Shown here: one piece after another, positions 1-35,302 of the stretch | Layout: each line of letters begins with the position of its first letter | How positions within the stretch are numbered: position 1 is the stretch's first letter | The notes under the pieces: model-generated | The model's input: only the letters and a program-made list of their open reading frames with translations | What the model was told of the DNA's origin: nothing | Database searches by the model: none | Position numbers and translations under genes: made by a program | Origin: Gilvimarinus agarilyticus | GTDB taxonomy: Bacteria; Pseudomonadota; Gammaproteobacteria; Pseudomonadales; Cellvibrionaceae | DNA: 35,302 nucleotides | Reading direction: 5' to 3' | Assembly: GCF_000832015.1 (NCBI RefSeq) | Contig: NZ_JXCJ01000001.1 | Span: forward strand, 1,848,037 to 1,883,338

Positions 1-2335
1 CCCCAGCCGCCAGCCGGCCTACCGAGGCGAGTCGCTCAGAGTGGATGAGCTCCTGCTCCAATAGCTGAGTCTCGGTGACGTCTTCAAGCAGAATTACCTG
101 ATCGTACTCGCCTTTGCGGAACGCGGCTGGCTGCACGCGGCGACCGGTAGCTGGCCCTTCAATGGCGGCTTTGTGTAAGCTGATCCAGTGTGGCCGGCCC
201 TCCAGGCTGATCTCGTGGCGGTACAGGTGGGCGTCTTCGCCCTCGCTGAAGTTCAGCAGCAGCTCACACCAGGGCTGGGCCAGGTCGTCAAGGTGTGAGC
301 CGATCACGACCTCGGAGGGAATATGGGTCAGGCTCGCCATGGCCCGGTTCCACATCAGTACTTCTTTATCGCGCCCCAGTGAGCACACGGCCATGGGCAG
401 CTCTTGCAGAGTTTTACGGTGGTACAGGCGCAGGTTGTTGAGCTCGGCGGCCATCCCCGTTAAGTGGCTGCGGTACTGTGACAGGCGGTTTTCGATCAGG
501 TTGATGTCGACGGTATCGCGGGCCTCGGCCAGCTTGTAGGGGAGGTGGTTGTCCATAATCTCGCCGGCCACGTGAATCCCCATCAGGCCCGACAGGTTGG
601 CCTCCAGCTGATCGCGCAGGCGGCGCAGGGCGTATGGACGTCGCTCGGCAACATTAAGCCCGAGTTGCTTTAGGGCGATATCCACCTCTCGGCTGGCGGT
701 TACTTTACCCAGTGGTTTGGCCAGCCGGGTTTTAAATTCGTCGGCCGAGTGCACATCCAGCGCCTGGCGCACCGGGTGGGACAGCTCATCGGCGGCACAC
801 AGTTCGGCGCTGTAGGATTCCTCTTCGGTTTGTCGCGTCAGTAGTGACACACCTACAAACAGCAGCGTGTTGAGCCCCAGAGAGTAGAGGGTAATTTCGC
901 TCCAGTGCTCCATGCCCACGCCAAGCGTGCCATCGCCAAAGGGTACATTGATGGTGTCGATGCCGGTAATCAGCGGCATGAGTAAGCCCACCCCCCACAC
1001 GAGAGTGCCGGCCGTTAAGCCGACAATCAGGCCGCGGCGGTTGCCCCGGGTCCAAAATACGATGGCAAATATACCGGGTAAAAATTGCAGGGTTTCGATA
1101 AAAGCCGCCAGCGCCAGATGAAACAGGCTTTGTCGGTTGTCCAGCATCCAGTAAAACAAGTAGGCGCCCAAAAACAGGGCGGCAACCACAACGCGGCGCA
1201 GCCAGACCAGCTGGCTGTAAATATCCTGCCGGCGGCGCAGACGCAAAAACGGCAGAATCCAGTGGTTCATGACCATGGTTGATAGCGCCAGAGTAATCAC
1301 CACCATAGCGCCGGTAGAGGCCGACAGGCCTCCAACAAAGGCCAGTACCGTTAGTGAGTGGGAGCCAGCCAAAATGGGTACGCCCAGAGTAAAGTACTGC
1401 GCCGGCAGAGGCACAGATAACTCGAACCCCGCCCATAAGATGGGAAAGATCGGCAGCGCCAAAAACAGTAAAAACAGCGGGAACGCCCACGTGACGGTGC
1501 GGGTGTTACGCAGAATGGGGTTTTCGGCCACGCCCATGTGAAAGATGTGCGGCATGGTTACCGCTGTGGCCACAAACACCAGTAACAGGGTGTGGGCGGC
1601 GCCGTCGCGAATGGGCGAGTGCAGTAGGGCCAGGTTCTCGGGGTTGCGCTCAAGCCATTCATCCAGGCCGCTAAAACCATCGAACACGCCGTACACGGCG
1701 AGTAAACCGATGGCGCACAGTGCAAACACTTTAAGCAGCGATTCAAACGCCATGGCGGTTATCAGGCCGCGGTGACGCTCGCGGTTGGAGCCAAACAAAA
1801 TCGTAAATAATGCCAGCATGCCGCAGTAGGCGAGTGCCATCAGATCTTTAAAGGTTAACCCGGTACCGACAATGGGCAGTGCCGGGTCGCGGCTAACCGT
1901 CAGGATGTGCATGGTGTCGGCAATGGCCTGAATCTGCAGGGCCATGAGCGGTAAAATGCCCAGTAACATGCACAAGGTGGTAAGCGCGCCGATCCCGTGG
2001 CTGTGGTAGCGAAACACCAGTAGATCGGCCAGTGAGTGTACCTGGTGCCGGCGGGCCAGCTCGGTGATTGGCTCGAGCGCCACCGGGGCAAACAAAAACA
2101 GGGCGCCTGTGCCCAGGTAATACGCCAGCGCACCATAGCCAAACTGAAACGCCAGATCAATAACGCCGTAAAAGGCCCAGGCGCTGGCAAAAATCCCCAG
2201 AGACAAAATGTAGGTCACGGGGTGTTCGGTGATGGCGCGGGGCAGCCAGCCGCGCTCGGTAATGGTGGCAATACCAAAAATCAGCAACAGGTAGCCGAGC
2301 CCAATAAGCGCAACGTGTACGAGTTCAAAAGTCAT
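1..2335 (-). CDS. cbrA: CbrA-type sodium/solute-symporter sensor histidine kinase (3' end cut by window edge)
   Basis: The reading frame is open from ATG 2335 to the left edge, giving 778 codons. Residues 1 to about 500 are a multi-pass membrane domain of the sodium:solute symporter (SSS) family. A STAC-like linker starts near residue 519, and a PAS domain lies at about 640-750. The last visible residues, ERLASVGRLAAG, are the start of the HisKA H-box, so the phospho-accepting His and the ATPase domain lie outside the window. CbrA in pseudomonads is about 980 residues and works with the regulator CbrB in carbon/nitrogen balance and amino-acid use; histidine uptake by its transporter domain has been reported. 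The start codon overlaps the stop of the upstream 56-codon gene in an ATGA, which suggests translational coupling. The order dksA-gluQ-cbrX-cbrA matches Pseudomonas. Substrate and partner are inferred from the family. Confidence 0.9.
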   Translation of the reverse strand, partial: MTFELVHVALIGLGYLLLIFGIATITERGWLPRAITEHPVTYILSLGIFASAWAFYGVIDLAFQFGYGALAYYLGTGALFLFAPVALEPITELARRHQVHSLADLLVFRYHSHGIGALTTLCMLLGILPLMALQIQAIADTMHILTVSRDPALPIVGTGLTFKDLMALAYCGMLALFTILFGSNRERHRGLITAMAFESLLKVFALCAIGLLAVYGVFDGFSGLDEWLERNPENLALLHSPIRDGAAHTLLLVFVATAVTMPHIFHMGVAENPILRNTRTVTWAFPLFLLFLALPIFPILWAGFELSVPLPAQYFTLGVPILAGSHSLTVLAFVGGLSASTGAMVVITLALSTMVMNHWILPFLRLRRRQDIYSQLVWLRRVVVAALFLGAYLFYWMLDNRQSLFHLALAAFIETLQFLPGIFAIVFWTRGNRRGLIVGLTAGTLVWGVGLLMPLITGIDTINVPFGDGTLGVGMEHWSEITLYSLGLNTLLFVGVSLLTRQTEEESYSAELCAADELSHPVRQALDVHSADEFKTRLAKPLGKVTASREVDIALKQLGLNVAERRPYALRRLRDQLEANLSGLMGIHVAGEIMDNHLPYKLAEARDTVDINLIENRLSQYRSHLTGMAAELNNLRLYHRKTLQELPMAVCSLGRDKEVLMWNRAMASLTHIPSEVVIGSHLDDLAQPWCELLLNFSEGEDAHLYRHEISLEGRPHWISLHKAAIEGPATGRRVQPAAFRKGEYDQVILLEDVTETQLLEQELIHSERLASVGRLAAG

Positions 2336-2502
2336 GAGGGTTTCTTGCGAGCCTGTATAACGTAAGCGATGGCGATAACCAAAATCCACATGATATAAGG
2401 GCGATACCAGGCGCCTTCCGGGTTCACAATCCAGGTGAATAAGGTGGGCGAAAATATATAGGCAATCAGCAGTAGCAAAATCACCAGGCGCTGGTTATTC
2501 AT
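2332..2502 (-). CDS. cbrX: CbrX-like small membrane protein upstream of cbrA
   Basis: This 56-residue ORF starts MNNQRLVILLLLIAYIFSP and contains two hydrophobic stretches, at about residues 6-25 and 35-49, separated by a short polar turn (NPEGAWYR). It ends in a basic tail, QARKKPS. It is probably a two-helix inner-membrane peptide. It lies 14 nt after gluQ, and its TGA overlaps the cbrA ATG (ATGA). A small ORF at this place, called cbrX, has been described in Pseudomonas, where it is coupled to cbrA translation. Assignment here rests on position, size and topology, not on alignment. Its own biochemical role is unknown; it may mainly pass ribosomes on to cbrA. Confidence 0.82.
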   Translation of the reverse strand: MNNQRLVILLLLIAYIFSPTLFTWIVNPEGAWYRPYIMWILVIAIAYVIQARKKPS

Positions 2503-2516
2503 AGAGTATCCATTAT

Positions 2517-3416
2517 TCAGGGCGTTGGCTGGGCGGCGATACCGGTCAGTGCTGAGATTTGCCAGTGCTGGGTAGCCCAGGCAAGTATCGTTGCAGGGGA
2601 TTCGCGGCCGAGTGCCTTGGGTGGATTTTGCCTCAGAAAGACCAGTGCCTGCCAGAGGTTTTCACCAATTTGCGCTTTATTCAATGCCGGTGCGTGGTTT
2701 TGCTTGCTGAGCTTTAGGCCTTTTTCGCCGGTAGCCACCGGCACGTGACCGTAGTGTGGTGGTGGAGCGCTGCGCAACTCGAAAAAGCGTATTTGGCGGG
2801 CGGTAACGGGCAGTAAGTCGGCGCCGCGAATCACATGGGTAACGCCCTGGGCAATGTCGTCAATTACCACCGCCAGCTGATAGGCAAACAACCCGTCTTT
2901 GCGCAGCACGACGGCGTCTCCCACATCGCGGGCTAAATCTTGTCTCTGTGGCCCTTGCAGCAGGTCGGTAAATTCCACCGTATCGGCCAGTTGGCTAAAC
3001 GGCGGCGGCAGTTGGTAAAGTTTGAGCCTAAGGGCTTGCTCGCCAGAGCCTACCGGTGGGTGATGGCGGCAATGGCCATTGTAAATACCGCCACTGGCGT
3101 TGATGTTACGCCGGGTGCAGTTACACGGGTAAACAAGGTCAGCTTGTTGCAGTGTAGCGAGCGCCTGGCGATAAGCCTCTGAGCGCGAGCTTTGCCATAA
3201 TACCTCGCCGTCCCACTCAAGGCCGTGTTGCTCCAGTGTGCGCAGAATGTCGTCGGCGGCACCGGGCATTTCCCGGGGTGGGTCAATGTCGTCCATTCGC
3301 ATCAGCCATTGGCCTTGATGGTGACGTGCGTCGAGGTAGCTGGCCAGTGCGCTCACCAGCGAACCGAAATGAAGAGGCCCGGAGGGCGATGGGGCGAAAC
3401 GGCCGATATAAGGCAT
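2517..3416 (-). CDS. gluQ: Glutamyl-Q tRNA(Asp) synthetase
   Basis: The 299-residue product is a truncated paralogue of glutamyl-tRNA synthetase that attaches glutamate to queuosine in the anticodon of tRNA(Asp), in the cytoplasm. The class I signature near the N-terminus is RFAPSPSGPLHFGSLVSA (HIGH-equivalent PLHFG), and the KMSKS-equivalent LKLSKQNH sits at about residue 235. A zinc site CNC...Y...C is visible at residues 100-120 (YPCNCTRRN, then YNGHCRHHP). The anticodon-binding domain of full GluRS is absent, as expected for the family (about 290-310 residues). It sits directly downstream of dksA, as in many gammaproteobacteria, where the two can be cotranscribed. Confidence 0.95.
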   Translation of the reverse strand: MPYIGRFAPSPSGPLHFGSLVSALASYLDARHHQGQWLMRMDDIDPPREMPGAADDILRTLEQHGLEWDGEVLWQSSRSEAYRQALATLQQADLVYPCNCTRRNINASGGIYNGHCRHHPPVGSGEQALRLKLYQLPPPFSQLADTVEFTDLLQGPQRQDLARDVGDAVVLRKDGLFAYQLAVVIDDIAQGVTHVIRGADLLPVTARQIRFFELRSAPPPHYGHVPVATGEKGLKLSKQNHAPALNKAQIGENLWQALVFLRQNPPKALGRESPATILAWATQHWQISALTGIAAQPTP

Positions 3417-3464
3417 GAGGTGGCAGTGTGCCGGCTAGTGGTGGCTTTAATCGGGTGTAGCAAA

Positions 3465-3488
3465 CGGGCGCCACGCTGGTGGCGCCCG
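3465..3488 (-). terminator. Hairpin between dksA and gluQ (possible partial terminator)
   Basis: A perfect 10-bp inverted repeat, CGGGCGCCAC with GTGGCGCCCG and a 4-nt loop, lies 11 nt after the dksA stop. On the transcribed strand only a broken T-run (TTTGCT) follows. It may therefore attenuate rather than end the dksA transcript, letting some reads enter gluQ. A dksA-gluQ terminator of this kind has been reported in enterobacteria, which supports the reading. Confidence 0.55.
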
Positions 3489-3499
3489 CTCAGGCGAGA

Positions 3500-3943
3500 T
3501 TAGCCGCCGATTTGCTTTTCTTTGATCTCGTCGAGGGTTTTGCAGTCGACGCACAGAGTCGCGGTAGGGCGAGCCTCCAGGCGGCGAATGCCAATCTCGA
3601 CACCGCAAGCATCGCAAAAACCATAGTCTTCGTTTTCGATCAGCTCGAGCGTGCTGTCAATTTTTTTGATGAGTTTGCGCTCGCGATCACGAGTGCGCAG
3701 CTCTAGGCTGAACTCTTCTTCCTGACTGGCACGGTCGGCGGGGTCGGGGAAGTTGGCGGCCTCATCTTTCATGTGGCTCATGGTGCGGTCAACTTCTTCC
3801 ATAAGTTCCCGGCGCCACGACAGTAGCAAGTTCTGAAAATGCTCCAGCTGCGCGGGGTTCATGTACTCTTCGCCTTTCTTTTCTTTGTAGGGCGAAAATG
3901 TGCGCAGCGTATAGCTTTCTGCTTTGGCTGAATCATTGGGCAT
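3500..3943 (-). CDS. dksA: RNA polymerase-binding transcription factor DksA
   Basis: The 147-residue protein has full family length. It works with ppGpp in the RNA polymerase secondary channel to repress rRNA and ribosomal-protein promoters and activate amino-acid genes. The coiled-coil tip motif DPADRA (D-x-x-D-x-A) is intact, and the zinc finger CDAC...CVDC is complete, so this is a canonical four-cysteine DksA. The N-terminal half contains the usual [12 protein letters not shown] segment. The start at 3943 gives normal length, with a weak GAGG 9 nt upstream. It is divergent from sfsA, as in many gammaproteobacteria, across about 270 nt in which no certain promoter was identified. Confidence 0.97.
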
Positions 3944-4216
3944 AGTGCAACGCCTCTGTATCTCCTGGGGCTAACTCCGTCGCTTTAGTGGCTTCGGGTC
4001 AGTGTCTAGGTTACGGGGGTCGGGTTACCGACTCCGCGGATCTGCGCTTCTCGCCCAGTGGCTATTTGACCCACTATGGCGGAAGGAAAGCGAAGCTACC
4101 AGATTACAAAAAGCTGTGCCAGTTTTTTTTGCGAATTTGGTTATATATTAACCGGATGGGCGCAACTTATTGCGATGGTCACCTATAATGTCGCCTTTTC
4201 GCATTATGAGGTAGTT

Positions 4217-4936
4217 ATGAGGGATGCTAAAAGTTGGCAACGTGGGCGTTTGCTTCGTCGCTACAAACGCTTTCTGGCCGATGTTGAGCTTAGTGATGGC
4301 CGCGAATTAACCATCCACTGCCCCAATACTGGCTCGATGCGCGAATGTCTGGCGCCCGGAGAGTATTGCTGGTTTTCTCACTCCGACAGCAAAACCCGCA
4401 AGTACCCCAATACCTGGGAGGTCGCTACTACCCCGGCGGGGGATTTGGCCGGTATTAATACCAACCGGGCCAATACGCTGGTGGCCGAGGCCATTGCCGC
4501 GGGTACCATTGCGGAGCTTACCGGGTACGAGTCGTGCAAAGCCGAGGTGAAGTACGGCGACGAAAAATCCCGTATTGATTTTTTGTTAACCGGTGGCGGG
4601 CCCGACTGCTACGTCGAAGTAAAAAACGTCACCCTTAAAGAGGGCGCCGAAGGGCAGGGGTACTTCCCCGACGCGGTCAGCACTCGCGGTAGTAAACATT
4701 TGCGCGAGCTGGCGGTAATGGCCGAGTCGGGCGCACGGGCGGTACTGTTGTTTTGTGTGCAACACACTGGCATCGAGCGCGTTGCGGCCGCGGAGCATAT
4801 CGACCCGGCCTACAGTCAAGCGTTTTACGATGCGGTGGCACGTGGCGTTGAGGTACTGGCCTATCGCGCCGAGATACAGCCCGAGCACAGCGACATTACC
4901 CTCACCCGGCGCATTGACGTGCAGCTTAAGCGTTAA
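4217..4936 (+). CDS. sfsA: SfsA family DNA-binding/nuclease-like protein (sugar fermentation stimulation protein)
   Basis: The frame stays open from 4076, but the family length (about 235 residues) and the Shine-Dalgarno GAGG at 4208-4211, five nt before the codon, select ATG 4217, giving 239 residues. Conserved blocks are [50 protein letters not shown] and [11 protein letters not shown]. The RIDF...EVK pair is the PD-(D/E)xK-like nuclease core. In E. coli SfsA was described as a DNA-binding factor affecting maltose use, and its true role is not settled. It is divergent from dksA, and its last 11 bp overlap the end of the convergent Rieske gene. Confidence 0.93.
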
Positions 4937-5261
4937 TCACCGCGTAGAGCGCGCCATCGCGAATAACCGGCTCGATAGCCAGCAGCGATTGGCCGTTGCA
5001 GGGCCCGGCAATACACTGGCCTGACTCAATGGTAAACAGCGCGCCGTGATTGGCGCACTGAATCAAGCAGCTGTCGGCGGTTAAAAACTCGTGCTCAACC
5101 CACTCCAGCGGAATGTGTATATGGGGGCACAGGTTGCGGTAGAGGTAAACCTGCTCTCCCCGGCGCACGCTAAACACACTCATACCTGCCTCTGGCAGAT
5201 CAAAGCCGCGGCTACCGTTGTCGGCCAGCTCATTGAGCGGGCACAGATAATGTTCGGCCAC
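4926..5261 (-). CDS. Small Rieske [2Fe-2S] protein
   Basis: This 111-residue soluble protein consists of one Rieske domain. The two cluster-binding boxes are visible as [10 protein letters not shown] and CANHGALF, supplying two Cys and two His. No signal peptide or catalytic oxygenase domain is present. It probably acts as a small electron carrier or redox-sensing ferredoxin. The first box reads C-P-H, with a second His two residues later, close to the family norm. The gene is convergent with sfsA (11-bp overlap) and lies 5 bp downstream of the Deg-like protease, so it is likely the last gene of an htpX-protease-Rieske transcript. Partner and substrate are unknown. Confidence 0.85.
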
Positions 5262-5266
5262 AGTAT

Positions 5267-6355
5267 TTATAGCTCCGGTTGGCTAAGAGTAACGCGGGTT
5301 TGGTGTAATTCGCCGTCGCGTACAAAGTGTACGTCGAGCGTATCACCTGGTTTGCGGGTTTCCAGTAACGCGAGAAACTCATCGTAGTTACGCGTGGGAG
5401 TGTCGTCCAGTGCAATAATAATGTCCCCCAACTCAATAGTGCCCCAGGCGCCGCGTTTAGCGCCCTGCAGCCCGGCCTTAGCGGCGGGTTTGCCGGGGGC
5501 AGCGTGTAAAATCGCTACCCCTTCAACACCGGCACGGCGCGCCCAGCGGTCGGGGGCAAACTCGATACCAAACTGAGGCCGCACTAAACGGCCGTATTCA
5601 ATCAGCTGCGGCACGATTTGTTTGACGATATTGACCGGAATGGCAAAGCCAATACCTGCGCTGGCACCACTGGGGCTAAAAATCATGGTGTTCACGCCAA
5701 TCAGCTCACCGGCCGAGTTAAGCAGTGGGCCGCCCGAGTTACCGGGGTTAATCGCCGCATCGGTTTGAATGACGTTGTGGATTTTGCGTTGATTGGGGGC
5801 CTGAATCTCGCGCCCCAGGGCGCTTACCACACCGCTGGTTAGGGTGGCGTCCAGGCCAAACGGGTTGCCAATCGCCAGCACTTTACGTCCTACCGATAAG
5901 TCGGACGAGTCGCCCATGGGCAGCGCATGAAGTTTGTCTTTGGGGGCTTCGACTTTAAGTACCGCCAGGTCTTTATCGGGGGCCAGCCCCGCCACCGTGG
6001 CGGGCCAGCGAGTTTGATCGGGCAGGGTGATGGACAGTTGCTGCGCCCCTTCTACCACATGGTAATTGGTAACGATATAGCCCGCTTCGCTCCAGACAAA
6101 ACCGGTGCCGGCGCCTTGCGGAATCGACAGCAGATCGAGCGAGCGGCGATCGCGCACGACTTGGTAGCGGTTGACGTAAACCACGCTGGGGCTGGCAAAC
6201 TCGAACACCTCGATGGTGTTGCGTTCGTCGTCGGTGGCAAACGCCGGCGTCTCACGCGAGGGCTCGAGGGCCTCTGGGGCTGGTTCGGCGCTGCAGGAGG
6301 CAGCGCCGATAAAACTAAATAGTAAAGCGGTCAGTTGTACTAGCGTTTTAGGCAT
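5267..6355 (-). CDS. Deg/HtrA-type trypsin-like serine protease with one PDZ domain, probable lipoprotein
   Basis: The 362-residue product begins with a signal peptide that includes a Cys at position 21 (GAASC), an imperfect lipobox, so it is probably anchored on the periplasmic side. The catalytic triad is visible: His99 in TNYHVVEGA, Asp129 in DKDLAVLKV and Ser207 in NPGNSGGPL. One PDZ domain occupies about residues 265-355. The segment LDLLSIPQGAGTGFVW before the His recalls plant Deg1 and its bacterial relatives more than E. coli DegP or DegS. It likely degrades damaged envelope proteins. The start overlaps the htpX stop by 8 bp (ATGCCTAA), indicating one operon for membrane and envelope protein quality control. 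It should not be called degS without further analysis. Confidence 0.88.
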   Translation of the reverse strand: MPKTLVQLTALLFSFIGAASCSAEPAPEALEPSRETPAFATDDERNTIEVFEFASPSVVYVNRYQVVRDRRSLDLLSIPQGAGTGFVWSEAGYIVTNYHVVEGAQQLSITLPDQTRWPATVAGLAPDKDLAVLKVEAPKDKLHALPMGDSSDLSVGRKVLAIGNPFGLDATLTSGVVSALGREIQAPNQRKIHNVIQTDAAINPGNSGGPLLNSAGELIGVNTMIFSPSGASAGIGFAIPVNIVKQIVPQLIEYGRLVRPQFGIEFAPDRWARRAGVEGVAILHAAPGKPAAKAGLQGAKRGAWGTIELGDIIIALDDTPTRNYDEFLALLETRKPGDTLDVHFVRDGELHQTRVTLSQPEL

Positions 6356-7238
6356 GGTTTCTTAGGGCAGCAATACGCTCATCTAACGGTGGGTGACTGG
6401 CAAACAGTTTGCCGGCGGTTTTGTGCCAGCCCTCTGAGATACCAAAGGCTTGCATGCTTTTGGGCATAGGCGTTGGGGCGCCTGCCTGGGTTTCGGCTTT
6501 TAGACGCTCCAGTGCTCGAATCATTCCTTCACGGCTGGCCAGTGTCGCGCCTGCGTGGTCGGCGCGATATTCGCGGTGGCGAGAAAAAGCCATCACAATC
6601 ATCGAGGCAATAAACGCCAGCAGGATTTCGGCAATAAAGGTGACGATGTAATAGCCGATACCTACGCCGCGCTCGGTTTTAAACACCACTTTGTCTACGG
6701 TATAGCCAATAATGCGAGCAAAAAACATCACAAAGGTGTTCACCACCCCCTGAATCAGCGTTAGGGTGACCATATCGCCATTGGCGACGTGGCCGATCTC
6801 GTGGGCCAATACGGCGCGAGCTTCTTCACGGTCAAAACGTTGCAGTAACCCGGCACTGACTGCTACCAGCGATTTATTGCGGTTCCAGCCGGTGGCAAAG
6901 GCGTTGGCTTGGTTGGCCGGAAAAATACCCACCTCAGGCATGCCAATGCCGGCGCGCTCGGCTAAGTCGGCTACCGTTTCGACCAACCACTTTTCGTCAG
7001 GGGTACGTGGGTTGGTAATAATTTGCGTGCCGGTGCCGCGCTTGGCCATAAATTTGGACAAAAACAGCGAGATAAACGAGCCGGCAAAACCAAAGACGGC
7101 GCAAAAAATGAGAAGGTTGGTTAAATCGAGGCCGGTGCCAGATTCGTTAAGAATTTGCCCCACGCCCAGTAAATTGAGTGTGACGCTGGCAAGTGCCAGT
7201 ACGCCTAGGTTTGTGAGTAAAAATAAGGCAATGCGCAT
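6348..7238 (-). CDS. htpX: Membrane zinc metalloprotease HtpX
   Basis: The protein has 296 residues, the usual size for this M48-family inner-membrane protease, which cuts misfolded membrane proteins together with FtsH. N-terminal transmembrane helices lie at about residues 4-26 and 40-60, with two more at about 155-215. The zinc motif HEIGH is at residues 146-150, and the third ligand lies in HREYRADHAGA. The C-terminal SHPPLDERIAAL is typical. It is the first gene of a cluster with the Deg-like protease and the Rieske protein. About 80 bp separate its ATG from the terminator of the upstream small RNA, so it should have its own promoter there; none stood out clearly. Confidence 0.96.
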   Translation of the reverse strand: MRIALFLLTNLGVLALASVTLNLLGVGQILNESGTGLDLTNLLIFCAVFGFAGSFISLFLSKFMAKRGTGTQIITNPRTPDEKWLVETVADLAERAGIGMPEVGIFPANQANAFATGWNRNKSLVAVSAGLLQRFDREEARAVLAHEIGHVANGDMVTLTLIQGVVNTFVMFFARIIGYTVDKVVFKTERGVGIGYYIVTFIAEILLAFIASMIVMAFSRHREYRADHAGATLASREGMIRALERLKAETQAGAPTPMPKSMQAFGISEGWHKTAGKLFASHPPLDERIAALRNHA

Positions 7239-7316
7239 CTCGGTGGTCTCTCCTGATAAACCGTAGCAGATGACACTATATGCGTGTTAGTGGGTAAAAT
7301 TTCAATAGGCTAGAGA

Positions 7317-7467
7317 GAAAAATGGCCGCCCAAGGGGCGGCCTAAGCAACCGTGATTAGCCAGGGTACCTAAGTACCCATTGGCCCCAAAGGGCCAGAGG
7401 AGAAGATCAGACAATTGACTTGCAGGAGAATTGAATGATCACCGGGAGCAGCAAGCTGCCACCCGAT
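7317..7467 (-). ncRNA. Candidate Fur-controlled small RNA
   Basis: Seen in the sequence: a promoter with a Fur box (7475-7503), then about 150 nt without a credible ORF, ending at a strong terminator. Predicted order on the transcript: a 5' hairpin (7443-7465, CGGG-GCAGC paired with GCTGC-CCCG), an unpaired stretch (7397-7442), a hairpin TGGCCC/GGGCCA (7381-7396), a hairpin GGGTAC/GTACCC (7363-7378), then the terminator. The unpaired stretch carries two CU-rich motifs, TTCTCCTGCA and TCTTCTCCTCTGG, each complementary to a consensus Shine-Dalgarno. This is the design of iron-responsive sRNAs such as RyhB, PrrF or NrrF, which are made under iron starvation and block mRNAs of iron-using proteins. 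I infer the function from architecture only and see no clear primary-sequence match to those RNAs. Confidence 0.72.
7318..7342 (-). terminator. Rho-independent terminator of the candidate sRNA
   Basis: A perfect 8-bp stem GGCCGCCC/GGGCGGCC with a 3-nt loop (7324-7342) is followed on the minus strand by ATTTTT. No protein gene on that strand ends nearby, so the terminator marks the end of a noncoding transcript. Confidence 0.85.
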
Positions 7468-7474
7468 AAGCGTA

Positions 7475-7503
7475 ACGATAATAATTATCATTACATTTGT
7501 CAA
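7475..7503 (-). promoter_or_regulatory. Sigma-70 promoter of the candidate sRNA
   Basis: On the minus strand, a perfect -35 TTGACA (7503-7498) is followed by a 17-nt spacer and a -10 TATCGT (7480-7475, four of six). Transcription should start near 7467. The Fur palindrome covers the -10 and most of the spacer, so Fur binding would exclude RNA polymerase. Confidence 0.75.
7476..7490. promoter_or_regulatory. Fur box
   Basis: CGATAATAATTATCA matches the 15-bp 7-1-7 Fur palindrome TGATAATNATTATCA at 14 of 15 positions, with further symmetry outside (TAA on the left, TTA on the right). Its placement over the -10 region of a minus-strand promoter predicts repression when iron is plentiful. Confidence 0.8.
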
Positions 7504-7641
7504 CGGTAGAGTTGAAATAAATGTGATGTGGCGCAATTTACACGCCCGGAGCGGACATTAGATTTTGGTTTTTCGCAGAGATAAAGAGGGGGCTCCTAAC
7601 CACAGCGGCTATTGGCTATGGCTAGGTGAGCGGTAGTGAGG

Positions 7642-8424
7642 CTAGTGTTGGTCGCGCAGCTGGCTGTTTAAGCCTTTAATCTTATCGGCCATTTCTTCGA
7701 TCAGGCCAATACAAATATGGGGTTGGTGTTCAACCAGCTCTATAAACTCTTCTTTGCGCACGGTCAGTACGGTGCAATCGCTGCTGGCGACTACGTCGGC
7801 CATGCGTCGCTGACCGGTAAAAACAGCCAGGGCACCAAAAATTTCGTCGCGGTTAATTTTCCCGACAGTGACGCCGTCACACACAGCGTCGGCATGACCT
7901 TCAAGTAGGGTGTAAACCAAGTCCGCCTCATCGCCCTGGCGGATGATCGTATCGCCGCTTTTAAAGTGTAAAAAGCCTGCGTTGGGGTGAAACTCTTTGC
8001 GAATCTCAAGCGCTAACGCTTGTTGATACCAACTTAGCCGGGCAATTAAATAATAGCTCCAGAGCTTTTGTCGGTTGGCATCAGAGCAGATGTGATTAAT
8101 CAGCTCGTCGCGCTCGATGGGCTGTACAGTAATCGCTTCGCTGGCGCTAAAAACCGCACTGGGTAAGCTTAATGTGCGCGGTAACCCCAGCAAGTCGCCG
8201 GGCTCACAGCAGACGATGGTTTTGGCGGCCATTTGACACTGAACCTGGCCGGCGCGCAGTAAAAATACCTGCGAATTTTTTTGCTCGGCAAACAAGTCAT
8301 CGCTCGCGGGTAAGGTAATCTCGTCGGCGCTTGGTGTGAGTGTGGTGAATATCTCAGAGGCGATATCGCGAATACGCTGACTGAGCTCGGCGAGTGATTC
8401 GGTGTGATTAGTAGGTAAGTGCAT
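7642..8424 (-). CDS. Tandem cyclic-nucleotide-binding-domain protein
   Basis: The 260-residue protein appears to hold two cNMP-binding (CAP-like) beta-barrels. The first, at about residues 35-115, is degenerate. The second, at about 145-250, keeps GDTIIRQGDEADLVYTLLEG and the phosphate-binding cassette region DEIFGALAVFTGQRRMADVVAS. The cassette has D rather than G before the Glu, but keeps the Arg and the Ala-Val pair. No helix-turn-helix or catalytic domain is visible, so it is probably a stand-alone sensor or a protein-interaction subunit rather than a Crp-type transcription factor. Whether it binds cAMP, cGMP or nothing cannot be told. It is monocistronic or cotranscribed with the TfoX-C gene 176 bp upstream. 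Confidence 0.75.
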   Translation of the reverse strand: MHLPTNHTESLAELSQRIRDIASEIFTTLTPSADEITLPASDDLFAEQKNSQVFLLRAGQVQCQMAAKTIVCCEPGDLLGLPRTLSLPSAVFSASEAITVQPIERDELINHICSDANRQKLWSYYLIARLSWYQQALALEIRKEFHPNAGFLHFKSGDTIIRQGDEADLVYTLLEGHADAVCDGVTVGKINRDEIFGALAVFTGQRRMADVVASSDCTVLTVRKEEFIELVEHQPHICIGLIEEMADKIKGLNSQLRDQH

Positions 8425-8600
8425 GTTAAATCTAACGGCCCGGCAGCGTTGGCAGCCGGCAGGAGCCGGCTCATAGTGTATGGTTTGAGAATACTATGGA
8501 AGCTTCAGTTAAGTCTATGGCGCAAAGGATGTAGCTGGCGATGTCAATTCGTCTCAGGGGGTAGCCGAGACGGTACGCTTTGCCCTAGCTTGCGCTGAGC

Positions 8601-8879
8601 TTAGGCGCTGGCGACCTGATCGCCTTCGGCCTCGCTCACTAAACTGGCTTTTAAATCGGGTGACAAATCGTTCCAGTGAACATCGAGCAGAGCCCCGTGC
8701 AGGGCGTATAGCATGACTTTTGACACGCTAATTTCCCGGTCTTTAATCCGGCGATAAGCGTTTACGGCCCCCAGGTGTTTTAAATCTTCGTAGCTATTAA
8801 CCCCAATAGCCCGCAGAATATTGACCGAGGCCATCCCCAAATTTTTTAATTCAAGCAACTCGCTGTGCTGCGTCGCCAT
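8601..8879 (-). CDS. Stand-alone TfoX C-terminal-domain protein
   Basis: The 92-residue product matches the TfoX C-terminal (helix-hairpin-helix-like) domain: LKNLGMASVNILRAIGV, then LGAVNAYRRIK, then VMLYALHGALLDVHW. The TfoX N-terminal domain is missing. Two-domain TfoX/Sxy proteins activate competence genes with CRP. Isolated C-terminal domains are common in gammaproteobacteria and have no settled function. The neighbouring cNMP-domain protein on the same strand makes a functional link possible, but this is only inference. The start at ATG 8879 fits the domain boundary. Confidence 0.82.
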   Translation of the reverse strand: MATQHSELLELKNLGMASVNILRAIGVNSYEDLKHLGAVNAYRRIKDREISVSKVMLYALHGALLDVHWNDLSPDLKASLVSEAEGDQVASA

Positions 8880-9256
8880 GTTTACTTCGCTCCGTTGTCA
8901 CATTATCGTTATATTTTGTGGCTGGTTCCGTGTGTATATTTATAGCCTATGGTTATATTACATAAATGGCTAACAAGTGCAAACTTTAGCCAGTAAACTT
9001 GCGAATTACGCCACGCCAGACATATAAATCACTGTTTTTTGGCGCTTTTACGGCAGTCGCTCGCCTTTAGTAATATTCGTTGCCGTGTCTTGGTGGTGCG
9101 TACCTTGGGGAAGTGTGCCTTGGTTCTGTTACCAAGTAATGTTTTGCTTCAGGCATTGCGCTGACGTTTTGCCCGGTGCCCGGCTCGCACATGACTTATA
9201 CGCGGCGCGGCACCCAGAGGTTTACCGCCACCGCGTTTTACGGGTTAATTTACTCT
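8880..9256. other. AT-rich intergenic region between divergent genes
   Basis: This 377-bp gap separates the TfoX-C gene (minus) from the M15 peptidase (plus). It is AT-rich near 8930-8970 and 9020-9045 and should hold both promoters. The best minus-strand candidate is TTGCAC, 16 nt, TAATAT in the 8950-8985 area, which is weak. ORFs running through 9085-9256 lack a ribosome-binding site and look spurious. Confidence 0.4.
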
Positions 9257-9931
9257 ATGGACACAAAAGATATAAAAGCGCGAGCCGCGTTGGGGTTGGA
9301 GGAGTCTGCGTTGCGGCCATTGAGCGGTAACGTTTACCTTCACCAGGATGTGATCGCCCCCTACCAAATGCTGGCGGACGCGGCTCAGCGCGAGGGCTTT
9401 TCACTACAGGTTGCCAGTGGCTATCGCAGCTTTGAGCGTCAGCTGGCTATTTTTAATGCCAAGGCCAGTGGTCAGCGCCCGGTATTGGATGATTGTGGCG
9501 AGCCGGTTGATATGACAAGCCTGAGTGATACCGACAAATTGTGGGCAATTTTACGTTATTCGGCGCTGCCGGGTGCGTCGCGCCATCACTGGGGCAGCGA
9601 TATGGATGTTTACGATGGCTCGGCGCTGCCCGAAGGCTATAGCCTACAGTTGACCCCCTCAGAGTGTTGTCAGGGTGGTGTATTCGCCGAGCTGCATCAG
9701 TGGCTTGACGACTACTTGCCCACCTGCGACTTTTATCGCCCCTATGCCCGCGACACAGGCGGGGTAGCCCCCGAGCCCTGGCACTTGAGCTACGCCCCGC
9801 TGGCCGAGACCTTTAGCGATTGTCTTACCCCTGACGTTTTGGCGCGGCAGCTCGCCGTTACTGACATAGCGTTACAATCCGCTGTGCTCGACAATATCAC
9901 CACTATTTTTCAGCGTTACGTGCGCATATAG
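9257..9931 (+). CDS. M15-family D-alanyl-D-alanine carboxypeptidase-like metallopeptidase (VanY/LAS type)
   Basis: With the chosen start the protein has 225 residues. The zinc motif HxxGxxxD is His110 to Asp117 (RHHWGSDMD), and the second His is in EPWHLSY (His176). The block VASGYRSFERQLAIFN is typical of VanY-like LAS peptidases that trim peptidoglycan stem peptides. No signal peptide is obvious at ATG 9257. The frame stays open upstream to GTG 9176, but those extra 27 residues resemble neither a signal peptide nor the family, and no start has a good Shine-Dalgarno, so the start is uncertain. If truly cytoplasmic, the enzyme could act on recycled peptides. It is followed 10 bp later by the MFS carrier. 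Confidence 0.83.
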   Translation: MDTKDIKARAALGLEESALRPLSGNVYLHQDVIAPYQMLADAAQREGFSLQVASGYRSFERQLAIFNAKASGQRPVLDDCGEPVDMTSLSDTDKLWAILRYSALPGASRHHWGSDMDVYDGSALPEGYSLQLTPSECCQGGVFAELHQWLDDYLPTCDFYRPYARDTGGVAPEPWHLSYAPLAETFSDCLTPDVLARQLAVTDIALQSAVLDNITTIFQRYVRI

Positions 9932-9941
9932 GGTCTTTCAT

Positions 9942-11333
9942 ATGCAGAAGCCTACAGCTGGCTCGGCAAACCTCGCCCAGCCGGCCACCCATAGCCAATT
10001 TCAGCTGTTGCGCGAGCGGCGTTTTTACCCGTTGTTTTGGACGCAGTTTGGCGGTGCCTTTAACGACAACTTTTATAAAAGCGCGTTAATGATGCTTTTT
10101 ACTTACGGCGGAGTAGAGCGTTGGGGGTTGAGTATCGATATGCTCAACAACCTGGTTGCAGCCGCGTTGATTATCCCGTTTTTTTTGTTTGCCCCGAGTG
10201 CCGGTCAGTACGCCGACCGGCTCGATAAAGCGCGGGTAACCCGGGTGATCAAGTTGGTGGAGCTCGCGGTTATGGTCTGTGCCGCGGTAGCGATTATTCG
10301 CGGCAGCTTGGCCATGTTGTTAGCGGTAATCTTTGCCACCGGTATTCAGTCGGCCTGTTTTAGCCCGCTTAAATACGCCATTTTGCCGCAACATGTAAAC
10401 CGTGAAGAATTAACAGGCGCCAATGCGCTGTTTCACACGGGTACATCACTGGCCGTGTTTCTCGGTTTAATTGCCGGCACGCTGGCTATGCAGTGGAGCT
10501 CAGGGCAATGGCTGGTGGCCGCCGGCGGGATTTTAATCGCCTGGGCGGGCTGGCGCTTTAGCCGGGTTATCCCGCCTGCGCCGGCACTGCCCAATGCGCC
10601 GCCTATCGAGCCCAATCCACTGCGTCAAATGGCGCGAACCATGGGCTATGCGCGGCAAAATAAAACCGTTTTTTGGTGTCTTATCGGGGTGTCGTGGTAC
10701 TGGTTTTTGGGCTCGGTGTACCTTACGCAATTGCCCAATTTTACCCGCGAGGTGCTAGGTGGCAGCGCTGCGGCGGTAACCTGTTTGTTGGTGCTGTTTT
10801 TACTGGGGGTGATCGCCGGTGCACTTTTGTGCGAAAAGCTCAGCCGCCATAAAATTGAGCCCGCTCTGGTGCCATTAGGTGCGCTTTTAGTGGGGGTGGC
10901 CGGGATGGCTTTGGCGCTGGCCGGTGGTGGTTTTGATGCCGCACCCAGTGAAGCGTTATTAAGTATTGGGCAACTCGCTGTTATGCCGGGCTTTTGGGCG
11001 GTGGCGGCGGCGGTGTTAGCGCTTGGCAGCTCGGCCGGGCTTTACACGGTGCCGCTGCAAGCGTTAATGCAGGCAAACGCCAAACCCGAGTTTCGCGCTC
11101 AGGTTATTGCCGCCAACAACGTATTAAACGCCTTGTTTATGGTGGCCGCTGCTGTATTTGCGGTGCTGGTGTTGGGGGTGTTGGACTTTACAATTCCACA
11201 CTTTTTTATGCTCACCATGGCACTGCACTGCTGCATAATTATATTAATTCTGGTGCGTGAGCCACTGTTTTTGTTACGTCTTAAAACACGCTTTTTTTCT
11301 CGGGTAAAAACCTCTCAAGAGCTGGGCGAATAA
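9942..11333 (+). CDS. LplT-like major facilitator superfamily transporter
   Basis: The 463-residue, strongly hydrophobic protein has about 12 predicted helices and starts its domain with FYPLFWTQFGGAFNDNFYKSA, the hallmark of the lysophospholipid-transporter (LplT) branch of MFS. In that branch the domain occurs alone or fused to PlsC and AMP-ligase (Aas) domains. The motif GQYADRLDKARV between helices 2 and 3 is the MFS motif A equivalent. Here it stands alone, with no acyltransferase or ligase gene next to it. Likely role: inward flip of lysophospholipids across the inner membrane for re-acylation, by family inference. The start at ATG 9942 is 10 bp after the peptidase gene, suggesting cotranscription. 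Confidence 0.82.
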   Translation: MQKPTAGSANLAQPATHSQFQLLRERRFYPLFWTQFGGAFNDNFYKSALMMLFTYGGVERWGLSIDMLNNLVAAALIIPFFLFAPSAGQYADRLDKARVTRVIKLVELAVMVCAAVAIIRGSLAMLLAVIFATGIQSACFSPLKYAILPQHVNREELTGANALFHTGTSLAVFLGLIAGTLAMQWSSGQWLVAAGGILIAWAGWRFSRVIPPAPALPNAPPIEPNPLRQMARTMGYARQNKTVFWCLIGVSWYWFLGSVYLTQLPNFTREVLGGSAAAVTCLLVLFLLGVIAGALLCEKLSRHKIEPALVPLGALLVGVAGMALALAGGGFDAAPSEALLSIGQLAVMPGFWAVAAAVLALGSSAGLYTVPLQALMQANAKPEFRAQVIAANNVLNALFMVAAAVFAVLVLGVLDFTIPHFFMLTMALHCCIIILILVREPLFLLRLKTRFFSRVKTSQELGE

Positions 11334-11387
11334 CCGCTGGCCACTGTTCGCATCGGGCTACATTCTCATTACCGTAAAGGCCGACAA

Positions 11388-12083
11388 ATGCTGGTGATTT
11401 TTGATTGTGATGGCGTGTTGGTGGACACAGAAACTGTCAGCGCCGAGGTGTTGCGCAACTGTTTGCAACCACTGGGTATCGATATTAGTGTGGCCGAAGT
11501 GTTTGGCTTATTTCGCGGGAAATCGATAGCCGTTTGTGCCGAGCAAGTCGCCGCGTTACTGGCCGATAGTGAGCCCTATCAGAGCTGGCCTGCGCCCGAG
11601 CGGGACGCTTTTGCCGCAGAGTTTTGGGGCAAAGTGCAACAGGAAACCCTAGTGGCATTTGAGGCGGGTGTTAAACCCATTACCGGCATTCGCGAGGTGC
11701 TCGATTGGCTCACCAGCCAGGGCATTGCTTTTTGTGTTGCCTCCAATGGCCGGCACGAAAAAATGCAAATGACTTTGGGTAGCACCGGCCTGCTGGATTA
11801 CTTTCCCCAGTCAAATCGTTTTAGCGCTACCGATGTTGATCAGGGTAAGCCGGCCCCGGATTTATTTTTACACGCTGCGCGCACGATGGGCGTGAAAGCC
11901 TCGGCGGCAGTCGTGATTGAAGATTCTCCCAGTGGTGCCCGTGCCGCCCGTCTTGCGGGGATGTCGTTGCTGGGTTACTGCCCACACGACCCGCTGCTCA
12001 CCCGCGACAATACCGACGCTTTAATGCTGGCCGAGGGAGCCCGTGTGTTTCGTCAGATGCGTGAATTACCAGAGTTATTGTGA
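11388..12083 (+). CDS. HAD-superfamily phosphatase (YieH/phosphoglycolate phosphatase-like)
   Basis: The 231-residue protein has the HAD motifs in order: I, FDCDGVLVDTE (nucleophile Asp6, acid Asp8); II, the Ser/Asn in CVASNGR near residue 123; III/IV, GKPAPDLF and VIEDSPSGARAARLAGM. A helical C1 cap lies at about residues 15-95. The first part most resembles YieH-type sugar-phosphate or nucleotide phosphatases. The substrate cannot be set from sequence. It lies 54 bp after the MFS gene and 60 bp before cysE on the same strand. Confidence 0.85.
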   Translation: MLVIFDCDGVLVDTETVSAEVLRNCLQPLGIDISVAEVFGLFRGKSIAVCAEQVAALLADSEPYQSWPAPERDAFAAEFWGKVQQETLVAFEAGVKPITGIREVLDWLTSQGIAFCVASNGRHEKMQMTLGSTGLLDYFPQSNRFSATDVDQGKPAPDLFLHAARTMGVKASAAVVIEDSPSGARAARLAGMSLLGYCPHDPLLTRDNTDALMLAEGARVFRQMRELPELL

Positions 12084-12143
12084 GAGCATAAGCGCTCGCA
12101 AGGCTTCTAGAGCCTTTACAGCACACTGTGTACGGAGGCTTGG

Positions 12144-13001
12144 TTGAGCACAGCTCTTTTTTCCCACGATATTTGGCAGCATATTCGCCGCGAAGCCACT
12201 GAGCTTGCTACTCACGAGCCCGCCTTGGCGAGTTTTTACCATGCCAGTATTCTAAACCACGATACGCTGGCCGATGCCGTTAGCTATCACTTGGCAACAC
12301 TGCTCGATAGCCAGGCGGTACCGGCGATGTCGATTCGCGAAGTGTTTTTGCAGGCAATGCAGCTAGATAGCAGCATTGAGGCGGCCCTGTGCCGCGATAT
12401 CGAGGCCTACTGCGAGCGCGACCCGGCCTGCAATCAGTTTGTGATGCCACTGTTGTACTTTAAGGGCTTTCACGGCCTGCAAGCCTACCGCTTTGCCAAC
12501 TGGTTGTGGCGTCAGGAACGCCGCTCTCTAGCACTGTACCTACAAAATCAAATCTCGCAGACGTTCCATGTTGATATACACCCAGCGGCGCGCATTGGCA
12601 ACGGCATTATGATCGATCACGCCACCGGGGTTGTTATTGGGGAGACCGCCGTGGTGGGCGATAACGTCTCTATGCTGCATTCGGTAACTCTGGGTGGCAG
12701 CGGCAATACCAAAGGCGATCGGCACCCTAAAATCGGCAATTGTGTGTTGATCAGTGCGGGGGCAAAAATACTGGGCAATATCCAGGTGGGCGATTGCGCG
12801 CGAGTAGGCGCCGGCAGTGTGGTGCTGGACGACGTGCCGCCCCATCAAACCGCCGTGGGAGTGCCGGCCCGAGTCATTGATGGGCGCGGGCGCGACGAGC
12901 CGGGCCGGGAGATGACCCACGGTATGGACGACTCGCCACTGGGTGAGGCGGCGCTCGAGCAGCCGCCAGAGGGAGCGTTAAGCGTTAAGGCTGGTGATTA
13001 G
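12144..13001 (+). CDS. cysE: Serine O-acetyltransferase
   Basis: The enzyme makes O-acetylserine from serine and acetyl-CoA, the first step of cysteine synthesis, in the cytoplasm. The 285-residue product aligns with E. coli CysE from its first residues: the N-terminal helical domain (ATHEPALASFYHA), LLYFKGFHGLQAYR, then left-handed beta-helix hexapeptides. The catalytic region is GIMIDHATGVVIGET (His159), followed by SVTLGGSGNTKGDRHPKIG. The start is a TTG with GGAG at 12134-12137, chosen because it reproduces the family N-terminus. The C-terminal tail is longer and more acidic than in E. coli. The final 4 bp overlap a convergent small gene. Confidence 0.95.
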   Translation: MSTALFSHDIWQHIRREATELATHEPALASFYHASILNHDTLADAVSYHLATLLDSQAVPAMSIREVFLQAMQLDSSIEAALCRDIEAYCERDPACNQFVMPLLYFKGFHGLQAYRFANWLWRQERRSLALYLQNQISQTFHVDIHPAARIGNGIMIDHATGVVIGETAVVGDNVSMLHSVTLGGSGNTKGDRHPKIGNCVLISAGAKILGNIQVGDCARVGAGSVVLDDVPPHQTAVGVPARVIDGRGRDEPGREMTHGMDDSPLGEAALEQPPEGALSVKAGD

Positions 13002-13222
13002 TGCGGCTCGTTCCGCTCAAGGGTTTCGAGCAGGCAGGCCAGTACCTCGGTGCGGGTTTTAAGCATCAGCTGATAGGCGGCCAGCAGTTGGTCGTTGCTA
13101 CGAGGTTCGCGCTCTAGTTGAAGGATTTTACGGTTTAGGCTGGCAATATCGGTCTCGACCCGGTGCAGTACCGAGAATTTGGCCGAGTCAGGCGGCAAGT
13201 TCGTTAAGGCAGCTCTTGGCAT
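12998..13222 (-). CDS. Small hypothetical coiled-coil protein
   Basis: This 74-residue ORF (77 if started at GTG 13231, which has AAGGA upstream) is convergent with cysE and overlaps it by 4 bp. I do not recognise it. Residues from about 20 on look like a continuous amphipathic helix or helical hairpin (VLHRVETDIASLNRKILQ, then QLLAAYQLMLKTRTEVLACL). There is no signal peptide or metal motif. It fills a gap in which no other gene fits, and its ribosome-binding site is reasonable, so it is probably real. Confidence 0.55.
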   Translation of the reverse strand: MPRAALTNLPPDSAKFSVLHRVETDIASLNRKILQLEREPRSNDQLLAAYQLMLKTRTEVLACLLETLERNEPH

Positions 13223-13519
13223 TATTATCACCCGTATCCTTTATCGGGGCCAATTTGCAGAAGGTGGGCGACGTGGGCATTGTCGGCCAGTGTTGCAGTC
13301 CCTCCCGAAAGCGGCGGCGAAACTTCAGTATGGGAGTTAAGAGCCGGCCGCTCCAGTTATGTTCCATAACGATTCTTCACAAGAGCGCCATGGCGATGAA
13401 TAGTTTAATTCTTAGCCAGTGTTGCTGCGGCTTATCGCCCCAGGCGTTGTGGCAAGCTTGTGGTAATATGACTGAAGGATGAAAAAAATAGACCAACCGC
13501 TAGAGTCGGAGGTGGTGAT

Positions 13520-14227
13520 ATGGCCGAGGCCGAGAAAAAATTTGATATCGTTTTTCGCGGAGACATCGTTTTAGGTCATAAGCTCGAGGACGTAAAAGCG
13601 CGTCTGGGGCAGCTGTTTAAAGTCGATAGCGCCCGTGTGGACAGCTTGTTTGGTGGCCGCCCGGTGCCGCTCAAGCGCAATCTCGACGCAGCTACGGCAC
13701 AAAAATACCAGGCGGTACTGACCAAGGCGGGCGCTGAGGTTAGTTTAGTGCCCGCCGGTAGCCAGGCAACGTCGCCTACGAAGCCGGCCAGAGGCTTTAC
13801 GCTGGCACCGGTGGGGGCGAGCTTGCTGCGTGTTACCGAGCGCAGCGCCATAGTGCCGGTGGCAATCGACACCTCTGGGTTGAGTGTCAGCCCCGCCGGC
13901 GGGCGGTTGGTCGAGCACTCGGAGCTTGCCGCCGAGGAGCTCGCGCCGGTAACCGTGCCGGAGTTTGAGGTGGCCCCCGTGGGCGCGGATGTATTAACGG
14001 CTGGTGAGCGCCAAGCGCCCGTGACAGAGCCTGCTGTGGTCGCCGATTGGGGGTTGTCTGAGGTGGGCGATGATCTGCTAAAACCCGATGAGCATCAGGC
14101 CCCTTTACCGCTTATGGTGGCGGACTTGGAGGCTGATTTGGCGCCCGCGGGCAGCGAGCTTGGGCAAATTCCGGATACCCGCAAGCCGCTCAGCCCGGAT
14201 ACCAGCGCACTGCGCTTAGCCGATTGA
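13520..14227 (+). CDS. Protein with N-terminal L7/L12-like domain and C-terminal degenerate repeats
   Basis: The start is supported by GGAGG at 13508-13512. Residues 6-78 (FDIVFRGDIVLGHKLEDVKA, ending AGAEVSLVP) form a small alpha/beta domain often found at the N-terminus of gammaproteobacterial membrane proteins and resembling the ribosomal L7/L12 C-terminal fold. The remaining 155 residues are about five imperfect repeats of roughly 28 residues keyed on hydrophobic-x-PVGA-x-L-L (LAPVGASLL, VSPAGGRLV, VAPVGADVL, LSEVGDDLL, LAPAGSELG) and separated by acidic, proline-rich spacers. There is no membrane helix or signal peptide. The function is unknown; the layout suggests a cytoplasmic scaffold or adaptor. 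It is monocistronic and ends at a strong terminator. Confidence 0.8.
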   Translation: MAEAEKKFDIVFRGDIVLGHKLEDVKARLGQLFKVDSARVDSLFGGRPVPLKRNLDAATAQKYQAVLTKAGAEVSLVPAGSQATSPTKPARGFTLAPVGASLLRVTERSAIVPVAIDTSGLSVSPAGGRLVEHSELAAEELAPVTVPEFEVAPVGADVLTAGERQAPVTEPAVVADWGLSEVGDDLLKPDEHQAPLPLMVADLEADLAPAGSELGQIPDTRKPLSPDTSALRLAD

Positions 14228-14247
14228 CCCCGGCGGTATTTTAGGCA

Positions 14248-14282
14248 CAAAAAAGCCGGCCCTTTGCGGGGCCGGCTTTTTT
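14248..14282. terminator. Bidirectional Rho-independent terminator
   Basis: An 8-bp stem GCCGGCCC/GGGCCGGC with a 6-nt loop is flanked by A7 on the left and T6 on the right. It therefore terminates both the plus-strand repeat-protein gene and the convergent ppa gene. Confidence 0.92.
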
Positions 14283-14320
14283 AATGGCGGCCGGTAAAAC
14301 GCCAGCCGCGCAGGCTAATG

Positions 14321-14851
14321 TTAGCCTTTGTTGTAGCGCTCTACCGATTCGTTGATTTCGGTGCGGGCCGCTTCTACATCTTCCCAGCCGTCAATTTTTA
14401 CCCACTTGTTAGGCTCCAGGTCTTTGTAGCGCTCAAAAAAGTGCTCGATCGACTTGAGGGTAATCTCCGGTACGTCGGCAACGCTTTTAACCTTGCTGTA
14501 GAGCGGGGTGATTTTGTCGACCGGTACGGCGAGTACTTTGGCATCTTCACCAGACTCGTCGGTCATTTTTAACACGCCTACCGGGCGACAGCGGATGACT
14601 GAGCCAGGCATTAAGGCGTGGGTCATCAGTACCAGTACGTCAACCGGATCGCCATCACCACACAAGGTGTGAGGAACATAACCGTAGTTGCAGGGGTAGT
14701 GCATCGAGGTGCTGAGCACACGGTCCACAAAGATAGCATCGCTGTCTTTATCGACTTCGTATTTGATTGGCTCGCCGTTCATGGGGATTTCGATGATGAC
14801 ATTCATGTCGTCCGGCAGGTTTTTGCCGGCGGGGACTTTTTCAAAGCTCAT
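14321..14851 (-). CDS. ppa: Inorganic pyrophosphatase (family I)
   Basis: The cytoplasmic enzyme hydrolyses pyrophosphate to phosphate and drives biosynthetic reactions. ATG 14851 gives 176 residues and the usual N-terminus [10 protein letters not shown]. The metal-binding signature DGDPVDVLV is intact, as are YPCNYGYVP, the [15 protein letters not shown] block, and the Lys/Tyr residues in [15 protein letters not shown]. Length and motifs are those of hexameric bacterial family I enzymes. It is transcribed alone and convergent with the repeat-protein gene. Confidence 0.96.
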
Positions 14852-14946
14852 AGCCAAGTTTCCACAGTAGATTGCTAAAGTTTGCTAAAAATAAGGTGTC
14901 TACTCAAAGAGTCGGATAATTCGGTGCGAGATTCTAGCATATTCCC

Positions 14947-15777
14947 CTAGCTCAGGTAGAGGTAGCCCGCCACCGCCAGTATGGCCGCCAAGGCGCTAAC
15001 ACCCACCCAGACCCCCCAGGCGGTAACGACCACTGGCGCGGGCTCGTCGCGATTACCGGGTGACGTGGGTTTGGTCTTCCAGCGCTTTGGGGTACTGATG
15101 GGACTTTTACGCTCTACGGGCTTAACGATATCCGGGATAGGTGTGCGAATACGGGTACGTTTTAAATCGTTATCGGGGCTGACGATACGAAAACTGTAAA
15201 CATCAATTCGCAAGTGATCGCCGTTGTGCGCCAGGTCATCGTCCACCAGCTCGTCGTTTAGATAGGTGCCATTGGCCGAGTTAAGGTCGTGTACCCGTAG
15301 TGAGCTGCCCACTACCGTTAGCTCGACGTGGCGGCGGGATAAGTGCGAGCCGGCAATGGTAATGTCACACTCACTGCTGCGGCCCAGCACACAGCGTTTG
15401 TCGGCGGGGATAATAAAGGTCTGCCCGGTTAACCAGCTGCCATCGGCAACCAGTTGCCAGCATTGGTTGGTTTTCTCGGGTGCTTGTGGGTCAACCACAA
15501 AATCATGCACATCAAACTCAACATCAGCCAGGCGCAGTGTATCGCCTGCTTGCAGCATTTTTTGCGTTACGCGCTGACCGTTGACAAAACAGCCGCGGGC
15601 GCTGGTGTTGTCTTTTAAGGTAACGTGCCCGTCACTCGCCACTAATCGCGCGTGAATTGAATCAATGCCGGGCTCATCGAGCACCAAGTTGTTATCATTG
15701 GCGCTGCCGATGCTATAGAGTTTTTCCACCACCAGAATGGGGTCTTGGGGCTTGTCCTTACGCTGTAATTTCAGCAT
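14947..15777 (-). CDS. Double-FHA-domain protein with C-terminal membrane anchor
   Basis: Two forkhead-associated domains are visible in 276 residues. The first, at about residues 18-75, reads IGSANDNNLVLDEPGIDSIHA and NTSARGCFVNGQRV. The second, at about 125-185, reads LGRSSECDITIAGSHLSRRH and NSANGTYLNDELV. FHA domains bind phosphothreonine. The second keeps the full G-R-S-x(n)-S-x-x-H and N-x-S/N-G pattern; in the first the motif is looser, so it may not bind phosphopeptide. A basic, proline-rich linker leads to a single C-terminal hydrophobic helix (VSALAAILAVAGYLYLS), predicting a tail-anchored inner-membrane protein with cytoplasmic FHA domains. No Ser/Thr kinase or type VI secretion gene is adjacent, so its partner is unknown. 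Confidence 0.87.
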   Translation of the reverse strand: MLKLQRKDKPQDPILVVEKLYSIGSANDNNLVLDEPGIDSIHARLVASDGHVTLKDNTSARGCFVNGQRVTQKMLQAGDTLRLADVEFDVHDFVVDPQAPEKTNQCWQLVADGSWLTGQTFIIPADKRCVLGRSSECDITIAGSHLSRRHVELTVVGSSLRVHDLNSANGTYLNDELVDDDLAHNGDHLRIDVYSFRIVSPDNDLKRTRIRTPIPDIVKPVERKSPISTPKRWKTKPTSPGNRDEPAPVVVTAWGVWVGVSALAAILAVAGYLYLS

Positions 15778-15926
15778 GATTCCCTACCACAGTGTTTCGG
15801 TCCGCTGTTGGGTGACAAAATGCCAGTGCCAACGCCGTGCAGATGCAGGCAATAGTACCATTTTTAGTCAGTTGTGCGCAGTGTTGCGGTCAGCTCTGGC
15901 CATTTAACGCGATACGGGTAAATAGT

Positions 15927-16232
15927 ATGCCGTTTGACGATTTTAGTGCGCCTCCGGTGGCGCAAACCCGGGTAGTCATCCACTACTGTAATTTATGCCG
16001 GTGGATGTTACGAGCCGCTTGGCTCGCGCAAGAGTTACTTGGCAGTTTTCCCGACGAGCTCGACGAAGTGAGCCTGCATCCGGGTGAGGGCGGTGTGTTT
16101 GCCATTTGGCTGGGCGATACGCTGGTGTGGGAGCGTCAGCGCGATGGCGGTTTCCCCGAGGCCAAAGAGCTTAAACAGCGCCTGCGCGATCTGATTTGTC
16201 CCGAGCGCGATCTGGGCCACTCCGATCGTTAA
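15927..16232 (+). CDS. SelT/SelW/SelH-family (Rdx) thioredoxin-like protein
   Basis: This 101-residue protein has the Rdx signature: beta-strand, then YCNLCRWMLRAAWLAQEL with a CxxC redox pair, then GGVFAIWLGDTLVWERQRDGGFPEAKELKQRLRDL. It is the cysteine form of a selenoprotein W-like fold. The bacterial members are of unknown substrate and thought to be redox proteins. ATG 15927 gives the family length; the frame is open a further 30 codons upstream, but those residues are not family-like. Only a weak ribosome-binding site is seen. The RND exporter starts 112 bp later on the same strand. Confidence 0.88.
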   Translation: MPFDDFSAPPVAQTRVVIHYCNLCRWMLRAAWLAQELLGSFPDELDEVSLHPGEGGVFAIWLGDTLVWERQRDGGFPEAKELKQRLRDLICPERDLGHSDR

Positions 16233-16344
16233 ACCGATGCCGGGCACACACATATAGCAAAAGCGGTAGCCGCCACGGGTGGTTAACCGCTCAATTATTA
16301 GCCGTGGTGTAAACCACAGCACTTACAGGAGTTATCGAGCCATC

Positions 16345-18939
16345 ATGTCAGCTAAGCTTTTTGCGGCCTACCGTTATCTTATTACTCAGCGACCGCTGCT
16401 GGTTATCGCCGCTTTGGTGGCACTCACTATTTTTGCCGCCTTCGGCTTACCCAACTTTAAGCTGGATGCCTCGGCCGACTCGCTCACGCTCGAGAGCGAT
16501 AACTCGCTCGATTACTTTCGCGAAATTAATAAGCGCTATCAAAGTGGCGACTTTTTGGTGGTAACCTACAGCCCCAAAGCGCCCATGTTATCCGATGAAT
16601 CGCTACAAACCTTGCAGTCGTTGCGCGATGAGTTAGCGGCGGTTGAGGGCGTTAAGAATATTAATTCGATTTTAGATGTGCCCTTGCTCTATAGCCCGGT
16701 GCGCAGCCTGGCAGAACAAAAAGAGTCAACCCGGACCTTGATGACACCGGGGGTTGACCGCGAGCAAGCGCGCGAGGAGTTTTTAACCAGCCCCATTTAC
16801 CGCGATACGTTGCTATCGCCCGATAGCTCCACCACGGCCATACAGCTCAACTTACAGGTTAATAATCACTACATTGAGCTGGTGCGCGAGCGCGACGCGC
16901 TGCGGGCTAAAATGCGCGAGCAAGCCCTAACGGATGCCGAGGCTGAGCGGCTAGAGCAGGTAAGTGCCGAGTTTTTGGCCTACCGCACGAAGCTAACCGC
17001 CCGCGACCATGAGCGGGTCGAAGAGATTCGCACGATCCTCAGTGGTTACGACGATAAAGCCGAGGTATTTCTTGGCGGCGTCAGTATGATCACCAACGAT
17101 ATGATCGAGTTTATCCGCAGTGATCTGGTGATCTTTGGCACCGCCATTGTGGTGTTTGTCATTTTGATGCTGGCTATTATTTTTCGTCAGCTGCGTTTTG
17201 TGGTACTGCCGCTGTCGGTGTGTTTAATGGCCGTAGTGATTATGCTGGGGCTGCTGAGCTGGGTGGATTGGCGGCTGACGGTTATCTCCTCTAACTTTGT
17301 GGCCCTGCTGTTGATTATGACGCTGGCTATTACCATTCATTTGGTTGTGCGTTACCGCGAGCTGCATGCCGCTAACCCCGAGTGGTCTCAGGCCGACCTG
17401 GTAATCACCACCGCCAGCCAAATGGTTAAGCCCTGTCTGTACACAGCGCTCACAACAATTGTCGCTTTCGTCTCGCTGGTGGTGAGCGATATTCGCCCGG
17501 TGATCGACTTTGGTTGGATGATGACCATGGGGCTGAGCCTGGCCCTCGTGCTGGCGTTTTTGTTGCTGCCGGCCGGGCTTATGCTGCTTGCCAAAGGCGA
17601 GCCTCGCGATAGCGGCGATAAAACAGCCGCTACCACCATGCGCTTTTCGCGTGTGGCCGAGTTTCACGGGCGCTTGGTTATTGCTGTGGCCCTGGTGGCC
17701 GCGATAATCAGCGGTTACGGAATCTCACTGTTAAAAGTCGAGAACCGGTTTATCGATTACTTCCACTCAGATACCGAAATTTATCAGGGTATGTCGGTTA
17801 TCGATCAGCAGTTGGGCGGTACGGTTAGCCTGGATATTATTATCGATGCCCCTAAGGCAAGCGAGCCGGTTGCTGGCAATGAAACGTCCGCAACCAGCAG
17901 CGAGCCGGGCGCCAGCGATGATCCCTTTGGCGAAGGCGACCCATTTGCCGAGGCACCGGCGGAGCCATCTTTTGGTGACGACCCGTTTGGCGAAGACCCG
18001 TTTGGCGAAGACTCCGCAGGCGAGGCCGCGAGCGGGCAAAGCGAGTGGTTTACCACCGTGTCGCTCGATGCCATCGATCAGCTGCACCGCTACCTGGAGT
18101 CTTTACCCGAGGTGGGTAAGGTTCAATCTTTGGCAACTATGTACGAGGTGGCGCAAGACATTAACGGCGGCCGGCTAAACAACTTTGAGCTCGGTGTAAT
18201 GCGCAATATGTTGTCTGATGATATTCGCGGTTTTTTGGTTGACCCTTATATCTCTGATGCCAATCAGCAAACGCGTATTACCTTGCGGGTAAAAGAAACC
18301 AGCAAAGATTTAAAGCGCGTCGAGTTGGTCGAAAAAATTCGCAACTACGCCATTAACGAGGTGGGCTTTGCACCCGAGCAAGTGCACTTTACCGGCATGC
18401 TGGTGCTGTACAACAACATGCTGCAAAGCTTGTTTCGCTCACAAATTGTGACTTTAGGTGCGGTATTTTTGGGCATTATGTTTATGTTTTTGGTGCTGTT
18501 CCGCTCGCTGACAGTGGCCATTATCTCGCTGCTGCCCAACCTACTGGCGGCCGGTGTGGTGCTGGGTGGCATGGGCTTAACCGGCGTGCCGCTGGATATG
18601 ATGACCATTACCATTGCCGCCATTACCGTCGGCGTCGGCGTCGATCACGCGATTCACTATTTGTACCGCTTTCGCGATGAGCTGCGCCGCTGCGGCGACT
18701 ATGTCGAGGCCATGCACCGCTCCCATGCCTCAATTGGCCGGGCAATGTATTACACGGCGGTGATTATTATTGTCGGCTTCTCGATATTGGCGTTCTCAAA
18801 TTTCATTCCGTCCATTTATTTTGGTTTGCTAACTGCGCTGGCGATGTTTGCCGCGATACTCGGCTCGTTAACCCTGTTGCCTAAGTTGATTTTGTTGACC
18901 AAGCCGTTTGGGCCGGGAGTGGGGGATGGGGGGCGGTAG
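16345..18939 (+). CDS. RND/MMPL-superfamily exporter with an acidic DPFGE-rich insert
   Basis: ATG 16345 (AGGAG upstream, slightly far) gives 864 residues; a longer start at 16279 is less likely. The layout is RND: one N-terminal helix (about 18-36), a large periplasmic loop, five helices (about 260-430), a second single helix (about 455-475), another periplasmic loop, then five helices to the end. The sterol-sensing-like motif TITIAAITVGVGVDHAIHYLYR sits in the last membrane block, and TLAITIHLVVRY is its N-half counterpart. This is the family of HpnN and MmpL-like lipid exporters. The second loop holds a roughly 60-residue low-complexity acidic insert (17880-18040) with four DPFGE/DPFAE units. 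No membrane-fusion or outer-membrane partner is nearby. Cargo is unknown, possibly lipids. Confidence 0.87.
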   Translation: MSAKLFAAYRYLITQRPLLVIAALVALTIFAAFGLPNFKLDASADSLTLESDNSLDYFREINKRYQSGDFLVVTYSPKAPMLSDESLQTLQSLRDELAAVEGVKNINSILDVPLLYSPVRSLAEQKESTRTLMTPGVDREQAREEFLTSPIYRDTLLSPDSSTTAIQLNLQVNNHYIELVRERDALRAKMREQALTDAEAERLEQVSAEFLAYRTKLTARDHERVEEIRTILSGYDDKAEVFLGGVSMITNDMIEFIRSDLVIFGTAIVVFVILMLAIIFRQLRFVVLPLSVCLMAVVIMLGLLSWVDWRLTVISSNFVALLLIMTLAITIHLVVRYRELHAANPEWSQADLVITTASQMVKPCLYTALTTIVAFVSLVVSDIRPVIDFGWMMTMGLSLALVLAFLLLPAGLMLLAKGEPRDSGDKTAATTMRFSRVAEFHGRLVIAVALVAAIISGYGISLLKVENRFIDYFHSDTEIYQGMSVIDQQLGGTVSLDIIIDAPKASEPVAGNETSATSSEPGASDDPFGEGDPFAEAPAEPSFGDDPFGEDPFGEDSAGEAASGQSEWFTTVSLDAIDQLHRYLESLPEVGKVQSLATMYEVAQDINGGRLNNFELGVMRNMLSDDIRGFLVDPYISDANQQTRITLRVKETSKDLKRVELVEKIRNYAINEVGFAPEQVHFTGMLVLYNNMLQSLFRSQIVTLGAVFLGIMFMFLVLFRSLTVAIISLLPNLLAAGVVLGGMGLTGVPLDMMTITIAAITVGVGVDHAIHYLYRFRDELRRCGDYVEAMHRSHASIGRAMYYTAVIIIVGFSILAFSNFIPSIYFGLLTALAMFAAILGSLTLLPKLILLTKPFGPGVGDGGR

Positions 18940-18964
18940 TGGGTTGGTGCTGCTAGTCGGTTTT

Positions 18965-19297
18965 TTCGGCATGCTGGCCTTGAGCCGGTATCCAGTGGCT
19001 TGGTTAGCTACGAAGTGATTCTGTGCTAAACGATTGCATTGGTTGACTACTGCCTTGTGTGCCCTCGGTCGCCGGGCGGGCGAGTGACTTTTCTGTTTGG
19101 CCAGAAAAGTAACCAAAAGAGGCCACCCCGGCATCTCAGCCCTAACGGGTCCCCTCGCTCCAGCCGATTTTAGCGGGCCGTCTCGACAGTGCGTCCCTGC
19201 ACTGACGAGACTTGCGTGAGCGTCCTGCTCACTTACCCACTAAAATAGTCCTCCGCTCGGCTGGCTGCAGGGGATCTAAAGACGGTACTTCGTAGCT
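18965..19297. repeat. Structured tandem repeat unit, copy 1 (complete)
   Basis: The unit begins with a palindrome (GCTGGC-CTTGA-GCCGGT type). It continues with a 292-bp block bounded by an 11-bp inverted repeat, AGCTACGAAGT (19006-19016) and ACTTCGTAGCT (19287-19297). Inside are nested pairs: GTGACTTTTCTG/CAGAAAAGTAAC (19084-19113), CCCCT/AGGGG, CCAGCCGA/TCGGCTGG, ATTTTAGCGGG/CCCACTAAAAT, and within these two small hairpins CAGTGC/GCACTG and GTGAGC/GCTCAC with loops GTCCCT and GTCCT. There is no credible ORF. Whole-unit folding points to a structured RNA or a MITE-like, hairpin-rich mobile repeat. Confidence 0.85.
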
Positions 19298-19334
19298 GAC
19301 GGGGCCGGCCCGTGCTGCGTTTGTTTGTCTATTT

Positions 19335-19666
19335 CGTCATACCGGCCTTGAGCCGGTATCCAGTGGCTTTGTTAGCTACGAAGTGATTCGGTGCTATATG
19401 GTTGCTTTGGTTGACTACTGCCTTGTGTGCCCTCGGTCGCCGGGCGGGCGAGTGACTTTTCTGTTTGGCCAGAAAAGTCACCAAAAGAGGCCACCCCGGC
19501 ATCTCAGCCCTTCGGGTCCCCTCGCTCCGGCCGATTTTAGCGGGCCGCATCGACACGCCGTCCATGGCGTGACGATAGCTTGCGTACGCGTCCATGCGTA
19601 CTTACCCACTAAAATAGGCCTCCGCTCGGCTGGCTGCAGGGGATCTAAAGGCGGTACTTCGTAGGT
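19335..19666. repeat. Structured tandem repeat unit, copy 2 (complete)
   Basis: The second copy starts 368 bp after the first and is highly similar over most of its length. The palindrome is perfect here (ATACCGGC-CTTGA-GCCGGTAT), as is GTGACTTTTCTG/CAGAAAAGTCAC (19452-19481). The terminal inverted repeat is CTACGAAGT/ACTTCGTAG (19376-19384, 19656-19664). The two apical hairpins have different sequences from copy 1 (CACGCC/GGCGTG and GTACGC/GCGTAC) yet remain fully paired around a GTCCAT loop. Confidence 0.85.
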
Positions 19667-19703
19667 GGCTTGATCGACAACGGCTACCTCAACTGCTCTA
19701 CTT

Positions 19704-19815
19704 CGTCATACCGGTCTTGAGCCGGTATCCAGTGGCTTTGTTAGCTACGAAGTGTTTTGGTGCTATACGGCTGCATTGGTTGACCACTGCCTTGTGTGCC
19801 CTCAGTCGTCGATTG
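19704..19815. repeat. Structured tandem repeat unit, copy 3 (truncated)
   Basis: The third copy begins 369 bp after copy 2 with CGTCATACCGG and has the left inverted repeat AGCTACGAAGT (19743-19753). Similarity fades after about 19811, where GCCCTCGGTCGCCGGGCGGG of the other copies becomes GCCCTCAGTCGTCGATTGGG. The right two-thirds of the unit is missing and an AT-richer stretch follows, as if an insertion or deletion had cut it. Confidence 0.8.
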
Positions 19816-20346
19816 GGTATTCAGCGTTATCCCCGTATTCCCGGCTTGGCATAAAAATCATTATCGGTTAGTATCGGTGGATAAAAGCGCTTACATAATA
19901 TCGACGCGTATTAAGACGGAGAGCAGTGTTTAAATGGAGGTTTGCTTTAAGTTCCTTTCTCCCTTATCACCAAAACGCGCAATCGCGCGCTTATTGCGAG
20001 CAGGATCACTTTTAAATTGCAAAAATAGCTCGCACTGGTTTTTAATTTAATTAAAAACAAAGGCTTACGTTGCGGATGCTGTGTTCATTGTTAATGAGTT
20101 GGGTTGCCAGCGACAAATAGTGCCGGCTTACTTTGACTTTTTAAGATAAGCGGTTTGGTGGTTTTTTCATTTTAAAGTCAGTGGGGTGTGTCTTGCTGCT
20201 AAAGTGTATTCTGAAAGAAATAGGTTGCCGGGCGCACTTTTCAACTCGCACACTAATAAACTGTTATCCAGATTTCCCATGAATCGCGCTTTTGCCTGTG
20301 AAGTGCACTCAAGAGGCAAACTGGATATACCGAAGGAATTCTAGAG
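19816..20346. other. AT-rich intergenic stretch before the cassette-like genes
   Basis: This 531-bp stretch is without a gene. It is visibly lower in G+C than the flanks and contains a short GCGC-rich palindromic patch near 19977-20000. A Shine-Dalgarno AAGGA (20333-20337) precedes the next ATG by 9 nt. No attI site, integrase fragment or tRNA gene could be recognised. The promoter of the following gene should lie here but is not clear. Confidence 0.5.
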
Positions 20347-21528
20347 ATGACGCTATCGGATGACAAAACAGCGACTGTAGGTAGTGTTCGCAATATTGGT
20401 GAGCCGCTACGGTTTCATAATATAGAGTCACTGACTGGGTTTTCAGCAGAGCCTGCAAAGGGTGGGCAAAACATCAAAATATGGACTAGATTGGCTTTAA
20501 CGTCGGACGAACCGTTGTTTCATCGGCTAGTTGATAGTCTTGCGGGTGTGATTAATCACATGGCCAATCAGGCTGGCATCGCCGTCAATCTTCGCAGCGC
20601 AGACACGGCGCTCCTTATCTTGAAGTCCGATAATAGCGCTGAACTATGGCTAGATAAGGCGGCGGTTAGCTTTAAATGTGTGGTTAATCGATCCATGAAA
20701 GCTGGCACCGTAATTTTTGAGCGTGACATCGCGGATGTGAGGGGCATGGGATTTCCATGTGTGGAAATTGGAGAGAAAGACAAGGTTCTTTGCTTGTTTC
20801 GGCAAGACTGGCGCTTTGGTTTCGCATTTGACATGAATCCCGATGAGAAGCTTGATCTGCAAGAGTTTGAAACTACGCTAGGTACGCTATACCGACAAAT
20901 GCGCTACAAGCACCTATATGATGCTCTTGATAACGTAGCGCTTTTTGATCGATTGCTGCTTTCAGGGTGGTTCCCATTTGCAGAAATTATTACTTCTGAG
21001 TTTAAGGAGGTTCTTAATCACTGCGAAGCTGGCTTTGATTTAGAGGAGATAGAAGAAAAGCTTATTAAAAACTTTGATGAGAAGCGCATGGAGAGAATCC
21101 TAGAGCGTTGGCTTGCTAAACCACACTTTGGTGTTAAGCAAGAACTACTGAAAGCCGCAATAGCAGCCTTCAATAATCGTGAACCCATAGCTGTAATAAA
21201 GATTATTCTTACCGAAATAGAGGGTGTTCTCAATGAGGCGCATCGAGCCGCTCACAACGGGCAAGGGGCAAAACTCAAAGGTCTGCTAGGATTTGCAGAG
21301 CAATCCGCTGAAAGAAAAGCGGGTGGATCTAACACATTATTGTTCCCAAAAGCATTTGGCCGATATTTGAGTGAGTTTACATTTGCAAACTTCGATCCGG
21401 TTACTAAAACAGGAGGTTCGAACTCTCGTCACGCAGTTGGCCATGGTGCGGCAACGCAGGAAAGCTACACGATAACACGCGCACTGCAGGCTGTTCTCAC
21501 TTTGGACCAGCTTGCCTTTTATACGTGA
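20347..21528 (+). CDS. Unknown protein with C-terminal RxxxxH (HEPN-like) motif
   Basis: I do not recognise the 393-residue protein as a whole. Its last 35 residues contain NSRHAVGHG (R361-x4-H366) followed by a helix ending TRALQAVLTLDQLAFY. This pattern closes many HEPN-type and abortive-infection-like proteins and is the catalytic RNase motif in active HEPN domains. The first 200 residues are alpha/beta with no clear family. Residues 200-300 are highly helical and acidic-basic. There is no signal peptide or membrane helix. It has lower G+C and different codon use from the flanking core genes, and an attC-like site follows 48 bp after its stop, so it is probably an acquired cassette gene. 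A role in phage defence or toxicity is plausible but is inference only. Confidence 0.75.
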   Translation: MTLSDDKTATVGSVRNIGEPLRFHNIESLTGFSAEPAKGGQNIKIWTRLALTSDEPLFHRLVDSLAGVINHMANQAGIAVNLRSADTALLILKSDNSAELWLDKAAVSFKCVVNRSMKAGTVIFERDIADVRGMGFPCVEIGEKDKVLCLFRQDWRFGFAFDMNPDEKLDLQEFETTLGTLYRQMRYKHLYDALDNVALFDRLLLSGWFPFAEIITSEFKEVLNHCEAGFDLEEIEEKLIKNFDEKRMERILERWLAKPHFGVKQELLKAAIAAFNNREPIAVIKIILTEIEGVLNEAHRAAHNGQGAKLKGLLGFAEQSAERKAGGSNTLLFPKAFGRYLSEFTFANFDPVTKTGGSNSRHAVGHGAATQESYTITRALQAVLTLDQLAFYT

Positions 21529-21575
21529 GATAAGTTGCCGCTGTTTATTAAGATTAAGGATCGGCGAATGTACAA

Positions 21576-21653
21576 GCATAACAAGGCCATTAAATCCGCT
21601 CCCTCTGGTCGCCGGACGCTCGCAAGCTCGCGCCGTTTATGGCAACGTTAATC
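21576..21653 (+). other. attC-like integron recombination site 1
   Basis: The 78-bp site has an R''-like box GCATAAC at 21576-21582, a spacer AA, then GGCCATTAAAT. On the 3' side is GTTTATGGC, spacer AAC, and an R'-like box GTTAATC at 21647-21653. GCCAT-T-AAA pairs with TTTATGGC, leaving one extrahelical T, the asymmetric bulge that integron integrases need. TAAC pairs with GTTA. The core boxes deviate slightly from RYYYAAC and GTTRRRY. Confidence 0.65.
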
Positions 21654-21671
21654 GGACGTAAGGTACATCCA

Positions 21672-22100
21672 GTGAATAGAATCAGAAACGACTTTTTTGC
21701 AGGTCTCCTCCCCGGACTAACTCTCGGTGCCTTGAGCATTGTAGGTATAGGCTTTACGTCGGCAATAGCTGTCCCCAAGGCAGTTGCTAGCTCTTCTGTG
21801 CTACTAGTGCTCTGGCAAGTGCTGGTAGTTCAATTTATCGGCATAGGGGTTGGGGCCGCTCTCCTTTCTTATATCTCGATGTGGTCTTTTGGTAAGAGCT
21901 GGTTGATTACTGGCGGCTTGATCGTGCTTTCGACTTATGGATACATAATAGCTCGTCATGGCGTGCCTGATCTTGAAAGTTCTCTGGGGTCGGCTATTCA
22001 TTTTGCTGTTTTGATAGCGAGCATTTTCGCGGGTACGTACCTGGCTCATCGAAAGCTTAACAAGTCGCTCAAAGGCGACGCCGAGGGCGGCGCGCGTTAG
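21672..22100 (+). CDS. Small membrane protein in cassette-like gene
   Basis: The 142-residue protein (start GTG 21672, with GTAAGG 8 nt upstream) has about four hydrophobic helices, at roughly 8-40, 45-72, 77-96 and 108-130 (for example LVLWQVLVVQFIGIGVGAAL), and a charged C-terminal tail. The longer ATG start at 21639 would begin inside the attC-like site and is less likely. I do not recognise the family. The 3' end of the ORF reads into the next attC-like site, and its TAG stop is part of the GTTAGAT core box, a common arrangement in integron cassettes. Confidence 0.65.
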   Translation: MNRIRNDFFAGLLPGLTLGALSIVGIGFTSAIAVPKAVASSSVLLVLWQVLVVQFIGIGVGAALLSYISMWSFGKSWLITGGLIVLSTYGYIIARHGVPDLESSLGSAIHFAVLIASIFAGTYLAHRKLNKSLKGDAEGGAR

Positions 22101-22102
22101 AT
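22055..22102 (+). other. attC-like integron recombination site 2 (short)
   Basis: The R'' box GCTTAAC (22055-22061, fits RYYYAAC) is followed by AAGTCGCTCAA and a G+C-rich centre, then the R' box GTTAGAT (22096-22102, fits GTTRRRY). The left half closely resembles classic 59-base elements (AACAAGTCGTTCAA). The L' half expected before GCGTTAGAT is missing, so at 48 bp this is a shortened site. The next gene starts 4 bp after the core box. Confidence 0.7.
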
Positions 22103-22106
22103 TAGC

Positions 22107-22433
22107 ATGAAATATCCAGTGACTCCCGATGGGCGGTACATGGTGGTTCGCGGGCGGTTGTGGCGCGTCGCCAATCCGCATCTTTCTGAGCCCGAGCGTG
22201 CCTCTTATGTCCAAAATCTGATGAGCGCTCGCCGCGAGGTCAAGGCGGCCAAGGCTGCAAGTGACGATGCCCGTCTGGCCGCAGCGCGACGCTCGGTGAA
22301 TGATGCGAAGGTGGCTCTAGGTGAGCGCGGGCCTGTGTGGTGGCAAGACGGCACTAAGGACTTCAATCGCCATCTTGTCCAGAACACTCCCTACCGGGAG
22401 TGGCACGAGCGGCTTAACGAGCCGAAGGCCTAA
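22107..22433 (+). CDS. Small conserved protein of integron-cassette type, function unknown
   Basis: The 108-residue protein starts MKYPVTPDGRYMVVRGRLWR and ends near GPVWWQDGTKDFNRHLVQNT. I recognise this as a widespread conserved hypothetical family found in many proteobacteria, on chromosomes and in gene cassettes. It has a central alanine-rich helical region (RREVKAAKAASDDARLAAAR) and no membrane segment or known catalytic motif. The gene starts 4 bp after a GTTAGAT core box, and its stop overlaps a GCCTAAC box, so it fills one cassette exactly. No Shine-Dalgarno is visible, as in many cassettes. Confidence 0.82.
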   Translation: MKYPVTPDGRYMVVRGRLWRVANPHLSEPERASYVQNLMSARREVKAAKAASDDARLAAARRSVNDAKVALGERGPVWWQDGTKDFNRHLVQNTPYREWHERLNEPKA

Positions 22434-22616
22434 CAAGACAATATTGTCGGATAATATCTCCGCGGCTTCGCCACTCCAAAATTGCCGCAAATTTATGTCG
22501 TCTCTCACAATACTAAAAAATAATTTAATAAAAAGCGGTAGAGCAATGCACCCGCTAGGGCTGCTAAAAGCACTGATTTATTCGGTCATTCGGACGTATA
22601 AAGATTCGCGTTAGCT
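22428..22616 (+). other. attC-like site 3, left half clear, right boundary uncertain
   Basis: GCCTAAC (22428-22434) fits the RYYYAAC box and is followed by AAGACAATATTGTCGG and CTCCGCGGCTTCGCC, typical of an attC left arm. GCGGC near 22462 can pair with GCCGC near 22485. No good GTTRRRY box follows within 90 bp. The next GTTA core, GTTAGCT, is at 22610-22616 (one mismatch). So either the site is degenerate and ends near 22500, or a mini-cassette lies between 22495 and 22616. Confidence 0.5.
22495..22614 (+). CDS. Possible 39-codon ORF between attC-like boxes (doubtful)
   Basis: An ATG at 22495 opens 39 codons (MSSLTILKNNLIKSGRAM, then HPLGLLKALIYSVIR) that stop within the GTTAG of the last core box, as the second cassette ORF does. 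There is no clear ribosome-binding site. It may be chance or the remnant of a minimal cassette. Confidence 0.2.
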   Translation: MSSLTILKNNLIKSGRAMHPLGLLKALIYSVIRTYKDSR

Positions 22617-22625
22617 GGTAGCTCT

Positions 22626-22665
22626 AATAAAAAAGGGCCAAATCAAAACATTGATCTGGCCCTTT
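22626..22665 (-). terminator. Rho-independent terminator of the DUF3014 gene
   Basis: AAAGGGCCAAATCA (22632-22645) pairs with TGATCTGGCCCTTT (22652-22665), one mismatch, 6-nt loop. On the minus strand the stem is followed by TTTTTTA. It lies about 50 bp after the DUF3014 stop and also bounds the cassette region on its right. Confidence 0.85.
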
Positions 22666-22712
22666 CGTTACCCGTTAACCATTCTCCGTTTCCCGTCAAT
22701 CAACGCCCCCCG

Positions 22713-23561
22713 CTAATCAATCTTCTCCAACTCCACCTTCAACTCTTCCAAATACGCTTTAACCCGCTTGCGATTCTCGGGCCCCATGCGCAGCATGAGT
22801 TTTTGTGGGTCGGGTAGGGCTTCGAGTTTGGGGTCGGCGAAGGTGTACATGACCGCTGGGCGCTGTAGCGTTAGCGGTTTGTTTACCTCGGGGGTGGCGA
22901 GCATGTTATTGATCGCGTTTAGCGCAACTTCTTTAAAGTCGCCTTCAAGGCCTTGCTCGGCGTAGGCTTCGTTAAAGATGGGTGCCATTTCTTGGTACAT
23001 GCTGGCGAGTGTCGCCGGTTCGATGGATTCCATCAGTTTTAAGTGGCGCTCGTAGCGTTGGTAATTGTCTTCGGTTAAGCGGTACTCGGCGTCGGGGCCG
23101 CTGGTGGTTTCGATTACCTTCATGGTGGGCAGGGGCGACATAACCGGGCGGTACTGGTTGACCAGACGATTGTCGGCCACGCCGATGACGGCGCGCACAG
23201 TTTTGCGCACGACTTCATCGGGCACGATCAGGCCTATGAGGGGCGCTTCGATTTCTGGGCTTAGTTGCTCGTTGACAAATTCGTCGCTGCTGTCCAGTGG
23301 CGGCAGCTCGATTTCGGGCTCGGGTGGCTCGACTTCGGCGACGGGTTCTGGTTCAGCCTGAGGCTCTGGCTCTGGCATGGGGGCCGGTTTGGGCTCGGGC
23401 GCGGGGGCGACAGGTTCGGGCGCTACCGCGGGGGGAGCAGGGGTTAATTCGGGCTCGGGGGCGGAGCTTTGATACCAGTAAATAAAGCCCGCCAGTAGCA
23501 CTATAACGATAACCGCAATCACTAACACGACTGTGTTATTGGGTGCCTTGCTCTCACTCAT
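22713..23561 (-). CDS. DUF3014-family membrane-anchored protein
   Basis: ATG 23561 with AGGTGG 6 nt upstream gives 282 residues. One N-terminal helix (VVLVIAVIVIVLLAGFIYWY) is followed by a roughly 60-residue Pro/Glu/Ala-rich spacer (EPEPQAEPEPVAEVEPPEPE) and then the DUF3014 domain: LIVPDEVVRKTVRAVIGVAD, YRLTEDNYQRYERHL, NAINNMLATPEV, PKLEALPDPQKLMLRMGPEN. Topology predicts a periplasmic domain held off the inner membrane by the spacer. The function of the family is unknown. It is monocistronic and ends at the terminator at 22626-22665. Confidence 0.88.
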   Translation of the reverse strand: MSESKAPNNTVVLVIAVIVIVLLAGFIYWYQSSAPEPELTPAPPAVAPEPVAPAPEPKPAPMPEPEPQAEPEPVAEVEPPEPEIELPPLDSSDEFVNEQLSPEIEAPLIGLIVPDEVVRKTVRAVIGVADNRLVNQYRPVMSPLPTMKVIETTSGPDAEYRLTEDNYQRYERHLKLMESIEPATLASMYQEMAPIFNEAYAEQGLEGDFKEVALNAINNMLATPEVNKPLTLQRPAVMYTFADPKLEALPDPQKLMLRMGPENRKRVKAYLEELKVELEKID

Positions 23562-23779
23562 ATGTCCCACCTGATTATTACAACATTGTTGTTTGGTTTT
23601 ATCGTTTAGCCAATAAGGGCAATAACTTACCTGCGATAAAAACCAAAAGGCTAGCTTAACTTTGCGTTACGCGCGCCACTATTACAAGTATTAGAAGGTG
23701 AATTAATGTGATGGTTCGAATTTTTGGCGCATTTTATTTCGAAGCGGAAAATAGCCCGAGATTGGTGCATCGCAGCCGC

Positions 23780-24865
23780 TTAAAACAGTGGCCCGATGAG
23801 CGGTTGCAGCTCGTGCGCCATGGCACGATGTTGTGCGCCCGTGGGGTGGGCATCGCACTTATCCCCTGGGTGATATTGTGATAAAACTTGTCGTACTCGT
23901 GGGCTGCCTAGTTGCTCTACGGTGGCGGCAATGTATTCGCGCAGCACGGTTTTCTGTGGGCGTTCGGGGTCGGCGTTATCATTGACGATGGCGCCCTCAG
24001 TAAGCGCTATTTCGGCGTCGGGGTAGAGTGCCAGCAGGCGTTGGGTAAAGTCGACGTAGGTGGACACAAAGTGCTCGCGCTCGGGCAGTGGGCCTATGCC
24101 AAGGCTAAAGTCGTTGGTGCCCAGCGAAATTAAAATCACATCGGGTACAAACGCTGTTAAATCGGCGGCTGGAGCCTCGCTGTCGGCGATGGCCTGGTAA
24201 AAAAACTGTGGCGCTTGTGCTTCATCGGTGCGGCCGTTCCAGCTGCGGGTTAAACCGCGCCCACCGTAGCACACCAGTTGGGTTTCGGCGTTAAGTTCGC
24301 GCCCCAGCAACATGCCGTAAGAGTTGTCCGGGTCGGGCCAGCTGGCTCCGGCTTCACAGTTGTTGTCCGCGGGGCGGTGCACGCCCTCCCCGCAGGTGAC
24401 TGAGTCGCCAATTACCAGCAGTTTGCGGCTCGGGGCTTTGGGTGGGGCCTGTAGCTGGCCATTGGTGAGCTCAAAGTGGTCGACGGTGACGATGCCGCGC
24501 CAGGTTTCGCCGAGGTGGCTTAGGCGAATGTTGTGGGCTTTGCCATCGTCGGTGACCAGCGGGTACAGGCGCGGCTCGGTGGCGAGCTCGAAGCGGCGCC
24601 GGGGCTGGTCATCCACGGTAACCGCTAAGTAAGTGCCCGGCTTGCTGCTGTGCGCCATTACCGAGAGCGTGCCGCCAGTAATGGCGAGGTTGGCGCTAAC
24701 ACTGGGGTAGCCAAAGCGCACTCCGGCGCCTTCGGTGGCCGCAGTCCGGCCGCTCCAGCGGATTTGGGTGTCTTGCGGGGCAAACCTTTGGGTTGTGCTG
24801 TTGTTTTGTGAGGCGCAGCCGGCGCCTGCCAGAGTGGCCAATAGCAGTATTAACAGTGGCTTCAT
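23780..24865 (-). CDS. CE2-like acetyl-esterase, SGNH fold, probable lipoprotein
   Basis: The 361-residue product starts with a signal peptide ending in LAGAGC, a likely lipobox. Residues 30-145 form a beta-rich jelly-roll domain (IRWSGRTAATEGAGVRFGYP). An SGNH hydrolase domain follows: block I GDSVTCGEG (Ser about residue 155), the Gly in YGGRGLTR, Asn in SLGTNDFSLG, and Asp-x-x-His in DAHPTGAQH. This two-domain order is that of carbohydrate-esterase family 2, known from Cellvibrio and Clostridium, which removes acetyl groups from xylan and other polysaccharides. It starts 2 bp after the upstream SGNH gene, so the pair is co-translated. Substrate is inferred. Confidence 0.83.
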   Translation of the reverse strand: MKPLLILLLATLAGAGCASQNNSTTQRFAPQDTQIRWSGRTAATEGAGVRFGYPSVSANLAITGGTLSVMAHSSKPGTYLAVTVDDQPRRRFELATEPRLYPLVTDDGKAHNIRLSHLGETWRGIVTVDHFELTNGQLQAPPKAPSRKLLVIGDSVTCGEGVHRPADNNCEAGASWPDPDNSYGMLLGRELNAETQLVCYGGRGLTRSWNGRTDEAQAPQFFYQAIADSEAPAADLTAFVPDVILISLGTNDFSLGIGPLPEREHFVSTYVDFTQRLLALYPDAEIALTEGAIVNDNADPERPQKTVLREYIAATVEQLGSPRVRQVLSQYHPGDKCDAHPTGAQHRAMAHELQPLIGPLF

Positions 24866-24867
24866 TG

Positions 24868-25617
24868 TTACTGCGCCTCGACATTGAATAATTCAGACAC
24901 CACCGGGCCAAGCGCCTCGGCCCATATTTGATAGCCCTGTACCGAGGGGTGCAGGTGATCTGGCATTACCTCGGTGCTAATCCGGCCGTCGGCTTCTAGA
25001 AAAAGTGGGCCAAAGTCGTAGTAGTCAATCCGGTCGTTATCGGCCAGGGTTTTAATAAGGGTATTGGCCGCTTTGACCCGCTGGCGCTCGGGTGTATCCG
25101 GCATTTCGCCGTAGGGAAAGATGCCTTGTAATACGATGTGAGCGTTGGGGTAGCCGCTTAAAACGCGGTTAACCACGGCCTCTACACCGGTAAAGGTGTC
25201 TTGGGCGCTGGTGTTGTTGTGTAAAAAGTTATTTACCCCGATCAACAGCACTACAACCTCGGGGTTGAGGGCTTCTGTTGCGCCGTTATCCAAGCGCCAC
25301 AACAGGTTTTGGGTTAAGTCGCCACCAATGCCAAAGTTGGCCGGGTGATACGCGCCAAACGTTGCCTCCCAAATCGAGGGGGCATTGCTCCAACCGTCGG
25401 TGATGGAGTCGCCTAAAATTACTATCCGCGCTTTTCCGGCCTCGGCCACTTTGACGTCGTCGGCGTGCTTTTGGTACCAAGTGGACAGGCTCATCCATTC
25501 AAATTGCTTGGTGCGCGGTACCGGCTCGGTGGCGGGCAGGGCGTTACCTATAGCGGAGTAACCGGTTACAACAGTAAGTAGAGCGGCGGTTAATAGGGTT
25601 TTTAGTGATTTCTTCAT
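24868..25617 (-). CDS. Secreted SGNH/GDSL hydrolase (PAF-acetylhydrolase-like)
   Basis: MKKSLKTLLTAALLTVVTGY is a normal Sec signal peptide, so ATG 25617 is preferred over the longer frame to 25734; this gives 249 residues. The SGNH blocks are complete: GDSITDGW (Ser nucleophile), NFGIGGD, LIGVNNFL and DHLHPSVQGY (Asp-His). The sequence resembles the GDSL acylhydrolases near platelet-activating-factor acetylhydrolase beta/gamma, which in polysaccharide degraders often act as acetyl-xylan esterases. It lies between holA (29 bp upstream) and the CE2-like gene (2 bp downstream). Two different esterases in tandem suggest one shared substrate, probably acetylated plant or algal polysaccharide. Confidence 0.85.
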   Translation of the reverse strand: MKKSLKTLLTAALLTVVTGYSAIGNALPATEPVPRTKQFEWMSLSTWYQKHADDVKVAEAGKARIVILGDSITDGWSNAPSIWEATFGAYHPANFGIGGDLTQNLLWRLDNGATEALNPEVVVLLIGVNNFLHNNTSAQDTFTGVEAVVNRVLSGYPNAHIVLQGIFPYGEMPDTPERQRVKAANTLIKTLADNDRIDYYDFGPLFLEADGRISTEVMPDHLHPSVQGYQIWAEALGPVVSELFNVEAQ

Positions 25618-25646
25618 GGCATGAGGTCTTTGTTGCGTAGTTGTTT

Positions 25647-26696
25647 TTAGAGTTTTAGGCCAAGGCGTACATTGGCGGGCTTTAAGCTTACCACACCGGA
25701 AAAGCTTAGGACTAAGTCGAGCAGCTCGTCCCACGGGTTGGCGTTGCGCATGCCTTTAATGGCGCGGTCTATACCGTTGGCCTGGCGTAACAGGAGTTGC
25801 AGCTGAGCGCCGCTTAAGCGGTTAAGGGCGGTGCCCATAATGGCTTGGCGTTTGGCCCAGACGCCGGCTTGTTTCATGGCCCAGTCTTTGTGCCGGCCTT
25901 GGGCGATCAGTTGTGCGCATTGCAGCAGTTGGCGAATATCCCGGGTCAATGCCCAGAGTACGGCGGGTGCTTCGGTGCCCTCTGAACGGAGCCCGTGCAG
26001 GCTTTTAACGGCGCCGCGCGCGTCTCCGGCCAAGGCTTTATCGGCCAGGGTAAAAATATCGTAGCGGGCGCTATCGGCGACCACAGATGCCATCAACTGA
26101 CTGCTGATAACGCCGTCGTCGGTGAGCAGCTTGAGCTTTTCGATCTCTTGCACGGCGGCCAGCAGGTTACCCTCGATACGCGATACCAGCAGGTCGATGG
26201 CACCGCTATCGGCACTGAGCCCGGCGCTTTGCAGGCGGGCGCCCACCCAGCGTGGTAGTTGTGCAGCATCCACCGGCCAAATGGCTAAGTGGGCGCCGGC
26301 AGACTCCAGGGCTTTGTACCATTTGCTACGCTGTGCGCTACCGTCCAGCTTGCCGGTTACAATCAGCAGTAGGGTGTCGTCCGGTGGAGCGCTGGCGTAT
26401 TCGGTGAGCGCCCGGGCGCCTTTGTCGCCGGGTTTACCGTTGGGAATGCGCAGCTCAATGATTTTTTTGCTGGCAAACAGCGATAAACTGTTGGCGCTGG
26501 CGTGCAGTACCCCCCAGTCGAAGCTTGGGTCTACGTGGTGCAGCTCTCGCTCAGTAAAATCCTGAGCCCGGGCGGCGTTTCGTATGGCATCGCAGGCCTC
26601 TTGCACCAGTAGCGGCTCGTCGCCGCTAACCAGGTAAATAGGGGCCAGCGCACCGTTCAGCGCACGGCTGAGTTGTTCACTGCGTAGTTTCGCCAT
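25647..26696 (-). CDS. holA: DNA polymerase III delta subunit
   Basis: The 349-residue protein opens the beta sliding clamp in the clamp-loader complex. The N-terminus MAKLRSEQLSRAL...PIYLVSGDEPLLVQEACDAIR is the family hallmark (degenerate Walker-A-like region), and FTERELHHVD and SLFASKKIIELRIPNGKPG follow. Length agrees with E. coli HolA (343). The start overlaps the end of lptE by 20 bp, the usual leuS-lptE-holA arrangement in gammaproteobacteria. Confidence 0.94.
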   Translation of the reverse strand: MAKLRSEQLSRALNGALAPIYLVSGDEPLLVQEACDAIRNAARAQDFTERELHHVDPSFDWGVLHASANSLSLFASKKIIELRIPNGKPGDKGARALTEYASAPPDDTLLLIVTGKLDGSAQRSKWYKALESAGAHLAIWPVDAAQLPRWVGARLQSAGLSADSGAIDLLVSRIEGNLLAAVQEIEKLKLLTDDGVISSQLMASVVADSARYDIFTLADKALAGDARGAVKSLHGLRSEGTEAPAVLWALTRDIRQLLQCAQLIAQGRHKDWAMKQAGVWAKRQAIMGTALNRLSGAQLQLLLRQANGIDRAIKGMRNANPWDELLDLVLSFSGVVSLKPANVRLGLKL

Positions 26697-27195
26697 CGGC
26701 GCCGCTGTCGTCGTTCTGCAGTAAAATATAAGCGCGACGCATCATTTGTTGCACTAAGTCTATGCGCATTTCGCCCATCAGAATTTCTTCTTCGCGCTCC
26801 AGGCCAGTGGAGTCGGTGGCGTCGTAGGTGCGGGTGACACGCGCCTGCTCCTGCTCGCCTAACGGCACGTTGTCAGTGGTTAAAATCTGGTATTGCACCA
26901 TAAGCGTAATCGAATAAGCGCTGGCGAGGGTGTCGGCCCCAATGCCCACCGTACGGCGACGGGTGGTTTCATCACCCAGGGCCAATATGTACTCGGGGTT
27001 TTCGTCGCGGTCCACAATATCGATATCCTGACTGGCGAGCGAGCGTTCTAGCTCACGCAGCAGCTCGGTGTGCTCTTCGGTGCTGACGACGTAAATTCGC
27101 TCGATATCCAGCGGAGGGTTCAGGCTGCCGCGCAAATGCCAGCCACAGGCACTGGTAAGCAGTAGCAGTGATAGGCTTAAAATCAGCGCTTTCAT
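26677..27195 (-). CDS. lptE: LPS-assembly lipoprotein LptE
   Basis: LptE forms the outer-membrane plug of LptD and helps insert lipopolysaccharide. ATG 27195 has AAGGA 7 nt upstream and gives 172 residues. The signal peptide ends in LLTSACGWHLRG, the characteristic lipobox and GWHLRG start of mature LptE. The domain with IERIYVVS and ITLMVQYQIL follows. The gene lies 12 bp after leuS and overlaps holA. Confidence 0.93.
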   Translation of the reverse strand: MKALILSLSLLLLTSACGWHLRGSLNPPLDIERIYVVSTEEHTELLRELERSLASQDIDIVDRDENPEYILALGDETTRRRTVGIGADTLASAYSITLMVQYQILTTDNVPLGEQEQARVTRTYDATDSTGLEREEEILMGEMRIDLVQQMMRRAYILLQNDDSGADGETTQ

Positions 27196-27207
27196 GAACA
27201 ATTCCTT

Positions 27208-29762
<2,555 letters not shown>

Positions 29763-29843
29763 GGGGCGGCTCGGTCGCGCTCGGGTAGTATTTTCGTTGG
29801 CAATACAGATACATAATATACACTAAATAATTGCTGATAAGTC

Positions 29844-29872
29844 TTGCCATGGGGGGCGGTTTCGCCTAAAAT
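29844..29872 (+). promoter_or_regulatory. rplU-rpmA promoter with G+C-rich discriminator
   Basis: TTGCCA (29844-29849), a spacer of exactly 17 nt and TAAAAT (29867-29872) form a strong sigma-70 promoter. The discriminator CGCGGCCC between the -10 and the start (about 29880) is all G+C, the feature by which DksA and ppGpp repress ribosomal promoters. About 85 nt of leader precede rplU. Confidence 0.7.
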
Positions 29873-29964
29873 CGCGGCCCCTAAAGCTGATGATACGGCG
29901 CAAGTCCTTTAAATACGTGGCAAAGCTGCGTAACTTCGTGCCGTCCAAGACGATTGGAGCATAT

Positions 29965-30276
29965 ATGTACGCTATTTTTGAAAGCGGTGGTAAGCAGCAT
30001 CGCGTAGTGGAAGGTGAAACCCTGAAGCTCGAAAAAATCGAAGTCGCCACTGGCGAGAAGATCGAATTCGATAAAGTTTATCTGGTTGCCAACGGTGATG
30101 ACGTCAAAATTGGCGGTCCGATTGTCGATGGTGCCAAAGTGACTGCCGAGGTAGTCAGCCACGGCCGTGCGGATAAGGTGAAAATCATCAAGTTCCGTCG
30201 TCGTAAGCACTCTATGAAGCGTCAGGGCCACCGTCAGTGGTTTACTGAAGTAAAAATCACCGGTATCACAGGTTAA
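29965..30276 (+). CDS. rplU: 50S ribosomal protein L21
   Basis: The 103-residue protein starts [14 protein letters not shown] and ends in the basic [23 protein letters not shown] typical of L21, which binds 23S rRNA in the large subunit. ATG 29965 has GGAG 5-6 nt upstream; the longer frame to 29890 lies in the leader and is not coding. It is followed 15 bp later by rpmA. Confidence 0.97.
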
Positions 30277-30291
30277 TCCAGGAGTTGACTC

Positions 30292-30549
30292 ATGGCTCAT
30301 AAAAAAGCAGGCGGTAGTACTCGTAACGGTCGCGATTCGGAAAGTAAACGCCTTGGCGTTAAATGTTTCGGCGGCCAAACAGTTTCTGCAGGTAGCATTA
30401 TCGTTCGTCAGCGCGGCACCAAGTTCCACGCCGGCGCCAACGTAGGTATCGGTAAAGATCACACTTTGTTTGCCAAGGCAGACGGTCAAATTAAATTTGA
30501 CGTTAAAGGTGAGCACAACCGTCGTTTTGTTAGCGTTGTAAGCGCTTAA
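30292..30549 (+). CDS. rpmA: 50S ribosomal protein L27
   Basis: The 85-residue protein starts [18 protein letters not shown], the standard L27 N-terminus whose tail reaches the peptidyl-transferase centre. No Firmicute-type cleavable extension is present. [10 protein letters not shown] and [21 protein letters not shown] follow. AGGAG precedes the ATG. It is cotranscribed with rplU and ends at the terminator at 30601-30635. Confidence 0.97.
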
Positions 30550-30600
30550 AACGTTCGCACCTGAGACTCGGCTAAGGGGCTTTGCCCCGGCGCCGAACTG

Positions 30601-30635
30601 AAAAGAGCCCCGTCGTACGCGATGGGGCTCTTTTT
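30601..30635 (+). terminator. Rho-independent terminator after rpmA
   Basis: AAAAGAGCCCC (30601-30611) pairs with GGGGCTCTTTT after a 12-nt loop, followed by T-rich sequence. It separates the ribosomal pair from obg, which therefore probably has its own promoter in the AT-rich stretch before 30712. Confidence 0.88.
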
Positions 30636-30690
30636 GTTTGTTAGACCTCTTTATTTGTTAGAATAATGTTTTACGCCACGGGGCGTATAA

Positions 30691-31926
<1,236 letters not shown>

Positions 31927-31962
31927 TCGACGCAGTAACGTAAACGTTGAGTGTAAGGATTC

Positions 31963-33084
31963 ATGAGTCGACGCGATCAAATAAACACGGCCCGGCGCTG
32001 GGTAATCAAAATTGGCAGCGCGTTGCTGACCAATGACGGTAAAGGTTTAAACTACGCCGGTATCGCCCATTGGGCCGAGCAAATGGCCGAGTTAAAAAAG
32101 CAGGGTATTGAGCTTGTGCTGGTGTCCTCTGGGGCGGTAGCTGCCGGTATGACACGGTTGGGTTGGAGTGAGCGGCCCACCGAGTTACACCGCTTGCAGG
32201 CCGCCGCCGCCGTGGGCCAGATGGGGCTGATTCAAAACTACGAGGCCGAGTTTGCCCGCTTCGGTTTGCACACCGCTCAGGTGTTGCTCGATCACGACGA
32301 TCTCTCGTCGCGCGAGCGCTACCTCAATGCCCGCTCTACGTTAATTACCCTATTAGAATTAGATGTCGTGTCCGTCGTCAACGAAAACGATACGGTGGTG
32401 ACCGACGAAATTCGTTTTGGTGATAACGACACCTTAGGGGCACTGGTTGCCAACTTAATCGATGCTGATTTGCTGGTTATTTTGACCGACCAAGATGGTA
32501 TGTTTGATGCCGACCCACGAAGCAATCCAGAGGCGCGATTAATTTCAGAAGTGGCTGCGGCCGATAAAACCCTCGATGCTATGGCCGGTGACGGTGGCAG
32601 CCTTGGTCGCGGTGGCATGATAACGAAAGTGCGTGCGGCTCGCGTGGCGGCGCGCTCCGGCGCCGATACCGTGATTGTCGGTGGCCGACAGGATAACGCG
32701 CTTAAGCGGTTAGCGGCCGGCGAAAACATCGGTACTTTTTTATGGGCCGATCAAGAACCACAAGCGGCGCGCAAGCGTTGGTTGGCCGGGCACTTACAAA
32801 CTCGCGGTACGTTGGTGCTGGATGATGGCGCGGTAAAAGTGCTGTCCGGGCAGGGCAGAAGCTTGTTGCCCGTTGGGGTAAAAAGCGTGCAAGGCCAGTT
32901 TCGCCGTGGTGATATGGTGGTGTGTGTGAACTCTACCGGGCGCGAAATTGCCCGGGGCCTGGTTAACTATTCGGTGGACGATGCGCGCAAAATTATCGGC
33001 GAGCCAAGCAGTCAAATTGCGGCCTTACTGGGTTACCAGGGCAATGAAGAGCTGATTCATCGCGACAATATGGTGCTGAGTTAG
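31963..33084 (+). CDS. proB: Glutamate 5-kinase with PUA domain
   Basis: The enzyme phosphorylates glutamate, the first and feedback-inhibited step of proline synthesis. The 373-residue protein has the amino-acid-kinase domain (residues 1-260: [72 protein letters not shown]) and the PUA domain (about 280-365: [29 protein letters not shown]). ATG 31963 comes 37 bp after obg, so the two are probably cotranscribed. A strong terminator follows. Confidence 0.96.
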
Positions 33085-33107
33085 CTGTATCAAAAATACC
33101 TCGTTAT

Positions 33108-33144
33108 AAAAAAGCCCGCGAGCAACCTGCTCGCGGGCTTTTTT
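33108..33144. terminator. Bidirectional terminator between proB and the convergent hydrolase gene
   Basis: An 11-bp perfect stem GCCCGCGAGCA/TGCTCGCGGGC (33114-33124, 33128-33138) with a 3-nt loop is flanked by A6 and T6. It ends both proB and the minus-strand hydrolase gene, whose stop is 8 bp away. Confidence 0.92.
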
Positions 33145-33151
33145 GTGGATG

Positions 33152-34501
33152 CTACAGCCGGTTTGGGGTGGGCATCTGCTCGGCCTGATCACCATCGGCG
33201 TTTAGATCGTTAAAGTTGTCCAGATAAAACTTAAAGCACTTATTAAATGAGAAGGTGTTGTTCTCGCTGCAGGGCTCCGTCAGGATGCCCGATTGCTGGT
33301 ACATAGTGGACGATACAATGGCGATCATGTAAGCCGATACCTTGTCATTAAACACATCGCCATGATCTTTAATAAAACTTGGATCGGTGGTTAAAAATAC
33401 CACGGGATCTTGCTCTGTGCAGGGCAGGCGAGCATTGGCCGAGTCGTGCGGATCGGGTTTAGGTTGTGCGCAAAAATCATGAAACTCCCACTCGCCCAGT
33501 GGCTGATCATAGGGGTCGGTTGCGTTGTTGGCACGTAGCTCTAACTTGTTTGTCCAAAAACGCTCGTAGTTACCCACCGTGTTAATGTCTAAGCTGTTTT
33601 CTTTGAAATGATAGGCATCCTCGTCGTAATAGCGGCTAAAGTCTATTTCGTTCCAGCCGAGCGCCGCTACCGATTGCCCAAGAGGAAAATACACATGGGT
33701 GGCCTTGTCGCCCTCAGAGCTAATCACATGCAGCAACTCTATTTGCGGCGCCTCGATAGACTTAAAGCGCATGCTTTGCTCTTTGAGCGAGAAGATCTGG
33801 TTGGCCTCAATGGCCGGATTAAGTAGCACCAGCCCCTCGGCCAGCGGCGCTACCGGCTCTCCTTTGGCCAGGCCATCGGCCATCCGGGTGAGTAGAATAT
33901 TATCCACCGCCGAAAGCGTCATAGCGCCACCAAAACTGTGGCCGGCAATTAATAGAATATTCTCGGCTTTTTGTGCATCGATATCGGCGAGCTCTAAAAT
34001 AAGCGGCGTGACGCCGTTGTAGCCGACGTGTTGCGCCACCGACTTGCGCCCCCAGTAGGTTAAGTACTCAGAGCCCGCGCCGTATAAGGATTTACCGCGC
34101 CAGCCCACATAGAGCCCCACCAGAGGTCGGTCTCCCATAATGTTAGAACTACCGATTTTGTCCAACACCTGACGAAAGCTTTTAACGTTGCGATCCTCGG
34201 CCGAGGCGTTGTGCAGCCAGCCGTGCACGAATACAACCACCGCAACGCCGTTATCCTCGTTCGAATAGTCGCGAATTTTTTGCATAATCTCGCGCGTGCG
34301 ACGTCGGTCAAACTGGTTGCCGCGCTCAGAAAATTCGACAAACGCCAGCTCGTAGTCCTCGTGCCGCTCGATATAGCTGTTGTCACAGCCCGTGCTGCAG
34401 TCGGCCGGAGGCTCGACTCGCCACGCGGTGTCGCGAGTACATGAGGTAAAAATACTTGCCAGTAAGGCGATGACGGTAAGGGTAAACAATACTCTTAACA
34501 T
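33152..34501 (-). CDS. Alpha/beta-hydrolase-fold probable lipoprotein
   Basis: ATG 34501 gives 449 residues with a lipoprotein-like signal peptide (MLRVLFTLTVIALLASIFTSC); a TTG 21 nt upstream is a less likely start. The hydrolase core is visible: VVVFVHGWLHN (oxyanion region), RPLVGLYVGWRG and the nucleophile elbow LLIAGHSFGGAM (G-H-S-F-G-G). The acid and His are not certain. The C-terminal third has several Cys (CAQPKP, LPCTEQ, EPCSEN, NKCFKF), which could form periplasmic disulfides. It probably acts as an outer-membrane or periplasmic esterase or lipase of unknown substrate. The DUF4331-like gene directly upstream ends 14 bp before it, so the two are an operon. Confidence 0.8.
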   Translation of the reverse strand: MLRVLFTLTVIALLASIFTSCTRDTAWRVEPPADCSTGCDNSYIERHEDYELAFVEFSERGNQFDRRRTREIMQKIRDYSNEDNGVAVVVFVHGWLHNASAEDRNVKSFRQVLDKIGSSNIMGDRPLVGLYVGWRGKSLYGAGSEYLTYWGRKSVAQHVGYNGVTPLILELADIDAQKAENILLIAGHSFGGAMTLSAVDNILLTRMADGLAKGEPVAPLAEGLVLLNPAIEANQIFSLKEQSMRFKSIEAPQIELLHVISSEGDKATHVYFPLGQSVAALGWNEIDFSRYYDEDAYHFKENSLDINTVGNYERFWTNKLELRANNATDPYDQPLGEWEFHDFCAQPKPDPHDSANARLPCTEQDPVVFLTTDPSFIKDHGDVFNDKVSAYMIAIVSSTMYQQSGILTEPCSENNTFSFNKCFKFYLDNFNDLNADGDQAEQMPTPNRL

Positions 34502-34515
34502 AGGGGTTCCAATGC

Positions 34516-35302
34516 CTACCAAGGCTCTGCCAAAAAGGGAAACTTAGTTAAAAATTCTTTGTCATTGGTGTCTTTGCGCGGCCAATCCCAGCTGCGCGTG
34601 TCAGCAAACGATAATTCCCACAGTAGACAGTCGCCGGTTTGGCAGGTGATTGCCGCCACATCATCGGTCAGTTGCCGCCCGTTGGGAAACTTAGGCGCAA
34701 AGCGGTGCGAGTAAATAAGTACATCGGGGAACTTGTCGTAATCGCGAATGGCAAACAAAGGTGCGAGCTTTGACATTAATATTTTTTGAATAAAGTTAGG
34801 GTCGTCGTGGCGCTTATTAATTGCCGCGAGATGCTCGCGAGGCTCCAACGTATTCAAAAAATCCAGCCGTGGTTGCATGGTGCGGTTAGAGCGCCCCACG
34901 TGATCGATTTTTTTACCATTTTTATAAATACCGCCCCAAACGATAAAGTCGCTTTGCTCTGGCGCAAAGGCGGTGAGCGGAATACTAGCCGCCATGGTGA
35001 TAATGTTAGTGCCAAAAAACTTAGGAAAAATAAACGGGTCATCGCGTATGCCGGTGTATAGCTCGATTTCCGAATTGTCGATTGCCAAGCCCGTGGTGTC
35101 GAAGTGTGCGAGCTTTGTGTTTTTATCCAGCTGATACTCTAGGGTGGCATCGGTGTGAATACTGGCCGGTGTGTCGATGGTGCCGCCAAAGCGCAGTTTT
35201 TGCGGTTTGTCGAAAAAAGACACGGGTGTCGTTAAGTCAAAGTGCACCCGGTATTGGTACTCGTCCAGGTGAGCGATCGGCGGCTGGCTTTTTAGCCCGG
35301 GG
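34516..35302 (-). CDS. DUF4331-like protein (5' end cut by window edge)
   Basis: The frame is open from the right edge to TAG 34516, giving 262 codons. A GTG at 35247 lies mid-domain (QYRVHFDLTTP) and is not the true start. Segments ELYTGIRDDPFIFPKFFGTN, NIITMAASIPLTAF, DFIVWGGIYKNGKKIDHVGR and RTMQPRLDFL recall DUF4331, a family of exported proteins with a G-x-R-x-DPF motif and unknown function. The visible part lacks a signal peptide because the N-terminus is outside the window. It is cotranscribed with the downstream hydrolase. Family assignment is from memory of the motif pattern. Confidence 0.65.
   Translation of the reverse strand, partial: PGLKSQPPIAHLDEYQYRVHFDLTTPVSFFDKPQKLRFGGTIDTPASIHTDATLEYQLDKNTKLAHFDTTGLAIDNSEIELYTGIRDDPFIFPKFFGTNIITMAASIPLTAFAPEQSDFIVWGGIYKNGKKIDHVGRSNRTMQPRLDFLNTLEPREHLAAINKRHDDPNFIQKILMSKLAPLFAIRDYDKFPDVLIYSHRFAPKFPNGRQLTDDVAAITCQTGDCLLWELSFADTRSWDWPRKDTNDKEFLTKFPFLAEPW

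Follow-up and report, generated by a model that had tools for sequence, protein, structure and literature searches.

RyhB of the enterobacteria and Vibrio and NrrF of Neisseria are small RNAs (sRNAs) that are repressed by Fur and act in sparing iron. PrrF1 and PrrF2 of Pseudomonas have a Fur-box promoter, a cNMP-binding-protein gene upstream and likely targets of the sodB/sdh type, and their segments follow one another as a 5' hairpin, a second hairpin, UCUCCUC, GGCUAAUCACGGUU and a terminator. In strain PAO1, the two genes are given the tags PA4704.1 and PA4704.2 (PMC6954232, PMC5870498), and prrH is numbered PA4704-PA4705 (PMC6954232). Hfq of P. aeruginosa is reported to stabilize PrrF and to assist its pairing with antR (PMC5501646). 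SdhABCD and AcnB of the same species are named as PrrF regulon proteins in a report that also describes a fall in LeuC on calprotectin treatment (PMC8557868), and LeuC proteome ratios given for P. fluorescens Pf-5 under iron limitation are negative (PMC3377617). ArrF of Azotobacter vinelandii is described as an iron-repressed PrrF homolog outside the genus Pseudomonas, and by that description it resembles the sRNA of this study (PMC2851614); Azotobacter itself is placed in the Pseudomonadaceae (PMC6292655). Among the open-access papers listed by our searches, none deals with PrrF in the Cellvibrionaceae, including Cellvibrio, and a search there for a Gilvimarinus small RNA turned up work on lignocellulose degradation alone.

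Here, we analyzed a 35,302-nt stretch of DNA (the window) from Gilvimarinus agarilyticus, a member of the Cellvibrionaceae. A putative sRNA gene of ~150 nt at 7318-7468 on the minus strand, whose predicted start site follows from the -10 element, shares with PrrF1 and PrrF2 the segment order, the Fur-box promoter, the upstream cNMP-binding gene and the likely targets, and in its proposed working it resembles RyhB and NrrF. It differs from PrrF1 and PrrF2 in carrying two hairpins between UCUCCUC and the core, in being present as a single copy, in having htpX downstream, and in scoring 44.4 bits under the Rfam PrrF model, against a cut-off of 90. Together, the Fur-box promoter, the terminator and the complementarity to the sodB, sdhC and leuC start regions make a Fur-controlled iron-sparing sRNA the best reading of this locus, and a well-supported one, in keeping with the iron-sparing layout named by the original prediction.

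The promoter agrees with that prediction. A perfect -35 hexamer, TTGACA (7503-7498), is followed after a 17-nt spacer by a -10-like hexamer, TATCGT (7480-7475), both on the minus strand. The two hexamers match at 10/12 positions and form the best of six promoter-like sites in 2 kb, where 2.0 are expected; the -10 alone fits at just 4/6, which is a point against our best explanation. A candidate Fur box lies over the -10 and spacer (7476-7495, minus strand) and matches the 19-mer at 16/19 positions; shuffling predicts 0.01 matches per window with three or fewer mismatches. Within it, the 7-1-7 motif TGATAATTATTATCG at 7490-7476 agrees at 13 of its 14 specified bases, or 14/15 when the N is counted, so that the predicted 14/15 palindrome covering the -10 is recovered. 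This scoring used the consensus motifs that describe Fur boxes. Such a predicted Fur box over the promoter is characteristic of PrrF and of Fur-regulated sRNAs in general. Conservation of the promoter in relatives, on which the original prediction was made to depend, was found within the genus: 8/8 genomes have an identical -35 hexamer, the same spacer length and a Fur motif agreeing at 13/14 bases, with TATCAT as the -10 in one of them.

We found that the sequence identity of the transcript points to PrrF. In a permissive cmscan of the window, the PrrF model (RF00444) aligned over positions 1-150 with an E value of 2e-6, while the three other Rfam matches had E values of 4.5 or worse. Unlike PrrF, the RyhB and NrrF models had no match in the window at E<=10, and membership in either family was rejected on this ground; the earlier statement that none of the three families matches thus holds for RyhB and NrrF but not for PrrF. 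At the gathering threshold, the window has no PrrF match, and because its score is only about half of the cut-off, the sRNA falls beyond the present limits of RF00444 in Rfam. In the alignment, the Fur box and GCUAAUCACGGUU are identical to the model, and directly before GCUAAUCACGGUU there are 38 nt that the model does not match. GGCTAATCACGGTT is identical between the window and Pseudomonas-type sequences, as is the core GGCTAATCACGG in Pseudomonas-type loci, and the invariant 14-nt core GGCUAAUCACGGUU stands before the terminator as it does in PrrF. A search of the whole genome (G000) with the PrrF model returned a single match (E 4.9e-6). We also built a covariance model of core and terminator (R1) from 18 sequences, which included that of the window; in G000 this model gave one strong match at 70.7 bits, with the next at 22.8. 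Neither search found a canonical PrrF elsewhere in this genome.

Across the order, the PrrF model matched 51/293 genomes at E<=0.01, spread over 12 family labels; for two of these (f11 and f17) the only match is a single one with an E value of 0.007-0.009, which chance could give. Only 12/293 genomes exceeded the cut-off of 90, and all of these carry one family label (f20), presumably the Pseudomonadaceae by its scores; the remaining 39 of the 51 matching genomes fall below it. This search used stricter filters and missed one Cellvibrionaceae genome (G025) that R1 later recovered. As a separate observation, PrrF-model matches can occur in tandem arrays, with five in a row in G290 (C3:1547549-1548839, the L040 region) and three in G136:C8.

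Gene order around the sRNA is conserved. It sits on the minus strand of a 4.19-Mb genome (G000:C1) between a gene for a cNMP-binding-domain protein (7642-8424, minus strand) and htpX (6348-7238, minus strand), which encodes an M48 peptidase (Peptidase_M48); among named HtpX proteins, the closest to it belong to Gilvimarinus (84% and 79%). The upstream gene is the syntenic neighbor of prrF: by tblastn, a homolog is present at 29 of 43 loci (L001 and L008-L049, of which L019 repeats L013 and L044 repeats L017), including all eight Pseudomonas-type loci (L024-L031); homologs from outside the family (f1) share 32-40% of their residues with the window protein across ~250 aa. No match was found by tblastn at the other 14 loci (L017, L044, L018, L020-L023, L034, L035, L041, L042 and L045-L047). 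The window protein is PA4704-like, PA4704 being the cAMP-binding protein CbpA; the sRNA lies downstream of this PA4704-like gene on the same strand, as PrrF does. The htpX gene starts ~80 nt downstream of the sRNA and adjoins it in the eight genus genomes and in G008, G020, G025 and G026, while the loci examined in other families contain no htpX homolog.

Several further features of the region are recorded here for completeness. The window gene at 4076-4936 (region 3500-4936), which looks to us like sfsA, has homologs no more than 1.7 kb away from prrF in L032, L033 and L038 as well, and the conserved block around prrF may extend further in this direction. In a Marinimicrobium metagenome-assembled genome (L053), the ~190 nt between what looks by eye like the end of the cNMP gene and htpX (upstream of position 781) contain no sRNA core, an apparent loss of the sRNA. 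Elsewhere in the window, a direct repeat of ~368 bp (18964-19700) lies downstream of an MMPL-family gene, its two copies being 94% identical over 180 nt and 93% and 84% over two further stretches, with a weak third copy reaching to 19880 (62%); the second copy holds an Rfam TwoAYGGAY match (19522-19627, minus strand, 44.2 bits against a cut-off of 43). Three consecutive predicted proteins at 20347-22433 (393, 153 and 108 aa) have no Pfam match at E<=0.001.

Folding of 7314-7468 gave -64.6 kcal/mol (z -4.28), and 0/200 shuffles did as well. On the minus strand, the predicted transcript consists of a 5' hairpin of variable sequence (hairpin 1, 7441-7467), a second hairpin with a conserved CCUGCAAGUC loop region (hairpin 2, 7405-7440), an open segment, UUCUCCUC, that is complementary to the Shine-Dalgarno sequence AGGAGA (7397-7404), two inserted hairpins, A (7381-7396) and B (7363-7378), within the 38-nt insert relative to PrrF, the invariant PrrF core GGCUAAUCACGGUU (7348-7361), and an intrinsic terminator (7318-7342; stem 7342-7324, T-run 7322-7318). 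The longest closed frame in the transcript has 34 codons (a TTG frame), and the unit has the noncoding character first ascribed to it. In contrast to the three hairpins proposed earlier, the fold has four plus the terminator, and most of the supposed 45-nt unpaired CU-rich segment at 7397-7442 is taken up by predicted hairpin 2 (7440-7405), which also appears in the genus consensus. Of that segment, which had been proposed for target prediction, only the 3' end, UCUCCUC, matters in our reading, and the invariant core (7361-7348) lies outside it.

Structure in the relatives agrees in part. An alignment of the eight genus sequences, which carried out the proposed check for covarying stems, has a consensus containing hairpin 1 (in part), hairpin 2, hairpin B and the terminator, and for 9 of its 36 pairs one or more of the sequences have changes in both partners. 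In single-sequence folds of G003 and G007, other pairing replaces hairpin 2, and in their best folds the core pairs with hairpin-2 sequence. Ensembles of the trimmed transcripts from the eight genomes leave UCUCCUC open at 0.68-0.97 and the core only partly so (0.28-0.69, with 0.54 for the window's own sequence); in the minimum-energy fold of the latter, the ends of the core touch a weak 3-bp stem that is missing from the centroid.

The region between the two conserved segments distinguishes the Gilvimarinus sRNA from its Pseudomonas counterparts. In Pseudomonas-type PrrF this region reads AUCUCCUCAUCAGGCUAAUCACGGUU, with UCUCCUC and the core nearly adjacent, whereas in all eight genus genomes two hairpins separate UCUUCUCCUC (GUUUCUCCUC in G005) from the GGCUAAUCACGGUUG that follows. 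For this comparison we used the Rfam alignment and likeness judged by eye, since a MAFFT alignment put the Pseudomonas UCUCCUC opposite hairpin B. The inserts measure 35, 37, 44, 45, 45, 45, 45 and 49 nt, and each, folded alone, forms two hairpins (8/8); the pair is thus kept while length and sequence drift and pairs change on both sides. Because the contiguous UCUCCUCAUCAGGCUAAUCACGG pairing region of the Pseudomonas form is absent and two hairpins are inserted, we call the sRNA a PrrF variant.

Within the family, R1 matched 10 of 30 genomes at 37 bits or more (G000, G008, G015, G017, G020, G021, G024, G025, G026 and G032); the other matches listed scored below 27 bits and mostly covered the terminator half of the model only. 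Six of the ten (G020, G024, G015, G032, G021 and G017) lack an insert or have just one or two extra bases between the segments, and a further locus, from Cellvibrionaceae bacterium SAT230 (L054), also has none. G025, identical over the 280 nt compared to the Marinimicrobium alkaliphilum locus L052, and G026 carry one longer hairpin as the insert, judged by eye, and G008, a divergent variant whose core is missing one base, was counted in the insert group. G024 and G015 have three R1 copies each, those of G024 in an array on C1 and those of G015, on C2 and C15, as two neighbors plus one on another contig.

These data bear on what kind of gene this is. An independent Fur-regulated sRNA that converged on a PrrF-like layout and pairing sequence would fit the score under the Rfam cut-off and the scant likeness to Pseudomonas-type PrrF beyond the core, terminator and UCUCCUC. 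We nevertheless regard such convergence as very improbable, because the 14-nt core is identical, the order of segments and the upstream neighbor are those of Pseudomonas-type loci, and related insert-free sequences exist in other genera of the family. The full-length covariance-model match, the identical core and the gene order instead indicate orthology; on these grounds an independent new sRNA was rejected, and what had been suspected to be a new lineage-specific member is, on sequence evidence, a divergent prrF, that is, an orthologous PrrF variant. That the element is instead a cis-regulatory leader read through into htpX is more improbable still. Its position on the same strand ~80 nt before htpX, and the retention of this pair in the eight genus genomes and four others, are offset by the strong terminator in between, by the occurrence of the exact core GGCTAATCACGG in only 4 of the 80 named htpX loci whose flanks were examined, and by the missing htpX homolog in the sRNA loci of other families. 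We give almost no credence to a small-protein gene: the 34-codon TTG frame exists, but insert lengths of 35-49 nt break any common frame.

If the sRNA is PrrF, its core should be complementary to the start regions of iron-enzyme mRNAs. We chose sodB (PF02777) and sdhC (PF01127) beforehand as canonical iron-sRNA targets and compared the eight genus genomes; a gene for an aconitase-family protein (PF00330), which we call leuC by recognition, was also considered. All three start regions carry predicted pairing sites of the kind expected for an iron-sparing sRNA. Complementarity to the core spans 6-8 nt at sodB in 8/8 genomes and 9 nt at sdhC in 7/8, where the sdhC leaders read GGTGATTAGCTACCGTG up to the start (GTGAATAGC in G006), and it spans 13, 11, 9, 9, 7, 7, 6 and 6 nt at leuC. 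As background, the complementary stretches in 25 window genes are 3-7 nt long, with a median of 4. When the 16-nt core was permuted identically across the eight genomes, permutations did as well in 2/5000 cases for sodB, 4/5000 for sdhC and 0/5000 for leuC. In tests on single genomes, significance is not reached for sodB in three of the eight (G000, G001 and G002; p 0.07-0.08) or for leuC in two. Counted across eight whole genomes with two or fewer mismatches, the complement of the 14-mer core shows no enrichment (202 occurrences vs 233 for the reversed control), and the core alone therefore does not pick out targets.

The sodB leader contains a second element. In 8/8 genus genomes it reads CCGTG-(5-7 nt)-GGAGA-N-ATG, with CCGTG before AGGAGA, unlike the two Pseudomonas-type leaders (CCTGATTAGGAGA and GATAGGAGA), which have no CCGTG; CCTGATTAGGAGA is a near complement of the contiguous UCUCCUCAUCAGG. 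Among 31 parsed leaders (29 from the family and two Pseudomonas-type, with G017 left out), CCGTG-N2-8-GGAGA occurs in 11/11 insert-type genomes, 0/5 with plain PrrF, 0/13 with no sRNA and 0/2 Pseudomonas-type; eight of the 11 belong to one genus. A near-miss site, AACCGTATCCAGGAGA, is found in G031, a genome in which R1 detects no sRNA. Seven of the 24 family genomes in the sodB search had no sodB match, and three leaders outside the 31 (G095, G302 and G037) have no split site by eye. The extended pattern CCGTG-N2-8-GGAGA-N4-9-ATG occurs at 25 places in the eight genomes against 21 for the reversed control; eight of these are sodB, by construction since the pattern was made from sodB leaders, while two are leuC (G004 and G006), which is not by construction, and two are KduI-like (G003 and G007). 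In the latter gene (L194, L205; G007, G003), the leader AACCGTGATTAGGAGATACCATG complements both sRNA segments with no gap. We take this gene to be kduI by recognition, without a family test, and to our knowledge KduI is not known as an iron protein.

These observations raise the possibility that PrrF of Gilvimarinus and Marinimicrobium evolved bipartite pairing, in which the insert splits an ancestral contiguous region and the sodB leader co-evolved so that its CCGUG pairs with the core and its AGGAGA with UCUCCU, forming a clamp on either side of the hairpins. We advance this tentatively and consider it somewhat doubtful. Joint folds of sRNA and sodB are two-sided around the insert in six of the eight genomes and keep both hairpins in five (G003-G007); in G001 and G002 they engage the Shine-Dalgarno side only. 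Joint-fold energies for sodB range from -4.9 to -19.6 kcal/mol over the eight genomes and separate targets poorly from controls: sodB of the sRNA's own genome (G000) is lowest of 26, but the window gene dksA reaches -18.2 and sdhC of G000 ranks fourth. Unconstrained duplex prediction was set aside because it ignored internal structure. The SodB protein tree is poorly resolved, with the insert-bearing rows needing two changes and a single origin also possible; it cannot tell whether the insert arose once, so the 11 genomes are not independent events, and the association of insert and split site may reflect one event. We give nearly even chances to the alternative that the hairpins are neutral spacers, in which case only the GGCUAAUCACGG core would pair and the match to AGGAGA would be just the Shine-Dalgarno sequence. 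In its favor, the sdhC sites and most leuC sites use the core only, GGAGA is a common Shine-Dalgarno sequence, and two joint folds form on that side alone. It is less easily reconciled with the placement of CCGTG 4-7 nt before GGAGA in 11/11 insert-type sodB leaders and 0/18 of the other parsed family genomes, or with the presence of both hairpins in 8/8 genomes despite drifting length and sequence and pair changes on both sides.

Whichever way the insert acts, the gene very probably is the prrF gene of Gilvimarinus, blocked by Fur in the presence of iron and giving in low iron a ~150-nt sRNA that represses iron-enzyme mRNAs. We infer transcription, Fur binding, Hfq use and repression as follows. 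In iron-rich conditions, Fe-Fur bound to the box over the -10 and spacer would block transcription; under iron shortage, the terminator-ended sRNA would be made. With Hfq, whose gene is present in 12/12 genomes tested, the core GGCUAAUCACGGUU would pair with the ribosome-binding regions of the sodB, sdhC and leuC mRNAs, which encode dispensable iron enzymes. At sodB, pairing might also involve UCUCCU, and the leader could then be clamped on both sides of the inserted hairpins. By analogy with Pseudomonas PrrF and from the complementarity, pairing would lead to a translation block and mRNA decay.

The Gilvimarinus sRNA thus gives a known sRNA a new structural form, one that lies outside the present Rfam boundary. 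These results indicate that PrrF extends far past the single family that exceeds the Rfam cut-off, and since most matching genomes (39/51) fall below it, routine annotation probably overlooks genes of this type. The insert provides a natural experiment in which the pairing region of an sRNA is split by structure while the target follows. If bipartite pairing with sodB is true, the Shine-Dalgarno sequence would be covered by a multi-way RNA junction.
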